In this document: positions 1 through 64,000 of the stretch, in pieces
Layout: every line of letters begins with the position of its first letter
Numbering within the stretch: position 1 is the first letter of the stretch
Assembly: GCF_013283645.1 (NCBI RefSeq)
Contig: NZ_JABEKV010000011.1
Span: 36,841 to 100,840 of the forward strand
DNA: 64,000 nucleotides
Direction: 5' to 3'
DNA from: Sinorhizobium psoraleae
Lineage (GTDB): Bacteria; Pseudomonadota; Alphaproteobacteria; Rhizobiales; Rhizobiaceae
Program-made: the position numbers and the translations under genes
The notes under the pieces: generated by a model
What the model was told of the DNA's origin: nothing
The model's database searches: none
Seen by the model: only the letters and a program-made list of their open reading frames with translations

Positions 1-625
1 TGTCGACGACGTAGGTGTCGTTGCCGCCGAGGCCGCGCATGTTGTCGGCGCCGGCGCCGCCGTTCAGCACGTTGGCGCCGCCCGCGTTGCCCGTCAGGAC
101 ATTGGCTCCGGTGTTTCCGGTGCCGCTGATGTTTCCGCTACCGAGCAGCGTCAGATTTTCGACCGCCCCCAGCACGCGCGCGGTGTTGGCCAGGCTGAAA
201 CTGATCAGGGACTGCACCGTGTCGGTGCCAGAGGAGCCGGTCAGGCTCTCGTTGACGATGTCACTGGCATTGTCGACGACGTAGGTGTCGTTGCCGCCGA
301 GGCCGCGCATGTTGTCGGCGCCGGCCCCGCCATTCAGTACGTTGGCGCCGGCATTGCCCGTCAGGACATTGTTTCCGGTGCTTCCGGTGCCGTTGATGTT
401 TCCGCTACCGAGCAGCGCCAGATTCTCGACCGTGCCCAGCACACGCGCGGTGTTGGCCAGGCTGAAGCTGATCAGGGACTGCACTGTGTCGGTGCCGGAG
501 GAGCCGGTCAGGCTCTCGTTGACGATGTCACTGGCATTGTCGACGACGTAGGTGTCGTTGCCGCCGAGGCCGCCCATGTTGTCGGCGCCGGCTCCGCCGT
601 TGAGGTTGTTCGCGGCGCCATTTCC
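1..625 (-). repeat. Tandem 270/267-bp coding repeats in the RTX region
   Basis: Units begin at 1, 271 and 538 (the last is partial, to about 625). They are nearly identical at DNA level. The second unit is one codon shorter, so the frame is kept. Each encodes about 89-90 residues, running from VVDNASDIVNES through a beta-rich spacer with ENLALLGSG to GGAGADNMRGLGGNDTY. The array probably continues outside the window. This is typical of rhizobial RTX-like proteins and is a site of likely copy-number change. Confidence 0.9.
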
Positions 626-2296
626 AAAGAGGTAATCGGCCCCGGAGCCGCCTTGCGCGTTCTCAATCACGACGCCATTCGCGATCGTGAAGCCGCCGAA
701 TATACCTTCGGCGGCAGAAATGAATCCACCACCTCCGATCTCGTAACGAAGCGTTGCTGCGCGCAGGTCGATCTGAACGCGGTCCGTGCCGGTATACTGG
801 ATCTTGTCGGTACCGCCTGTATCCCAGATTGCCTGAAAATAGGTGCCCGGCCCATTAGCCGAGGGAAGAAAATACGTGGTGTCGCCCGAGTTGGTCGATG
901 TATTCGCCCCACACATCTGCTGCAGCACGGCGATATCAAGCGCCATAGGCCCGCCGACACTCCCGTAGTCCAGCGGGGGATTCCCGTATGCGGCATCAAA
1001 CCCAGGATTATATGACATCATTGTGTAGATGCCTTGGTTGAGAAGGAAATCCCCATAGGCATCAAACGGCGAAGTTACGCCGGCCATAATCGCCGACCCG
1101 CCGCCGGCGTCATGCGGGTGCGCCAAACCCATGCCATGGCCAATCTCGTGGATGAGCGTGTGAAATCCGTCGCCGCCGGCAGCAAGCGATGCATCGTTCC
1201 ACACTTCCCAGTTGAATACTCCGGCCCCGTCGACGGCGTAGTTCACGCCGTCGATCGTTACGATGCCGCCCCCGACGTTCCAATATCCAGCCGCGTTGAC
1301 CTCAGTGGTGTCGCCTTGCACCATCATGAAGTCGGCCTGGCTTGGGTCATCGACATAGTTGAACTGGACGTTCGTCACGGCTGAGAACGTCGCAAACGCA
1401 GCCACAGCAGCATCGATCTCGCTCTGGAACCAGATTTCCGGATCAAACGTGAAGCCGTCTGCGTCGGTGAAGGAGGTGACATCCGTCTGGCCGCCAACGA
1501 AATAGACGTTGATCGTGCTTGGCGATGCTTCGTTCCATTCGATCGCGTCCGTTGGCGACGCGACGTCGACCTGCAAGGTGTACTGGCCGGAACTCGTGTT
1601 GTATTCGGCGCCGGCGGAGAGGAAGTAGCTCGTGTCTGTCGCCTGGAAAGTATACTGGATGACGCCATCGCTGGAGCCGGCAAAAGCCCAATCGATCAAA
1701 CCGCCGGCGCTGTCTCTCAGCTCAATCACGAGGTCCGTCAATGGTGTAGCGCCGCTGCCGGACAAGGTGACGGTGTAATACTGGTCGGCAACGGTGTTGA
1801 CCTGGTACCAGTCGTCATCCCAGTTCGTGTCTGCGACCGTGGTACCCGTGACTTGGCCGCCGATGGCAATCGAGGCCGGCGTAGCAATCGATTCCGGGAT
1901 GTCATCCTGATACACCGATAACCGATAGTTACCGGTAAGGTTTTCAAAGCCGTCAACGGCCAGGTAGTAGGTTCCCGAATAGCTGGCCGTGAAGGTGATG
2001 AACGACGAAAGTGCGGCGTTCGCGTCGCCAATGGCCGAGTTCTCGATCGTTAAAGGGGAGGTATTGTCGCTGTCGCCGACAAATGTCCCTGAGGAATCGT
2101 AGACGGCGAGCACAGAGTCGAAAAGCTCCGACGCTATGGTCGAGTCCCCAGTTAGATTGATGCTGTAGGTGACGCCGGCAATCAGTTCGATCGCGAACCA
2201 ATCAGAATCTTGCGCTGTCTCGATCGTATTTAGAACTTCATCGCCAACCACCATCAAGCCCGCGGTTGCGATGGTCTGCCCCGTAGTGTCCACCAT
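1..2296 (-). CDS. Serralysin-type (M10) metalloprotease with RTX-like repeats, 3' end outside window
   Basis: An open frame runs without a stop from an ATG at 2296 to the window edge (765 codons). Residues about 10-225 hold two pre-peptidase C-terminal-like domains (each ends in a DxDWF or DDDWY strand). The catalytic domain has the zinc motif HEIGHGMGLAH (H383, E384, H387, H393) and a Met-turn MMSY at 426-429. A serralysin C-terminal region follows, then Gly/Asp-rich calcium-binding repeats (GGAGADN, GGLGGNDTY) from about residue 540. Family knowledge: such proteins leave by type I secretion and degrade extracellular protein. A GGGGA ribosome site lies 4 bases before the ATG. An in-frame TTG ten codons upstream is an alternative start. 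No secretion genes are adjacent in the window. The family call is firm; the substrate is unknown. Confidence 0.9.
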   Translation of the reverse strand, partial: MVDTTGQTIATAGLMVVGDEVLNTIETAQDSDWFAIELIAGVTYSINLTGDSTIASELFDSVLAVYDSSGTFVGDSDNTSPLTIENSAIGDANAALSSFITFTASYSGTYYLAVDGFENLTGNYRLSVYQDDIPESIATPASIAIGGQVTGTTVADTNWDDDWYQVNTVADQYYTVTLSGSGATPLTDLVIELRDSAGGLIDWAFAGSSDGVIQYTFQATDTSYFLSAGAEYNTSSGQYTLQVDVASPTDAIEWNEASPSTINVYFVGGQTDVTSFTDADGFTFDPEIWFQSEIDAAVAAFATFSAVTNVQFNYVDDPSQADFMMVQGDTTEVNAAGYWNVGGGIVTIDGVNYAVDGAGVFNWEVWNDASLAAGGDGFHTLIHEIGHGMGLAHPHDAGGGSAIMAGVTSPFDAYGDFLLNQGIYTMMSYNPGFDAAYGNPPLDYGSVGGPMALDIAVLQQMCGANTSTNSGDTTYFLPSANGPGTYFQAIWDTGGTDKIQYTGTDRVQIDLRAATLRYEIGGGGFISAAEGIFGGFTIANGVVIENAQGGSGADYLFGNGAANNLNGGAGADNMGGLGGNDTYVVDNASDIVNESLTGSSGTDTVQSLISFSLANTARVLGTVENLALLGSGNINGTGSTGNNVLTGNAGANVLNGGAGADNMRGLGGNDTYVVDNASDIVNESLTGSSGTDTVQSLISFSLANTARVLGAVENLTLLGSGNISGTGNTGANVLTGNAGGANVLNGGAGADNMRGLGGNDTYVVD

Positions 2297-2411
2297 AACG
2301 TCCCCATAATGGCGCCAGACGATCAAAAGCCAGGGCCACTACGTGGCGGTTGTACGATCCGAGCGATCGGCTACATTGCTACGCTATGCCCATACGCAAC
2401 TGTCCGGTAGC

Positions 2412-2735
2412 ATGATTGCTAAACGAATACCAATAGTACTCTCGGTTGTGACGTTTTTTGCCGCGCCGGTCGCTTCAGAGGCTATGGCGGCGTCCCGCCG
2501 TCCGCCTGTCCGATGCGACGAAGCTGCACCCGTCGCGGCGTTGCCTCTTGCCGGCAAGCGCACGTTTGAAACACTGGACGAGTATCTGGACTATCGCGAA
2601 CGGCTTGGGCACACGGACAGGCCATACTATCGGCGGATCGCGCAAGACCGTTTTCAGTACATTGCCGGTCGCGCCGGCCCAGGCAGGGTTTACACACGCG
2701 AGCAACTACTGAGAGAGTTCGGGTTTGCCTGTTAA
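2412..2735 (+). CDS. Small exported protein of unknown function
   Basis: 107 residues. The ATG at 2412 gives a clear signal peptide (MIAKR, then a hydrophobic stretch ending near EAMAA). An upstream in-frame ATG at 2343 would bury that signal behind 23 charged residues, so I prefer 2412, though the ribosome site is weak. The mature part has two cysteines (one near the new N terminus, one at the last residue) that could form a disulfide. It is rich in Arg, Tyr and Asp, with a LDEYLDYRERLG helix-like stretch. The gene is divergent from the protease, with about 115 bp between the starts, so the two may share a control region. I do not recognise a family. Confidence 0.55.
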   Translation: MIAKRIPIVLSVVTFFAAPVASEAMAASRRPPVRCDEAAPVAALPLAGKRTFETLDEYLDYRERLGHTDRPYYRRIAQDRFQYIAGRAGPGRVYTREQLLREFGFAC

Positions 2736-3162
2736 GTCCTCTATGATGAATGTCGTTTAGCGTCACTGGCTCCTTCAACAAAGGCCGGGCCAGCTCTCGC
2801 CACTACCGCTATTGCTGTGTGCCCTCCCGCATTTCCGCTCCACCAGCGAGAATTTTACCTTCAAGATGTGGCCGTCTATCCAGCCAACGTTCGACCGCTT
2901 ACCCGGCAACGGCCGCTTTAAAAGCGTGTCGAAGAAGGTTCCCATTCCGCCTCGTGAGATAAACGAAGAATCTCATGTACCCGAATCGCGGGCAGGATGC
3001 GACGATCTCGCCGAGATCGGCGGTGTTGGCGAGCGCGAAGGTCAGGCTGCTGGTGCACAACCGGCATCAAGGATCTTTTCGCAATCCGCGTGGCACCGAT
3101 CTGAGTGGCAGATATTTATTCTTTAACACGGAGCAGATACGAGAGAGAGCGAGGTTACCCGA
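2736..3162. other. Intergenic stretch, no supported gene
   Basis: About 430 bases. Short open frames exist on both strands, but none has a ribosome site or recognisable product. The last 60 bases are AT-richer (a TATTTATTCTTTAACA stretch near 3112-3127) and probably carry the promoter of the following GGDEF-EAL gene. Confidence 0.4.
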
Positions 3163-5352
3163 ATGAACTACGAAAAACTTGCTCTTCTTTTGAAGTCGAT
3201 CCTGCCCTTGGCAATCGCATTAAGCCTGGTCAGCGGTGTGTACTTGGCACTTCTTTGGTCGGCACAGCAGTCCGACGCGGTGGCTATCGCACGACAGAAA
3301 CAGCTGATCGAGCTTGTCGTTTCGAAAATGCAAAGCAGCATTGCCCATGATCAGGAGAGTTCAACGGTCTGGGATGATGCCGTCAGAAGAGTAACGAAAG
3401 ATTGGGATCGTACGTGGGTCGATTCGAACCTCGGCAGCTGGATGCACAGCTATTTCCGGCATGACGGCGCTTTCGTGATCAGCGCAGATCTTAAGCTGAT
3501 GTACGCGTATCTCGCCGGGGAGGCGGAAGAGGAAAAGGCCTTCAGCCGGGTCGAGCCGCAAGCAATGCCGCTTATACTCAGGCTGCAGAAGAGGCTTTCA
3601 GAAGGAGATCAGGAAGGAACAAGCGATCAGGTTCTCTCGATCGGCGAAAGTGATCTTGTTCGCGTTGAGGGCCGCCCCGCCATTGTCAGCGTAAAGCCGA
3701 TCGTGTCGGATACAGGAGATATAGAACAGGAGCCCGGCAGGGAATTCCTGCACCTAGCGATCCGGTTCCTGGATGGCGATTTCCTGACCGAGATTAGCGA
3801 CGAGTACCTCTTTGAAGACATGCGGTTTTCCGTCGTGACGGATCTGGGGGAAACGCGTTCGTACGTGCCGTTGGCCTCCGCTTCCGGTGAAGTCATAGGA
3901 TACTTCTCCTGGCTTCCGTTCAGGCCGGGTTCCAACGTCATGGCGGCGGCAACGCCGGTGCTTCTTGTTTCCGGATTGTGCCTTCTTGTACTCACGACCG
4001 TGCTGAGCGCTGTTCTCAGGAGGCGATCAAGACGCCTCCAGGCGAGCCAGGCGGAACTCACCCATCTGGCGCTGCACGATCCTTTGACAGGGCTGGCAAA
4101 CCGTGCGTCCTTCAATAGTCAGCTGTCGCGGGTGGTCGACACTGCTGCCGCAGATCAGGCGATTGCGCTTCTGTATCTGGACCTCGATCGTTTCAAGCAG
4201 GTGAATGACACTCTCGGCCATCCGGTGGGCGACAGGCTCATGGTCGAGGTCGCCCGCAGATTAAAGGATACCGCCGCTCACGCAGCTGTTATCGCGCGGC
4301 TTGGTGGCGACGAGTTTACGATCGTACTTCAGCAGATCCCGCAGGACGAAGTGGAGCGACTCTGCGGCGCGCTGATCACGGCGGTGCGGAGACCTTTCGA
4401 AATAGATGGGCAGCCCGTCCTCATCGGCCTCACAATCGGCGTGGCACTGGCCACCGGGGATGCCGCCGATCCGGTCGAAATCACGCGTAAGGCTGATATC
4501 GCCCTTTATCACGCCAAGTCCGCGGGAAAAAACCGTTACGCGATCTTTGGTCCCCACATGGATGAGCTTGTGCAGATGAGGCGCGATCTCGAACGCGACT
4601 TGCGTTCTGCACTGGATGGCGGCCGTCAGCTCGAAGTCTTTTATCAGCCCGTCTACTCCGCGGTGTCGCGCGCGATCGTCTCGCTCGAAGCTTTGCTTCG
4701 GTGGCGGCATCCGACGAAGGGTATGATAACTCCAGATGCATTTATTCCTCTTGCAGAGGAAGCCGGGTTGATAGATCGCCTGGGCGCCTTTGTTCTGAGA
4801 GAGGCCTGTTCCACGGCCCGCGACTTCCCGGGCTTGAGCGTCGCCGTGAACGTTTCTGCAATTGAATTGAAACAGGAAAGCTACGCCCGGCAAGTGCTCT
4901 CGATACTCCGGCAGTACGATATCCAGCCAACGGTATTGGAGCTTGAGATCACAGAGACGACGCTCATGGACGACGCCGGCATTTGTGAGAGGAATATCGC
5001 CCAGTTACGGCAAGCCGGTGTTCGCTTCGCGCTCGATGATTTCGGCACGGGGTTTTCTTCCTTCAGCCGATTGCAAAGCCTGGATGTGGATCGCATCAAG
5101 ATCGATCGCTGTTTCATTGAAGGGTTCGGCAGTGTAGCCGGAAGCGAAGCGATCGTAAGATCGATCATCAGTTTGGCCCATGCGAAGGGACTGCGCACCA
5201 CTGCTGAAGGTGTTGAAACTGGCGAGCAAAGCCAAACGCTGCAGGAGTTCGGCTGTGATGAGCTGCAAGGCTACCTGCTTTCCAAACCGATGCCCAAGAC
5301 GTCGCTTATCGAACTGCTCGGTGCTGTAAGGGGGCAAACAAGCACAGGTTGA
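3163..5352 (+). CDS. CHASE4-GGDEF-EAL membrane-bound cyclic-di-GMP enzyme
   Basis: 729 residues. A membrane segment at about 12-34 is followed by a periplasmic CHASE4-like sensor domain (to about 255) with the STVWDDAV motif. A second membrane helix lies at about 265-287. The diguanylate cyclase domain has an intact GGDEF at 381-385, and the phosphodiesterase domain has an intact EAL at 509-511. The EAL domain also keeps the ELEITET, DDFGTGFSS, KIDRCF and ETGEQ elements of active enzymes. Both activities are therefore possible; which dominates cannot be read from the sequence. A signal sensed outside the membrane probably sets the balance. It stands alone, with no operon partner. Confidence 0.92.
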   Translation: MNYEKLALLLKSILPLAIALSLVSGVYLALLWSAQQSDAVAIARQKQLIELVVSKMQSSIAHDQESSTVWDDAVRRVTKDWDRTWVDSNLGSWMHSYFRHDGAFVISADLKLMYAYLAGEAEEEKAFSRVEPQAMPLILRLQKRLSEGDQEGTSDQVLSIGESDLVRVEGRPAIVSVKPIVSDTGDIEQEPGREFLHLAIRFLDGDFLTEISDEYLFEDMRFSVVTDLGETRSYVPLASASGEVIGYFSWLPFRPGSNVMAAATPVLLVSGLCLLVLTTVLSAVLRRRSRRLQASQAELTHLALHDPLTGLANRASFNSQLSRVVDTAAADQAIALLYLDLDRFKQVNDTLGHPVGDRLMVEVARRLKDTAAHAAVIARLGGDEFTIVLQQIPQDEVERLCGALITAVRRPFEIDGQPVLIGLTIGVALATGDAADPVEITRKADIALYHAKSAGKNRYAIFGPHMDELVQMRRDLERDLRSALDGGRQLEVFYQPVYSAVSRAIVSLEALLRWRHPTKGMITPDAFIPLAEEAGLIDRLGAFVLREACSTARDFPGLSVAVNVSAIELKQESYARQVLSILRQYDIQPTVLELEITETTLMDDAGICERNIAQLRQAGVRFALDDFGTGFSSFSRLQSLDVDRIKIDRCFIEGFGSVAGSEAIVRSIISLAHAKGLRTTAEGVETGEQSQTLQEFGCDELQGYLLSKPMPKTSLIELLGAVRGQTSTG

Positions 5353-5398
5353 TCCGCAACCAAGCCCAACCGCCATTCAGGCGCCGACGGGTCGCGTT

Positions 5399-5541
5399 TC
5401 ACTTCGAATAGCCAGCCATTGGTCGACGCAGAGAATTTAGTTCTTTAAGACGGTGGATCGCGTCGTCCGCGCCGAAGGTCTTCAACATTCCCCGGATCTG
5501 ATTCCTCACTTCAACTCGCATGGCGACGAGTTCCCCTGTGC
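5399..5541 (-). pseudogene. Probable IS110-type transposase relic
   Basis: The minus strand can be read as ELVAMRVEVRNQIRGMLKTFG and about 25 more residues to a stop at 5399-5401. The NQIRGxLKTFG segment resembles the helical linker of IS110-family transposases. There is no start, no catalytic DEDD region and no terminal repeats, so it would be a short remnant. The match is by memory of the family only. The remainder of 5353-5673 holds nothing else I can support. Confidence 0.35.
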
Positions 5542-5673
5542 ACGTCGCAGTCGGGGGGCTTCCTAGTCTCCGTTTCGTTCGTGTCCTTGCTGGCGCTCGA
5601 GGTGCGTATTTTTCTCCAGCGGAGTGGAAAGCGGATCTGAAGATGTAGCGCCGTGGAGCATATATAAAGTTCG

Positions 5674-6030
5674 TTATATCGTGGTCTCCCGACAGACTCT
5701 GTCTTGCCCGTCAGCTTCCTCTTCGAGCCGCTCCACTGCCGCCGCAATGTGCTCTGGCTGTTCGTGCTCGAGCCCAACTACCTCGTTCCGGGTCTCACGC
5801 ATTGACACAATGATCTCGTCGAGCTTGGCATGGATTGCCGCCGTATCGCGATAGTTTTGGATCAACACCACGCTGGTAATGATTATTGCCACTACTGACA
5901 GTGCATAGGTGATGACGTTCGTGAAGCCGAAAGGTACCAGGGCGGTGCTGCCAATCATCGCCACGATCACAAAATAGAAGCCGGGAGGGCGAGAAAGAAA
6001 ATCAGCCATTCGAAAAAGAAAGAGGTTCAC
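5674..6030 (-). CDS. Small membrane protein, low-affinity iron permease-like family
   Basis: 118 residues from a GTG at 6030, chosen because GGAGA lies 7 bases before it. An in-frame ATG at 6060 and another at 6009 lack a good ribosome site. The frame reads MADFLSRPPGFY, then two hydrophobic helices (about residues 17-35 and 40-58) and a soluble tail with HAKLDEIIVSMRETRNEVVGLE. This pattern (short N terminus, helix pair, LDELI-type tail) is that of the family named low-affinity iron permease. The name comes from yeast Fet4-like annotation, and an iron transport role in bacteria is not established. Confidence 0.65.
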   Translation of the reverse strand: MNLFLFRMADFLSRPPGFYFVIVAMIGSTALVPFGFTNVITYALSVVAIIITSVVLIQNYRDTAAIHAKLDEIIVSMRETRNEVVGLEHEQPEHIAAAVERLEEEADGQDRVCRETTI

Positions 6031-6194
6031 TGTCAGTTCTCCGCAAATCGGCGCTCTCATTAACGCGCCAATTCAGATCTTGTTCGAATTAGGTAGCTTT
6101 GTTAAATCGCCGACGAAGTTGTTTTCTGACGCAACCGCAATCTGGCCGCTTTGATCGAAAGCTGCGAGAGAAAGGCCGGTCCGGGCGCGTACAG

Positions 6195-7091
6195 TCAGAC
6201 GCCGAGCTTCTCCCGCTCCGCCATCCGCCAGGTCCGCGGCGTTGTCCCGACGTGACGGACGAAGAAGCGTGAGAAATATGCCGCGTCTGAAAAGCCTAGG
6301 CGGAAGCTAATCTCCTGGACGCTCGCGCGGGTGAAGACAAGCTCACGACGCGCGGCATTCAGGAGCCTTTGTGCGATGACCTCGTGAACGCTCTGCCCGG
6401 TTATCGCCCGGACCACGCGGTTTAGATGAGTCGGCGACAGCCCGAGTTCACGCGCATAGAACGCAGCCGGCTGGTGCGTTAGGCAATGCTGCCTCAGCAG
6501 GGCGTTGAAGCGCTCCATCCGCCGCTCGTTCTCGCTTTCCACCGCAGACTCGTCGGTTTGCGGCGCTTCCGCCTGCCGTGCCGTGAGTGTCAGCACCGTC
6601 GAGAGGTAAGCATCGAGAAGGCCCGTGCGGTGGCTGCGCCGCGCCGCCCATTCGCCTGCCAAGCGCTGCAATGTCTCGGCGATGTAGCGTCCGTCCTCGC
6701 TTTCCGCCAGTGGCGTCAGGCAAGCCGTAGACAACCAGGTACCCAGTCTGCTGCGGTCTCCCGGCGCAACCGGCAGGTGGGATGCGAGAACTGTGAAGAC
6801 AAAACCGTCGATGTCGCGGGAAAAGCGGAAGCCGTGACTGACCGTGGGCGGGATGGTGATGACGACCGGGGGCGAAATCGCCTGCAGCGTCTCGCCGAAT
6901 ATGGCATCGCCCGCGCCCTCGGCGATGTACAGGATCTGAAAGAAGCTCTCATGGCGATGAAGGCCGATTTCCCAATGGTGCAGACGGCTACGCGAAGCGA
7001 TCGTCTCGCAATGCAGCCAGAAATCCGGGCGTTCCCCGGACTCCTCGCCGTAAAGCTCATATGTCGGGACTGTTCGCCTCATCTTACCCAC
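6195..7091 (-). CDS. pobR: AraC-family regulator of 4-hydroxybenzoate catabolism (PobR-like)
   Basis: 298 residues with an N-terminal cupin-type sensor (LHHWEIGLHRHESFFQILYI region) and a C-terminal AraC double helix-turn-helix. The latter includes LSPTHLNRVVRAITGQS and the second-helix signature with LGFSDAAYFSRFF. It is transcribed away from pobA, the usual arrangement of PobR activators that respond to 4-hydroxybenzoate. The pobR name rests on this context and on the overall AraC architecture. The shared 174-bp gap between the two starts is where it would bind. Confidence 0.85.
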   Translation of the reverse strand: MGKMRRTVPTYELYGEESGERPDFWLHCETIASRSRLHHWEIGLHRHESFFQILYIAEGAGDAIFGETLQAISPPVVITIPPTVSHGFRFSRDIDGFVFTVLASHLPVAPGDRSRLGTWLSTACLTPLAESEDGRYIAETLQRLAGEWAARRSHRTGLLDAYLSTVLTLTARQAEAPQTDESAVESENERRMERFNALLRQHCLTHQPAAFYARELGLSPTHLNRVVRAITGQSVHEVIAQRLLNAARRELVFTRASVQEISFRLGFSDAAYFSRFFVRHVGTTPRTWRMAEREKLGV

Positions 7092-8438
<1,347 letters not shown>

Positions 8439-8694
8439 TCACGACTCGTTACCATTTGAGCGGCCAGGCAAATGACCGGCATCGGGATGGAAACTTGCAG
8501 CGACGCCTTACCTTTAGCAGGAGATCTCTGCGCGCAAGCCTTGTCACGGCAACATAACCCACCAGTTATGGGAGGAGCGCTGACATTTCATTTTATATCA
8601 CTGCTGGACATGACAGACTGACGACGACGGAGTTGGACGCAAATAATTGGGCGGTGCCGGACGGATGCGAGCCGGGTATCGCGGGGAGGAAAAA

Positions 8695-9867
8695 ATGAAA
8701 CGGATCGTTCTCGCCGTACTGGCGGCACTGGCAGTGAGTGGCGCAGCTGAGGCCGACACGATTAAGATCGGGGTAATCGGGCCATTCTCCGGGCCTTTCG
8801 CGCTACAGGGCAAGAATTTCAAGGCAGGCATCGACGCCTACATGGCGCTGAACGGCAGCAAGGTCGGCGACGACGACGTCGAGGTCATCTACCGGGATGT
8901 GCCGCAGGCAGATCCGGCCCAGTCGAAAGCATTGGGGCAGGAGCTCGTCGTCAAGGAGGGCGTGCAGTATCTCGCCGGCTTCTATTTCACCCCCGACGCG
9001 ATGGCGGTGACGCCGCTGCTCGAGCAGGGCAACGTGCCGCTGGTGATCATGAATGCCGCGACCTCGGCGATCGTCACCAAGAGCCCGCTGGTCGTGCGCA
9101 CCTCGTTCACGCTCTGGCAGACCTCCACGCCGATTGCCAAGGTCGCGAAGGATGTCGGCGTCTCGAAGGTCATTTCGGTCGTCAGCGACTATGGCCCTGG
9201 CGTCGATGCCGAGAACGCCTTCAAGAAGGGGTACGAAGCGGTGGGCGGCGAGATCGTCGAGGCGATCCGCTTGCCGCTCGCCACCAATGATTTCTCGCCG
9301 ATCATGCAGCGCATCAAGGATTCGGGCGCTGAAGGCGTCTTCGCCTTCCTGCCGTCCGGCCCGACGACGCTTGGTTTCGTCAAAGCTTACAACGAAAATA
9401 GGCTCAAGGATGCAGGCATCAAGCTCTTTGCGCCGGGCGACCTGACGCAGGAGTCCGACCTTCCGGCGCTGGGTGAAGCTGCGCTCGGCCTTCAGACGAC
9501 CTTCCACTATGCCGTCTCGCACGACTCGCCCGAAAACAAGGCCTTTGTCGAAGCCGCCGGCAAGGCGATCGGTAATCCCGCCGAACTTTCCTTCCCTGCC
9601 GTTGGCGCCTACGACGGCATGCACGTCATTTACAAGATGATCGAGGCGACGGGTGGCGAGCAGGACGCGCAAAAGGCGGTCGACGCGATCAAGGGGCTTT
9701 CCTGGACGAGCCCACGCGGGCCGGTCTCGATCGACCCGGAATCGCGCCATATCATCCAGAACATCTATCTGCGCGAGGTCGCAAAAGCCGAGGACGGATC
9801 CTATTACAACAAGGAGATTCAGACCTTCGAAAAGCAGGGCGATCCCGGTCTTGCGGCGCTGAAATAG
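8695..9867 (+). CDS. ABC importer substrate-binding protein, branched-chain amino acid (LivJ-like) type
   Basis: 390 residues with a cleavable signal peptide (MKRIVLAVLAALAVSGAAEA) and a type I periplasmic binding fold starting DTIKIGVIGPFSGPFALQG. GGGGAGG lies just before the ATG. It heads a five-gene set with two permeases and two ATPases, the standard Liv layout. Its place directly after pobA suggests that an aromatic acid, rather than an amino acid, may be the ligand; that is inference. The conserved core gives no direct ligand evidence. Confidence 0.9.
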   Translation: MKRIVLAVLAALAVSGAAEADTIKIGVIGPFSGPFALQGKNFKAGIDAYMALNGSKVGDDDVEVIYRDVPQADPAQSKALGQELVVKEGVQYLAGFYFTPDAMAVTPLLEQGNVPLVIMNAATSAIVTKSPLVVRTSFTLWQTSTPIAKVAKDVGVSKVISVVSDYGPGVDAENAFKKGYEAVGGEIVEAIRLPLATNDFSPIMQRIKDSGAEGVFAFLPSGPTTLGFVKAYNENRLKDAGIKLFAPGDLTQESDLPALGEAALGLQTTFHYAVSHDSPENKAFVEAAGKAIGNPAELSFPAVGAYDGMHVIYKMIEATGGEQDAQKAVDAIKGLSWTSPRGPVSIDPESRHIIQNIYLREVAKAEDGSYYNKEIQTFEKQGDPGLAALK

Positions 9868-9934
9868 CAACGGCCGGCTATTCCGATGCGGGGTGGCGGA
9901 TAGACCCCGCATCATCGGGAAACAGGATGGGCAC

Positions 9935-10801
9935 ATGCAAACCGTCTTCAGCATAGCGGTCGACGCGCTCGCTTACGGCATGGTGCTGTTCGTGATCTCG
10001 ATCGGTCTCTCCGTCACCATGGGGCTTATGCGGGTGGTCAATCTCGCTCATGGCGCCTTCGCCATGATCGGCGGCTACATCGCTTCCTATGCGGCCCGTG
10101 ACATGGGTCTCGGCTATGGGATCGCCCTGATGATTGCTGTCTTCGGCACGATCCTCATCGCCATCCCGATCGAGCGGCTGCTTTATCGCCGCATCTACGG
10201 GGCGCCGGAACTGACGCAGGTCTTGATGACGATCGGTATCACGTTCTGTATCATCGGCATCGCTAACTATGCCTTCGGCCCGACGCTGAAGACGATTCCT
10301 CTGCCGACGGGGCTCCGGGGGTCCGTCGATCTTGGCTTCCGTTCGATCGCCACCCACCGCATTTTCGCGATCCTTTGCGGTCTCGCCGTCGCCGCCGCGC
10401 TCTGGTACGCGATCGAGAAGACCGCTTTCGGCGTGAAGCTGAGGGCGGCCGTCGACAACGCGACCATGGCAGCAGCCCTCGGGGTGCGCACCGAAATCAT
10501 CTATGCGGTGAGCTTTGCCGTTGCCGTGGGGCTTGCTGCCCTGGGCGGCGTGGTGGGTGCCGAATTGCTCCCGGTCGAACCCTATTACGCCCTGCGGTAT
10601 ATGGTGACCTTCCTCGTCGTCGTTTCTGTCGGCGGCGCGGGCTCGATACCGGGCGCCCTTGTTGCCTGCCTGTTGCTCGGCGGCATCGATACGGCGGGCC
10701 GTTACCTGGTGCCGGAATTCGGCGAGTTCTTCTTCTATCTCGCCGTCATTGCAATCGTCTGCGTCTTCCCGCGCGGCCTTGCCGGGAGGACGAGATCGTG
10801 A
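9935..10801 (+). CDS. ABC importer permease, LivH type
   Basis: 288 residues, hydrophobic throughout, about eight membrane helices. The MGLMRVVNLAHGAFAMIGGYIA motif is typical of LivH permeases. It follows the binding protein by 67 bases. The stop TGA overlaps the GTG start of the next permease, which indicates translational coupling. Start ATG at 9935 was chosen because the 14 residues before it are polar and not family-like. Confidence 0.92.
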   Translation: MQTVFSIAVDALAYGMVLFVISIGLSVTMGLMRVVNLAHGAFAMIGGYIASYAARDMGLGYGIALMIAVFGTILIAIPIERLLYRRIYGAPELTQVLMTIGITFCIIGIANYAFGPTLKTIPLPTGLRGSVDLGFRSIATHRIFAILCGLAVAAALWYAIEKTAFGVKLRAAVDNATMAAALGVRTEIIYAVSFAVAVGLAALGGVVGAELLPVEPYYALRYMVTFLVVVSVGGAGSIPGALVACLLLGGIDTAGRYLVPEFGEFFFYLAVIAIVCVFPRGLAGRTRS

Positions 10802-11805
10802 CTATGGCGACGATGAATGACGCACTGGCGGCAGCACGAGGCAATCGGCGAAAACCCGGTCGCGACCTCGCCGGCCTTTCCGTGATCCTCGCACTCGCCG
10901 TCGTCGGCTACCTTTTGTTTCCAAACAACCTGGCGCTGCTCACGCGCATGACGGCGATCGCGCTCCTGGTGCTGTCTCTCGATCTCGTGACCGGCTATTG
11001 CGGAGTGGCGACGCTCGGTCATGCGGCTCTGTTCGGAACCGGCGCCTATGCGGCTGGCATCGCCGCCGTCCACTTCGGTATCACGGATCCGCTGCTCATG
11101 CTCGCCAGCGGCATTTTCGGCGGCATTGTTGCAGGGCTTCTCAGCGGCGTGGTCATCCTGAGAGCCCACGGCCTTCCCCAGCTCGTTCTATCGATCGCTC
11201 TCATCCATCTGTTTCACGAATTCGCCAACAAGGCCTCTTCCTGGACGGGGGGCAGCGACGGGCTAGCCGGCATCGCGCCCGATCCGCTGATCGGACTCTT
11301 CGCGTTCGACCTTTGGGGCCGCACCGCCTATGTGTTCGGCATTGTCCTTCTTGCGGTCGTGTTCACGCTGTTGCGCCTTGTCGTGCGCTCGCCCTTCGGC
11401 ATGCTCTGCCGCGGCATCAAGGAGGATCCGGTCCGCATTCGTGCGATCGGCGCTTCGCCGAAGGTCACCTTGGTCAAGATGTACATGATTTCCGGTGCTG
11501 TGGCCGGGGCTGGCGGAGCGCTCAACGCCATCTCGACGCAGGTCGTCGGTCTCGACAGCCTCTCCTTCACGCTCTCCGCGGAGAGCCTGGTCATGCTGGT
11601 GCTCGGCGGCACCGGCTCGCTCTTCGGCGCGCTTACCGGCACGATCGTGTTCATGTTCTTCGAGGATATCGTTTCGGCCGCCAATCCCTTCCATTGGCTG
11701 ACGATGGTCGGTGCCCTGCTGATCGCCGTCGTGCTGTTTACCCCCAAAGGCCTCTACGGCACTATCGCCGCCGTTGCGGTCCGGTGGCGGGAGGCGCGCC
11801 GATGA
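10798..11805 (+). CDS. ABC importer permease, LivM type
   Basis: 335 residues with about eight to ten membrane helices. The LIVxxYCGVATLGHAALFGTGAYAAG region is the LivM signature (here split by DLVTGYCG). GGGAGGA lies 7 bases before a GTG at 10798, so I take that start; an ATG at 10804 is 13 bases away. The GTG overlaps the upstream stop (GTGA), and the stop overlaps the next ATG (ATGA), so the genes are tightly coupled. Confidence 0.92.
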   Translation: MTMATMNDALAAARGNRRKPGRDLAGLSVILALAVVGYLLFPNNLALLTRMTAIALLVLSLDLVTGYCGVATLGHAALFGTGAYAAGIAAVHFGITDPLLMLASGIFGGIVAGLLSGVVILRAHGLPQLVLSIALIHLFHEFANKASSWTGGSDGLAGIAPDPLIGLFAFDLWGRTAYVFGIVLLAVVFTLLRLVVRSPFGMLCRGIKEDPVRIRAIGASPKVTLVKMYMISGAVAGAGGALNAISTQVVGLDSLSFTLSAESLVMLVLGGTGSLFGALTGTIVFMFFEDIVSAANPFHWLTMVGALLIAVVLFTPKGLYGTIAAVAVRWREARR

Positions 11806-12566
11806 GTGCCATCTTCGAGGTTCGGAATCTGAAGCGATCCTTCGGCGGCCTCGCCGTCACCAACGATGTCAGCCTTGCCATGGCGCAGGGCGACCGCGTG
11901 GCACTGATCGGCCCGAACGGTGCGGGAAAGACGACCTTCGTCAATCTCGTCACCGGCAACCTGAAGCCCGATTCCGGCGAGGTCCGCATCGGCGGCGAAG
12001 ATATCACCCGAGTCGATGCCATCGGACGCGTTCGGAGGGGTCTCGTGCGATCGTTCCAGGTGACGCGTCTCTTCCAGGACATGACCCCAGCGGAACACGT
12101 GGCGCTTGCAGTCCTGCAGCGCGACGGCCGGGCAGGGCGCTTCTTCGGGAACTATCTCGCAATGCCCGAGATCATGGCGGAAGTCGGCGATCTTATCGGC
12201 AAGCTGGGGTTGCGAGACCAGATGCACCGGCAAGTCCGCGAGATCGCCTATGGCCAGCAGCGGCTTTTGGAGATCGCCGTGGCACTGGCGCTACGGCCCC
12301 GGGTGCTGCTCCTCGACGAACCGGCCGCCGGCGTGCCACAAAGCGACACGGGCCGTATCGAACAGGCGCTGGCCGACCTTCCACCCGACCTTGCCGTGCT
12401 AATGATCGAGCATGACATGGACCTTGTGTTCCGCTTCGCCAGGCGGGTAATCGTGCTGGCCGCCGGCACGATCATCTTCGACGGTTCCCCGTCGGATGTA
12501 ATCAAGGATCCGCGGGTCCGCGAAGCCTATCTCGGGAGTTATGCCAATGCCGGCCACGCCGCTTGA
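11802..12566 (+). CDS. ABC importer ATP-binding protein, LivG type
   Basis: 254 residues. Walker A is GPNGAGKTT. The signature region here is REIAYGQQRLLEIA, where the usual LSYGxQR is replaced by IAYGQQR, which is common in LivG proteins. Walker B is LLLDEPAAG. The gene overlaps the previous permease by four bases and the next ATPase by 20 or more bases. It powers the importer together with the LivF-type protein. Confidence 0.92.
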   Translation: MSAIFEVRNLKRSFGGLAVTNDVSLAMAQGDRVALIGPNGAGKTTFVNLVTGNLKPDSGEVRIGGEDITRVDAIGRVRRGLVRSFQVTRLFQDMTPAEHVALAVLQRDGRAGRFFGNYLAMPEIMAEVGDLIGKLGLRDQMHRQVREIAYGQQRLLEIAVALALRPRVLLLDEPAAGVPQSDTGRIEQALADLPPDLAVLMIEHDMDLVFRFARRVIVLAAGTIIFDGSPSDVIKDPRVREAYLGSYANAGHAA

Positions 12567-13263
12567 GGTCGAGAACCTGTCCGCGGGCTACGGGCCGACG
12601 CGGGTGCTTGAAGGCATTTCTTTTTCGGTGCCGGCCGGCGCGCGTCTCGCGGTGCTCGGGCGCAACGGCATGGGGAAGACGACGCTGCTTGCGACGCTCG
12701 CCGGCCAGACGCGCCGATACGAAGGACGCATCCGCATCGGCGAGACCGATGTCACCGCGCTGCCGAGCGCGTCGCGGGCCTTGAGTGGTCTCGGCTTCGT
12801 GCCGCAGGCGCGCTGCGTCTTTCCGACCCTTACTGTCGAGGAAAACCTCTTCGTCGGGCTCAAGGGCCGAGCGAAGAGTGCGCTCCAGGAAGCCTATGAC
12901 ATGTTTCCGCGCCTCCATGAGCGGCGCAGGAACCTCGGCTCGCAACTCTCCGGCGGAGAGCAACAGATGCTGTCGACAGCCCGCTCGATCCTCGGACGCC
13001 CCTCGGTGCTGCTGCTGGATGAGCCGCTTGAAGGCCTTGCACCGGTCATCTGCGAGGAGCTCATGAAGGTCTTTGCCAAGCTTGCCGGAACAGGGGACAT
13101 GACGATACTGCTCGTCGAACAGCGGATTCAGAGTGCGCTCGATTTTGCCGACCATGTCATCGTGTTGGAGCGCGGGCGGGTCGCTTGGACCGGAACACCA
13201 GACGAGCTCGCGAAGGATCACACGGCGGTCGAGCGGCTGCTAGGAGTCGGTAGCTTGTATTAG
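12547..13263 (+). CDS. ABC importer ATP-binding protein, LivF type
   Basis: 238 residues. Walker A is GRNGMGKTT (the Arg and Met are typical of LivF), the signature is LSGGEQQML, and Walker B is LLLDEPLEGLAP. GGGAG at 12534-12538 is 8 bases before ATG 12547 and only 2 bases before ATG 12541, so the second ATG is favoured. The gene ends the importer operon. Nothing that looks like a catabolic gene follows it. Confidence 0.92.
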   Translation: MPATPLEVENLSAGYGPTRVLEGISFSVPAGARLAVLGRNGMGKTTLLATLAGQTRRYEGRIRIGETDVTALPSASRALSGLGFVPQARCVFPTLTVEENLFVGLKGRAKSALQEAYDMFPRLHERRRNLGSQLSGGEQQMLSTARSILGRPSVLLLDEPLEGLAPVICEELMKVFAKLAGTGDMTILLVEQRIQSALDFADHVIVLERGRVAWTGTPDELAKDHTAVERLLGVGSLY

Positions 13264-13397
13264 CGAGCGGCGCTGTGCCCCTCATTCTATCGCGGAATCG
13301 CCTTCATGTGGCGCAAGCTGGGCAAAGAGTATCGCCTTAAGTCCATTTTCATCCACGTGTCGAAAACCGCCGAACTGGGGTCAGGCTCTGGCTGGGC

Positions 13398-13568
13398 TTA
13401 TGCCACTTTTCTTGTCTCGGTGATCTTCTGGAACTCCGCCAGGATGTCGGGAAACCGGTGCGCGAGATGGCGCACGACGCATGCGTTGCTCAGCAGTCGT
13501 GTAATGTACCCGGCGGTCAGAACGAGATCGAGATGATCGGCGCCATAGTCCTGCTCGATCGCTGGAAT
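13398..13568 (-). pseudogene. Fragment resembling the C-terminal end of a RepB/ParB-like partition protein
   Basis: Between stops at 13569-13571 and 13398-13400 the minus strand encodes about 56 residues, including LDLVLTAGYITRLLSNACVV and ILAEFQKI. The pattern (GY..RLL.N..VVR.L....P.IL.EFQ.I) resembles the C-terminal part of RepB-type partition proteins of rhizobia. No start codon or DNA-binding part is present, so it is a relic if real. It sits in a 795-base stretch (13264-14058) in which I see no intact gene, only this and the CTT tract. Confidence 0.4.
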
Positions 13569-13753
13569 TCACGGTCTAGACTGGACGCTTCAGTCTCCAT
13601 TAATGAGATTTGGTGCTCGCTGAGGCGGCGTATCGGCTTTTTCGGTCGGACCAGCATGAATTCAGGCGTGGCCGCAACCAGCGAGCGGGCGTAGGTAACC
13701 GTCTATCTATTCATCGCCGTCATCAACTGAGCCGCCTCGATCTGGCGCATCGG

Positions 13754-13793
13754 CTTCTTCTTCTTCTTCTTCTTCTTCTTCTTCTTCTTCTTC
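13754..13793. repeat. (CTT)13 trinucleotide microsatellite
   Basis: Forty bases of uninterrupted CTT repeats. One minus-strand frame reads it as a run of glutamates, but no gene there has a supported start or product. It may vary in length between strains. Confidence 0.95.
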
Positions 13794-14058
13794 AGCTGAC
13801 CGATTGTATTCACGAAAAAGACTGCGGAGCCCAGCTCGAAGCGGTTCGAGACTGTCCGGTTCACCTCCCTGTACAACGCCGTACGACCCGCCTCTCTCCA
13901 AGCCTTGGCGACATGGCCCTGAAGCTCAAGGGGATGGACCGAGGCTGCTCAACAGGCGGCGGAGCAGGTGAAGGCGATGGTGAGCGACCGTATCGAGGCG
14001 TTTCGATATCCATCAGCGCCATGGATCTGGGTGGGAGCCTGACAATCGTGCATGACCA

Positions 14059-15243
14059 TCATCGTCCGTCCATTGCAACATTGCCACCTATATCATTCGT
14101 CGGATCGTCGTTGCGGATGAGGCTTTCGGATCCGCCTTCGAGCTTGTTGTCGCGAACGATGTTGTGCTGTGCGAAATCAAGGTTGCTGGCGCCGCTGCCG
14201 AAAGGCGAAGTCGGCTCATCGGAGCAGTAGCTGCGGTTGCCATTACGGGAGTTCAGCCAGACAGCCGGCTTGGCCAGGAAAGCCGATCCATACCGAAATG
14301 TGTTGCCCGTGAGCTGGTTGAACTGCGGTTTCTGGTGGCGGATGACGCCACCTTCTCCGCAGTTGCGATAGACGAATATTCCGCCATTCTCGGGGCGTTC
14401 GAAGGTGTTGTTGGCAATCGTGTTGTTTGCCGAGCCGTCGATGGCGATCAGTTCACGGCTTTCGGTGGAAATCCCGAAGACATTGTTGCTGATTGTGTTG
14501 TTGGCGGATTCGGCGTCGAGATAAACCGCGACGGAGGTCGACTTGCCGTTTATCGTCGAGTCGACGAGCGCTGCTCCGGTTACCCCAGGTCCTATGTAAA
14601 GGGGAATACCGCCCGGCGCATTGAAAATTACATTTTCCAGGCGGACGTTCTTCGGTGCGGACGCTTGAGCAAACGCCGTGTGATTGGCGTTCAGCGACGA
14701 TGCTTTCATGATCGCGCCGTTGGCGTTCTCGCCGAGGCCATAAATGCGGACGAACCCGTCGATCCTGCAGTTGCGGACCGTAACGTTGGACGGTGCGGAC
14801 CAGGCTCCCGAGTTGGCTTTGGCGGAGCGGACGATTACCGCTGTTTTCTGCTGTCGGGATGTGCCGGCACTGACGTCGAGCGTGCCTCCGCCGCAATCGA
14901 GCACCGCCCCGGAAGCCGCTGCACCTTCGAAGACGAGTGGACGCGTGATGATATCTGTCGATGACAGGCGGACGCTGCAATCGAGCGAAACAACGTTCGT
15001 CCCGGGTGCCTTCAACTTGGCCTGCACGTCGCCGCCGCAGGCAGGATTTGGTGAGACACTATCGACGGGCTCCGCAGGCGGGGGCGTCGGCTGCTCGGTG
15101 TTGGGCTGCTGTTCGATCGGAGGCCTAGGTGGCTTTGTGAAAGCAGCGTCCGTAACCATCACCAGGTCGTTTTGGCAACTCGCCAGGAACAGGCTTGCCA
15201 GGCCCAAGCTTGCCAAGACCAGGCTTGCGGACTTCGGATACAT
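14059..15243 (-). CDS. Lipoprotein with right-handed parallel beta-helix repeats
   Basis: 394 residues. The N terminus MYPKSASLVLASLGLASLF leads to a lipobox LASC, with Cys23 as the lipidation site. A Pro-rich linker (IEQQPNTEQPTPPPAEP) follows, then a repetitive part with NNTISNNVFG and NNTIANNTFE coils typical of a parallel beta-helix (pectate-lyase-like/NosD fold). A disulfide-rich tip is suggested by single cysteines at intervals. The start at 15243 has GGAG 5 bases before it; a longer frame from 15432 adds 63 residues that would hide the signal. It is probably bound to the outer membrane and may bind polysaccharide. No catalytic residues can be assigned. Confidence 0.75.
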   Translation of the reverse strand: MYPKSASLVLASLGLASLFLASCQNDLVMVTDAAFTKPPRPPIEQQPNTEQPTPPPAEPVDSVSPNPACGGDVQAKLKAPGTNVVSLDCSVRLSSTDIITRPLVFEGAAASGAVLDCGGGTLDVSAGTSRQQKTAVIVRSAKANSGAWSAPSNVTVRNCRIDGFVRIYGLGENANGAIMKASSLNANHTAFAQASAPKNVRLENVIFNAPGGIPLYIGPGVTGAALVDSTINGKSTSVAVYLDAESANNTISNNVFGISTESRELIAIDGSANNTIANNTFERPENGGIFVYRNCGEGGVIRHQKPQFNQLTGNTFRYGSAFLAKPAVWLNSRNGNRSYCSDEPTSPFGSGASNLDFAQHNIVRDNKLEGGSESLIRNDDPTNDIGGNVAMDGR

Positions 15244-15758
15244 CATCAGCTCCAGTCGTGGATCCCTGAAATCGGGAAAAGCATGGCGCCTCACCCGTGC
15301 GAATCGCTCGAGCGCGCGTGCTCTTTTCTGCCATTTCCGGAAAACAGATGGCAACGATCTGGCGATGGAAGTCTGTTCGATTTTCGCTCGGCGGGCATGC
15401 TGGCTCACGCCGGCATCGCCTATGCGGCTCATGGTTCAAGGCGCCGGCCCTCATTCCGCTACTGATAAACTGCTGGAAGTGCCATAATAGCCCTCAGACC
15501 TTGGTCCTAAGTGGATCGGACGAACGTCCGGTCGCGCCGGGGTAAAAGTCCGGGACGCCTGGGGTTGCAGGAGTTGAGAGTTGACGGCGGGAATGAACCA
15601 TGTGCAAAGATTCCTGGTCTTGCCGAGCGAGCTTTTATGCCACTCGCTGGCATGGCGCGTCGACGGTGGTTCCGGGGCCCGGAAATGAGACCGTCATTGC
15701 CGCCCGTGCATGGTTCCAAAGGCCGTGGTTGGGCGAGCGCAAGGTGGACGGTTACTGA
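15244..15758. other. Intergenic stretch, no supported gene
   Basis: About 515 bases between the divergent lipoprotein and Gly/Asn-rich genes. Several short frames on both strands lack ribosome sites and recognisable products. It presumably holds both promoters. Confidence 0.4.
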
Positions 15759-16169
15759 ATGGCTGAAATGATCACGCGTCGAAAGTTTGTTACCGCCTTA
15801 TGCACCGCGACGATCGGCTTCGCCGCCGCGGGCCAATCCGCCTTGGCCAGAAACGGCAACAACGGCAATGGCAACGGTGGTGGGAATGGCAACCGAGGCG
15901 GAAACGGGAACGGCGGCGGAAATGGCAGTGGCGGTGGAAGGGGAGGGGGCTCGGGCAATAGCCGGTCGAACAACAGTTCGACGGGGTTGAGCGGAAAGAG
16001 CACCACGGTTCAAGACAGCGGATCGGCGTTGAGGGTTCGCCATACTGACGGAATAAGTGAGGAAGTCAGGAACGGCCGCTACATCATGAAGGACTCGCGC
16101 GGGCGCACGATCGTGAACCGGCGAGCAACCTCGGCAGATGAAAAGCGGCTTCAAGCCCTCGTTGACTAA
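15759..16169 (+). CDS. Tat-exported Gly/Asn-rich protein
   Basis: 136 residues. The N terminus has a twin-arginine-type signal (ITRRKFVTALC, then a hydrophobic segment ending SALA). The mature part opens with about 50 residues of Gly, Asn and Ser (GNGNGGGNGN-like), then a short charged C-terminal domain with VRHTDGISEEVRNGRYIMKD. The tail resembles a small beta-structured module but I cannot name it. Its low-complexity part matches the style of the exported protein at 18556, on the other side of the two-component genes. An extracellular or surface role is inferred. Confidence 0.7.
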   Translation: MAEMITRRKFVTALCTATIGFAAAGQSALARNGNNGNGNGGGNGNRGGNGNGGGNGSGGGRGGGSGNSRSNNSSTGLSGKSTTVQDSGSALRVRHTDGISEEVRNGRYIMKDSRGRTIVNRRATSADEKRLQALVD

Positions 16170-16175
16170 AGCAAT

Positions 16176-16213
16176 TACGGGAATCGTGTAACGGTTTTCC
16201 GTCCCGAATTGCG
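16176..16213. repeat. Short inverted repeat between convergent genes
   Basis: CAATTACGGGA and TCCCGAATTG form a stem with one bulged A, with a loop that contains CGGTTTTCCGT. The CGGTTTTCCGTC..GAATTGCG words recur in many rhizobial intergenic regions, as I recall them. It may end transcription from both sides. Confidence 0.45.
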
Positions 16214-16226
16214 CAGCTCCAAATGA

Positions 16227-16874
16227 TCAGAGGCGACCGTCGAGCGCGTCGCGCAGCACCATCGCCGCCTCGGTGCGGTTGGCGACGCCAAGTTTCGTCA
16301 TGATCTGCGTCATGTGGTGCTTGACGGTCTTCTCCTGGAGGTCGAGCTTTCTTGCGACCTGCTTGTTGCTCATGCCGGAGGCCACGAGGCGCAGAACCTC
16401 ATGCTCCCGAGGGGTCAAGTCAGCGATGAGGTCGGATTTGCTCGCAGGAGCGGGCGAATTGCTCGAGAGCAACTTGGCAGAGAGCGTCGGAGCGACATAG
16501 CTCTCCCCGGAAGCCACCATCCGTATGACATCCGCCAGCGCCCTCGATCCGATCCCCTTCAGGACATAGCCCTTGGCGCCACCTTTAAGTGCCGCCGTGA
16601 CGTCGTCGCCGGCTTCGGAAACGGTGAGCATCACGATCTTCTGCAGCGGTACGAGTTCAAGGATAAGCGGAACCGCGTTCAATCCGCCTCCCGGCATGGA
16701 GATGTCCAGCAGCATGACATCCGGAGACAGATTCTTTGCGATCCTGAGCGCGTCGTCGCACGAGCTTCCCTCTGCAACGATCTCAAACCCGTCGATCTCA
16801 GAAAGGCTTCTCGTCACGCCCTCTCTGAACAGAGGGTGATCGTCGATTACCGCCACACGTATTGCTGCAGTCAT
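16227..16874 (-). CDS. NarL/LuxR-type response regulator
   Basis: 215 residues. The receiver domain has the acidic pair at D11-D12 and the phosphoacceptor D57 in [13 protein letters not shown] LuxR helix-turn-helix follows ([20 protein letters not shown]). It overlaps the kinase gene by four bases (ATGA), so the two form one operon and a partner pair. Its targets are not shown by the sequence. The flanking Gly/Asn-rich exported genes are candidates by position only. Confidence 0.9.
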
Positions 16875-18271
16875 GCCTGTTCAACCTCCCCGATGCCGAG
16901 TGACATCCTGACAACCGTGCCGGGGGCGGCACCGTCGATTTCGAATGTGCCGCCCAGGCTCTCTATCCGTTCCCTCAGGCCTGCGAGCCCGAGGCTCGTG
17001 GGTCGTATGGCTTTGGGATCAAAACCAGCTCCGCCATCCGCGACCGCGATGCAGACCCGATCGCCTTCCGTAGTCTGCCTTACACGTTGCCTGATGCCGC
17101 CACCGTGGCGGTAGGCATTGTTGAGCGTTTCTTGCACGAAGCGGTATATACATATCTTCGCAGACGGAGAAAGGTGCTCGGGCGGATCGGACAGCGACAG
17201 GTCCACAGTCGATCCGGTTCGCTGTTCATGGGCGCGTACGACACGCTCGAGGAGCTCTGGCAGGCCGGCCGTTTCGATCTGCGGCAGGACCAGGCCGCTG
17301 CATATTGTCCTGATCTCGTTCATCGCTTCGTCGAGGCTTGCCTTGATGGCCGCGATTTCCCGTTCGCGTATTTCCGCCGCAGTCGAAGGGCTGACCAATG
17401 CGTTGCTGTCCAGCCGCAACGAGGCGAATGCGACAAGCTGCGCCGGGCCGTCATGCAAGTCGGCGCCGATCCGTCGCAACATGTTCTCGTTCAAGGCTGT
17501 TGCGCGTTGCGAAGCGTGCTGCAGGCGTCCACGCAGGGCCTCGTTTTGCGCAAGCAGCGCCGAAAGCTCGTCCACGCGCTGCCGAAGGGCATGGCGCTGC
17601 TTTTCGATGGTTCTGCTGCCGCGCATGACGATCGCCGAAAGCATGATGAAGAAGGCAAGCGTGAAGCCGGCGACAGCCAGCCAGGTAAGAAAACGGGCCT
17701 GAGTCAGGCTGAGCTCGAAATCATGGGCAAATTCATGGAATTCCGAAACGGCGACGACCTGTCCGGACCACGGTTGAAGCACCGGATTGTAGATTTCGAG
17801 CAGCGGCTCGCTCGCCGGTTGATTCGTCTCGTCCACGGACTCGTCGACTGGCTTGAACTGGGCCACCATCTTGCCGTCGAATGCCGTTCTCAACTCGTCG
17901 CTCAGCTCGAATCGCCTTCCGACCATGTTCTCTTCGTTCGAGTAGAGAATGGTGCCGTCCGAGCGCCACAGGCGAAATGCCAGCAACCGGTCTCCAAGCG
18001 CCCCCTGTCCAAGCGTCTCGTTGAGCGCGCGCGCAACGGTGTCGTCAAGAACCTGCGTCGTCTGCATGTCGGGCAGGAGCGGCGCGATCACGCTATCGAC
18101 GTAGAGTGCAGTCGTTGCCGCCGAGTTTCGTGTAACGGCATCTTCTATCAGGCTGGTGACGAAAGCGCCGACCACCAGCATGGCAGACGTTGCGACGATG
18201 CCGCCGATCAGCAGGAACTGTCTTGCCAGCGGCTGCGCGTTCCATCGTTTGATCAGGTCACTGGCACGCAA
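16871..18271 (-). CDS. NarX/HPK7-type membrane sensor histidine kinase
   Basis: 466 residues. Membrane helices at about 20-42 and 200-222 enclose a periplasmic domain. A coiled segment ([21 protein letters not shown]) leads to a HisKA_3 dimerisation domain with [12 protein letters not shown], where the His is phosphorylated. The ATPase part has a degenerate [11 protein letters not shown] region and a [11 protein letters not shown] loop. It partners with the response regulator whose start overlaps its stop. The ligand is unknown. Confidence 0.9.
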
Positions 18272-18555
18272 GAGAAATCTCGGGATTATCCGCTCAACAA
18301 AGTAGCCGCACGTCGGTCGACGTGAGCCGGTAAACTAATGCCTTCAGGCGGCCGGTCAATGGCACGTCATCTTTATCGATGTCCATCCGACTTTTGATGG
18401 TGGCCGGATCAGACCTAAGTCCTATCCACCAACGCAATGGTCCGAAGATGGTGGTGCCTTCTCGCGACGCAAGTTAACGTTGCATCAATACCAAAGCGGT
18501 TCGATCAGCCCCGCCGATAGCGGAGCCGCGAACCTCGAACGACATGGAGGCCTTC

Positions 18556-19248
18556 ATGACCATTTCCAAAATAATCGGGCGAAGCTTCGTCGCACTGGCG
18601 ATCGCCGTCGCGCCTCTCGCAGTCGCCGTCGTCGGTACACCGAACGTTGCCTTTGCGAAAGGCGGCAATGGCGGTGGAAACGGCGGCGGGGGAGGCGGAA
18701 ACGGCGGGGGCCACGGCGGCGGGCATTCGAGCTCGGGCAAGTCGGGCAAGTCACAGACGAGCACGAAAGGCAGCAGTAGCCGGGGCACCTCGACGCAGAA
18801 GTCGGTCGTCACGCGCAAGAAATCCGGTGCGACGGTCAAGGCAGCGAAGGCGGTGAAAACGGAAAAGCTGGCCACGGCCAAGCTGAAGAGCACCGTTTCC
18901 GATACGGCGGGACTTAGTTCGCTGAACCGGAACTATCATGCCTATTTGAACTCCAGCGACCCTCGCATGGCAGCCATTTCCGCCTATGCGATTGCTTATG
19001 CCGAGTTCGAGGCTGAGAGCGGCCCCGACGCCATTCCGACGGATCCGGCCTTGAGCGATGAAGCACTCCGCGAAGCACTCGAGAGCTTCACGAAGGGCGA
19101 GGTCGTGACCGACGAGACCCTCGCCGAGGCCAAGGACATACTCGGCGTCGGACCGGCGGTCGGCAAAATCGACCAGATTCGCGAGACACTTCCGGAGCCG
19201 GAACTGGAACCGGAACCGACCGACCCCGAAACGGACACCGCTAACTGA
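18556..19248 (+). CDS. Exported Gly/Ser/Lys-rich protein of unknown function
   Basis: 230 residues. GGAGG sits five bases before the ATG at 18556, which I prefer to an ATG at 18544. The signal peptide runs to about AFA. A Gly/Asn-rich segment (GGNGGGNGGG-like, then Lys/Ser-rich) is followed by a helical region with LSSLNRNYHAYLNSSDPRMAAI and a Glu/Pro-rich acidic tail (ELEPEPTDPE). It is transcribed away from the sensor kinase gene, with a 284-base gap that must hold both promoters. I do not recognise a family. It may be extracellular and matrix-associated, by analogy of composition. Confidence 0.65.
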   Translation: MTISKIIGRSFVALAIAVAPLAVAVVGTPNVAFAKGGNGGGNGGGGGGNGGGHGGGHSSSGKSGKSQTSTKGSSSRGTSTQKSVVTRKKSGATVKAAKAVKTEKLATAKLKSTVSDTAGLSSLNRNYHAYLNSSDPRMAAISAYAIAYAEFEAESGPDAIPTDPALSDEALREALESFTKGEVVTDETLAEAKDILGVGPAVGKIDQIRETLPEPELEPEPTDPETDTAN

Positions 19249-19319
19249 ACCTTAGTGCAGCTGGCAGCGGCGATGACCGACGCTGCCAGCCTTGAATCCG
19301 AATGGGGGCAGCTCAATCC

Positions 19320-20111
19320 ATGAATTTGCAGAAATTCAACAATGTTGTTCGTGGTGTCACACAGGCGATGCAACATGGGCGGATCGGGTTTTCCCTGCAG
19401 CAAATAAACGCGGTCGACGATTCGAGCGAAGTTCTCTACTCGGAATGCCTGGGAAGGCTCGTGGAGCCTGACGGCACAATCAGGACCAGTGGTGAATTCA
19501 TAGCCTTTCTCGAAGCATCGGGGCGCGCTCCGGCTTTTGACCGGCATGTCATTGATCTCGCATTCGACTGGTTGGCTCTTAATCCCGCAGGCGCATTGGG
19601 CTGCAACATCTCGGTCGAAAATATTGCCGACAAAGAAAGCTGGGCACTACTGTACGATCTGCTTTCCGAACACCGTGCGATGGCTCCGCGGCTGGTTCTC
19701 GAAATAACGGAAAGTCTGCCGGTTGCGACGCTCTCGGCCGCGGCCGACCTGCTTCAGGGCGTCCGCGAACTGGGCTATAAGGTCGCGATAGACGATTTCG
19801 GCACCGGCTATTCGACCCCCGAAACGCTTCTGGCCATGCCCGCGGACATCGTGAAGATCGACGGGTTTTTCGTGCAACGCCGCGGCCACGAAATGGAGCG
19901 GTTCCTTCGGCACATGGTCGGCTTGGCCTCCTGCGCCGCATCGACCGTCATCGTCGAAGGCATCGAGACATATGCCCAGTTCGAGGCTGCAAAAGCGGCT
20001 GGAGCGACACATGTCCAGGGCTTTCTCCTGTCCGAGCCAACCTTGCCGCCCGTCCATTGCGGACAGGTGAATTCCGCACAGCACGCGATCGCGTCCAAAT
20101 GGATGATGTGA
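19320..20111 (+). CDS. EAL-domain cyclic-di-GMP phosphodiesterase
   Basis: 263 residues, a single EAL domain without sensor or membrane helix. The EAL motif is altered to ECL (SECLGRL), but the metal and substrate residues are kept: NISVEN, LEITES, DDFGTGYS, VKIDGFF, VEGIET and QGFLLSEP. Activity is therefore likely. The ATG at 19320 has GGGGCAG upstream; an ATG six codons earlier (19302) is possible. It follows the exported protein gene by 71 bases, so co-transcription is possible. Confidence 0.85.
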   Translation: MNLQKFNNVVRGVTQAMQHGRIGFSLQQINAVDDSSEVLYSECLGRLVEPDGTIRTSGEFIAFLEASGRAPAFDRHVIDLAFDWLALNPAGALGCNISVENIADKESWALLYDLLSEHRAMAPRLVLEITESLPVATLSAAADLLQGVRELGYKVAIDDFGTGYSTPETLLAMPADIVKIDGFFVQRRGHEMERFLRHMVGLASCAASTVIVEGIETYAQFEAAKAAGATHVQGFLLSEPTLPPVHCGQVNSAQHAIASKWMM

Positions 20112-20661
20112 GCGGTAGTGCGGACTGAGCGGTTGTCCCCGCTCCCTGCCTGCGGACACACTCTTTCGCCATTGTCCAGGGCGCCGAACGGCCATTTTTC
20201 TGGCGTTCTTCGGCCCTTCTCGATTTCCGAACGTATTCGACCGGTGCGCCGAGCTTCCGCGACTGTCGGTGGCGCACGGATAGTAGAGACAGAAGCCGGC
20301 GAACGGAGGACAGAAGGGGCCGCATGCAGCGGCGCGAGTTCGCCGCGCACGATTTAGGGCCGGCACGTCTCCATCATCGCCAAAGGCATGCCTTCCCCGG
20401 CTCTTGCAATGCGGATCATCAGTCTCATGTCGTTAACCGGAAGATGGTGATGCCAGCGAGATCATCATCCGACCGACGGCGAGCCCGCACTGAACTTTGG
20501 TGCCCGACAATCCGCCCACAAGATCATTCTGGCGCGGTCGCGAGGGCCGCGCCATTTGTGGAATTCCCTGGAGATCAGCGACGATGCGGCGAGACTATAA
20601 CTTCGCCTCACGGCAGGGTCGTCGGAATGTGAACACTCTGGCGCAGCCGCAAAGTCGCCTG
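20112..20661. other. Intergenic stretch, no supported gene
   Basis: About 550 bases between the convergent EAL and desaturase genes. The open frames here on both strands show no ribosome sites or recognised products. I see no clear terminator with a T-run. Confidence 0.4.
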
Positions 20662-21702
20662 TTATGGGCGCACGCCCGCATTGGCGGCATCGTGGAATGA
20701 AACGAGTTTGCGGCGTCTGTCGTCCCAAAGGACAAGCTTGACGCATTTCAAGCTCTCCCAAAGAGTGATGCGGCCGATGCCCGCGAGTTGTGGGTGGTCG
20801 CGCAGAACTTCCGGCAATCTGTAGTAAGGGATCCTGCTCGACAGGTGGTGGACGTGATGAATGCCGATATTGCCGGTCAACCAACGCAGCACCAGCGGCA
20901 GGTCATAGTGGGATGCGCCGTGAAGGGCTGCCTGGGGAAAGTGCCAATCCTCGCCGGCCGACCAGTGCGTTTCTTCAAACTGATGCTGGACATAGAAGAG
21001 CCAGATGCCGGCGGCGCCCGACAAAAGCACGATCGGCAGGTGGATCAAGAGGAAAGGCAGGAGACCGATCGTCCAAGCCATCAAGACGGCGCAGATCCCG
21101 ATCGCAACGTTCGTCGCCATGGTGGAGATCCAAGGCAGCGCACCTCCGTTCATCATCCCGAACGGCACGCGTTGCTTGAAGAGAAAGAGCCAGGCCGGGC
21201 CGATGCCGAACATCACCAGCGGGTGCCGGTACAAGCGATAGCCCAGGCGCTTCATCGGAGAAAGTGCGCGGTATTCTGAGATCGTGAGCGTGGTGATATC
21301 GCCGACGCCCCGCTCGTCCAGATTGCCAGCCGAGGCATGATGAGCAGCGTGCGCCCGGCGCCAGTAATCGTACGGCGTCAGCGTAAGCACGCCGATGGCG
21401 CGTCCAGTCCAATCGTCGAGCCCGCGACGAGCAAAGAACGAGCCGTGGCCGCAATCGTGCTGGATCATGAAAAGCCGCACGAGGAAGGCTGCGGCAGGAA
21501 TGATTGCGATCAGCCCGTACCAGAACCCGTGAGCGAGTGAAAAATAGGCGATGGCCCAGAAGCCGGCGAACGGAATGACGGTGACAAGAAGCTCGAAGAT
21601 GCTGCGCCCGATGCGGGGCTGACGGTATTTAGCAAGAGCCTTCAACCATGCTCCCGCATTCTCTTCAACAAGTGAGGCCGGCGGATAGATATGTGCGTTC
21701 AT
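20662..21702 (-). CDS. Membrane fatty acid desaturase
   Basis: 346 residues. The three histidine boxes that bind the di-iron centre are HDCGHG (about residue 88), RRAHAAHHASAG (about 124) and HVHHL (near residue 287). At least four hydrophobic segments flank them. The layout is that of the DesA/omega-6-type acyl-lipid desaturases, which introduce a double bond into membrane lipid chains. The exact position of the bond cannot be inferred. A role in cold or stress adaptation is supported only by the neighbouring cold-shock gene. Confidence 0.88.
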   Translation of the reverse strand: MNAHIYPPASLVEENAGAWLKALAKYRQPRIGRSIFELLVTVIPFAGFWAIAYFSLAHGFWYGLIAIIPAAAFLVRLFMIQHDCGHGSFFARRGLDDWTGRAIGVLTLTPYDYWRRAHAAHHASAGNLDERGVGDITTLTISEYRALSPMKRLGYRLYRHPLVMFGIGPAWLFLFKQRVPFGMMNGGALPWISTMATNVAIGICAVLMAWTIGLLPFLLIHLPIVLLSGAAGIWLFYVQHQFEETHWSAGEDWHFPQAALHGASHYDLPLVLRWLTGNIGIHHVHHLSSRIPYYRLPEVLRDHPQLAGIGRITLWESLKCVKLVLWDDRRRKLVSFHDAANAGVRP

Positions 21703-21764
21703 TAAACTGGTCCGTATTCCTGGTCCTGCAAATTATCTGCCAGGCCCGTGGTTACCCCTGAGCC

Positions 21765-22106
21765 TCAGGGGCTATGGTTGAGCGTGTCAGGTTTGGCGAG
21801 CTTCGCATGCTGCGTAATGGCGATCTCGCTCGGCTTCAGCTCCGCCAGCAGTCGCTCGTATTCGGCGTTCGTCAACGCTTCGCCTTCGGTTCGACGGCCC
21901 CGCATGCAATCGCGGCCGGCAGGCCGCTCCTGCACGTCCGGAACAGCGAATTTAGCCAGAAGCCGACGCTTGGCATTTGCCGCAGCAGTACGGCGTTCGG
22001 CAGGGCCATTGTCGCTGGGCTGTCTCAATAGAATTCTCTCTCGTGGGTCACGAGCTTTCCAGTCGTCCGCGTTCTCGGGAAGGAGACGCGGATGTCGTGC
22101 CGGCAA
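21765..22106 (-). CDS. Possible small hypothetical protein
   Basis: A 113-residue frame lies in the 503-base gap between the desaturase and cold-shock genes. Its C-terminal half (LTNAEYERLLAELKPSE) looks protein-like, but its N-terminal half is Arg/Pro-rich and could be a shadow. No clear ribosome site. I do not recognise a family; keep it as doubtful. Confidence 0.25.
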   Translation of the reverse strand: MPARHPRLLPENADDWKARDPRERILLRQPSDNGPAERRTAAANAKRRLLAKFAVPDVQERPAGRDCMRGRRTEGEALTNAEYERLLAELKPSEIAITQHAKLAKPDTLNHSP

Positions 22107-22205
22107 ATGGAGCCTCAGAACAGAAAAAGGCCAGACATCCGTCTAGCCTTCTCAAACTTCCTGCCGCCATGCCAGTACATCCGTGGTCATCGGCGGCCAA
22201 AAGCC

Positions 22206-22415
22206 TTAGGCAGCGCGGAGCTGGCCTGCGGACATTTTGCCCGACTTTTTGTCTCGCTCGAGCTCGAAGCCGAGCTTCTGGCCTTCTACGATCGAATTCA
22301 GTCCTGCGCGCTCGACAGCCGAGATGTGAACGAACACATCGGCACTGCCGTCGTCAGGCTGGATGAAGCCGAAACCTTTGGTGGAATTGAACCATTTAAC
22401 TGTGCCAGTGGTCAT
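22206..22415 (-). CDS. CspA-family cold-shock protein
   Basis: 69 residues, a single nucleic-acid-binding cold-shock domain. RNP1 is KGFGFI and RNP2 is VFVHI, both intact. The conserved start [10 protein letters not shown] begins at 22415, preceded by AAAGGG. A longer frame from 22445 adds ten residues not usual for the family. The protein probably melts mRNA structure. The promoter candidate lies about 140 bases upstream, giving a long 5' leader as in other cold-shock genes. Confidence 0.95.
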
Positions 22416-22553
22416 AACGAACCCTTTCTTAGCAACATTGATCACCGCTGAGCGACGCGCAGCAGGTTTTTTCGACTTTTGAAAGAGGGAAGTTCGTCAA
22501 GAGGCGCGAGGCGCAGCAAAAACAAATATCGGCAAACAAAGTATCGATGTTTC

Positions 22554-22582
22554 CAAGTACAGGACATTGACGGCAGCGTCAA
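22554..22582 (-). promoter_or_regulatory. Candidate promoter of the cold-shock gene
   Basis: On the minus strand TTGACG is followed after 17 bases by TACTTG, a fair -35 and weak -10. TTGACG also pairs with CGTCAA four bases away, forming a short hairpin. A start near 22547 would give a leader of about 130 bases. The rest of 22416-22817 shows no gene. Confidence 0.4.
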
Positions 22583-22817
22583 CTTTTTGTTCTCGCATTC
22601 CTTACCGCTACCTATGGTGGTTCTTGGCGAACGAAGTCGCCCAATCACACTGCCGTTCTGATCGTTCTAATTCTCGGTTTGGCCATTCAAGCCGCGCCGC
22701 GTCAAGCTTGAGTCCTCAAAGGCCGGCTTCAGCTTTCGAACAGTCCATTTTTCTCGCCGTGCGCTAGGTGATTGCGTCTGGATCAGAAGCGAGCGCTTCC
22801 GCGTGCCCTGAAGACTC

Positions 22818-24824
22818 TTATCCAACGCTTGGTCCTACGGGCGTCTCTTCGATGTCGGTGCCTTTCCCCTTGCGAGAGGGCGAGCGGCGAGCGATCTTCG
22901 GGTGCGGCAACGTGATCGGTCGGGGTATTTCGTCCGACAGAGCTTCCCGAACCGCCTCAACGATCGCAGATACTGCGAAGTCCGCCTGCAACTCGTCGAC
23001 GAGGACTTTTGCATCGGTTCGCCATTGACCATTCTCTTGCCAAAGCACAATGCCGACCCGGGTCGCAGGGGCGAGGCGTTTTAGACGGCGCACGATGAAT
23101 TTGGCGTGTCGCAGGGAATCCTGGTCGAGGAAGCTCACGACAATGGCGTTGCGTCCTTCGAAGGCAAGAGTTCTGATCTTGCCCGGCTTGAGGTCTTCGT
23201 GGCTCGCGGGAGCGACCTCCGCACCCTGAATCCGGATGATCTGGGACAGCATGGAAGCCGACACATCATCAAGTTCACCGCGCCCTCCAATGCAAAGGAC
23301 GGATTTCCCGTCGCCCAGCGGCAGATCATATTCGCCGGCCTGATCGTCGTCTTCCGCATTTTGCGCGCTGACATCCTCCTCCTCGCCTTCCTCCTCGCCC
23401 GCAATTTCCTCGAGATTGGCAACGAGCGTGCGCGCGCTCTCGGCAAGCTGTGCGACCTGCGCATCCGTCAACGCTCCCCGCGCCCGGTCACGCTCGGCAA
23501 GGAGCAGGGCCGGAATCGCGACGGTGTCATAGAACTCGACCAGATATTTCTCCTCGAGCATTTCCTCTGCATTGTCCGTTGCCTCATCCGGATCACCGGC
23601 AAGCAGACGCTGGTAGAGGCGCTCCTTCGGGTCTAGAACGGGCTCGTTCCCCAAAAGTATCTCCAGGAACTCGAACTGCGGGACATGGCGCCCGAGAACG
23701 ACGAGACAAACGGTCAGCGGCGTCGACAACACCAATCCGACCGGACCCCAGAGCCAGGCCCAGAAAATCGCGGCAACGATGATCGCAAGCGGCGACAGGC
23801 CAGTGCGCGAACCATAGAGCCAAGGCTCGACAACATTGTTGCTGAGGAGCTCCAGGGCTATGAACAGGGCTGCCGTCCAAGCCAACAGGCTCCAGCCGGG
23901 GGTCGCCGCAAAAGCGAGGAACAGTGGCAGAGCGGCTGCAATGACCGGACCGATATAGGGAACGAAACGCAACACGATCGCGAGCATGCCCCACAGGATC
24001 GCGTTGGGTATGCCGAGCAACCAGAGACCGACGGCGAGCGGAATGCCGTAGGTAATGTTCACCACGAGCTGCATGAGCAGATATTGGCCGACCCGTGCGC
24101 CGGCATCCTGCAGGGCCTCGGTCGTGCGGTGCAGATCGCCGTAGCCGACCAGCCGGATGAAGCGATCGCGCACGTCCTCCCTTTCGAAAAGCATGAAAAT
24201 GACGACCACAATGACGAGACCGGTTGTGGCCAACGGGCCGATCAGCGGATTTACGATGTTCCTCAGCATTTCGAGCGGGCGCTGTGGAGAAAATATCTCC
24301 ACAAGAAGCGGTGTGCGCTCGGGTTCCGGTTCGGGCGAGACGCGGGTTTCGGGTCCGGGTCGGCTGATTTCCGTCCCGATCCGCTCCACGGCGCGACTGA
24401 GCCGGTCGAGGATCTGGTTCTCCGATCCCGCCTCTTTCAAGGTCCTGATCTTTTCGACGATGTTGTATTGATAGGTCGGCAGATTCTGCGCCACTTCGCT
24501 GACCTGCATGGCAACGACGATGCTGAAGGCGGACAGGAGCAGAAAGGCTGCAGTCACGCTGCCGATGACGGCAACTGAACGCGGGCAGCCGGCCCTGCGC
24601 AACTTCGAAATCACGGGCGCGAGCGCGAAAGTGAGTAGAATGGCAATAGCCAACGGCAGGAAAACCTCGCTGGCGAAATAGAGAACAGCCACCGCGGCAG
24701 CCGTTGCCGCGAGCGTCGGAAGCCTGGACGGCTGTGCTCTGGCCGGCGTCTGCATGAACGCGGCTCGCGGCGATGGACCTGCAGCTGCCCGACCCTGGTC
24801 GAGTCTCTGAGAAAACCTCAGCAT
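22818..24824 (-). CDS. AI-2E/PerM-family transporter with long C-terminal extension
   Basis: 668 residues from an ATG at 24824 with GGGAGG four bases before it. An upstream ATG (24923) adds a Pro/Arg-rich stretch that looks untranslated. The first about 390 residues have eight or so membrane helices of the AI-2E transporter (PerM/UPF0118) family, with the conserved LRFVPYIGPVIAA region. The last about 270 residues are soluble, include an acidic run (EEIAGEEEGEEEDVSAQNAE) and a domain with DDVSASMLSQIIRIQGAEV. The family is usually about 350-400 residues, so the tail is an addition seen in some rhizobial homologues. Substrate unknown. Confidence 0.85.
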   Translation of the reverse strand: MLRFSQRLDQGRAAAGPSPRAAFMQTPARAQPSRLPTLAATAAAVAVLYFASEVFLPLAIAILLTFALAPVISKLRRAGCPRSVAVIGSVTAAFLLLSAFSIVVAMQVSEVAQNLPTYQYNIVEKIRTLKEAGSENQILDRLSRAVERIGTEISRPGPETRVSPEPEPERTPLLVEIFSPQRPLEMLRNIVNPLIGPLATTGLVIVVVIFMLFEREDVRDRFIRLVGYGDLHRTTEALQDAGARVGQYLLMQLVVNITYGIPLAVGLWLLGIPNAILWGMLAIVLRFVPYIGPVIAAALPLFLAFAATPGWSLLAWTAALFIALELLSNNVVEPWLYGSRTGLSPLAIIVAAIFWAWLWGPVGLVLSTPLTVCLVVLGRHVPQFEFLEILLGNEPVLDPKERLYQRLLAGDPDEATDNAEEMLEEKYLVEFYDTVAIPALLLAERDRARGALTDAQVAQLAESARTLVANLEEIAGEEEGEEEDVSAQNAEDDDQAGEYDLPLGDGKSVLCIGGRGELDDVSASMLSQIIRIQGAEVAPASHEDLKPGKIRTLAFEGRNAIVVSFLDQDSLRHAKFIVRRLKRLAPATRVGIVLWQENGQWRTDAKVLVDELQADFAVSAIVEAVREALSDEIPRPITLPHPKIARRSPSRKGKGTDIEETPVGPSVG

Positions 24825-25383
24825 CGTGCCTCCCACCCGTGATGCCTTAGGCCCGCCGCAGGAGCTCGGTCCACGCAGACCAGCCGGCTGTGAACGGTCC
24901 GGCACTCGTGGTCGCCAGGGCAAGGGCTGGGAAAATCAGCAGCGGGGCCGCGGCCGAACAGAATAGGACCACGGCGATGACCGTCGTCGTCGGCAGGAAT
25001 GCCCGAGAGGGCGAGAAACGCCGAAATCGGTGAAATCATCAGAAAATGAGATCCCACTTGAGCACAGTCCTGCTTTTCTTGCGGAGGTATTGTTAAGCAA
25101 GTAGGGCAGTTTCCGGAGAAGCCCAGAGGCGGACGCGCTTGCGAGAGTCCGCGGCTCTTTCTCGGGCGATTTGCGGCCGATTTGTCACTTTTGAACGCGA
25201 AATGCGGCGGGTGCAGTATCGCGGCCGCCCGCACTCGCCATTGCCTGGCTTGGAAATCTATGCGACAAAATGCCTCGCGCCGTGCTGGGGAGAGCATGGC
25301 TGCATGGGAGCAGAGAGATTTCAGTGATGTTCAGAGTCGGTTGAGGCTGCTCCCTTAGCTAGGAAGTATTTAGGGAGGAAGCC
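24825..25383. other. Intergenic stretch, no supported gene
   Basis: About 560 bases between the divergent transporter and response-regulator genes. Minus-strand frames exist but have stops or no start. It should contain both promoters. I see no operator I can define. Confidence 0.4.
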
Positions 25384-26073
25384 ATGCCGCGGACCGCTTT
25401 GTCCGTCCCTTCGCTTTCGATAAAATCGGCCCTGGTGATCGATGATCATCCGCTCTATTGCGACGCTCTGGCCGCAACGATGGAAAGCACCTTCAACACG
25501 CGCCGAATTCGAACAGCGACTTCGCTGGGTGAAGCGTTGCAGCAATTGCGGATGCGGTTTTCACCCGACCTGATCATGCTCGATTTGAACCTGCCCGATG
25601 CGTCGGGACTGAGCGGTTTTCTTAAGATCAAGGAAAAGACGCCTGATATCCCGGTGATCGTGATCTCGGCGATCACGTCCAAAGGTGTCGTCCAGTCGGT
25701 CATTGCTGCCGGTGCGGCGGGTTTCATTCCCAAGGATATCGGCCGTCAGAATTTCCAGGAGGCGATGCAGGACATCTGGAACGGGAAGACGTATTTGCCA
25801 CCCGGCTACGCGATGCCGGCCCGCACCCCCGCCACGGATGGGTCGGTGGAAACGATTTCGCGCAAGATCGCCCATTTGTCGCAGCAGCAAACGCGCATTC
25901 TGGGGCTGATTTGCGAAGGGATGCCGAACAAGCTGATCGCCTACGAGATGCAGCTGGCCGAGGCGACCGTCAAAGCGCATATCACCGCGCTTCTGCGGCG
26001 GCTCGGCGTTCATAATCGCACCCAGGCGGCAATGCTGGTGCGCGAAGTCTCGATCCGCCATAGCCTGCAGTAA
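25384..26073 (+). CDS. LuxR-type response regulator, ErbR/AgmR-like
   Basis: 229 residues. The receiver has the acidic pocket (VIDDHPLYCDAL), the phosphoacceptor D67 in IMLDLNLPD, and a LuxR helix-turn-helix (QQTRILGLICEGMPNKLIA then TVKAHITALLRRLGVHNRTQ). It precedes the FIST and hybrid-kinase genes and the PQQ-dehydrogenase genes. In Pseudomonas, a LuxR-type regulator (ErbR/AgmR) controlling PQQ-linked ethanol oxidation sits beside such genes. I infer a similar role here. A GGGAGGA site (25372-25379) precedes the ATG by about 4 bases. Confidence 0.85.
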   Translation: MPRTALSVPSLSIKSALVIDDHPLYCDALAATMESTFNTRRIRTATSLGEALQQLRMRFSPDLIMLDLNLPDASGLSGFLKIKEKTPDIPVIVISAITSKGVVQSVIAAGAAGFIPKDIGRQNFQEAMQDIWNGKTYLPPGYAMPARTPATDGSVETISRKIAHLSQQQTRILGLICEGMPNKLIAYEMQLAEATVKAHITALLRRLGVHNRTQAAMLVREVSIRHSLQ

Positions 26074-26118
26074 GGTGCCGCACGAGGCAGCGGGCTTGGA
26101 AGGGGAGGATGACGGCGC

Positions 26119-27288
26119 ATGACAGCTGTCGACGATCTTGATCGCAAACCTGCGGAGGCGGTGCGGATCGCCATATCGCGTGCCGATGATGCGGCCGTTG
26201 CCCTGGCCGAGATCAGGCAGCAACTCGCCACGGCAAGACCAAGCTTCGTCCTTCTGTTCTTGCCGAGCAGGCTGCAGCCGGACGAGCTTGCCAATGCCCT
26301 TCGAAAGTCGTTACCGAACACTGTTGTCTTCGGCTGTACGACGGCCGGCCAGATCACCTCTCGGGGGTATGAAGACAGCGCCTTGCTCGCGATCGCATTC
26401 GAGCGGCGTCACTTTCGGGTGGCCTCCACCCTGTTCAAACCAATCTCGCCGGTTTCGATTGCCGATGTCGTGTCGCAGACCGAGCGGCTCGTCTCGCAGT
26501 TTCGCGCAACGCCGGGCCGAAAGCGGCTTGCCCTGATTTTTGCCGACGGATTGTCCAAACAGGAGGATATCCTGGTCGCAGCCCTGGAGACCGGGCTGAA
26601 GGACATTCCCGTGTTTGGCGGGTCGGCGGGCGACGGGTTGCGGTTCGAGCGCACGCAGGTGCTGCACAATGGAGAGTTCCACAGCAATGCCGCGCTTCTT
26701 CTTCTGCTGGAAACCGATCTGACCTTTAGCGGTCTGGGCTTCGACCATTTCCAGCCCACGGAAGAGCGCATGGTGGTCACCCGCGCCGTCCCGGAAGAGC
26801 GGCTCGTTCTGGAGATAAACGGCTCACCGGCAGCGCAGGAATATGCTCGCCTCGTCAAGGTGCCGGTTGCCGAGTTGTCGCCGGCGATTTTCGCCGAGAA
26901 CCCCGTTCTGGTGCGCAATCGGAATCTCTATCATGTGCGGGCGATCCAGCAGATCCAGGGCGAACATGGCCTCACTTTCCTTTCGGCGATCGACGATGGT
27001 CTGCTGTTGACGCTCGGTCGCGGCAAGGAAATCATCCGCACCCTCGATACCGGACTTGCCGTCAGCGACAAGGACGGTAAGGCGCCGGATTTCATCCTGG
27101 GTTTCGACTGCTACCTGCGCAAGCTCGAGATCGAGCGCAAGGGCCTGGACGGGGAGGCGTCGGAGCATTTCCGCCAACGCCGGGTCGTCGGCTTCAGCAC
27201 CTATGGCGAACAGCATCTTGGCGTACATGTGAACCAGACCTTTGTCGGCGTCGCCTTTTTCCGGCCAGAGGGGGGCGCGCCGCTGTGA
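26119..27288 (+). CDS. FIST-domain sensor protein, NosP-like
   Basis: 389 residues with an N-terminal FIST domain (VVFGCTTAGQITSRGYED region, about 40-220) and a C-terminal FIST_C domain (about 230-375, with the FDCYLRKLEIERKG segment). FIST proteins bind small ligands; one group, NosP, binds heme and nitric oxide and inhibits the partner kinase NahK. The gene overlaps the kinase gene by four bases, as expected for such a pair. Whether the heme ligand residue is conserved cannot be judged from memory. Confidence 0.88.
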   Translation: MTAVDDLDRKPAEAVRIAISRADDAAVALAEIRQQLATARPSFVLLFLPSRLQPDELANALRKSLPNTVVFGCTTAGQITSRGYEDSALLAIAFERRHFRVASTLFKPISPVSIADVVSQTERLVSQFRATPGRKRLALIFADGLSKQEDILVAALETGLKDIPVFGGSAGDGLRFERTQVLHNGEFHSNAALLLLLETDLTFSGLGFDHFQPTEERMVVTRAVPEERLVLEINGSPAAQEYARLVKVPVAELSPAIFAENPVLVRNRNLYHVRAIQQIQGEHGLTFLSAIDDGLLLTLGRGKEIIRTLDTGLAVSDKDGKAPDFILGFDCYLRKLEIERKGLDGEASEHFRQRRVVGFSTYGEQHLGVHVNQTFVGVAFFRPEGGAPL

Positions 27289-29528
27289 TCAATCCCGACG
27301 AACCATACGAGATCCAGATCGCCAAGCAGGCCAAGATCATTGAGGCCCTGATCAACCGGGCCGAGCGCGGTCATGAAGTCGGCAGCTCCGCCTATTCGCT
27401 CTTCGAATCGGCCATCGCCCTGCAGGCCGAGGTCTGGGAGAAGACCAAGGATCTCGAAAAGGCCCTCGACACGCTCGGCAAGGCGTCGAGCGAGCTGGAG
27501 ATCGCCTATCAGGCGCAGGAGCGCATCCAGAGAAACCTTGCCGATGCCATGGTGGCCATGGAAGGTGGCTTCGCACTCTTCTCCGAAGAGCGGTTGCAGG
27601 TCTGCAACGCCCAGTTCCGCCACTTGCTTCCCGACATCGAGCCGCTGATCAAGCCGGGCCTGGGTTTTGACGATTATCTCGCAGCCGTCAGCGCCAGCAA
27701 GTATCTGAACCGAAGCGACAGCGGAGGTATCGGCCGCCCGCAACCGATGGCGAAGGAGCAGAGGCCCGGTCAGCGCTTTTCGTCCTTCGTGATGGTGCTC
27801 AGGAACGACCGCTGGTTCCAGATTTCCTACCGGCAGACCAGTTCCGGCAACATCGCCGTCTTGCAGACCGAAATCACCGACATCGTGCGGGAGAACCGAC
27901 GCGAGAAGAACCGGCTGATCGACCAGCAGGCCCATTTCCTGCAGGCCGCTTTCGATCACATGTCGCTCGGCATCTGTACCTTTTCGTCGCGCGGCGAATT
28001 GCTGGTTCGCAACGAACGCTTCGGCGAGCTTCTCGGCGTGCCGCTTTTGCTTCTGAAGAAGGGGAGTCGCTTCCAGCGTATTGTCGAACATGTCGAGCGC
28101 CATGAGATTCTCGACCGCAAAGGCCGCCACTCCCAATTTGCCGGCTGGTTCAAGGCCATGCGCCGCGGCGAGTCGGTGCAGGAGCGGTTCAGGCGGAGCG
28201 ATGGGATGATCCTCGACGTTCGCATCCGTTCGTTGCCTGACGACGGGTTCATCGTATCGATCATGGACGTGACGATGGAGACCCAAGCAGCCGCGCTTCT
28301 GGAGCAACGGGTCCAGGAGCGGACAGCCGAACTGATCGAGGCCAATCGCCTGCTCAAGATTCACGCCGATGAGCAAACCAAGATCGAAGGCGCGCTTCGG
28401 CAGGCCAAGGAGGCGGCCGAAGCGGCCCACACGTCCAAGACCCGCTTTCTGGCGGCAGCCAGCCATGACCTTCTTCAGCCGATCAACGCCGCGAAGCTCT
28501 ATCTCTCGATGTTGACGGAGACGGCGGGACAACCGGGCGCGAAGGACGTGGTCAGTCGGCTCAATCGGTCCTTCACCTCGATCGAATCGCTTCTGCAGGC
28601 GCTTCTCGATATTTCGCGCCTCGACAGTTCGGGGGCCGAGTTCAACATCACGTCATTCGATCTCGGAAGCCTGCTGCAGGGCCTGGCCGAGGATCTGGCA
28701 CCCTTGGCGACAGAGAAGGGGATAGGTCTCCGGATCGTCCCTTCGACGCGCTGGGTGACCAGCGATCAGCGCTACCTGATGCGCTGCATCCAGAACCTGG
28801 TGGTCAACGCTATCCAGTACACAGAGCGTGGCCGTGTGCTGGTTGGTTGCCGCCCGCGCGGCGATCGGCTGCGGATCGAAGTGTGGGATACCGGTATCGG
28901 CATCTCGGAGGAGGACCAGACGCGGATCTTCAACGAATTCACGCGAGCGAGCGGTGCGGAAAGGGGCACCGGCATGGGACTTGGCTTGTCGATCGTCGAG
29001 CGCGCCTGCCGGCATCTCGATCATCCCGTTCGACTGGTGTCGCAGCCCGGCCGTGGCTCCGTCTTTTCGATCACGGTGCCGCTAGCCGCGCCTGGCCGTG
29101 CCAGCGCCTGCGAAAATCCCATGATCGAGCCGATGCTCGATGGCAGTCTCGATCTCATCGTCATGGTTGTCGAGAACGATGCCGACGAGCTTCACGCGAT
29201 GACGCAAATATTGGAGAGCTGGGGGGCGAGCGTTCTGGCGGCCGGCTCGACCGCCGATGCGGCGGCGCTGATGCAGGAAATCGGCACGGCGCCCGACATT
29301 CTGCTGGCCGATTATCAGCTGGACGACGGCGACAATGGCGTCGAAACGATCCGTACGCTGCGCGCGCTGGCCGGAGTCGAAATCCCTGCGGTCATCGTGT
29401 CGGCCAACCGGCAGCGGGAACTGCTGCGGCTCGGCAATGAAATGTCGTTCGCCGTTCTCGCCAAGCCGGTGCAACTGGTGCGGCTGCGGGCACTGATCGA
29501 CTGGAAGACCCGGGCGCGCGTGGCGTGA
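27285..29528 (+). CDS. NahK-like hybrid sensor histidine kinase
   Basis: 747 residues and no membrane segment. A coiled N-terminal part leads to two PAS-like domains (about 80-210, 220-340), a second coil (QERTAELIEANRLLKIHADEQ), the HisKA domain with phosphoacceptor H394 (AAASHDLLQPINAAKL), a HATPase domain with DTGIGI and GMGLGLSIV boxes, and a C-terminal receiver with D676 in LLADYQLDDG. This layout matches NahK/ErcS-type kinases. It is translationally coupled to the FIST gene. No separate phosphotransfer (Hpt) gene is visible here, and the LuxR regulator upstream may be the target. Confidence 0.9.
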   Translation: MINPDEPYEIQIAKQAKIIEALINRAERGHEVGSSAYSLFESAIALQAEVWEKTKDLEKALDTLGKASSELEIAYQAQERIQRNLADAMVAMEGGFALFSEERLQVCNAQFRHLLPDIEPLIKPGLGFDDYLAAVSASKYLNRSDSGGIGRPQPMAKEQRPGQRFSSFVMVLRNDRWFQISYRQTSSGNIAVLQTEITDIVRENRREKNRLIDQQAHFLQAAFDHMSLGICTFSSRGELLVRNERFGELLGVPLLLLKKGSRFQRIVEHVERHEILDRKGRHSQFAGWFKAMRRGESVQERFRRSDGMILDVRIRSLPDDGFIVSIMDVTMETQAAALLEQRVQERTAELIEANRLLKIHADEQTKIEGALRQAKEAAEAAHTSKTRFLAAASHDLLQPINAAKLYLSMLTETAGQPGAKDVVSRLNRSFTSIESLLQALLDISRLDSSGAEFNITSFDLGSLLQGLAEDLAPLATEKGIGLRIVPSTRWVTSDQRYLMRCIQNLVVNAIQYTERGRVLVGCRPRGDRLRIEVWDTGIGISEEDQTRIFNEFTRASGAERGTGMGLGLSIVERACRHLDHPVRLVSQPGRGSVFSITVPLAAPGRASACENPMIEPMLDGSLDLIVMVVENDADELHAMTQILESWGASVLAAGSTADAAALMQEIGTAPDILLADYQLDDGDNGVETIRTLRALAGVEIPAVIVSANRQRELLRLGNEMSFAVLAKPVQLVRLRALIDWKTRARVA

Positions 29529-29627
29529 ACACAGACAAAGGTCTCCGGTGACATTGCCGCAGCCACTGCTAGGCTTGTGGCCAACAAACGGGAGCCTGAA
29601 AACGGGCCCCAACACGGGAGGCCCGCG

Positions 29628-30305
29628 ATGCGTGTTCTGCTTCTGCTTTCTCTGTTCCTGCTCGGGCTCGGCCATGGGCCGCTGACGGCTGCCGAAACTT
29701 ACGAGCTTCTCTTCCGGTCGACGGCACTGAAGGGCCTCGAGGCGGTACCGGGCGGTAGCGAAGGCGGCCAGCGCACTCTCGTCTACGACAGGGTCATATC
29801 TGGTGTCGGCGAAGGGCCGGCAGCCGGCAGCTTCAGCATCGGTCTGAAGATTAAGCCCGACGACAAGGTCGCCCTGACGCTCCATCAGGGCACACGGTCC
29901 CGCGGGCTTGGCAATTATCCGGCCTCGGTCGGCAACCCCGTGATCATGTATTTCCTCGAAAGCGTGCTTGCCGACATCGCCGCTCAATCGGGCGGCAGCC
30001 CATTCTATATGCGTAACCGGATCAAGGAGGCCCTGCTGCGGGATGCGCAAATCGTGCCCAAATCACTGCACTTTCAGAGCCGTGAAATCGCTGCGCGGGA
30101 AGTGACGATCCGGCCGTTCGTCAATGACAAGGCGCGCGAGCGGATGGGCCGGTTTTCCGAACTGGCGCTTGCCGTCACTGTGTCGGAAGACATGCCTGGC
30201 TGGTACTATTCGCTCGTTGCGACCGTTCCGGCGCCCGCTGGCGGGACAGCCGCCGGCTATTCAAATGCAATAACCCTGAAAGCGAGCGAGGAGGGCCGGC
30301 CATGA
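29628..30305 (+). CDS. Exported protein of unknown function in the methanol-oxidation cluster
   Basis: 225 residues. The ATG at 29628 has GGGAGG five bases before it and gives a signal peptide (MRVLLLLSLFLLGLGHGPLTAA). A frame from 29577 would place 17 polar residues before the signal. The mature protein has no cysteine and looks like one soluble domain (KIKPDDKVALTLHQG, then FYMRNRIKEALL). The stop overlaps the next gene's start by four bases. I do not recognise a family. It could be a periplasmic accessory of the quinoprotein pathway, by location only. Confidence 0.6.
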   Translation: MRVLLLLSLFLLGLGHGPLTAAETYELLFRSTALKGLEAVPGGSEGGQRTLVYDRVISGVGEGPAAGSFSIGLKIKPDDKVALTLHQGTRSRGLGNYPASVGNPVIMYFLESVLADIAAQSGGSPFYMRNRIKEALLRDAQIVPKSLHFQSREIAAREVTIRPFVNDKARERMGRFSELALAVTVSEDMPGWYYSLVATVPAPAGGTAAGYSNAITLKASEEGRP

Positions 30306-30655
30306 TGCGGACTGTCATGACGGCGCTGGCCATCGCTGCGGCGGCCGTGCCGGCAAGCGGGCAGAGCATGTCGGAGCGCCTGAACGATTATCCGACGGAA
30401 GCGCGGGCCGACTATGTGTTCGGTTGCATGGCGGTCAACGGCCAGAGCCGGACGGTGTTGAGCCAGTGTGCCTGCTCGATCGATGTGGTCGCTTCCATCC
30501 TGCCCTATGAAAAATATGTCGAAGCCGAAGCGGTGCTGTCGCTCCAGCAGGTGGGCGGCGAACAGGTGGCCATGTTCAAGTCGGCGGTCGCACCCCGCAC
30601 GATGGTGGCCGACCTGAGACGCGCCCAGGCGGAGGCGGAGATGCTGTGCTTCTAG
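30302..30655 (+). CDS. Small exported Cys-containing protein
   Basis: 117 residues with a signal peptide (MMRTVMTALAIAAAAVPASG) and four cysteines in the mature part (GCMAV, QCACS and a C-terminal LCF). Cysteine pairs suggest two disulfides in the periplasm. ATGA overlap with the upstream gene shows coupling. I do not recognise a family. Confidence 0.6.
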   Translation: MMRTVMTALAIAAAAVPASGQSMSERLNDYPTEARADYVFGCMAVNGQSRTVLSQCACSIDVVASILPYEKYVEAEAVLSLQQVGGEQVAMFKSAVAPRTMVADLRRAQAEAEMLCF

Positions 30656-30671
30656 GGGAATGCCACGAAAA

Positions 30672-30703
30672 GCGCGTAGGTCTTCCGTCCGGAATTGCGT
30701 TGT
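30672..30703. repeat. Rhizobial intergenic repeat-like sequence
   Basis: The stretch with CGTAGGTCTTCCGTCCGGAATTGCG resembles words that recur in rhizobial intergenic palindromes. It also resembles the element at 16176. It lies between convergent genes. Confidence 0.35.
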
Positions 30704-30713
30704 TTCGAGGCGT

Positions 30714-31526
30714 TCAGGCGGGCGGCGTCTTCGGCAAAACGCGGTCGAAGACATTACCATCCGTATCGACCGCATGGACGGTGATGTCCGGTGCGCCATT
30801 GTCGGTATAGCTGAAGCGAAACACCGGATTTTCGCTCACCGAAATCCCGCCGTTGACCGCAAACAGCAGGTCGTCGCCCTGCTTCACCTCAAGCTGGGCG
30901 ATGAAATTCGCACCGATGAACAATTGGGTTATCTGGTCGCGCTGAAGGCCGGAATAGTTCGGATGGCGGATCATGATCTGCGCCTCACGGCGATTGTTCG
31001 GTGAAGATTCCTTGCGATCGAAAAGCTTCAGCCGCATCTCTCCCATACCGTTGAGGGCCGCGACCGGATCCTTCGTTGCTGGCGCCGAGCAGCCACCGGA
31101 GGCTTTGACGAAACGGCCGGTCATGAAGGTTCCTTTCGGCGTCTCGGCAATGGCGCGGATGTTGGAATACTGATTAACACGGACGCGGGTTTCGAATTTG
31201 AGTGGCGCCATGGACGGGCCGAAGCGAATTTCCGCCGCCACCGGCGCGGGGTTCTCATCGATCACCAGTTTGATGGAATCGATCGACTCGGCGGCCGGTT
31301 CCCTTTGCTCGATGGTGACGGGCACCGTTGCGGCGTCGTTGGCACGATAGGGGGCCGTGACGGAGAACAGGGCGGCGCCGTCGAGAAGAGCCGTCTTGCC
31401 GACGATATCGTCCTTAAGTTCGTTCCAGGTGGGGCCTTCAACAAGCGGATTGTCGGGTGCCGCCTGCTGGGCGGATGCAACGCTTGCCGTCAGCATGACG
31501 GAAAAAGCCGTGAGCATGAGCTTCAT
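30714..31526 (-). CDS. SoxYZ-like fused carrier protein of quinoprotein cluster
   Basis: 270 residues with a signal peptide (to SVASA). The N-terminal half resembles SoxY, including the KASGGCSAP segment (SoxY carries its cysteine in a GGCG-like end). The C-terminal half is SoxZ-like (EVKQGDDLLFAVNGGISVSENP). Such fused SoxYZ relatives occur in clusters of PQQ-dependent dehydrogenases, where they may carry an oxidised or thiol-bound intermediate. The exact chemistry is unproven. It is transcribed divergently from the metallohydrolase gene. Confidence 0.8.
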   Translation of the reverse strand: MKLMLTAFSVMLTASVASAQQAAPDNPLVEGPTWNELKDDIVGKTALLDGAALFSVTAPYRANDAATVPVTIEQREPAAESIDSIKLVIDENPAPVAAEIRFGPSMAPLKFETRVRVNQYSNIRAIAETPKGTFMTGRFVKASGGCSAPATKDPVAALNGMGEMRLKLFDRKESSPNNRREAQIMIRHPNYSGLQRDQITQLFIGANFIAQLEVKQGDDLLFAVNGGISVSENPVFRFSYTDNGAPDITVHAVDTDGNVFDRVLPKTPPA

Positions 31527-31649
31527 GGTTCAAGGTCCTCTTTTCACGGACAGGCACGACGCCGCGTCGGACACTCGTCAGCATAGGACGAAATGCCAAC
31601 GATCATAACCGAGCCTTTCGGATGTGTTGCGGACCAATGCACGCCACCC

Positions 31650-31700
31650 AAAAGTGTGTAGCGGTTTTCCGACAACGACATGCGCAAAAACAAAGATGTA
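31650..31700. repeat. Rhizobial intergenic repeat-like sequence
   Basis: The stretch AAAAGTGTGTAGCGGTTTTCC, then ACATGCGCAAAAACAAAGA, matches a word combination I recall as very frequent in rhizobial intergenic regions. It lies in the promoter region between two divergent genes. Confidence 0.45.
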
Positions 31701-31787
31701 AAGCGCATTGCGTGAATTCGCTTGAACGCGACGCGTTTAACCGCCGGAAGCAGACATTTGAGATCGCTGGCAACGGGAGGTTGGACA

Positions 31788-32855
31788 GTGTTCGAAGCGT
31801 TGGTGACAATGTGCATGCTTGCGGCCGCCGCCCCTGAAGCACCGCTGCCAGATGAGACCTGCCGGGCCGCACTGCTGCCCGGCTTCGCGGCGGAGACCAA
31901 AGCTGCCTGCGAGCGTGCATCGCGAAGAGTTCCGCGCCAGCCGGTCGCAGGCGCCAAGGAGGAGGGCTTGCCATTCTGTGCGCCGAGGCCTGCCTCGGTC
32001 CTCACCTTCAGCGAGGTGGCCTCGGGCGTCTTCGTGCATCGCGGCGCGGTGGCGGAGCCGGACCCGGCCAATGTCGGCGACGTTTCCAACATTGCCTTCA
32101 TTGTCGGATCGCGCAGCATCGCCGTGATCGATGCCGGCGGCTCGCGCAAGGTGGGCGAGGAGGTCTATCTGGCAATCCGCGAACGAAGCGCCCTGCCGAT
32201 TACCCACCTGATCCTCACGCATATGCATCCGGATCACGTTTTCGGCGCCGAGCCGCTTCAAGAGGCCGGGGCGACGATCCTCGGCCAAGCCAACCTGCCG
32301 CGGGCGCTTGCCGATCGTGCCGAAACGTACCGGGCAAATTTTGCCCGGCTGATCGGCGGGCCGGCGTTTCTCGGTACCAGGGCACCCGTGCCCGATCGTG
32401 TGATCGCAAAACAGGAAGTGGTCGACCTGGGCGACAGGCTGCTGGAGCTGCGCGCGTGGCCGTCAGCCCATACGGCCACCGATCTGACGGTCTTCGACCG
32501 GACCTCCGGTATCCTCTTCGCCGGCGATCTGCTGTTCGACACGCATACGCCCGCTCTCGACGGCACGCTGCGCGGCTGGCTTGCCGTGCTTTCGCAGATG
32601 AAGGGGCTTCCTGCACGCGGGGTCGTGCCCGGTCATGGCGGGCCGCTCCTCGACTGGCCGCAGGCGGCTGAGCCGCTCGAGCGTTACCTCGGCGTGCTGG
32701 AGGCCGATACGAAGAGGGCGCTTGAGGATGGACTGGGGCTCGGGCTGGCGAGCGAGGCAATAGGCCGGAGCGAAGCGGGCCGATGGCATCTGTTCGATCT
32801 CTTCAACCCGCGCAATGCGACGGCGGCCTACACGGAGTTGGAGTGGGACCCGTAG
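31788..32855 (+). CDS. Zinc metallohydrolase of quinoprotein relay (SoxH-related)
   Basis: 355 residues from a GTG at 31788, chosen because GGGAGG lies seven bases before it. The frame extends upstream to an ATG at 31722, but that adds basic residues. The MBL-fold motif HMHPDH (LILTHMHPDHVFG) binds zinc; SAHTATDLT and GDLL and PGHG complete the metal site. The short hydrophobic N terminus suggests export. Family members accompany PQQ dehydrogenases; the substrate is not established. Confidence 0.85.
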   Translation: MFEALVTMCMLAAAAPEAPLPDETCRAALLPGFAAETKAACERASRRVPRQPVAGAKEEGLPFCAPRPASVLTFSEVASGVFVHRGAVAEPDPANVGDVSNIAFIVGSRSIAVIDAGGSRKVGEEVYLAIRERSALPITHLILTHMHPDHVFGAEPLQEAGATILGQANLPRALADRAETYRANFARLIGGPAFLGTRAPVPDRVIAKQEVVDLGDRLLELRAWPSAHTATDLTVFDRTSGILFAGDLLFDTHTPALDGTLRGWLAVLSQMKGLPARGVVPGHGGPLLDWPQAAEPLERYLGVLEADTKRALEDGLGLGLASEAIGRSEAGRWHLFDLFNPRNATAAYTELEWDP

Positions 32856-32864
32856 CGGTATGGG

Positions 32865-33470
32865 TCAATCCGGCATGTGCTTGAGCAGGATCTGGGCAAT
32901 GGCATAGGCGCGCTTTTCAAGGAGCACCGGCGTTTCGCAGACATAGGTGAGGGCCTGCGATCGATCGCGATAGATGCGCTCATCCCAGTCGATCTGTTCC
33001 TCCAGCTTGTCGATACGGTCGAAATCCGGCTTTCCCTCGCCCGAGAGTTTCGCCACCTCGACCCGACTGCCGTCGATCCGGGAGGCCAGCGCGATCTGGC
33101 TGCGGGAATATCGGGCAATCCCCGCCATCAGCCGTTGCCGGGTATCGGCGAGATTATCAAACACGCCGTAGAAGATATTGCCGAGCAGCTGGCCGTCGAC
33201 CGGAGCATTCTCCTCGACGAAGGCCTGAACATGGGCCCCTGCCTCTTCCAGGGTCACCCGGCGAAGCGACAGAATCGCCACCAGGTCGGTTGCCGCAGGC
33301 GTAAGTGGCGCTCGGGTTACCGGCGCCGGCCACATCAAGCTCGCCGAGAGGTTCTCGACCTTGCGCTGAATGCAGGGCCAGTCGGGATCGGAAAAATCCG
33401 CCGCACCTGCAATGCCGGGAGCTTGCGCCAGGCAGAATGCCAGACCAAGCGCGTGACATGCGGCTCTCAT
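32865..33470 (-). CDS. Exported protein of unknown function near PQQ genes
   Basis: 201 residues, signal peptide to about AGA (GLAFCLAQAPGIAGAADF). Mature part is helical (VENLSASLMWPAPVTRAPLT, then ALASRIDGSRVEVAKLSGEG) and has conserved-looking Cys near both ends (WPCIQRK and TYVCETPV). It converges on the metallohydrolase gene and diverges from adhC. I recall similar small proteins accompanying rhizobial quinoprotein clusters but cannot name a family. Confidence 0.6.
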   Translation of the reverse strand: MRAACHALGLAFCLAQAPGIAGAADFSDPDWPCIQRKVENLSASLMWPAPVTRAPLTPAATDLVAILSLRRVTLEEAGAHVQAFVEENAPVDGQLLGNIFYGVFDNLADTRQRLMAGIARYSRSQIALASRIDGSRVEVAKLSGEGKPDFDRIDKLEEQIDWDERIYRDRSQALTYVCETPVLLEKRAYAIAQILLKHMPD

Positions 33471-33643
33471 CTTACGTGTCTCCGTGGTCGAACGAGCGTC
33501 AGTATAGGCGCACCCAGAGAGAAGCCAAAGGTCGCGATTTACACACTAAGGTCGCAATTGTCATTGCGCTTGGCCCGTCGGTAATCTGCAGACAAGGCCC
33601 CATAAGGCGACCCCTACATAACGCTGTTACCGGGAGGCATTTC

Positions 33644-34771
33644 ATGCGCACTCGCGCTGCTCTGGCTGTCGAAGCCGGAAAACCCCTTGTTGTGACCGAA
33701 GTCGAGCTCGAAGGTCCACGGGCCGGCGAGGTGCTGGTCGAGGTCAAGGCGACCGGCATCTGCCACACCGACGATTTCACCCTGTCGGGCGCCGATCCGG
33801 AAGGGCTGTTCCCGGCGATCCTCGGCCATGAGGGCGCCGGCATCGTCGTCGATGTCGGCCCCGGCGTCACCTCGGTGAAGAAGGGCGACCACGTCATCCC
33901 GCTCTATACCCCGGAATGCCGCGCCTGCCCCTCCTGCCTGTCGCGCAAGACCAATCTCTGCACCGCCATCCGCGCCACCCAGGGGCAAGGGCTGATGCCC
34001 GACGGCACCTCGCGGTTTTCGATCAACGGCGAGAAGCTGCACCACTACATGGGCTGCTCGACCTTTGCGAACTTCACCGTGCTGCCGGAGATCGCCGTCG
34101 CCAAGGTCAACCCCGACGCGCCGTTCGACAAGATCTGCTACATCGGCTGTGGCGTGACCACCGGCATCGGCGCGGTGATCAACACCGCCAAGGTCGAGAT
34201 CGGTGCGACGGCGATCGTCTTCGGGCTTGGCGGCATCGGCTTGAACGTCATCCAGGGGCTTCGCCTTGCCGGTGCCGACATGATCATCGGCGTCGATTTG
34301 AACAACGACAAGAAGCCCTGGGGCGAGAAGTTCGGCATGACCCACTTCGTCAATCCGAAGGAGGTCGGCGACGACATCGTGCCCCATCTTGTCAACCTGA
34401 CGAAACGCGGCGCCGACCAGATCGGCGGCGCCGACTACACCTTCGACTGCACCGGCAATGTCAAGGTGATGCGCCAGGCGCTCGAGGCCTCGCATCGCGG
34501 CTGGGGCAAGTCGGTGATCATCGGCGTTGCCGGGGCCGGCCAGGAGATTGCGACGAGGCCGTTCCAGCTGGTCACCGGCCGCACCTGGATGGGCACCGCC
34601 TTTGGCGGCGCGCGCGGCCGCACCGACGTGCCGAAGATCGTCGACTGGTACCTGGAAGGCAAGATCGAAATCGACCCGATGATCACCCACACGATGCCGC
34701 TCGACGACATCAACAAGGGCTTCGAACTGATGCATTCCGGCGAAAGCATCCGCAGCGTCGTGATCTACTGA
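33644..34771 (+). CDS. adhC: S-(hydroxymethyl)glutathione dehydrogenase (class III alcohol dehydrogenase)
   Basis: 375 residues, the family length. It oxidises S-hydroxymethylglutathione, formed from formaldehyde, to S-formylglutathione with NAD. The catalytic zinc region is ATGICHTDDFTLSG and GHEGAG; the structural zinc cysteines lie in CRACPSCLSRKTNLC. The NAD fold has VFGLGGIGLNVIQG. GGGAGG precedes the ATG at 33644. It is followed by fghA after ten bases, so the two form an operon. A longer frame from 33305 is antisense overlap. Confidence 0.97.
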   Translation: MRTRAALAVEAGKPLVVTEVELEGPRAGEVLVEVKATGICHTDDFTLSGADPEGLFPAILGHEGAGIVVDVGPGVTSVKKGDHVIPLYTPECRACPSCLSRKTNLCTAIRATQGQGLMPDGTSRFSINGEKLHHYMGCSTFANFTVLPEIAVAKVNPDAPFDKICYIGCGVTTGIGAVINTAKVEIGATAIVFGLGGIGLNVIQGLRLAGADMIIGVDLNNDKKPWGEKFGMTHFVNPKEVGDDIVPHLVNLTKRGADQIGGADYTFDCTGNVKVMRQALEASHRGWGKSVIIGVAGAGQEIATRPFQLVTGRTWMGTAFGGARGRTDVPKIVDWYLEGKIEIDPMITHTMPLDDINKGFELMHSGESIRSVVIY

Positions 34772-34781
34772 GCGCGCGAAG

Positions 34782-35612
34782 ATGGAACTTGTAACGCAAA
34801 ACCAATGTTTCGGCGGGACGCAGTCGGTTTACCGGCACGCGTCCGGGGTTTGCGGCGTCGAGATGACATTCGGCCTTTTTATGCCGCCGCAGGCGCGGAC
34901 GCGTCCGGTCCCGCTGCTGTGGTATCTCTCGGGGCTGACCTGCACGCATGAGAACGCCATGATCAAGGCCGGCCTGCAGCGGTCCGCGGCGGAGCATGGG
35001 CTGGGACTGGTTTTCCCCGACACATCGCCGCGCGGCGAAGGCGTCGCCGACGATGAGGCCTACGATCTCGGCCAGGGCGCGGGGTTCTACGTCAATGCGA
35101 CACAGAAGCCCTGGGCACGACACTACCGGATGTACGATTACATCGTCACGGAATTGCCCGCACTGCTGCAGGACCAATTGCCGATCAATGGTGTCAACGG
35201 CATTACCGGGCACTCCATGGGCGGCCATGGCGCGCTGACGATCGCCTTTCGCAACCCGGAAATGTACCGCTCGGTTTCGGCCTTTGCGCCGATTGTCAAT
35301 CCGACCCGGTCCGACTGGGGCCGCAAGCAGTTTTCGGCTTATCTCGGCGACGACGAGGCCCACTGGGGCAACTACGACGCCTGCCTGTTGCTCAGCGAAC
35401 ACGGCTGGCACGGCGATATCCTGATCGATCAAGGTGCGGCGGACCAGTTTCTGGAACAGCTACAGCCCGAGGCGATGGCGCGGCTGCTGGCGGAGCGGCG
35501 GCAGCCCGGCGTCCTCAGGATGCAGGCGGGATACGATCATAGCTATTTTTTCGTGGCGAGCTTTGGCGAGGACCACGTGCGCTGGCATGCAGAGCGGCTG
35601 AACGCCGCGTAA
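34782..35612 (+). CDS. fghA: S-formylglutathione hydrolase
   Basis: 276 residues of the esterase D fold. It hydrolyses S-formylglutathione to formate and glutathione in the cytoplasm. The nucleophile S145 lies in GHSMGGHGA, and the C-terminal GYDHSYFF contributes the catalytic His. It directly follows adhC, the preceding enzyme in the same path. Confidence 0.96.
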   Translation: MELVTQNQCFGGTQSVYRHASGVCGVEMTFGLFMPPQARTRPVPLLWYLSGLTCTHENAMIKAGLQRSAAEHGLGLVFPDTSPRGEGVADDEAYDLGQGAGFYVNATQKPWARHYRMYDYIVTELPALLQDQLPINGVNGITGHSMGGHGALTIAFRNPEMYRSVSAFAPIVNPTRSDWGRKQFSAYLGDDEAHWGNYDACLLLSEHGWHGDILIDQGAADQFLEQLQPEAMARLLAERRQPGVLRMQAGYDHSYFFVASFGEDHVRWHAERLNAA

Positions 35613-35625
35613 GGGAGAGGAAGGC

Positions 35626-36039
35626 ATGGCTTCAAGACTTGGCATCGTACTGGCGGCAACAGTCCTGTTCGGCGGAATTATCGGAGGCGCTGTTGCGCCG
35701 GCGCTTGCCCTGGATCCCTCAGCCGGCGATCCAGCGGCGGGCGAGAAAGTCTTTCGCAAGTGTCAGGCCTGCCACGCGGTCGGTGCAGATGCCAAATCGA
35801 AAACCGGCCCTGCGCTGACGGGCGTAATCGGCCGGCCGGCCGGCAAGGTCGAAGGCTTCAGCTATTCCCCCGCGCTGACCAAAGAGGCCGAGGCCGGGTT
35901 GGTGTGGACGCCGGACAAGATCGGTGAGTTTTTGACCAACCCGAAAGGGTTCCTACCCGGCACCAAGATGAGCTTTGCGGGATTGCGCAAGGATCAGGAG
36001 CGCGCCGATCTGATCGCATACTTGGCGACCTTTCCTTGA
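35626..36039 (+). CDS. Class I soluble c-type cytochrome
   Basis: 137 residues. A signal peptide (to about ALA) is followed by one heme site CQACH (Cys46, Cys49, His50) and a likely axial Met in GTKMSF. It resembles cytochrome c2/c-H type electron carriers. It lies between fghA and xoxF and may accept electrons from XoxG or feed a terminal oxidase. Its start has GGGAGAGGAAGG just upstream. Confidence 0.9.
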   Translation: MASRLGIVLAATVLFGGIIGGAVAPALALDPSAGDPAAGEKVFRKCQACHAVGADAKSKTGPALTGVIGRPAGKVEGFSYSPALTKEAEAGLVWTPDKIGEFLTNPKGFLPGTKMSFAGLRKDQERADLIAYLATFP

Positions 36040-36079
36040 TGCAAGCAGGAAGGGCCGAACACCAGCAGGAGGAATGTAG

Positions 36080-36175
36080 CCCCGGCAACGGGGATTAGTA
36101 TCGCAAGCCGATACCGGGAAAGAGGAGACCGCAAGGTTTTCCCGGGGCGAGCGGGGTGAATTGCCCTGATCGGCA
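36080..36175 (+). ncRNA. Structured 5' leader of xoxF with several stem-loops
   Basis: In the 156-base gap before xoxF I see CCCCG-GCAA-CGGGG (36080-36093), GTATCG-CAAGC-CGATAC (36098-36114), a long hairpin with outer stem CCGGGAAA/TTTCCCGG (36114-36121 with 36138-36145) holding a GAGGAG bulge and an inner ACC-GCAA-GGT, and TGCC-N6-GGCA (36162-36175). Two loops are GNRA type. Such order of stems is unlikely by chance and points to a cis-acting RNA. I do not match it to a known riboswitch. The xoxF ribosome site (AAGAGGAGGA, 36182-36191) lies just downstream. Confidence 0.55.
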
Positions 36176-36195
36176 GCACTCAAGAGGAGGATGAA

Positions 36196-37998
36196 ATGAA
36201 ACGACTTCTTACAATGCTTGCCTTGATGTCGATAGGCGGCGCGCAAGTCGCCCTCGCCAATCCAGAGTTGCAGAAACAGATCGACGACCCCAACCAGTGG
36301 GCGATCCAAACCGGCGACTATGCCAACCAGCGCTACTCCAAGCTCGATCAGATCAACAAGGATAACGTTGGCAAACTGCAGGTGGCGTGGACTTTCTCGA
36401 CCGGCGTTCTGCGCGGTCATGAAGGCTCGCCCCTGGTTATCGGCGACATGATGTATGTCCATACGCCGTTCCCGAATACGGTCTATGCGCTGGATCTCAG
36501 CAAGGAAGGTCAGATCGTCTGGAAATACGAGCCGAAACAGGATCCGGAAGTCATTCCCGTGATGTGTTGCGACACGGTCAACCGTGGCGTCGCCTATGCC
36601 GATAACAAGATCTTCCTGCATCAGGCCGATACGACGGTCGTGGCGCTGGACGCCAAGACCGGCAAGGTGATCTGGAGCGTCAAGAACGGCGATCCTTCGA
36701 AGGGCGAGACCAATACCGCCACCGTTTTGCCGGTGAAGGACAAGGTTATCGTCGGCATCTCCGGCGGGGAGTTCGGGGTTCGAGGTTCGGTGACGGCCTA
36801 TTCGATGGCAGATGGGAAGCTGCTGTGGCGCGGTTATTCCATGGGCCCGGACAGCGATACGCTGATGGATCCTGAAAAAACCACCCACCTGGGCAAGCCC
36901 GTCGGCAAGGACTCCGGTACGGCCACCTGGGAAGGCGATCAGTGGAAGATCGGCGGCGGCACGACCTGGGGCTGGTATTCCTATGATCCCGACGAGAACC
37001 TGGTGTATTACGGATCGGGTAACCCTTCGACCTGGAACCCGACCCAACGACCCGGCGACAACCGCTGGTCGATGACCATCTGGGCCCGTGATGTCGACAC
37101 CGGCATGGCCAAATGGGTCTACCAGATGACGCCGCATGACGAATGGGACTATGACGGCATCAACGAGATGATCCTGACGGAGCAGCAGGTTGACGGCAAG
37201 GATCGCAAGCTGCTGACCCATTTCGATCGTAACGGCTTCGGCTACACACTCGATCGCGTGACCGGCGAACTGCTGGTGGCGGAGAAATACGATCCGACCG
37301 TCAACTGGGCGACCGAAGTGGTCATGGATCCGAAGTCCGACCAGTACGGCCGGCCGCAGGTCGTGGCGCAGTATTCGACTGAAAAGAACGGCGAGGACAC
37401 CAACTCCACGGGCATCTGCCCAGCGGCGCTCGGCACGAAGGACCAGCAACCCGCCGCCTTCTCGCCGAAGACCGAGCTTTTCTATGTTCCCACCAACCAC
37501 GTCTGCATGGATTACGAGCCGTTCCGGGTAACCTACACCGCGGGTCAGCCCTATGTCGGCGCCACTCTGTCGATGTATCCGCCGAAGGACAGCCACGGAG
37601 GCATGGGTAACTTCATTGCCTGGGACAATAAGGAAGGCAAGATCAAGTGGTCCCTGCCGGAAGCGTTCTCCGTCTGGTCGGGCGCGCTGGCAACAGCGGG
37701 TGATGTGGTCTTCTACGGAACGCTCGAGGGCTATCTGAAGGCCGTCGACGCCGCGACAGGCAAGGAGCTCTATCGCTTCAAGACGCCTTCCGGGGTGATC
37801 GGCAACGTGATGACCTATTCCCATGGCGGCAAGCAGTACGTGGCCGTGCTCTCGGGTGTCGGGGGCTGGGCGGGTATCGGCCTGGCAGCCGGGCTTACCA
37901 ACCCGAATGACGGTCTCGGAGCGGTCGGCGGCTATTCCGCCCTCAGCAACTACACCGCGCTGGGCGGCACGCTCACCGTGTTCTCGCTGCCGAACTAA
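36196..37998 (+). CDS. xoxF: XoxF lanthanide-dependent methanol dehydrogenase
   Basis: 600 residues with a signal peptide (to VALA). It is a PQQ-binding eight-bladed propeller that oxidises methanol to formaldehyde or formate in the periplasm. The vicinal disulfide pair is C124-C125 ([10 protein letters not shown]). The active-site HDEWDYDG has catalytic D318 and the extra D320, the Asp that marks lanthanide-type XoxF; calcium-type MxaF has Ala there. The tryptophan-docking repeats (GKLLWRG, GKVIWS) are visible. It leads the xoxFGJ set. The leader carries a structured RNA. Confidence 0.97.
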
Positions 37999-38021
37999 AG
38001 GCAATCTTCGCCCACTGAATT

Positions 38022-38046
38022 GGCGCGGGTGGTGGAAGCCCGCGCC
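38022..38046 (+). promoter_or_regulatory. Hairpin between xoxF and xoxG
   Basis: GGCGCGGG and CCCGCGCC pair perfectly (8 bp) around a nine-base loop. No T-run follows, so it is not a standard terminator. It may protect the 3' end of xoxF mRNA or reduce read-through to xoxG. Confidence 0.6.
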
Positions 38047-38075
38047 GGTTCGCTCTCTGCCTAAAAGGACGCAAG

Positions 38076-38609
38076 ATGACTAGAACAAGACCAGCCCTGC
38101 CGATGATCCTCGCCGCGTGGACGCTTATGGCCGGCGCCGCAGGCGCACAGGACGCCCCGGCGGCAAAGGACAATATCACGGCTGCCCGCCACGAAAATGG
38201 ACGCTACTACACTGCCGACGACGTTCCGACCTTCAATATCGCCAAGGATGGTACGGTCGACTGGATGACCTATTCGGGCTTCCGCCGCTATCACTCGGAA
38301 TGCCATGTCTGCCATGGTCCCGAAGGCGAAGGTTCGAGCTATGCGCCTGCCTTGAAGAAGTCCGCCATAACGATGGATTACTACGATTTCGTCGAAGTCG
38401 TCACGAACGGGCGCAAGAAGGTGAACGTTGCCGAAAACTCGGTAATGCCCGCCTTTGGTCAGAACGCCAATGTGATGTGCTATCTCGACGACATCTACAC
38501 CTATCTGAAGGCGCGCGGAGCCGATGCGCTGCCGCGGGGTCGCCCGGCCAAGAAGGAGCCGAAATCGGATGCGATCCGGGATACTGAAAGCGACTGTCTT
38601 GGCCATTAG
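38076..38609 (+). CDS. xoxG: XoxG-type cytochrome c
   Basis: 177 residues, signal peptide to about GAQ. One heme motif, CHVCH (SECHVCHGPEGEG), and a likely axial Met in AENSVMPAF. It is the expected electron acceptor of XoxF. It follows xoxF by 77 bases, with a strong hairpin in between. The next gene's start lies inside its last codons, so xoxG and xoxJ are coupled. Confidence 0.9.
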   Translation: MTRTRPALPMILAAWTLMAGAAGAQDAPAAKDNITAARHENGRYYTADDVPTFNIAKDGTVDWMTYSGFRRYHSECHVCHGPEGEGSSYAPALKKSAITMDYYDFVEVVTNGRKKVNVAENSVMPAFGQNANVMCYLDDIYTYLKARGADALPRGRPAKKEPKSDAIRDTESDCLGH

Positions 38610-39435
38610 CCGCTTTGCGGCAGCCGGCGTTCTGCTCGTAGCGGTTGCCGGCGCCGCACCGGCGGCGGCTCAGACTTCGGACCTGGTGTCGAAGAAGGCG
38701 TTTCGGGTCTGCGCCGATCCGGCCAATCTGCCGATGTCGGATCGCTCAGGTGCGGGGTTCGAGAACCGGATCGCCGAGCTGATGGCGGCGAAGCTCGGGC
38801 TGCCGCTGGAATACACCTGGTTTCCCATGGCGACCGGCTTTATTCGCAAGACCCTGCAAGCCAACGCCTGTGATGTGGTCATTGGCTTCGCCCAGGGCGA
38901 CGAAATGGTGTTGAACACCAACCATTACTATACCTCGGCCTATGTGCTGATCGTCGCGTCGAGCGGTCCGCTGGCCGAAGTCAAGACACTGACGGACCCC
39001 CTTCTCAAGGACAAGCGGATCGGCATCGTCGCGGGAACCCCGCCGGCGACGCATATGGCAAGAAACGGGCTTCTGCCAAAAGCGAAGGGATACCATCTGA
39101 TGGTCGATCGGCGCTATGAGGATCCAGCCGACGACATGCTCGCCGACCTGAAATCCGGTGCCATCGACGCAGCCATCCTCTGGGGGCCGATCGGCGCACC
39201 ACTGGTCAAGGCAAGCCATCCGGATCTGAAGGCGACGCCGCTTTTGTCGGAGCCGACGCCGCCGAAGCTCTTCTACCGCATCACCATGGGCGTGCGGCAA
39301 GGCGAGAAGGTCTGGGAGCGCAAGTTGAATTCCCTGATCCGCCGAAACCAGTCCGAGATCAACGCCATTCTCGCAAAGACGGGTGTGCCGCTCCTGAACG
39401 ATATGGGGACAGGTCCGCTCGAGCTGCCAAAATGA
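38569..39435 (+). CDS. xoxJ: XoxJ-type periplasmic binding protein
   Basis: 288 residues from ATG 38569 with AAGGAG about ten bases upstream. Signal peptide to about AAA. The mature part has a type II periplasmic-binding fold (FRVCADPANLPMSDRSGAGFENRI), as in MoxJ/XoxJ proteins, thought to help activate the dehydrogenase. It overlaps xoxG by 41 bases and the next gene by four. A longer frame begins at 38524 but lies over xoxG. Confidence 0.9.
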   Translation: MRSGILKATVLAISRFAAAGVLLVAVAGAAPAAAQTSDLVSKKAFRVCADPANLPMSDRSGAGFENRIAELMAAKLGLPLEYTWFPMATGFIRKTLQANACDVVIGFAQGDEMVLNTNHYYTSAYVLIVASSGPLAEVKTLTDPLLKDKRIGIVAGTPPATHMARNGLLPKAKGYHLMVDRRYEDPADDMLADLKSGAIDAAILWGPIGAPLVKASHPDLKATPLLSEPTPPKLFYRITMGVRQGEKVWERKLNSLIRRNQSEINAILAKTGVPLLNDMGTGPLELPK

Positions 39436-39971
39436 CCCGCCTGCGGCTCCTTTCCCTGTTTTTGCTTGTCGCTTTTCCAGTCGGGGCCACCGAGGAGCCG
39501 ACCGGCTATCGCGAGAGCGAATACCGCGCCGAGGTGCCGGCAACGCTTTCCGGTGCGACCGTGGTCTCGACCGAAACCGCCTATACGTTGTGGAAGGCGG
39601 GCCGGGTTGCCTTCATCGACGTCCTGCCGCGGGCGCCGAAGCCGGAGAACCTGCCGGCGGGAACGGTCTGGAACGAAAAGCCGCGACTATCCGTTCCTGC
39701 CGCCCTGTGGCTGCCGAACGTCGGCTATGGCCGTCTGGCGGACACCATGCAGAGTTATTTTCGCGTCGGGCTGGAAAAGGCGACGGGCGGCGACAAGGAA
39801 CGGCCGGTGCTGTTCTTCTGCCTCGACGGCTGCTGGATGTCCTGGAACGCCGCCAAGCGTGCCCTGGAATATGGCTATACGCATGTCTTCTGGTATCCCG
39901 AGGGCACCGACGGCTGGACATCGGCCGGTTATCCGACTGACCGCCTCACACCGGAGCCGGGTGGGCATTGA
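39432..39971 (+). CDS. PQQ-linked rhodanese-like CxxCW-motif protein
   Basis: 179 residues, short signal peptide (to VGA). The C-terminal half has FFCLDGCWMSWNAAKRA, a rhodanese-like active loop (here C-x3-CW), then GYTHVFWYPEGTDGW, both features of the PQQ-dependent catabolism-associated CxxCW family. Periplasmic sulfur or thiol chemistry is inferred. It overlaps xoxJ by four bases (ATGA) and ends the xox operon. Confidence 0.85.
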   Translation: MTRLRLLSLFLLVAFPVGATEEPTGYRESEYRAEVPATLSGATVVSTETAYTLWKAGRVAFIDVLPRAPKPENLPAGTVWNEKPRLSVPAALWLPNVGYGRLADTMQSYFRVGLEKATGGDKERPVLFFCLDGCWMSWNAAKRALEYGYTHVFWYPEGTDGWTSAGYPTDRLTPEPGGH

Positions 39972-39974
39972 TGA

Positions 39975-40979
39975 TCACTGCCGTGCGGTAGGCTCCCGGA
40001 GCTGACCGGGCGCCGGCGCCGCGGAGAGAAACCGTCCGAAAGCACGCGGCCCGTCACCGGTTGCGATCTCGCCGATAATCTCCAGGCTTTCGGCGTCGAT
40101 GACGGTGAGGCTGTTTGAAAACCAGTTCGCCACGACGACCTGTCGGCCATCCGTCGTTGTGTCGATGCCCTCCGGATATTCGCCGGTGTCGATGACGGTG
40201 ACCGTGGCCAGGCTTTGCGCGTCGAAGACGCTGACACTGTCATCATACTGGTTGGTGACGAACCCCCGGCCTGAGGCAAAGGTCACCGCATAGGGTCGTT
40301 CGCGGGTTGCTGCATGGCCGAGAACCCGACCGCTGAGCGGATCGACGGCCGTCACCGTGTTGCTGCCGACATCTGCGGAGAACAGCCGGCCGTCCGGCGA
40401 AAACGTGACGCCGAACGGACGCAAACCGACGGTCACGCGATGGCGCAGCGTCAGCGTCTCGGCGTCAAAAATGGAGACCTGGTTGGCGTCCCGGTCGGCG
40501 GTCGCCAGCCACTGCCCGTCGGGGGAAACGGCAAGGCCGGCTGGTGCACTGCCGGTTGAAAGCACGTTCAAGGTGGCGAGGTCGTCAGCGGCGACGACCC
40601 AGATCCGCGCATTGTACCAGTCCGACACAAAAAGCCGGCCGCGCCGCTCATCGACCGCAATCCCGATCGGCCCGCCGTCAAGGCTGCGCTCCGCTTCCGG
40701 CGTAGAGGCCGGCATGCCGTAGCGGCGCAGCATCTTGCTTTCCGGGCTGACGGTGAAGACCGCACCAAGCTCAGGGGCGACTGCGATGCCTGCCGGCTGG
40801 CCCGGCACTGGAACCCGTTCGACCTCGGCCATCCGGTCGAGATCGATCACGCTCAGATCGCTGGACGACTGATTGGTGACATAGGCATAGTCCGCGAAAG
40901 CGCTTCCTGGGGTCGTCAGGCCGACGAGCACCGCGGCGAGGAGGAGGCGCCTATTTGCCAAACTTCTTTTCGAGCGCAT
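39975..40979 (-). CDS. Exported YVTN-type beta-propeller protein
   Basis: 334 residues with a signal peptide after a basic start (MRSKRSLANRRLLLAAVLVG). Repeated YVTNQSSSDLSVID- and VANWFSNSLTVID-like blades (about seven) mark a YVTN/NHL-type propeller. The related gene at 43307 is a second propeller in the same cluster, so there are two. An ATG at 41006 gives ten more residues; I prefer 40979. It overlaps the START-like gene by 29 bases. Confidence 0.85.
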   Translation of the reverse strand: MRSKRSLANRRLLLAAVLVGLTTPGSAFADYAYVTNQSSSDLSVIDLDRMAEVERVPVPGQPAGIAVAPELGAVFTVSPESKMLRRYGMPASTPEAERSLDGGPIGIAVDERRGRLFVSDWYNARIWVVAADDLATLNVLSTGSAPAGLAVSPDGQWLATADRDANQVSIFDAETLTLRHRVTVGLRPFGVTFSPDGRLFSADVGSNTVTAVDPLSGRVLGHAATRERPYAVTFASGRGFVTNQYDDSVSVFDAQSLATVTVIDTGEYPEGIDTTTDGRQVVVANWFSNSLTVIDAESLEIIGEIATGDGPRAFGRFLSAAPAPGQLREPTARQ

Positions 40980-41484
40980 CGAGGCCGGCCTTATATACCG
41001 CGCCAACCGCGGCGAGGGCTGCCTCGTCGTTCAGGTTGGCGGGGGGATCATTGTTCGGATAGCCGCGATAGAAAGCGCCCTTCCATTCGATATGCGAGCC
41101 GCCGCCAGTGTTCGGGGTCACTGTCAGATGTCCGGAATAATTGGTGACGGGCAGCACCTCCACGGCGACTTCGGTGATGCGGTAGGAGTAGGACATTTTC
41201 GCTGCATCATACTTATAAAGGACTTCGGAGATTGTCGGGCCGCCGGCCGCTTTCAACGTCAGCACGCGCGTGGCGTCGAGTGCATTCCCACCCTGGCCGG
41301 TGGTCGAAGAAACGGCCGGGTGCCAGCTCATATCCTGGAAATTGCCGATCACTGCCCAAACTGCTTCCGGTGCCGCTGCGACATCGACCGAGAGCGCCAG
41401 CTTCTGCCGTGTCGGGCCGTGGGCCAGGGCCAAGCTTGGCAACATCAGCAAGAATGTCAGCAGGAAGTGACCGAAATATCGCAT
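40951..41484 (-). CDS. Exported SRPBCC (START-like) domain protein
   Basis: 177 residues with a signal peptide (MRYFGHFLLTFLLMLPSLALA). The mature part has the SRPBCC pattern (LSVDVAAAPEAVWAVIGNFQDMSWHP), a fold that binds hydrophobic ligands. It belongs to a minus-strand operon with the propeller and DUF3280-like genes. Its periplasmic role in methanol oxidation is unknown. Start 41484 is four codons inside the longest frame and gives the better signal. Confidence 0.8.
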   Translation of the reverse strand: MRYFGHFLLTFLLMLPSLALAHGPTRQKLALSVDVAAAPEAVWAVIGNFQDMSWHPAVSSTTGQGGNALDATRVLTLKAAGGPTISEVLYKYDAAKMSYSYRITEVAVEVLPVTNYSGHLTVTPNTGGGSHIEWKGAFYRGYPNNDPPANLNDEAALAAVGAVYKAGLDALEKKFGK

Positions 41485-41492
41485 GATAGGCC

Positions 41493-42002
41493 TCACGATT
41501 TGAAGAAGTGATTTTTCAGGATGTAACGGATGCCGCGCATCCAGCTTTCGTCAGTGTTCGACCGGATATCGACTGCAAGGCCGCGCAGCGTCTCGCCGGA
41601 GCGCACGTCGCGCAGCACGAGGTTCATCGACAGGATGAGGTTGGATATCTTCTGTACCTCACCGACCAGCGCATAGTCGGCGCCGAGTCGGGCGGCCATG
41701 CGCACGTCGCAGCCGTAGCAGTCGGCCGGGTTGACCGTACTGGCGAGTTCGGTCGCCACGGGATCATTCGAGAGGATGACGAAACCTTCCTCGACGAAGC
41801 GGTCGCGTGTAGCGCCCTCCAGCAGCTTAATCCGCGCTGTTTCGTCGGGACGCACACCGTTGTAGGCGCCCTCCGTCGACCAATCTGTGAAGGTCATGCC
41901 GAGGAACGCCACCTTGGCGCCCGGCTTCAGCGGCTTGTCCAGAGCCGCCAAGGCAACCGTGGTCGAAAAGGCCAGTATAAGCGCGATCAAAATGCGTTGC
42001 AT
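41493..42002 (-). CDS. Exported DUF3280-like protein
   Basis: 169 residues, signal peptide to LAALA. The KVAFLGMTFTDWSTEG start and VNPADCYGCDVRMAARLGADYALVGEVQ core match a family of unknown function found beside PQQ-dependent dehydrogenases. Two cysteines (CYGC) could form a disulfide. It is the first gene of the three-gene minus-strand set and overlaps no gene. Confidence 0.75.
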   Translation of the reverse strand: MQRILIALILAFSTTVALAALDKPLKPGAKVAFLGMTFTDWSTEGAYNGVRPDETARIKLLEGATRDRFVEEGFVILSNDPVATELASTVNPADCYGCDVRMAARLGADYALVGEVQKISNLILSMNLVLRDVRSGETLRGLAVDIRSNTDESWMRGIRYILKNHFFKS

Positions 42003-42117
42003 GGGCTAAGCGTAGCACACACATTTTGATAAACCACGCTCCTTAAGTATCGGTTTTGCAACACAAACTGCGCTGTTAATCTTCCGAAGGCATGAAGATT
42101 GGGAGGTCGTTCCGGCA

Positions 42118-43305
42118 ATGTCTAGCCTTTCGCTTACGCTTGCCGTTTTTTGCGCGACGGTGCTCGTCGCGCTCCCTTTGCGGGCGATGGAGGTGAAGAC
42201 GGCCGTGCTGCGGGTTGACCGTGTGGCCGGCCCGCCGATCTCGCGGCTCGATGCGCCGCCTGCCGACCTGGGTTTTGCCGGCGGGATGCTGGGGAACGAA
42301 GACAATCGGACGACCGGCCAATTCACGGGCATGGACTACACGCTGAAAACGCGAGCAGTTTCGCCGGAGCAGGCGGCCGCCGCGCTCGATGCGTTGAAAG
42401 CCGAAGGCATCGGCCTCATCGCGGTGATCGCCGAGGGCGATATCCTCAAAGCGCTGTCTGACAAGGCCGGGCCCGAGGTGCTGCTTTTGAACGCCGGCGC
42501 TCGCGACGAGACGCTGCGCGACGGCGACTGCCGAGCCAATGTGCTGCACGTCTCGCCGAGCCGCTCCATGCTCAGCGACAGTGTCGTCCAGTTCCTCATG
42601 TGGAAGAAATGGTCGCGCGTCCTGCTGATCCACGGTTCGCATCCCGAAGACAAGCTGCTCGCCGACAGCTATCGCAAATCGGCCGCTAAATTCGGTGCGG
42701 AGATCGTCGAAGAGCGCGAGTTCGTCGACACCGGCGGCGCTCGGCGCACCGATACCGGCCATGTCATGGTGCAAAGACAGATCCCGGTATTTACTCAGGA
42801 TGCCGAGGATTATGACGTGATCGTCGCAGCCGACGAAGCCGGCGTCTTCGCGCCCTACCTGCCTTATCATACCTGGGACCCGAAGCCTGTTGTAGGCTCT
42901 GCGGGCCTGCGTGCGGCGTCCTGGCATGCCGCGCATGAAGCTTGGGGCGCCACGCAGTTCCAGCGCCGCTTCGAGAAACTGACCGGCCGCAATATGCGTG
43001 AGGAGGACTACCAGACCTGGCTTGCCATGCGTGTGATCGGCGAGGCGGTGACACAGTCGGGCAAGGCCGACCCCGCGACCATCAGGGCCTATGCCCTTTC
43101 GCCGGACTTCGAATTGGCGGCGTTCAAGGGCCGGAAGCTGACCTTCCGCACCTGGAACGGGCAAATGCGCCAGCCGGTCCTTCTGACCGATGGCCGAGTG
43201 ACGGTGTCCGTTTCGCCGCAGGACGGCTATCTGCATCAGCATTCGCCGCTCGACACGCTGGGCATCGATGCACCCGAAACCGCCTGCCAAGCCTTTGGAG
43301 GATAG
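42118..43305 (+). CDS. ABC substrate-binding protein of PQQ-dependent alcohol dehydrogenase system
   Basis: 395 residues. A short signal peptide and a type I periplasmic binding fold are visible (LLLNAGARDETLRDGDCRAN, then FLMWKKWSRVLLIHGSHPED). This fits the branched-chain-type binding protein family that accompanies PQQ alcohol dehydrogenases. It is followed directly by the propeller gene. The matching ATPase at 47178 is only a fragment here, so its importer is incomplete in this window. Confidence 0.85.
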   Translation: MSSLSLTLAVFCATVLVALPLRAMEVKTAVLRVDRVAGPPISRLDAPPADLGFAGGMLGNEDNRTTGQFTGMDYTLKTRAVSPEQAAAALDALKAEGIGLIAVIAEGDILKALSDKAGPEVLLLNAGARDETLRDGDCRANVLHVSPSRSMLSDSVVQFLMWKKWSRVLLIHGSHPEDKLLADSYRKSAAKFGAEIVEEREFVDTGGARRTDTGHVMVQRQIPVFTQDAEDYDVIVAADEAGVFAPYLPYHTWDPKPVVGSAGLRAASWHAAHEAWGATQFQRRFEKLTGRNMREEDYQTWLAMRVIGEAVTQSGKADPATIRAYALSPDFELAAFKGRKLTFRTWNGQMRQPVLLTDGRVTVSVSPQDGYLHQHSPLDTLGIDAPETACQAFGG

Positions 43306-43306
43306 A

Positions 43307-44281
43307 ATGCTGAGATCCGTACTGGTGCTCCTGCCGGCCGTTCTGATGTTTGCCGGTCCTGCCGAGGCCAACAAGGTGTTCGTCACCAATGAACGCAGCA
43401 ACAACGTGACCGTGCTCGACAGCCAAAGCTGGGAGGTGATCGCCACTTTTCCGGCCGGCAACAGGCCGCGCGGCATCACGATCAGCCCGGATGGCAAGGA
43501 ACTCTATGTCTGCGCCTCGGACGACGACACCGTCCGGGTCTTCGATCCCGAGACCTACAAGGAATTGCATACGCTGCCGTCGGGTCCGGATCCGGAACTC
43601 TTCGCTCTCGATCCTTCAGGTAATCCTCTCTACGTCGCCAACGAGGACGACAATCTGGTAACCGTCGTGGACGTCAAGACGCGCCAGGTTCTGGCCGAGG
43701 TGCCCGTCGGCGTCGAACCGGAAGGTGTTGCAGTCAGTCCGGACGCCAAGACGATCATCAATACCTCCGAAACCACCAATATGGCGCATTTCATCAATGC
43801 CTCCACCTACGAGATCGTGCACAACGTGCGGGTGGACCAGCGCCCGCGCTATGCCGAATTCACGGCCGACGGCAAGAAGCTTTACGTGAGCTCTGAAATC
43901 GGCGGCACGGTTTCGGTGATCGACCTGATGGCGCCCGAACCGGCGATCGCCAAGAAGATCAGCTTTGCCGTGCCGGGCATTCAACCGGAATGGTTGCAGC
44001 CGGTGGGCGTCAAGGCGACCAAGGACGGCTCGCGTGTTTTCGTGGCGCTCGGCCCGGCCAACCGTGTCGCGGTGATCGACGCTGTGCGCGACGAAGTTAT
44101 CGATTACCTGCTCGTCGGACAGCGTGTCTGGCAAATGGCATTCACCCCGGGCGAGGAATTCCTGATCACCACGAATGGAAACTCTAATGACGTTAGTATC
44201 ATTGACGTCAAGGAGGAAACGGTGATCCGCTCGGTTCAGGTCGGCGAGCAGCCTTGGGGGGTTGTGGTCGCCCCGAATTAA
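43307..44281 (+). CDS. PQQ-associated beta-propeller protein
   Basis: 324 residues, signal peptide (LRSVLVLLPAVLMFAGPAEA) and repeated YVxN blades (NKVFVTNERSNNVTVLDSQ; LYVANEDDNLVTVVDVKT). This is the propeller family that accompanies PQQ-dependent catabolism. TTTGGAGGATAG directly precedes the ATG, and the upstream gene's stop is one base away. The function (docking or electron flow) is unproven. Confidence 0.85.
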   Translation: MLRSVLVLLPAVLMFAGPAEANKVFVTNERSNNVTVLDSQSWEVIATFPAGNRPRGITISPDGKELYVCASDDDTVRVFDPETYKELHTLPSGPDPELFALDPSGNPLYVANEDDNLVTVVDVKTRQVLAEVPVGVEPEGVAVSPDAKTIINTSETTNMAHFINASTYEIVHNVRVDQRPRYAEFTADGKKLYVSSEIGGTVSVIDLMAPEPAIAKKISFAVPGIQPEWLQPVGVKATKDGSRVFVALGPANRVAVIDAVRDEVIDYLLVGQRVWQMAFTPGEEFLITTNGNSNDVSIIDVKEETVIRSVQVGEQPWGVVVAPN

Positions 44282-44322
44282 GCGAGAGCCATGGATTAAG
44301 AGATATTGGGAGGATTTTCATC

Positions 44323-44766
44323 GTGCATAGATTGATTTTCGCGGTGCTTGCGGCGCTCTTTCTGGCAGGTCCGGCCGGTGCCGCGCCGCTTTGCGGCGAG
44401 CTCGGCTTTTCCGGATTGCTTGCCAAATGCAACCGGGGCGAGCCGATCGAGATCACGCTCAGTTCCGGCAAGCCGCTGGGCAAGGGTGCCATTGCGCTGC
44501 AGTCCGGCGCCTATTACGAAATGCGTATCACGGCGGACGGGTCGGCGGAACTGGCACTCACCGGTGCGCCGTTCTTTCGCGCGATCTGGATGAACGAGAT
44601 CGTCATCAACGGCATAGAAGTACGTCCCATGGCGATTGACAGCCTCGAATTCGACGAGGCGGGCACAGCGACGCTGTCGTTTATCGCGATAAAGCCGGGC
44701 AGCTACGAGGTGAAGATTCCGGACACCTCAAGCGACAGTCAGAAGGTGCAGATTTCTATTCAGTGA
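44323..44766 (+). CDS. Small exported protein, possibly cupredoxin-like
   Basis: 147 residues from a GTG at 44323 with GGGAGG nine bases upstream. Signal peptide to about AGA. The end has LEFDEAGTATLSFIAIKPGSY, a pattern that resembles the last strands of cupredoxin folds, but no clear His-Cys-His-Met copper set is visible. I give only a structural guess. Confidence 0.55.
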   Translation: MHRLIFAVLAALFLAGPAGAAPLCGELGFSGLLAKCNRGEPIEITLSSGKPLGKGAIALQSGAYYEMRITADGSAELALTGAPFFRAIWMNEIVINGIEVRPMAIDSLEFDEAGTATLSFIAIKPGSYEVKIPDTSSDSQKVQISIQ

Positions 44767-44821
44767 GCAGACTGCACGAGGAGGCCGCTGGACGGCGAGT
44801 CCAAAGGCTTGGGGGAGAGCA

Positions 44822-45793
44822 ATGAACCTTTTCAAACGATTTCTGGCCGGATGTCTATTTGCGTTCGGAGCGACAGCTGCCATGGCCGAGGATCTCCCGC
44901 AGTTACGGGCAGCGATGCTGGCGTCGGGTACCGTCAACTGGGAAATCTCCACCATCAAGGGCCATGAGTTCGACCGAAAGAACGGCTTCGAACTCAAGGT
45001 CCAGGATTATGCGGACAATGGCGCGACGCGCGTGGCCTTCGAGGGCGGCGAGGCCGACACCATGGTGGCCGACTGGATATGGGTGGCCAACCAGCGTGCG
45101 TCTGGCAAGGATTACGTCTTCATTCCCTATTCACTGGCCGTCGGCGGGCTGGTGGTCAAGGATGACAGCGGCATCAAGGCGCTGCCCGATCTTGCCGGCA
45201 AGAAGATCGGCATCGCCGGCGGGCCGCTCGACAAGAGCTGGTTGATCCTGCGCGCCTATGCCAAGCAGCAATACGGCATGGACCTGGCCGCCGAGACCGA
45301 GCAGGTGTTCGGAGCGCCGCCGCTGATCTTCAAGTCGGCCCTTTCCGGCGAGACGGCAGGCACCATCAATTTCTGGCACTTCATTGCGAAGATGAAGGCC
45401 AAGGGCATGCACGAGCTGATCTCCGTCTCCGATGCCGCAGCGGCGCTCAAGCTCGATCCCGACACGCCGCTGCTTGGCTATGTGTTGAAGGGCGAGTATG
45501 CGGCGGCCCATCCAGACATCGTAAAGGCTCTTTATGCGGCATCGCGCGCGGCCAAGGATCTGCTTAGCAACGACGACGAGGTATGGGAGGGCTTGCGGGA
45601 CAAGATGAATGCGGGAGACGACGCTGAATTCATTGCGCTGCGCGACGGCTATCGCGCCGGCATTCCGAGCGGCAGACCGATCGACGAGGCGGCCGCCGAC
45701 CGGTTCTTGCGGCTGATGGCGGACCTCGGCGGGGCGGAGCTCGTCGGCAAGGCAACAAGCCTGCCCAATGGATTGTTCCTGCACCTTGACTAA
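44822..45793 (+). CDS. TauA/NMT1-type ABC substrate-binding protein
   Basis: 323 residues with a signal peptide (to AMA). The NMT1/TauA-like fold is shown by the ADTMVADWIWVANQRASGK and AGKKIGIAGGPLDKSWLILR regions. It begins a binding protein, permease, ATPase set. The ligand is unknown; PQQ precursors, sulfonates and lanthanide chelates are all possible. The next gene begins inside its last codons. Confidence 0.85.
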   Translation: MNLFKRFLAGCLFAFGATAAMAEDLPQLRAAMLASGTVNWEISTIKGHEFDRKNGFELKVQDYADNGATRVAFEGGEADTMVADWIWVANQRASGKDYVFIPYSLAVGGLVVKDDSGIKALPDLAGKKIGIAGGPLDKSWLILRAYAKQQYGMDLAAETEQVFGAPPLIFKSALSGETAGTINFWHFIAKMKAKGMHELISVSDAAAALKLDPDTPLLGYVLKGEYAAAHPDIVKALYAASRAAKDLLSNDDEVWEGLRDKMNAGDDAEFIALRDGYRAGIPSGRPIDEAAADRFLRLMADLGGAELVGKATSLPNGLFLHLD

Positions 45794-46547
45794 GACGCTG
45801 CAAAGCCCTGCGCTGGTGCGCGCATTTTCTCTCGGGCTCCTTCTGCTTCTCTGGATCGTCGCGGCCGAACTGACCGCAGACACGTCCGTCCTGCCTCAGC
45901 CATGGGCGCTGTGGCCGTCTTTTGCCGAAGCCGCTGCTTCCGGCGCTTTGCCCTATCATCTCGGCATGACGCTGTGGCGTGTGGTTTGCGCCTTCGTGCC
46001 GGCGATGGCCATCGGCGTAGCGCTCGGCTACCTGATGGGGCGCGTTCCTGCCGTCGACCAATGGCTCGATCCGTGGCTGGTCGTGTTCCTCAACCTGCCG
46101 GCTCTCGTGCTCATCGTGCTCTGCTATCTCTGGATCGGGCTCAACGAGACCGCGGCGATCATCGCCGTGGTGCTCAACAAGATTCCGAATGTCGCCACGA
46201 TCCTGCGCGAGGGCGCGCGTGCGCTCGATCCGAACCTTGGCGCGATGGCCCAGGTCTATCGCATGCGGCCGCTGGCGCGACTGCGCCACGTCGTCATGCC
46301 GCAGCTTGCACCTTTCATTGCCGCTGCCGCCCGCTCGGGCATCGCGGTGATATGGAAGATCGTGCTGGTGGTCGAGTTTCTTGGGCGCTCCAGCGGTATC
46401 GGCTTCCAGATCCATTTCTATTTTCAGCTTTTCGACGTTGCCATGGTGCTCGTCTACGCGCTTTCTTTCATCGGCGTGATGCTGCTGGTGGAGGCGCTGA
46501 TCCTGCAGCCGTCCGAACGCCGCGTACGGCGCTGGAGGACGGCATGA
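45768..46547 (+). CDS. ABC transporter permease, TauC/SsuC type
   Basis: 259 residues with about six membrane helices and the inner-membrane EAA-like loop (REGARALDPNLGAMAQVYRMRP). The start is uncertain. The ATG at 45768 lies inside the previous gene, with no good ribosome site; a TTG at 45786 is an alternative. The stop overlaps the next ATG (ATGA). Confidence 0.85.
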   Translation: MDCSCTLTKTLQSPALVRAFSLGLLLLLWIVAAELTADTSVLPQPWALWPSFAEAAASGALPYHLGMTLWRVVCAFVPAMAIGVALGYLMGRVPAVDQWLDPWLVVFLNLPALVLIVLCYLWIGLNETAAIIAVVLNKIPNVATILREGARALDPNLGAMAQVYRMRPLARLRHVVMPQLAPFIAAAARSGIAVIWKIVLVVEFLGRSSGIGFQIHFYFQLFDVAMVLVYALSFIGVMLLVEALILQPSERRVRRWRTA

Positions 46548-47191
46548 TCAAGGTTGATGTCAGGCAAAAGGCGTTCGGGGAGGAGGAGATCCTGCACGAT
46601 ATCCGTTTCGCGATGGAGATCGGCGAGACCGTCGCCATCCTCGGGACGTCAGGGATCGGCAAATCGACCCTGCTTCGGCTGATCGCCGGCATCGACCCGG
46701 CTTTCGAGGGTAGGATCACCCGGCCGGAAAAGATCGCCATGGTGTTTCAGGAGCCTGTTCTGCTGCCTTGGCGCAGTGTCCTTGAAAATCTGACGCTGGT
46801 GCACCCGGAGCTTGGGACGGAAGCGGCGCATTCGGCGCTGGAGCGGATCGGCATCCTTGACAAGGCCCAGCTCTTTCCCGGCCAGCTATCGCTCGGTCAG
46901 CAGCGACGGCTGGCGCTGGCGCGCGCTTTTGCCGGACGGCCCGAGCTTCTCGTGTTGGACGAGCCCTATGTGTCGCTCGATGCGGCGACCGCCGAGGAAA
47001 TGTTGGCGCTGACCGAGGCGCTGATCGCGGAAACCGGCCCTGCCGTCATTCTCGTGACCCACTCGCAGGTCGAGGCGCACCGGCTGGCCCGGAGGTGCCT
47101 GCGCCTTACCGGGAGACCGGCGACGATTGCGAGCGATTTGGCGACGGGATCGGCATTGCTCTCCAGGGACGTACATCATGACCGGGCTTGA
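46544..47191 (+). CDS. ABC transporter ATP-binding protein, TauB/SsuB type
   Basis: 215 residues. Walker A is GTSGIGKST, the signature is LSLGQQRR, and Walker B is LLVLDEPYVSLD. GGAGG lies just before the start, which overlaps the permease stop. The protein is slightly shorter than usual TauB proteins. The following ATPase fragment starts inside its last codons. Confidence 0.88.
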   Translation: MIKVDVRQKAFGEEEILHDIRFAMEIGETVAILGTSGIGKSTLLRLIAGIDPAFEGRITRPEKIAMVFQEPVLLPWRSVLENLTLVHPELGTEAAHSALERIGILDKAQLFPGQLSLGQQRRLALARAFAGRPELLVLDEPYVSLDAATAEEMLALTEALIAETGPAVILVTHSQVEAHRLARRCLRLTGRPATIASDLATGSALLSRDVHHDRA

Positions 47192-47330
47192 GATCAGCCA
47201 CATCAGCTACAGCGACGGATCGCGCAAGGCGCGCGATGGTGTCAGGCGGCCGACGCCGAAAACCGACACTTTCCGCTATATTGCCGCCGACGGCATTTGC
47301 CTTGATCCTGCTTTCTCAGGAAGGACCTGA
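47178..47330 (+). pseudogene. 5' fragment of a quinoprotein-type ABC ATPase
   Basis: The frame begins MTGLEISHISYSDGSRKARDG, like the first strand region of the ATP-binding protein that usually follows this gene order (ISHxSYxYGxRKALDDV). After about residue 22 the match ends, and no Walker A, signature or Walker B follows; the last 28 residues look unrelated. It starts within the previous ATPase, as a coupled gene would. I read it as the remains of a deleted ATPase, with the permease lost as well. Confidence 0.55.
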
Positions 47331-47356
47331 AGACGTTCAAGAGAGAGGAGGAACAA

Positions 47357-47926
47357 ATGCTTAAGCTACATCCGTCCATCGACAACGGTTTTCCGCCTGC
47401 AAGTCCGGACTTTCAGGGTGGCACGCTCAAATGCAAATGCGCTACCAATCCGGTGACCGTTAGGATCGGCGCACAGACGGCACACAACCATGCCTGCGGC
47501 TGCACCAAATGTTGGAAGCCGGACGGCGCTACCTTCGCGCAGATCGCGGTTGTCAGCCGCGACAAGGTGAATGTCGCCTCAGGTTCAGAAAAGCTGCAGA
47601 TCGTTGATCCAAGCGCGACAATCCAGCGTTACGCCTGCAAGGATTGCGGCACGCATATGTATGGCCGGATCGAGAACACCAAGCATCCCTTCTATGGCCT
47701 CGATTTCGTGCATACAGAGCTCAGCGACGAAACCGGCTGGTCGCCGCCGGCCTTCGCGGCCTTCGTTTCTTCGGTGATCGAAAGCGGGGTCAACCCCGAC
47801 AGGATGTCGGATATACGCGCTCGCCTGACAGAACTCGGGCTGCCGCCCTATGATTGCTTGTCGCCGGCGCTGATGGATGCAATCGCCACGCACATCGCCA
47901 AACAGTCCGGCGCGCTGCCGGCCTGA
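47357..47926 (+). CDS. gfa: S-(hydroxymethyl)glutathione synthase (formaldehyde-activating)
   Basis: 189 residues. It speeds the reaction of glutathione with formaldehyde. The zinc-binding cysteines lie in [16 protein letters not shown] and CKDCGTHM. The length agrees with the family. AGAGAGGAGGA precedes the ATG. It completes the route with adhC and fghA, although it lies 12 kb away from them. Some studies question the catalytic role of Gfa and see it as a glutathione carrier. Confidence 0.95.
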
Positions 47927-48070
47927 CATTCTGCGCTCGCCATGGCGCCCCGCAACATCAGCGGGGCCGAACGCCTCCTCCCTCGGACCCCGCCCGTTGC
48001 CTCCTGTCGGGAGGCGCCAAAACGGGCGGGGGCTGAGGCGTTCACGGCCAAGTCGGTTGAGCGCAGCCCT

Positions 48071-48240
48071 TGATATTCCCCCTCCGTCCTGCCGGGCATA
48101 TCCCCCACAAGGGGAGAGGTCGGCGACGTCCCGCTCAATCAGTCCGGTGACCTCGACGTTTGCAAGCTCACTCTCGGGCAGGGCTTAGCTTGTGCCAATC
48201 TCCCTCCTCGTGGGGGAGATGCCCGGCAGGGCAGAGACGA
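48071..48240. repeat. RIME-like intergenic mosaic element, inverted halves
   Basis: One half reads CCCCTCCGTCCTGCCGGGCA and continues with a CCCCCACAAGGGG core; the other, inverted, has CTCGTGGGGGAGATGCCCGG. These words are typical of the rhizobial RIME repeat as I know it. The halves are separated by about 75 bases. The whole gap 47927-48279 shows no gene. The element lies between the convergent gfa and thioredoxin-like genes. Confidence 0.6.
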
Positions 48241-48279
48241 GTGCCGGGTACCGGCCGGCGGAACAAACGAAATAGCTAT

Positions 48280-48846
48280 TCAGACCTGATAGGGCGAAAC
48301 TTTCCATTTGATAGAGCAGCCCATTGAAGGCTGTTGTTCCGACGGACCTTTGCCAAACAGCGCGACCATGACCATCGCCTCGTAAAGGTCGCGCCTCAGA
48401 TCGCCAGGGCCGATCTCCTTGCGCGAGGCGTCCAGTCGCCCGCGATATTGCAGATTCATGTCCTTGTTAAAGCCGAAGAAGTCTGGCGTGCAGACGGCGC
48501 CGTAGGCGTTGGCGACGGATTGGTCCTCGTCGTATAGATAGCGAAAGGGCAGGGCGTTTTGCGAAGCGAAGCGCTTCATGTTGTCGAACGAATCCTGTGG
48601 ATAGGCCTCGGCATCATTGGCGCTGATCGCCACGAAACCGACGCCGTGATCTTTGAGGTCGATCGCGTCCCGCACGATGCGGGCGATGACCGCTTTCACA
48701 TAGGGGCAGTGATTGCAGATGAAGGTGACGACCAGCCCCTTCGGGCCGGCCTGATCGAATATGGAGTGGGTGAGACCATCTACTCCGGGAAGCCTCGCGT
48801 CGACCGCCGGCCAGCCGAACTCACAGACAGGAGGGGTAGCGGCCAT
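48280..48846 (-). CDS. Thioredoxin-fold redox protein
   Basis: 188 residues. The active-site-like CNHCP (FICNHCPYVKAV) and the AhpC/TSA-type fold (GVGFVAISANDAEAYPQDSFDNMKRFA) place it in the thioredoxin-like redoxin group. No signal peptide, so it is probably cytoplasmic. It lies just before rpe and the cbb operon in the transcription direction of that operon, 3 bases after rpe ends, and may be its last gene. Confidence 0.8.
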   Translation of the reverse strand: MAATPPVCEFGWPAVDARLPGVDGLTHSIFDQAGPKGLVVTFICNHCPYVKAVIARIVRDAIDLKDHGVGFVAISANDAEAYPQDSFDNMKRFASQNALPFRYLYDEDQSVANAYGAVCTPDFFGFNKDMNLQYRGRLDASRKEIGPGDLRRDLYEAMVMVALFGKGPSEQQPSMGCSIKWKVSPYQV

Positions 48847-48849
48847 GGT

Positions 48850-49532
48850 TCACGCGGCTTTCTTCATGGCGCCATCGGACGCCGCGCGGATGGCCGCAAT
48901 GTTTTTCGCGTAGGCCTCCTCGTTGCCGCCTTTGAACACCGCGGAGCCGGCAACCAGCACATCCGCACCGGCCGCGGCAGCGGCGCCGTTTCCGGCGTCA
49001 CGCCACCGTCGATCTCGATGTGGATCGGACGGCTGCCGATCATGGACTTCACGCGGCGCACCTTCTCGACGACGGATGGAATAAAGGCCTGGCCGCCGAA
49101 GCCGGGATTGACAGTCATCAGCAGGATCAGGTCGAGCCGCTCCAGCACATATTCGACGACGGTTTCCGGCGTCGAGGGATTGAGCGAGACGCCGGCCTTG
49201 CAGCCGAGGTCGCGGATCGCCTGCAGCGATCTGTCGAGGTGGGTGGTTGCTTCGGCATGCACGGTGATGATGCCGCAGCCGGCGTCGACGAAGGCGGCGA
49301 GAAAGGGGTCGGCCGGTGCGATCATCAAATGGCAGTCGAACATCTTGTCCGTTCGGTTCCGGATCGCTTTGATGACCGGTGGACCGAAGGTGATGTTCGG
49401 CACGAAATGGCCATCCATCACGTCAAGGTGGATCCAGTCGGCACCGGCCTGGCAGACGGCCTCGACCTCTTCGCCGAGCCGCGAGAAATCTGCCGACAGA
49501 ACCGAGGGGGCTATGATGGTCTTGTGGCTCAT
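48850..49532 (-). pseudogene. rpe: Ribulose-phosphate 3-epimerase with frameshift
   Basis: From an ATG at 49532 the frame encodes a normal TIM-barrel epimerase ([40 protein letters not shown]) to [12 protein letters not shown]. Near 48971-48985 the reading frame is lost. The correct C terminus ([17 protein letters not shown]..., ending at 48850) is found in the next frame, consistent with a one-base deletion. The actual frame ends at 48864 with an unrelated tail. The lost part holds a phosphate-binding loop. It overlaps cbbX by four bases. Either a pseudogene or a sequence error. Confidence 0.85.
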
Positions 49533-50461
49533 GACGAGATCTCCGAAGGATTGGCCTGGTCTATGGCAAACACGCGACTCGCGGAAATATCTCGAGCCGT
49601 GATGGTCGACAGTTGCTCCGCATCGACGGGTCCGACGCTTTCCTCGAACAGGCGGTTCGCCTGCCGCAGCCGGGCGCGGTCGAGCGCGTTGCGGATCGAG
49701 CGCGCATTGGCGAAATGAGGCTGGCGCCGACGACGGGCGATGTAGTCGCTCATCACGGCCGCGGCCTTGGCATCGAAATGATAGCCCTGGCGGCTCAGCA
49801 TGCTCTCGGCGATCGATAGCAGCTCCCCGTCGTCGTAGTCGGGGAAATCGATGTGGTGAGCAATGCGCGAGCGGAAGCCTGGATTGCTCTCGAAAAATCG
49901 GTCCATCCGGTCGGCGTAACCGGCGAGAATGACCACCAGGTCGTCGCGGTTGTTCTCCATCACCTGGAGCAGGATCTCGATCGCTTCCTGGCCGTAGTCG
50001 CGCTCGTTGTCTGGCCGGTAGAGATAATAGGCTTCGTCGATGAACAGCACGCCGCCCATTGCCTTCTTCAGGATCTCCTTGGTCTTGGGCGCGGTGTGGC
50101 CGATATATTGACCGACCAGATCGTCACGCGTGACCGACACCAGATGCCCCTTGCGAATATAGCCGAGCCTGTGCAGCAGATTGGCCATGCGCAAGGCGAC
50201 CGTCGTCTTGCCGGTGCCGGGATTGCCGGTGAAGCTCATGTGCAGCGACGGCGCCTCGTGGGTGAGACCCATGGCGCGGCGAGCCCGCTCGACGAGCAGC
50301 AGGGCTGCCGTCTCGCGGATCCGCTGCTTCACGGGTTTTAGCCCGACGAGTTCCCGATCCAGTTCGTCGAGGATTTCGGCGACACCGGAGGCTTGATACT
50401 CCTCGGCGAGATCGATCGATGTCGGCAGGCTTTCCGTGCTTGATAGAGCTTCCGGCATCAT
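49529..50461 (-). CDS. cbbX: CbbX red-type Rubisco activase
   Basis: 310 residues, AAA+ ATPase. Walker A is GNPGTGKT at 79-86, Walker B is [10 protein letters not shown], and the pore loop is YIGHTAPKT. It removes inhibitory sugar phosphates from red-type Rubisco by pulling on the large subunit's C-terminal tail. It directly follows cbbS in the operon. The short gap of 9 bases supports co-transcription. Confidence 0.97.
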
Positions 50462-50470
50462 TTGCTCCTT

Positions 50471-50860
50471 CTAGCGCCGCGTTTCCCAGGCATAGTGCTG
50501 GCTGCGACCGCGGCTTTCCGTCCGGGTCATCCGCAGCTTCGGTTCGATGTCGGGACGGTTGACGATGAAGGACATCGTAACCGTCTCCAGGCCGCGGCTG
50601 GAATCGAAGGCATTGAGGCGGATGTAATCTTGCGGATGGGCGTTGCGGCAGTCCTCCAGCTCCATCATGACGCCCTTGGCGTCCTTCAGGTCGAACATCG
50701 GATTGGCCCACATTTCCCAGTAGGTGTTGCGGGGGTGGGGGTCGTCGGTATACTCGACGCCGATCGCCCAACCCTTGCCGAGGCAATACTCCACCTGTGC
50801 CGTTATCTGCTCGTCCGTCAGGTCCGGCAGGAACGAGAAGCATCCTTGGGTGATACGCAT
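50471..50860 (-). CDS. cbbS: Rubisco small subunit, form IC
   Basis: 129 residues. It carries the [15 protein letters not shown] motif of small subunits and a C-terminal tail typical of red-like (form IC) enzymes. It makes an L8S8 complex with CbbL. ACGATATGC lies at its start, with GGAGAGGAGAGAC upstream of the ATG at 50860. Confidence 0.97.
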
Positions 50861-50882
50861 ATCGTCTCTCCTCTCATGTCCG

Positions 50883-53451
<2,569 letters not shown>

Positions 53452-53455
53452 GGTG

Positions 53456-55537
53456 TCAAGCCTCCTTCGATGAACTGATGACGTCTTTGCTCGCCAAAGG
53501 ACCGGTGCTCATGAGCGGCGCCTCCCGGAAGTCCCGGCGGATAAGCTCCAAGGCTTCGGCGACGACATGATCGGCGGTGATGCCGAAATGGCGGTAGAGG
53601 TCTCCGGCCGGTGCCGAGGCTCCGAAGCCGATCATGCCGACGAAGGCGCCGTCCGGTCCCATCCAGCGATCCCAACCGAGGCGGCCGGCTGCTTCGACGG
53701 CGATGCGCGGGGCATCTCCGAGAACCTGCTTCCGGTACGATGCATCCTGGATCTCGAACTTCTCCCAGCAAGGCATGGACACCACCGCCGCTTCGACACC
53801 CTCGTCGGCCTGCAGGCGTTCCGCTGCGGCAAGGGCGATCTCGACTTCGGATCCAGTGGCAAGCAGCGTGATGTCGCGGGGCCTGCGTGCTTCCTTCAGG
53901 ACGTAGGCTCCGAGCGCCGACAAATTCTCGTCCCCGTCCGTCTGGCGCAGCATCGGCAAGGCCTGCCGCGAAAGGGCAAGGACGCTCGGCCGGTTCTTCT
54001 CACCAAGCGCGATCTCCCAGCATTCGGCCGTCTCGATGATGTCGGCGGGCCGGAAGACATTGAGGTTGGGGGTGGCACGCAACATGGCCAGATGTTCGAC
54101 CGGCTGGTGGGTCGGTCCGTCCTCGCCGAGCCCGATGGAATCATGGGTCAGCACATAGATGACGGGGAGGCCCATCAGCGCCGAGAGACGCATCGCACCG
54201 CGCGCATAGTCGGAAAATACCAGGAAGGTCCCGCCGTACGGAATGAAGCCGCCATGCAAGGCGATGCCGTTCATGGCGGCCGCCATGCCGTGCTCGCGGA
54301 TGCCGTAATGCAGATAGCGGCCTTTGAAATTGCCCGGCGAGATGGGCTGGGTCTGCGACGTCATCGTCAGATTCGAGCCGGTCAGGTCGGCGGAGCCGCC
54401 AATCGTCAGTGCTGTCGCCCCATTGATGACCTCCAGCGCCATCTGCGACGCCTGACGTGTGGCGACCTTGGACGCTCTCTTGCGATGTGCGGCTCGGAAT
54501 TTTGCCAGAAGATGGGCGACATCACCGTCTAGCTGCCGGCTGACAGTCTGCTCGTAGCGCTTCTTCGAGCGCGAGGCGTCGAGCCGGATTTCCCATGCCT
54601 CGCGGGCCAAGCGACCCCGCACGGCCACGCTTTCCCAGGCCGACTTGATCTGAGGCGGCACGAAGAAAGGCGGATGCGTCCAGGCGAGCTTTTCGCGTGT
54701 CGCGGCAATTTCCTTGTCGCCGAGCGCCGCCCCATGGGTCTTGTGCGAGCCCTCCATGCTGGCCGCCCCCTTGCCGATCCGGGTGCGGCAGGCAATCAGC
54801 GACGGTTTGCGGCTCCGGCGCGCCCGCTCGATCGCCTTCGCCACGGCCTCGGGGTCGTGGCCATCGACGCGTTGCGCATCCCAGCCGGCTGCACGAAAAC
54901 GGGCAAGCTGGTTCATCGAGGTGGAGAGGTCGGTCGATCCGTCGATCGATATCCGGTTGTCGTCCCAGAGCACGACCAGCTTGCGCAGCTTCAGATGTCC
55001 GGCAAGGTCGATCGCCTCGTGGCTGATGCCCTCCTGCAGGCAGCCGTCGCCGGCCACCACATAGGTGAAGTGGTTGCAGAGCGAACCCGAGAAGCGGGCA
55101 GCCATCATCTGTTCGGCTATCGCCATGCCGACGGCGGTGGCTATGCCCTGGCCGAGCGGGCCGGTGGTGGTCTCGATCCCCAGGGCATGGCCGTATTCGG
55201 GATGTCCGGCCGTTTTCGAGCCAAGTTGGCGGAAGGCTGAGAGCTCGGCCATCGGCATGTCGGCAAAGCCCATCAGGTGGTGGATGGAATAGAGCAGCAT
55301 CGAACCGTGGCCAGCCGAAAGCACGAAGCGGTCGCGATCCGGCCAGTCGGGCAGGGAAGGGTCGATCTTGATGAAGCGGTTGAAGAGGACGGTGACTGCG
55401 TCGGCCATGCCCATCGGCATGCCGGGGTGGCCGGAATTTGCCTTCTCAACGGCATCCATGGCGAGAAACCGGATGGCGTCGGCCATGTTGCGTTCCGATG
55501 CGGCGGCACGGGGTTCGATCTGCTGCGAAACATTCAT
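53456..55537 (-). CDS. cbbT: Transketolase
   Basis: 693 residues, thiamine diphosphate-dependent. The TPP motif is [13 protein letters not shown] and the N-terminal [11 protein letters not shown] is conserved. The pyrimidine domain has [19 protein letters not shown]. It exchanges two-carbon units in the regeneration phase. It stands between cbbP and cbbA. Confidence 0.97.
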
Positions 55538-55547
55538 GGTGGTCTCC

Positions 55548-56417
55548 TCACGACATGCGGTGTTTGCGTTCGAGCAGTTTGTGGATGAGCGGTGTGAAAA
55601 TCAGCTGCATGGCGAGATCGAGCTTGTCTCCCGGCACCACGATGGAATTGGCACGCGACATGTAGCTGTTGTGCAGCATCGACAGCAGGTAGGGAAAATC
55701 GATGCTGCGCGGATTGGCAAAGCGGATGACCAGGATGGATTCGGCCGGCGTCGGTATCCAGCGCGCAATGAAGGGATTGGACGTGTCGACGATCGGCACG
55801 CGCTGGAAATTGATGTCGGTCAGGGAAAACTGCGGGCAGATGTAGTGCACGTAGTCCGGCATGCGCCGCAGAATGGTGTCCGTCACCGCCTCGGCGGAGT
55901 AACCGCGCGTCGCCTTGTCTCGATGGATCTTCTGGATCCATTCGAGGTTGACCACCGGAACGACGCCGATCTTCAGGTCGCAGTGCTGCGCAAGATTAAC
56001 CGCGTCGGTGACGGCGCAGCCATGCAATCCCTCGTAAAACAGCAGATCGCTGTCACCGAACTCCTCCCAGTTCGTGAATGTGCCGGGTTCCGCGCCGTAT
56101 TTGGCAGCCTCGGCGTCGTCATGCACGTAGTGACGGGTGCGGCCGACGCCGCGCCTGCCATATTCGGCAAAGACACTCTCGAGAATCTCCAGTTCGTTCG
56201 CCTCGGCGGAGAAATGGGTAAAGTCGATGCCTCTGGCCTTCTCGTCGGCGATCTTGCGGCGCATGCTTTCCCGGTCGTAGCGGTGGAAGGCATCGCCTTC
56301 GATGAACGATGCCGAAACGTTCTCGCGCTTGAAGATCTTCTCGAACGTGTCCTTGACGGTGGTCGTGCCGGCGCCGGACGAGCCGGTGATCGATATGATG
56401 GGGTGTCTCGCTGACAT
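55548..56417 (-). CDS. cbbP: Phosphoribulokinase
   Basis: 289 residues. The P-loop is GSSGAGTTT (residues about 12-20). The catalytic Asp follows in [13 protein letters not shown], and YHxDAEA-like [11 protein letters not shown] is present. It makes ribulose-1,5-bisphosphate from ribulose-5-phosphate. It is the second gene of the operon. Confidence 0.97.
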
Positions 56418-56427
56418 GCGGCTCTCC

Positions 56428-57477
56428 TCAGGCCCGAAACAGACCGCGCTTGCCGAAGAGCGGTGCGCGTTCGCCGATCATGTTGGGGTCGACGTGATAG
56501 CGGGCGATGCGCTCCACCTCGCGACGCGAACCGAAAATCAGCGGTACGCGCTGGTGCAGGTTTTCCGGGACGAGATCGAGAATGCGCGTGACCGACGTCG
56601 TGGCTGCGCCGCCGGCGTTCTCGACGATGAAGGCGATGGGGTTGGCCTCGTAGACCTGCCGCAGCCGGCCCTGGCTGTAGCCTTTTCTGCCGTCGGCGGG
56701 ATACAGGAAGATCCCGCCGCGAACGAGAATCCGATAGGTATCGGCAACCAGCGAGGCGATCCATCGCATGTTGAAGTCCCGCTCGCGCGGCCCCTCTGCA
56801 CCGGCGAGGCAATCGTCGACATAGAGCCGGACCGCTTCCTCCCAGTGTCGGTAGTTCGACATGTTGATCGCGAATTCGCTGGTGCGCTCGGCGATGTTGA
56901 CCGACTTGTATCCCTGTACGAAGCAGCCGAGCCGACTGGAGAAGATGAAGATCTCCGTGCCCTTTCCGAGCGACAGTACCAGCGCGGTTTGCGGTCCGTA
57001 GAGGAAGAAGCCTGCCGCCAGCTGTCGGTTTCCGGCTTGCAGAAAGGACTGCATGAGATCCGAGTCCGGTCCTTGGACGGCGGGCAGCACGGAGAAAATC
57101 GTGCCGACGGAGACGTTGGTGTCGATGTTGGAAGAGCCGTCGAGCGGATCGATCGCAACCGCAAGGCGCGCATTCGGATCGAGCAGTACGGGGTTGTCCA
57201 GTTCTTCCGAGGCGTAGCATGCGACCGGCGCGCCCTGCAGGCATGACAGGAAAAGGCCGTCGCACACGACGTCGAGATCCTTCTGCAGGTCGCCGTCGCT
57301 ATTGCTGCCGCCACGGGTGCCGTTGAACGCCGTTCCGAGCGCGCCCTGGTTGACGAGTTTGCGGACGTCGAGGGCGGCTGTCGCCAGCCGTTGTACTACT
57401 GCGGCCACTTCCCGGGCGATATCGTCGCCAGTGGCCACGCGTGAGGCAAGATAGGCCTCGAGAGTCGCGCCGGACAT
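56428..57477 (-). CDS. cbbF: Fructose-1,6-bisphosphatase, class I
   Basis: 349 residues. The metal-binding DPLDGSSNID motif is complete, and substrate-binding regions (NMSNYRHWEE; GGIFLYPAD) follow. First gene of the cbb operon. GGGGAGGAGAC lies upstream of the ATG at 57477. It dephosphorylates fructose bisphosphate in the Calvin cycle. Confidence 0.97.
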   Translation of the reverse strand: MSGATLEAYLASRVATGDDIAREVAAVVQRLATAALDVRKLVNQGALGTAFNGTRGGSNSDGDLQKDLDVVCDGLFLSCLQGAPVACYASEELDNPVLLDPNARLAVAIDPLDGSSNIDTNVSVGTIFSVLPAVQGPDSDLMQSFLQAGNRQLAAGFFLYGPQTALVLSLGKGTEIFIFSSRLGCFVQGYKSVNIAERTSEFAINMSNYRHWEEAVRLYVDDCLAGAEGPRERDFNMRWIASLVADTYRILVRGGIFLYPADGRKGYSQGRLRQVYEANPIAFIVENAGGAATTSVTRILDLVPENLHQRVPLIFGSRREVERIARYHVDPNMIGERAPLFGKRGLFRA

Positions 57478-57514
57478 GATGTCTCCTCCCCGATGTCCAG
57501 TGCAGGATGGCGCA

Positions 57515-57565
57515 ATCCGTGAGTTTGTAAAATTTATTAGATTGACTTCAGAAGTTAGAATTTCT
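57515..57565. promoter_or_regulatory. cbb operon/cbbR intergenic control region, CbbR site
   Basis: The 99-base gap between cbbF and cbbR is AT-rich at its centre. It contains ACTTCAGAAGT (57545-57555), an inverted repeat inside TGACTTCAGAAGTTA that fits the LysR-type T-N11-A idea. CbbR would bind here and drive cbbF onward. Confidence 0.55.
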
Positions 57566-57576
57566 TACTTTCGTTC

Positions 57577-58518
57577 ATGCGCAACGTGACACTTCGCCAA
57601 CTTCGCACCGTCCAGACCGTTTGCCGGCTGGGGAAGATCAATCTTGCTGCCGAGGCTTTGGGTCTGACGGGCCCGGCGCTCACGCTGCAGATCCAGCAAC
57701 TGGAACGGGACGCCAATGTCCCGTTGTTCGACAGGACGCGCGGCGGCATGGTTCCGACGGCGTTCGGTCTTGCTTTCCTTGAGGCGGCGCGGGCGGTTGA
57801 GGAGAGCCTCACCAGCCTCGAGGACTCAATCAGTGCCATCAAGGGGCTCAGAACCGGGCGATTGCGCCTTGGCGTGGTATCGACCGGAAAATATTTCGCG
57901 CCGCAACTGATTGCCGCCTTCCGCGATCAGCTCCCCGCCATCGAGATCAATCTCTTTATCGGCAACCGAGCCGAAGTCATCGCCAAATTGAGGGACCATG
58001 AGATCGATGTTGCGCTGATGGGACGGCCGCCGCGCGACTTCGAGGTGCGCGCAGAGGTGTTCGGCGACCATCCGCTGGTCTTCATCGCCCCCGCCGCCCA
58101 CCCGCTCGCAGGCTTGCTGGAAATTTCGCGGGAGCGGATTGCGCAGGAACAGTTTCTCGTGCGGGAAAAGGGTTCGGGGACGCGTATCTCGCTTGAGATC
58201 TTCCTGAGCGACACGCCGCACAAGCTCGAGGAGTTGGGCACAGAGATCGCTTCGAACGAGACGATCAAGCAGGCGGTCATCGCCGGTCTTGGGATTGCCT
58301 TCATCTCCGCCCATACCATCGAGCAGGAGGTGAAGCTCGGCCGGCTCGTCATTCTCGATGTCGTCGATACGCCGATCCGCCGGCAATGGTTCAGCGTGTC
58401 GCGCCTGGACCGCGCCACGACTCCGGCGATGCAGGCTTTCGAGCGGTTCCTGCTGGCAACGGGCGCGCGATATCTGCCGGTGGTCAGCAAGCCTTATCCC
58501 GCCAACGCGTTCGGTTAG
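57577..58518 (+). CDS. cbbR: LysR-type regulator of the Calvin cycle operon
   Basis: 313 residues. N-terminal helix-turn-helix (LRQLRTVQTVCRLGKINLAAEALGLTGPALTLQIQQLE, given here by region 5-45) and a periplasmic-binding-like effector domain. Divergent from cbbF, as in other proteobacteria. CbbR usually senses metabolites such as RuBP or NADPH. Following it is a 373-base gap with pqqA at its end. Confidence 0.95.
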   Translation: MRNVTLRQLRTVQTVCRLGKINLAAEALGLTGPALTLQIQQLERDANVPLFDRTRGGMVPTAFGLAFLEAARAVEESLTSLEDSISAIKGLRTGRLRLGVVSTGKYFAPQLIAAFRDQLPAIEINLFIGNRAEVIAKLRDHEIDVALMGRPPRDFEVRAEVFGDHPLVFIAPAAHPLAGLLEISRERIAQEQFLVREKGSGTRISLEIFLSDTPHKLEELGTEIASNETIKQAVIAGLGIAFISAHTIEQEVKLGRLVILDVVDTPIRRQWFSVSRLDRATTPAMQAFERFLLATGARYLPVVSKPYPANAFG

Positions 58519-58727
58519 GGCGAAGAAGCAATCTGCTCCGCGGCTACGGGCGTTCGGCAAGACGATGCGGCTATTTGGCCCCGTGTCCGCATCCGCTCGG
58601 CTGGTTTCGAGCCGAAAGTGCGTTGTCGATATGCACCTAGGTCTTAATTGCCGGGCCTAAAACGGTTTGCTACCCTTCAAGGGAGGCTGCGTAAATGCCG
58701 TAGTCACGCGAACTCGATTTGCCAACC

Positions 58728-58748
58728 CCCGGCGACGGCGCCGCCGGG
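58728..58748 (+). terminator. GC-rich hairpin after cbbR
   Basis: CCCGGCG and CGCCGGG pair around a seven-base loop. No T-run follows, so it may slow or end transcription of cbbR, or shape the pqqA leader. Confidence 0.4.
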
Positions 58749-58891
58749 TCTTGCCGGAGCGGGAGAAAGCCGTTCCGGCCTTTCACCCAAGCAGCGCTCT
58801 TTGCGAGCAAAGCTTGTTTCGTGTTCGATCCAGATGCAAGGGCGCCTGCAAATGCGGGAGCGAGCACACCAATCGGACGAATGGAGGAAAC

Positions 58892-58987
58892 ATGTCCTGG
58901 CATAAACCAAAATTCATTGAAGTCAGCTGCGCGATGGAAATCACCCGCTACGCTCCTGCGGACGGAGATGAGCCCATCCTCTTCTGA
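58892..58987 (+). CDS. pqqA: PQQ precursor peptide PqqA
   Basis: 31 residues. The conserved Glu16 and Tyr20 (AMEITRY) are the residues joined to make PQQ. GGAGGAAA lies just before the ATG. Too short for automatic gene finders at usual cut-offs. First gene of the pqq operon. The AMEITRYAPADGDEPILF tail is typical of alphaproteobacterial PqqA. Confidence 0.95.
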   Translation: MSWHKPKFIEVSCAMEITRYAPADGDEPILF

Positions 58988-59035
58988 CGCTCCGCCGCAC
59001 GATGGTCGGCTCACAACGCGTCTCGGGATAGACCA

Positions 59036-59947
59036 GTGAATGAAGCGTCCGATCTTCGTCTTGTCGTCTTGGGGGCCGCCGCCGGCGGCGGTCTCCCGCA
59101 ATGGAATTGCGGCTGTTTGAATTGCACGATGGCGCGCGATCCTGCCTCCGCCGTCAGGCCGCAGACCCAATCGTCGCTGGCCGTCAGCCTCGACGGCGAG
59201 GCCTGGGCCGTCTTCAACGCCTCTCCCGACATCCGCCAACAGATTCAGAACAATCGATCCCTGCAGCCGCGCCGGCTGCGTCACACCCCGATCAAAAGCG
59301 TGGTGTTGACCAATGGTGACATCGATCACCTGGCGGGATTGCTCGACCTCAGGGAAAAACAGGCCTTCGCGGTTTTCGCAACCGGCGCAGTCAGCCGGAT
59401 TCTTGCCGACAATTCGATCTTCGGCGTTCTCGATCCGGACCTGGTTTCGAGGAAGAACATCGCCATCGAGGAACCGTTCTCGCCGCTGCCCGGTCTCGAG
59501 GCGCGGCTCTTCGCGGTGCCCGGCAAGGTTCCGCTTTTCCTCGAAGGCGGCGAACCGGATCTGAACGTCGAGGGCGAAAACACGGTCGGAATCGAGCTCA
59601 GGGCCGCCACCAGGCGCGTCTACTACATTCCAGGCTGCGGCACGCTGACCGACGGCCTTGCAGCGCGCCTGCGCGATGCCGACGCGTTGTTCTTCGACGG
59701 CACGCTTTTCAATGACGACGAGATGATCGCCACCGGTACGGGGCGCAAGACCGGCCGCCGCATGGGCCACATGCCGATCGCCGGCGAAGGCGGCAGCCTC
59801 GATGCACTCGCTGCCTTGAACATTCGCAAAAAGGTCTATGTCCACATCAACAACACGAATCCGATCTGGCGGCCCGGCTCCGAGCGCGCCTACGTCGAAA
59901 GCCGCGGCTTCGACGTCGGGTTCGACGGCATGGAGGTCCAGCTTTGA
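59036..59947 (+). CDS. pqqB: PqqB, MBL-fold oxygenase-type protein
   Basis: 303 residues starting with GTG at 59036 (VNEASD...). The structural zinc cysteines are C-x-C-x2-C (WNCGCLNC). The MBL-like region has NGDIDHLAGLLDLRE. PqqB is thought to hydroxylate a diamino-acid intermediate. The stop overlaps the TTG start of pqqC. Confidence 0.95.
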   Translation: MNEASDLRLVVLGAAAGGGLPQWNCGCLNCTMARDPASAVRPQTQSSLAVSLDGEAWAVFNASPDIRQQIQNNRSLQPRRLRHTPIKSVVLTNGDIDHLAGLLDLREKQAFAVFATGAVSRILADNSIFGVLDPDLVSRKNIAIEEPFSPLPGLEARLFAVPGKVPLFLEGGEPDLNVEGENTVGIELRAATRRVYYIPGCGTLTDGLAARLRDADALFFDGTLFNDDEMIATGTGRKTGRRMGHMPIAGEGGSLDALAALNIRKKVYVHINNTNPIWRPGSERAYVESRGFDVGFDGMEVQL

Positions 59948-60714
59948 CGACGGCAACCGACAAGCAAGCGTTTCACGCCCGCCTACTGGAAATCGGCAAG
60001 GAACGCTATCACGACAAGCACCCCTTCCACGTCATGCTCCACGGTGGCCACGCAACGATGACGCAGGTGCGGGCCTGGGTCATCAATCGCTACTATTATC
60101 AGAGCCGAATTCCGATGAAGGACGCCGCGTTTCTGTCGCGTTGCGAGGACCCGCAAATGCGTCGGGCCTGGCGCTCGCGCATCGAAGATCATGACGGCGG
60201 CGTCAACGAGGGCGGTGGCATCCGCCGTTGGCTGCGTCTCGCCGAAGCGGTCGGACTCGATCCCGCCTATGTCGCCTCGACAAAGGGGGTCCTGCCTGCG
60301 ACCCGGTTTGCCGTCGACGCCTATGTGTCGTTCGTGCGCGAGAAGCCGCTGCTCGAGGCGGTGGCCTCCTCGCTGACCGAGCTTTTCGCGCCCAAGATCC
60401 ATTCGGAGCGCATCGCCGGGCTTTTGCAGCACTATGCGTTCGCCGACGACGCGGCGCTTGCCTATTTCCGCCAACGGCTCAACGAGGCGCCGCAGGACGT
60501 GGCATTCGGGCTTGCCTATGTCCTCGACCACGCCGACACGCAGGAAAAACGGGATGCCGCCGCCGCGGCGCTCATCTTCAAGACGGATGTGCTGTGGTCG
60601 CAGCTCGATGCGCTCTATTCGGCCTATGTCGCGCCCGGCCGCATTCCGCCGGGAGGCTGGGACGGGCGGGAAGGCGTCATCGGGGAAACTGTCTCGACGG
60701 AGGCCGCCGAATGA
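59944..60714 (+). CDS. pqqC: PqqC, final PQQ oxidase
   Basis: 256 residues, all-helical PqqC fold. It performs the last ring closure and oxidation to PQQ using oxygen. The start is TTG at 59944 and overlaps pqqB's stop. HHxxHPFH-like NRYYYQSRIPMKDA and IEDHDG regions are conserved. Its stop overlaps the pqqD start. Confidence 0.96.
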   Translation: MTTATDKQAFHARLLEIGKERYHDKHPFHVMLHGGHATMTQVRAWVINRYYYQSRIPMKDAAFLSRCEDPQMRRAWRSRIEDHDGGVNEGGGIRRWLRLAEAVGLDPAYVASTKGVLPATRFAVDAYVSFVREKPLLEAVASSLTELFAPKIHSERIAGLLQHYAFADDAALAYFRQRLNEAPQDVAFGLAYVLDHADTQEKRDAAAAALIFKTDVLWSQLDALYSAYVAPGRIPPGGWDGREGVIGETVSTEAAE

Positions 60715-61007
60715 CCGCCGATGCGCCGGTGATTTCAGGTTCCAGCGTCGTCAAGCTGGCGCGCGGGGTACGGCTGCGCGAGGACCGGGTGCGCGGCCAG
60801 ATGGTCCTGCTGGCGCCGGAGCGTGCCATGGCCTTGGACGAGATCGCCGTTGCCATCGTGCAAGCGCTTGATGGCAAGCGGAGCCTCGATCGGATTGCTG
60901 ACGACTTTGCCGCCCGGTTCGGGGCCCCCGTCGCGCAGATTGCCAGCGACGTGAAGGCTTTCGTCCACGAGCTTGCCGTCCGCCGCATGCTGGAGATCGT
61001 CGAATGA
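60711..61007 (+). CDS. pqqD: PqqD peptide chaperone
   Basis: 98 residues. PqqD binds PqqA and delivers it to PqqE. The helical region [20 protein letters not shown] leads to the conserved [18 protein letters not shown]. It overlaps pqqC by four bases and pqqE by four bases (ATGA). The full coupled set is ABCDE. Confidence 0.95.
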
Positions 61008-61447
61008 AGCGTGGCGCCGCCCTTGCAAATGGTATCGTACGCGAGGTTTCGCGCGTGCCTCCTCCGATGGCGATGCTCGCGGAGCTGACGCATCGATGTC
61101 CGCTCGCCTGCCCCTATTGCTCCAACCCGGTGGCGTTGACGCCGGCAAAGGATGAACTTTCGACCGGGGAATGGATAAACGTCTTCGAGCAGGGGGCCGA
61201 CCTCGGCGTGCTGCATCTGCATTTGTCGGGCGGCGAGCCGGCGGCACGCCGGGACCTCGTCGAGCTGACGCGGGCGGCGGTTTCGCTCGGGCTTTATACC
61301 AATCTGATCACGTCGGGCGTGGGTTTGACCGAAGCCAGAATCAGCAGCCTGGCCGATGTCGGGCTCGACCATGTCCAGCTCTCGATCCAGGGCGTTTCGC
61401 CCGAAAGCGCCGACCGGATCGGCGGCTACAGCGGCGGATATGAACGC
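61004..61447 (+). pseudogene. pqqE: pqqE truncated at codon 148
   Basis: The start and first 148 codons are those of PqqE, a radical SAM enzyme that joins Glu to Tyr in PqqA. The FeS motif CxxxCxxC is present ([12 protein letters not shown]). After SGGYER the sequence changes to insertion-element DNA. Full PqqE has about 375 residues, so the SPASM iron-sulfur domain and much of the barrel are missing. No 3' part of pqqE lies on the far side of the element, so this is a deletion or rearrangement, not a simple insertion. Confidence 0.9.
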
Positions 61448-62029
61448 CCGGCCAGCCTCAAAATACAGCCTATCCAATGGGGCGGAGACGGCGCTTACGA
61501 TCTTCCACGGCTGATCGACGAGCCTGTTCCAAGCGCGGCAGCATTGATCGACGATGTCGTCGTAGTCCTTGAAGACGCGGTTCGACAACCAGTTGTCCCT
61601 CATGAACTGCCAGAGGTTCTCTACCGGGTTCAATTCCGGCGACCGCGGCGGCAGGAACATCAAGGTGATGTTGTCCGGCACCTTCAGCTTCGGCGTGACG
61701 TGCCATCCGGCTTGGTCGAGAATGAGCACGGCATGTGCTCCGGGATCGACGGCGTTGCTGATTTCGGCAAGGTGTTCCTGCATCGCCTCGGTGTCGCAAT
61801 AGGGAAGGACGAGGCCAGCCCCCTTACCCTTTTTCGGGCAGATCGCGCCGAAGATATAAGCCCACATGGTGCGCTGGTCGTGCGGGGCCGACGGTCGGGT
61901 TCCCCGGCGTGCCCAGCGGCGCGTGATCTTGTTCTTTTGCCCTATTCGGGCTTCGTCGGCCCACCAGATTTCGATGTCCGTGTCGGGCGGGCATTTCGCC
62001 CTGATCTCTGCCAGCGCGGCGGGGAAGTC
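61448..62029 (-). CDS. IS630-type transposase, C-terminal frame (orfB)
   Basis: The DDE triad is visible: D in [10 protein letters not shown] in LILDQAGWH, and E in [10 protein letters not shown]. It is read from orfA after a -1 shift at TTTAAAAAG (62029-62037). Its normal end was not found; after PWKIVS the sequence no longer looks like a transposase C terminus. It is probably not fully intact. Confidence 0.75.
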
Positions 62030-62520
62030 TTTTTAAAAACCTCACCCTCCAATTCGTTCTGGGCGTAATGGCGCGGGCGAGCGGAAAGCTTGGCAAAGCC
62101 GAGTGTCTTGAGTTCTCGCCCTACCGTCGTCTCGTCGACAGAGACCCGGAACTCCTGGAACAGCCACTGCACGAGGTCCTTACGTCGCCAGCGGACCACG
62201 CCGTGAACGGCGGGGATCGGACCGCATTCGACAATCTTCGCCAGCGCTTGACGCTGCGCGTCGTTTAGCTTGGCCCGGCCGCCCGGTGCTTTTGTGTTGA
62301 TCAACCCGGCGGGGCCGCGTTCGTTGAAGCGCAAGACCCAGTCGCGGACGATCTGCACCGTCACCCCGCCGATCTCCGATGCATACTGCCGGGAGCCGCC
62401 ATCATAAATCGAAGCCAGCGCCAACAGCCGCCGGACCTGGGCGGCATCCTTTGCCTTCTTCGCCAGCCTCCGGAGGGCCGTTCCGTCGTAATCTACCCGC
62501 AACGATATCGCCTTCGTCAT
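61942..62520 (-). CDS. IS630-type transposase, N-terminal frame (orfA)
   Basis: 192 codons. Residues 1-130 hold helix-turn-helix domains ([19 protein letters not shown], then [15 protein letters not shown]). After the A-rich slippery site the frame ends in unrelated residues. Its useful product requires the frameshift to orfB. An upstream GGAGG precedes the ATG. Confidence 0.85.
62027..62040 (-). other. Programmed -1 frameshift site of the IS630 element
   Basis: GTTTTTAAAAAGAC on the minus strand. Reading GTT TTT AAA AAG and slipping back one base gives GAC TTC..., which continues the transposase as [15 protein letters not shown]. The A-run followed by G is a common slippery pattern. Confidence 0.7.
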
Positions 62521-62587
62521 GCCAAACCTCCGTTTGGCACAATGAGTCAGAATTCCTCTGATTTGGGAATCCCATCACGAGTCGGCG

Positions 62588-64000
62588 TCATTGCTCGTTG
62601 GTATAAGTGACCTTTGCGAATGTCGCTATCGCACCGCGTAATTCATCAAAATGATCATCAGGCGGGTAATCGCTGTCCCATTCAGAGCGGACGCGACGGA
62701 TATGGTCATCGATATTGGGCAAGAGAACCCTTCTGACCTCCTCCAGGATTTCTTCCTCTTCTCGGTCGGTAAGGACGCTCGCAACCCCGCTATCATCCAA
62801 AAAGCTTGTATCCGCCTCCTCGATAGCGGCTTTCTTCACCGCTTCTACGAAGCCCTGTCTTAGGTCCGGCGGCAGTATTCCATATTCATATAACCGGACT
62901 AACAACGAGGTGTCTGCGTCTTGCGCGATAGGTGTCGCGAAAGATTGTAGTCCTCCCAGAAGGTCCTTACGCTCTTGCAGCAGGAGAGCGGCAAAAGCCG
63001 CTTCGGCACGATAAGAGACAAAATTTCGCAGCGGAAAAACTGAAACCCCCTTCAACCGCTTTAGAAGCAAAGGATAGTGGCTGGGCAATATCCTTACAGA
63101 TGCGCCTCGCAAGTCGACACTTCCGCAGACAACCTCGCGCATCAGTGTTTCAGGTTTCGCGCCTCGCAGAAAGAATTCGAGGAATTCCGGATTCCTGGAC
63201 ACGTAAGTCGAGAACGCATCTCCGACCGTAGGATGCTTGTAAGTCCAGTAGCGGCCTTGTTCGTTGTGAGCGAGGAGGACAAGACTGCCATTAAGCGAGG
63301 TTAGAGCGTCACGCACCTGAATGGCGCTGACACCGTAGACGGCGGTAACCTCCTGTAAAGCGCCCTCCTCCGGGACAGGCGAAGCGATCACCCCGCCGGA
63401 CAGATAGATTACCGCCAAGGCAGCGAGGCAGTCCCTCGCCAGCCCGGAAATCGTGTCGACCAGAAATCCTTCGGGCGAGGCAAAGAACTTTTCAATTGTT
63501 GCCCGATCTGTCTTGAGATTTCCTGCCAAAAATTGCGAACCGAGCCGCCGAGCGGTCTCAGGCAGGAAGTCTACCCGCGCGGCCATAGCAGGAAGATGTT
63601 CCTTGATCGCAGCCCGGAAAGCGGCTGGCTGATCGCCCATCCGGATATGATTGTAGAGAATCTGAGCCTTCTCTGCCTCATGGTAGCCTTGCACATTTAT
63701 GACCACCTGGCTGTGCGTGAGAAGCGGCAAAGAGTGGACTTTCAAGTCCCGCTTAGCTGCCTCCCAAATGTAGTCTCTGCTGGTTAGGAGGAAGCGGGTG
63801 CCACGCTTGATTGCCGCCTGAATGAGCGGAAGTATCCGATTCCAGCTTTCTGTCCTGTCGCGCTGGTATTGCGTGCTCCCCCAAGCGTCATCAACCCAAA
63901 TGAACTGTTGCTCGCGAGGATTAAGATGCTTTTCCATATATTCAGGCGAGGTGGCTCGGAGGGTAAGCGAGTTCCAGATATCCGCTGCACCCACTGCCAG
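62588..64000 (-). CDS. STAND-type NTPase (nSTAND3-like), N terminus outside window
   Basis: At least 470 codons, open to the window edge; a GTG at 63994 lies inside the frame and is not the true start. The Walker B-like FIWVDDAWGSTQY and the following LLTSRDYIW and LHSLPLLTHSQ elements match nSTAND3-type NTPases. The C-terminal about 200 residues form helical repeats (LLLQERKDLLGGLQSF). Walker A must lie outside the window. Such NTPases are found in defence and signalling genes; function here is unproven. It sits directly beside the IS630 element. Confidence 0.75.
   Translation of the reverse strand: MAVGAADIWNSLTLRATSPEYMEKHLNPREQQFIWVDDAWGSTQYQRDRTESWNRILPLIQAAIKRGTRFLLTSRDYIWEAAKRDLKVHSLPLLTHSQVVINVQGYHEAEKAQILYNHIRMGDQPAAFRAAIKEHLPAMAARVDFLPETARRLGSQFLAGNLKTDRATIEKFFASPEGFLVDTISGLARDCLAALAVIYLSGGVIASPVPEEGALQEVTAVYGVSAIQVRDALTSLNGSLVLLAHNEQGRYWTYKHPTVGDAFSTYVSRNPEFLEFFLRGAKPETLMREVVCGSVDLRGASVRILPSHYPLLLKRLKGVSVFPLRNFVSYRAEAAFAALLLQERKDLLGGLQSFATPIAQDADTSLLVRLYEYGILPPDLRQGFVEAVKKAAIEEADTSFLDDSGVASVLTDREEEEILEEVRRVLLPNIDDHIRRVRSEWDSDYPPDDHFDELRGAIATFAKVTYTNEQ

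What the first reader, a model, noticed from the sequence alone, without database searches (positions are those of the whole stretch)
36040..36195. Multi-stem RNA leader before the lanthanide-dependent methanol dehydrogenase gene
The 156-base leader holds at least four stems in order, two with GCAA tetraloops and one 8-bp stem with a six-base GAGGAG bulge. The regularity and the place before the most lanthanide-relevant gene suggest a cis-acting RNA, perhaps responding to lanthanide, PQQ or methanol. The stems are seen directly; the role is inference.
Basis: partly seen in the sequence, partly recalled or inferred. Interest (0 to 1): 0.8.

Follow-up and report, generated by a model that had tools for sequence, protein, structure and literature searches.

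The report
Conserved RNA leader of rhizobial xoxF
The stretch just before a rare-earth-dependent methanol-oxidising enzyme gene in a Sinorhizobium-type bacterium folds into an RNA that related bacteria keep in front of this gene, so it probably controls how much enzyme is made, but what it senses or binds is not known.

Summary
The stems are real, but only the 3' two-thirds of the leader (about 36099-36195) is a conserved RNA. A covariance model of that core (R1) finds strong hits directly upstream of xoxF: 19 of 19 loci at 46 bits or more (11 outside the seed), against 0 of 14 below 25 bits. The leader is in 27 of 33 genomes of the genus; the six without it lack a close xoxF. The core is more conserved than the rest of the leader or xoxF third codon positions. 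P2 and P3 show some compensatory changes, P2 mostly ends in a changing GNRA loop, and GAGGAG in P2 is nearly invariant. The first stem (36080-36093) is not conserved.

No Rfam family matches, and nothing points to lanthanide, PQQ or methanol as ligand. My best explanation is a post-transcriptional leader whose Shine-Dalgarno-like purine sites dock an anti-Shine-Dalgarno RNA: the 30S ribosome or alpha-r14-like sRNAs, of which this genome has six candidate loci. Of 49 mostly Rhodobacteraceae xoxF leaders, 28 carry GAGGAG, 16 in a hairpin loop. This mechanism is inference.

A second, unrelated and better-supported RNA (R2) precedes another xoxF in this genome and xoxF in nine Hyphomicrobiales families.

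The parts
36099..36195 (+). Conserved R1 RNA core plus xoxF ribosome-binding site
   Evidence: Covariance model hit 36099-36198, 122.8 bits (the window is in the seed, so it matches by construction); 43 hits, 36 distinct rows; mean identity of homologues to the window 0.87 against 0.59 for the upstream 60 nt (25 placed rows)
36107..36112 (+). P1 5' strand GCCGAU
   Evidence: Predicted by RNAalifold on A1 and A3; 98% of cells paired but no pair with a change on both sides
36169..36174 (+). P1 3' strand AUCGGC
36114..36121 (+). P2 5' strand CCGGGAAA
   Evidence: 4 of 8 P2 pairs have a change on both sides
36122..36127 (+). GAGGAG bulge in P2 (Shine-Dalgarno-like purine site)
   Evidence: GAGGAG in 34 of 36 distinct rows (exceptions L017 and L109); mean unpaired probability 0.65 over 36 sequences, 0.79 in the window
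36128..36137 (+). P2 inner hairpin ACC-GCAA-GGU
   Evidence: CC-GNRA-GG in 28 of 36 distinct sequences with six different loops (GCAA 15, GUAA 4, GUGA 3, GCGA 3, GAAA 2, GAGA 1); 8 are not GNRA
36138..36145 (+). P2 3' strand UUUCCCGG
36153..36157 (+). P3 5' strand GGGGU
   Evidence: P3 ranks first in a structure-blind helix scan; innermost pair is UG, UA, CG or GC
36163..36167 (+). P3 3' strand GCCCU
36184..36192 (+). xoxF Shine-Dalgarno GAGGAGGAU
   Evidence: Sequence; in the 221-nt fold (36040-36260) unpaired probability in 36183-36193 varies from 0.04 to 0.87 by base
36067..36073 (+). Upstream Shine-Dalgarno-like site AGGAGGA
   Evidence: 33 of 36 leaders have at least one GGAGG/GAGGAG cluster in the 90 nt upstream of the core; mean 1.25 against 0.41 in shuffles
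36080..36093 (+). First stem CCCCG-GCAA-CGGGG, not conserved
   Evidence: Upstream region mean z -0.01 in 36 homologues
36196..37998 (+). xoxF, lanthanide-type PQQ methanol dehydrogenase
   Evidence: TIGR03075, 786.5 bits, over its cut-off of 480.05; WDYDG in the translation; that the second Asp marks lanthanide enzymes is recalled

Best explanation
The leader is a cis-acting RNA that controls translation and/or stability of the xoxF message. Its core is a three-way junction (P1 closing P2 and P3) that ends about 20 nt before the start codon, and several Shine-Dalgarno-like purine sites sit in and upstream of it. I propose that these sites, one held in the P2 hairpin beside a GNRA loop, dock an anti-Shine-Dalgarno RNA. 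That partner would be either the 3' end of 16S rRNA in a waiting 30S subunit, which protects the message or feeds the true start site, or the CCUCCUCCC loops of alpha-r14-type sRNAs, by loop-loop contact. Shown: the conserved RNA, its tie to xoxF, the purine sites and the presence of alpha-r14-like loci. Inferred: the docking, its partner and the direction of control.
For: R1 hits at 46 bits or more are upstream of xoxF at 19 of 19 loci (8 of them seed genomes, 11 new), and 0 of 14 weaker hits are. The leader is in 27 of 33 genomes of the genus, and the six without it have no xoxF closer than 77%. On 36 distinct rows: 5 pairs with both-side change against a shuffle mean of 1.2 (1 of 500), covariation score 0.135 against 0.108 sd 0.005 (0 of 500) and at most 0.063 in slid registers. 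GAGGAG is kept in 34 of 36 rows while the loop beside it changes. Extra GGAGG clusters upstream exceed shuffles, 1.25 against 0.41 sd 0.10. In 49 mostly Rhodobacteraceae xoxF leaders GAGGAG occurs in 28, against 2 of 242 other leaders of the same loci (corrected count); it sits in a hairpin loop in 16 of the 28, flank-shuffle mean 3.0 sd 1.6, maximum 7. In this genome 7 of 292 sampled leaders hold GAGGAG. Ten spaced CCUCCUCCC pairs at six loci here, 0 in the reversed-pattern control; most fold with the motif in hairpin loops. S. meliloti NfeR1 (alpha-r14) silences ntrBC mRNA with such loops (PMC10746234, passages).
Against: Counts of double changes are weak: on the 29-row seed alignment 2 pairs (60 of 500 shuffles as high), and the structure slid by +1 gives 3 pairs and 5 cells, more than the true register; on the larger set slide +1 gives 3 pairs and 7 cells, the same number of cells as the true register. 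P1 shows no double change. In the window another fold is lower in energy than the junction (-35.0 against -29.1 kcal/mol). In the window the P2 site pairs with the sRNA loop less well than the gene's own Shine-Dalgarno does (-12.8 against -15.2 kcal/mol; net -7.3 against -10.1), and it does not meet the strict hairpin-loop test used for the other leaders, only a loose one. GAGGAG is partly paired in a slipped P2 register. In the 20 remaining xoxF loci that I first left out, GAGGAG occurs in 1 and in no hairpin loop, so the theme is 29 of 69 overall. The loop against Shine-Dalgarno comparison used leaders chosen for GAGGAG and is biased. A simple docking site does not explain the conserved P1, junction strand and tail. 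No expression data.
Confidence: 0.38

Rival explanations
1. R1 is the aptamer of a riboswitch: P1-P2-P3 bind a small molecule or ion linked to XoxF (lanthanide, PQQ, methanol, formaldehyde or glutathione adduct), and the fold sets access to the ribosome-binding site.
For: Junction with conserved unpaired bases and a kept GNRA loop; one gene served. A competing hairpin (P3 5' strand with the tail CACUC) is the window's free-energy minimum; its duplex is stronger than shuffled tails in 28 of 36 homologues, and the structure that includes it has a covariation score of 0.119 against 0.103 (2 of 500). The U run of P2 can also pair with the Shine-Dalgarno (among the 40 best helices, below P2 and P3).
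Against: Not in Rfam. The competing hairpin is no better than shuffled in 8 of 36 and has little weight in the ensembles (mean 0.19 pairs against 3.97 for P3). No terminator-like site in the leader. Only xoxF is served, so no ligand can be read from gene context. A similar purine theme occurs in leaders that do not match R1.
Confidence: 0.2
2. The hairpins are a passive intercistronic stabiliser or processing site in an adh-fghA-cytochrome-xoxF message, raising xoxF yield above its neighbours.
For: Adh, fghA and cytochrome genes lie on the same strand with gaps of 10 and 13 nt, then the 156-nt leader. No sigma-70-like promoter in 35500-36400, though the scan expects only 0.2 by chance and does not cover other promoter types.
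Against: Conservation of bulge, junction and tail above third codon positions is more than a generic hairpin needs. In several relatives the sequence before the leader differs from the cytochrome end seen here (the genes there were not identified).
Confidence: 0.2
3. The leader is bound by a protein (XoxF autoregulation or another RNA-binding protein) that recognises the GAGGAG/GNRA element.
For: Nearly invariant bulge and junction sequence inside a stable stem.
Against: CsrA, a known reader of GGA loops (recalled), is absent from this genome by profile search, which did find it in 3 of 14 control genomes. No candidate protein known.
Confidence: 0.14
4. The conservation reflects a DNA-level promoter or operator, and the RNA structure is incidental.
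For: Transcription start unknown; leader lies where a promoter could be; double changes are few.
Against: GNRA replacement, structure-blind recovery of P3 and P2, no sigma-70-like site, conservation right up to the start codon.
Confidence: 0.06

Closest known systems
Targets of alpha-r14 / NfeR1 anti-Shine-Dalgarno sRNAs (Sinorhizobium) and CcsR1-4 (Rhodobacter)
   Same: Purine site complementary to CUCCUC; alpha-r14-like loci are present in this genome; CcsR1-4 target flhR mRNA (PMC8307010, passages), whose product is a methanol/formaldehyde regulator (recalled)
   Different: The ntrB pairing is described at the translation initiation region (PMC10746234, passages); here one site sits in a structured hairpin about 70 nt upstream. 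No pairing tested.
STAB-SD leaders such as cry3A of Bacillus thuringiensis (recalled; PMC4113751 seen in a search listing only)
   Same: Shine-Dalgarno-like site far upstream of the true start site
   Different: Here the site is in a conserved three-way junction, in Gram-negative bacteria; no stability data
Riboswitch-type leaders in Rfam
   Same: Structured, gene-linked 5' leader
   Different: No family reaches its gathering score; the two hits at E up to 10 are NEAT1_3 and a group II intron model at E 1.9 and 2.7
R2, the other xoxF leader RNA found here
   Same: Structured RNA upstream of xoxF
   Different: Different consensus and structure; in this genome R2 hits the other xoxF locus (63.3 bits) and, weakly, one other place, not the R1 site

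Membership tests
Any Rfam 15 family | Score at or above the family gathering score | tested here: not met
   0 hits in the 64-kb window; at E up to 10 only NEAT1_3 16.7 of 55 bits and group-II-D1D4-6 9.1 of 49 bits
Cis-acting structured leader RNA | Base pairing kept by compensatory change across relatives | tested here: met
   Moderate. 5 pairs with both-side change (1 of 500 shuffles as high), covariation score above all 500 shuffles and all six slid registers; but slide +1 has as many double-changed cells, and the seed set alone is not significant for pairs. Support comes from P2 and P3, not P1
Cis-acting structured leader RNA | Consistent linkage to one gene or pathway | tested here: met
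   19 of 19 strong loci upstream of xoxF (11 not in the seed), 0 of 14 weak ones
Cis-acting structured leader RNA | Transcribed as part of the mRNA | not testable with these tools
   No transcript map available
Metabolite or metal riboswitch | Ligand binding in a fixed pocket | not testable with these tools
   Needs in-line probing or SHAPE
Metabolite or metal riboswitch | Conserved expression platform (alternative fold or terminator) | tested here: inconclusive
   P3-tail alternative better than shuffled tails in 28 of 36, not in 8; 0.119 against 0.103, 2 of 500; no terminator-like site in the leader
alpha-r14 sRNA target | Site complementary to CCUCCUCCC with favourable net energy, and such sRNA loci in the genome | tested here: met
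   Duplex -10.7 kcal/mol, opening 3.4, net -7.3 at the bulge; the true Shine-Dalgarno is better, net -10.1; six loci with spaced CCUCCUCCC motifs
alpha-r14 sRNA target | Regulation through that pairing | not testable with these tools
   Needs reporter and sRNA deletion strains
CsrA/RsmA target | CsrA encoded in the genome | tested here: not met
   PF02599: 0 matches in G000, found in 3 of 14 control genomes
STAB-SD type stabiliser | Shine-Dalgarno-like site upstream in the mRNA | tested here: met
   that this stretch is in the mRNA is assumed
STAB-SD type stabiliser | 30S binding that lengthens mRNA half-life | not testable with these tools
   Needs half-life and footprint data

The most novel reading that the evidence does not exclude
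xoxF genes of Alphaproteobacteria have independently gained several unrelated RNA sensors in their leaders (R1 in Sinorhizobium and relatives, R2 across Hyphomicrobiales), and at least one of them reads lanthanide or PQQ status directly; I saw no RNA sensor for this metal use in the papers searched.
Probability: 0.12. Interest if true: 0.92.

Novelty: new variant of a known kind. Interest (0 to 1): 0.6.

Why it matters
How bacteria match xoxF expression to lanthanide and methanol supply is only partly known. The passages I read of the recent rhizobial study (PMC12628762) mention regulation only in passing and cite a Bradyrhizobium regulation paper that I did not see. A leader RNA tied to this one gene gives a defined 100-nt piece that can be cut out, mutated and probed, and a second RNA class (R2) at the other xoxF of the same genome allows a paired test. 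If the purine-site idea holds, it would show a hairpin-held Shine-Dalgarno mimic as a landing site for anti-Shine-Dalgarno RNAs.

Tried and rejected
First stem (36080-36093) as part of the element: rejected, upstream region not more stable than shuffles in 36 homologues. Second stem GUAUCG/CGAUAC: competes with P1, covariation equals shuffles. CsrA target: no CsrA gene. Tiny ATG-TAG reading frame at 36074-36079: among the 36 leaders printed seen only in the window and L088. R1 in other leaders: no hit better than E 0.88 in 71 loci. Structure shared between R1 and R2: the own-genome R2 hits are at C1 and, weakly, C23, not the R1 site. Not rejected but ambiguous: the P3-tail alternative hairpin.

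Papers: xoxF with riboswitch (7 papers listed), Sinorhizobium xoxF lanthanide (12), methanol dehydrogenase with candidate riboswitch (0), SMb20173 (1, listing only; that this is the S. meliloti xoxF tag is recalled), lanthanide riboswitch methylotroph (4), xoxF untranslated region (2), xoxF small RNA (15 listed of 9,364 with two of three terms): no xoxF leader RNA seen in these listings or in the passages read of PMC12530212, PMC12628762 and PMC12403871. The library holds open-licence papers only, so this is weak evidence of absence.

Corrections made: an earlier count gave 20 of 20 and 13 of 13; the right counts are 19 of 19 and 0 of 14. In one search, of 29 loci given (36 distinct homologues exist) two were not located (L017, L123) and two had a wrong start (L010, L106, core identity 0.20); the means I quote are over the other 25, worked out by hand from the printed rows. 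The control counts (10 of 255; 9 of 294) contained faulty slices for genes at a stretch's edge; one search repeats them correctly (2 of 242; 7 of 292). The 49 xoxF leaders were picked by eye from the 69 non-R1 loci after I had read them; one search adds the other 20. The window-gene control missed xoxF itself because a longer antisense frame was picked there.

Full report
What is there. The order of genes is adh (named from its translation, recalled), fghA (TIGR02821), a cytochrome c (nearest NCBIfam model below its cut-off), xoxF (TIGR03075), a methanol-linked 4-cysteine cytochrome (TIGR03874), a MoxJ-like protein (TIGR03871) and a CXXCW protein (TIGR03865). The genome is of a Sinorhizobium/Ensifer type: the nearest named relatives of this xoxF are in Sinorhizobium, Ensifer, an Agrobacterium and Ciceribacter. 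The leader folds somewhat better than shuffled sequence (z -2.1; core z -2.4), which alone would not convince.

Which part is conserved. I searched the 33 held genomes of the genus with the leader DNA: 27 have it. The six without it (G001, G007, G009, G011, G024, G030; G030 is only 70% complete) have no xoxF above 77% identity, while three other genomes put in the same call, G006, G021 and G234, have one at 95, 94 and 84%. Aligned core sequences (29 rows) gave an RNAalifold three-way junction (covariation term only -0.3 kcal/mol). I built a covariance model, R1, with a hand-set version of that structure. It found strong hits in 7 of 394 Rhizobiaceae genomes, in 13 of 60 genomes of the genus of G357 (a fourteenth had only a weak hit) and again in G234 (1 of 3 genomes of its genus). 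At 46 bits or more, 19 of 19 loci have xoxF directly downstream; of the 14 loci below 25 bits none has it. Eight of the 19 come from genomes already in the seed (L117-L122, L141, L142, by matching contig positions), so 11 are new. In scans of many genomes only a limited number of candidates per genome is scored (10, 67), so absence there is weak evidence. In 71 other loci, nearly all holding xoxF relatives, no R1 hit is better than E 0.88. Rhodobacter sp. SW2 (L017) does carry R1 (77.4 bits); it was in the seed.

How good the structure is. The 43 aligned hits (36 distinct; seed sequences included) give 94.8% standard pairs, 5 pairs with changes on both sides (shuffle mean 1.2, 1 of 500 as high), 7 such cells (mean 1.3, 0 of 500) and a covariation score of 0.135 (mean 0.108, 0 of 500); slid registers score 0.019 to 0.063, but slide +1 also has 7 double-changed cells. 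On the 29-row seed alone the pair count is not significant (2 pairs, 60 of 500) and slide +1 has more double changes than the true register. The larger alignment was fitted to the model, which leans towards it, and the sequences are related, so these counts are moderate support and not probabilities. A scan of all possible helices, blind to the structure though on the same alignment, puts P3 first and P2, with a slipped inner part, second. P1 has only one-sided changes, so P1 is consistent but not proven. P2 ends in CC-GNRA-GG in 28 of 36 distinct sequences, with six different GNRA loops; 8 differ. Mean ensemble probabilities for single sequences are 0.68 for P1, 0.78 for P2 and 0.50 for P3; in the window itself another fold is lower in energy than the junction (-35.0 against -29.1 kcal/mol). 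For 25 placed homologues the mean identity to the window is 0.87 in the core, 0.59 in the upstream 60 nt and 0.71 at third codon positions of identical amino acids, and the core is the highest of the three in all 25 (29 given, two misplaced and two unlocated left out).

The purine theme. GAGGAG is in the P2 stretch of 34 of 36 rows. Upstream of the core, 33 of 36 leaders have at least one further GGAGG/GAGGAG cluster (mean 1.25, shuffles 0.41 sd 0.10; none on the other strand). In 49 other, mostly Rhodobacteraceae, xoxF leaders that do not match R1, GAGGAG lies between -140 and -22 in 28 (shuffles 4.6 sd 2.0 for 50 leaders including L017), against 2 of 242 other leaders in the same loci. In 16 of the 28 it is in the loop of a hairpin of at least 6 pairs, where flank shuffles give 3.0 sd 1.6 with a maximum of 7; 1 of 242 control leaders has such a hairpin. 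The 20 xoxF loci left out of that set, mostly Hyphomicrobiales, have GAGGAG in 1 and no such hairpin, so the theme is 29 of 69 overall and belongs to one group. In the window's own genome 7 of 292 sampled leaders have GAGGAG, 1 in a strict and 2 in a loose hairpin; the window's xoxF leader meets only the loose definition, because an inner hairpin lies in its loop. Motif and set were chosen after looking at these leaders, so the enrichment is post hoc; the hairpin test given the motif was not chosen on stems.

A likely partner. The genome has ten spaced CCUCCUCCC pairs at six loci and none for the reversed pattern. Most fold as hairpins with the motif in the loops; the one at C4 does so least clearly. 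This is the form described for alpha-r14 sRNAs (PMC3927594, passages; PMC10746234, passages). NfeR1 of this kind silences ntrBC by pairing at the ntrB start region. In R. sphaeroides the CcsR1-4 sRNAs target flhR mRNA (PMC8307010, passages). Pairing energy at the P2 site is -10.7 with 3.4 to open; the true Shine-Dalgarno is better, -13.6 with 3.5. So the P2 site is not needed merely to offer a target, and a docked 30S subunit, as in STAB-SD leaders (recalled), is an equal candidate. CsrA is not encoded.

What is not shown. No ligand, no transcript start, no regulation. Rfam has no match. An alternative hairpin between the P3 5' strand and the tail just before the Shine-Dalgarno is the window's energy minimum, beats shuffled tails in 28 of 36 homologues and not in 8, and has little weight in the ensembles on average (pair count). 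It leaves a switch possible. The riboswitch reading therefore stays open at about one in five.

The second RNA. While comparing xoxF leaders I found an unrelated structured RNA, R2, upstream of a second xoxF of this genome (G000:C1:455306-455423) and of xoxF in Ancylobacter, Xanthobacter, Methylopila and Methylobacterium. A model from 11 sequences hits 31 of 249 genomes of the order at E 0.01. The 26 best loci (L160-L185, from nine families; the own genome and one row equal to a seed are among them) all have xoxF downstream; the next four (L186-L189) do not, and the last was not fetched. In 54 distinct sequences, seeds included, 80.3% of cells pair, 17 of 25 pairs have changes on both sides, 144 cells against 61.8 sd 9.1 in shuffles (0 of 500), score 0.315 against 0.184, slid registers at most 0.106. 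No Rfam family reaches its gathering score in the 19 loci scanned, seven of which carry R2, and none overlaps R2 at L060 even at E up to 10. R2 is the stronger riboswitch candidate and deserves its own study.

Verdict. The finding is right that a cis-acting RNA probably precedes xoxF, wrong in detail on which stems count, and unproven on what it responds to.

Noticed in passing
G000:C1:455306-455423 (L169, L002), outside the window; also L049, L052, L056, L060, L061, L065, L073, L074, L078, L086, L160-L185, L190-L208: R2, a second structured RNA upstream of a different xoxF, in nine Hyphomicrobiales families, with strong covariation (17 of 25 pairs) and no Rfam match in the loci scanned; every one of the 26 best order-wide loci lies upstream of xoxF.
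   Followed up: partly
L018-L085, 49 xoxF leaders, mostly Rhodobacteraceae, -140 to -22: GAGGAG in 28 of 49, in a hairpin loop in 16, with unrelated stem sequences; 2 of 242 other leaders of the same loci have the motif.
   Followed up: partly
G000: C4, C12, C23, C34 (two), C65 (L219-L228): Six loci with spaced CCUCCUCCC motifs, most folding as alpha-r14-like sRNAs with the motif in hairpin loops.
   Followed up: partly
L016 (record titled MAG Arenimonas), same place as L141 in G425: Its R1 row equals that of Ciceribacter (L015), and the assembly is placed in the same Rhizobiaceae genus, so the record title is probably wrong.
   Followed up: no
L017 (Rhodobacter sp. SW2): The only Rhodobacteraceae-type xoxF locus examined with a clear R1 leader; may reflect transfer of xoxF with its leader between families.
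   Followed up: no
window 35953-38004, minus strand: A 683-aa antisense open frame covers xoxF and the leader; probably an effect of high G+C content.
   Followed up: no
L064, L070, L081 (Methylobacterium xoxF leaders): Leaders that differ from R2 in the middle; L064 scores 17.8 bits with R2, L070 and L081 give no hit.
   Followed up: no
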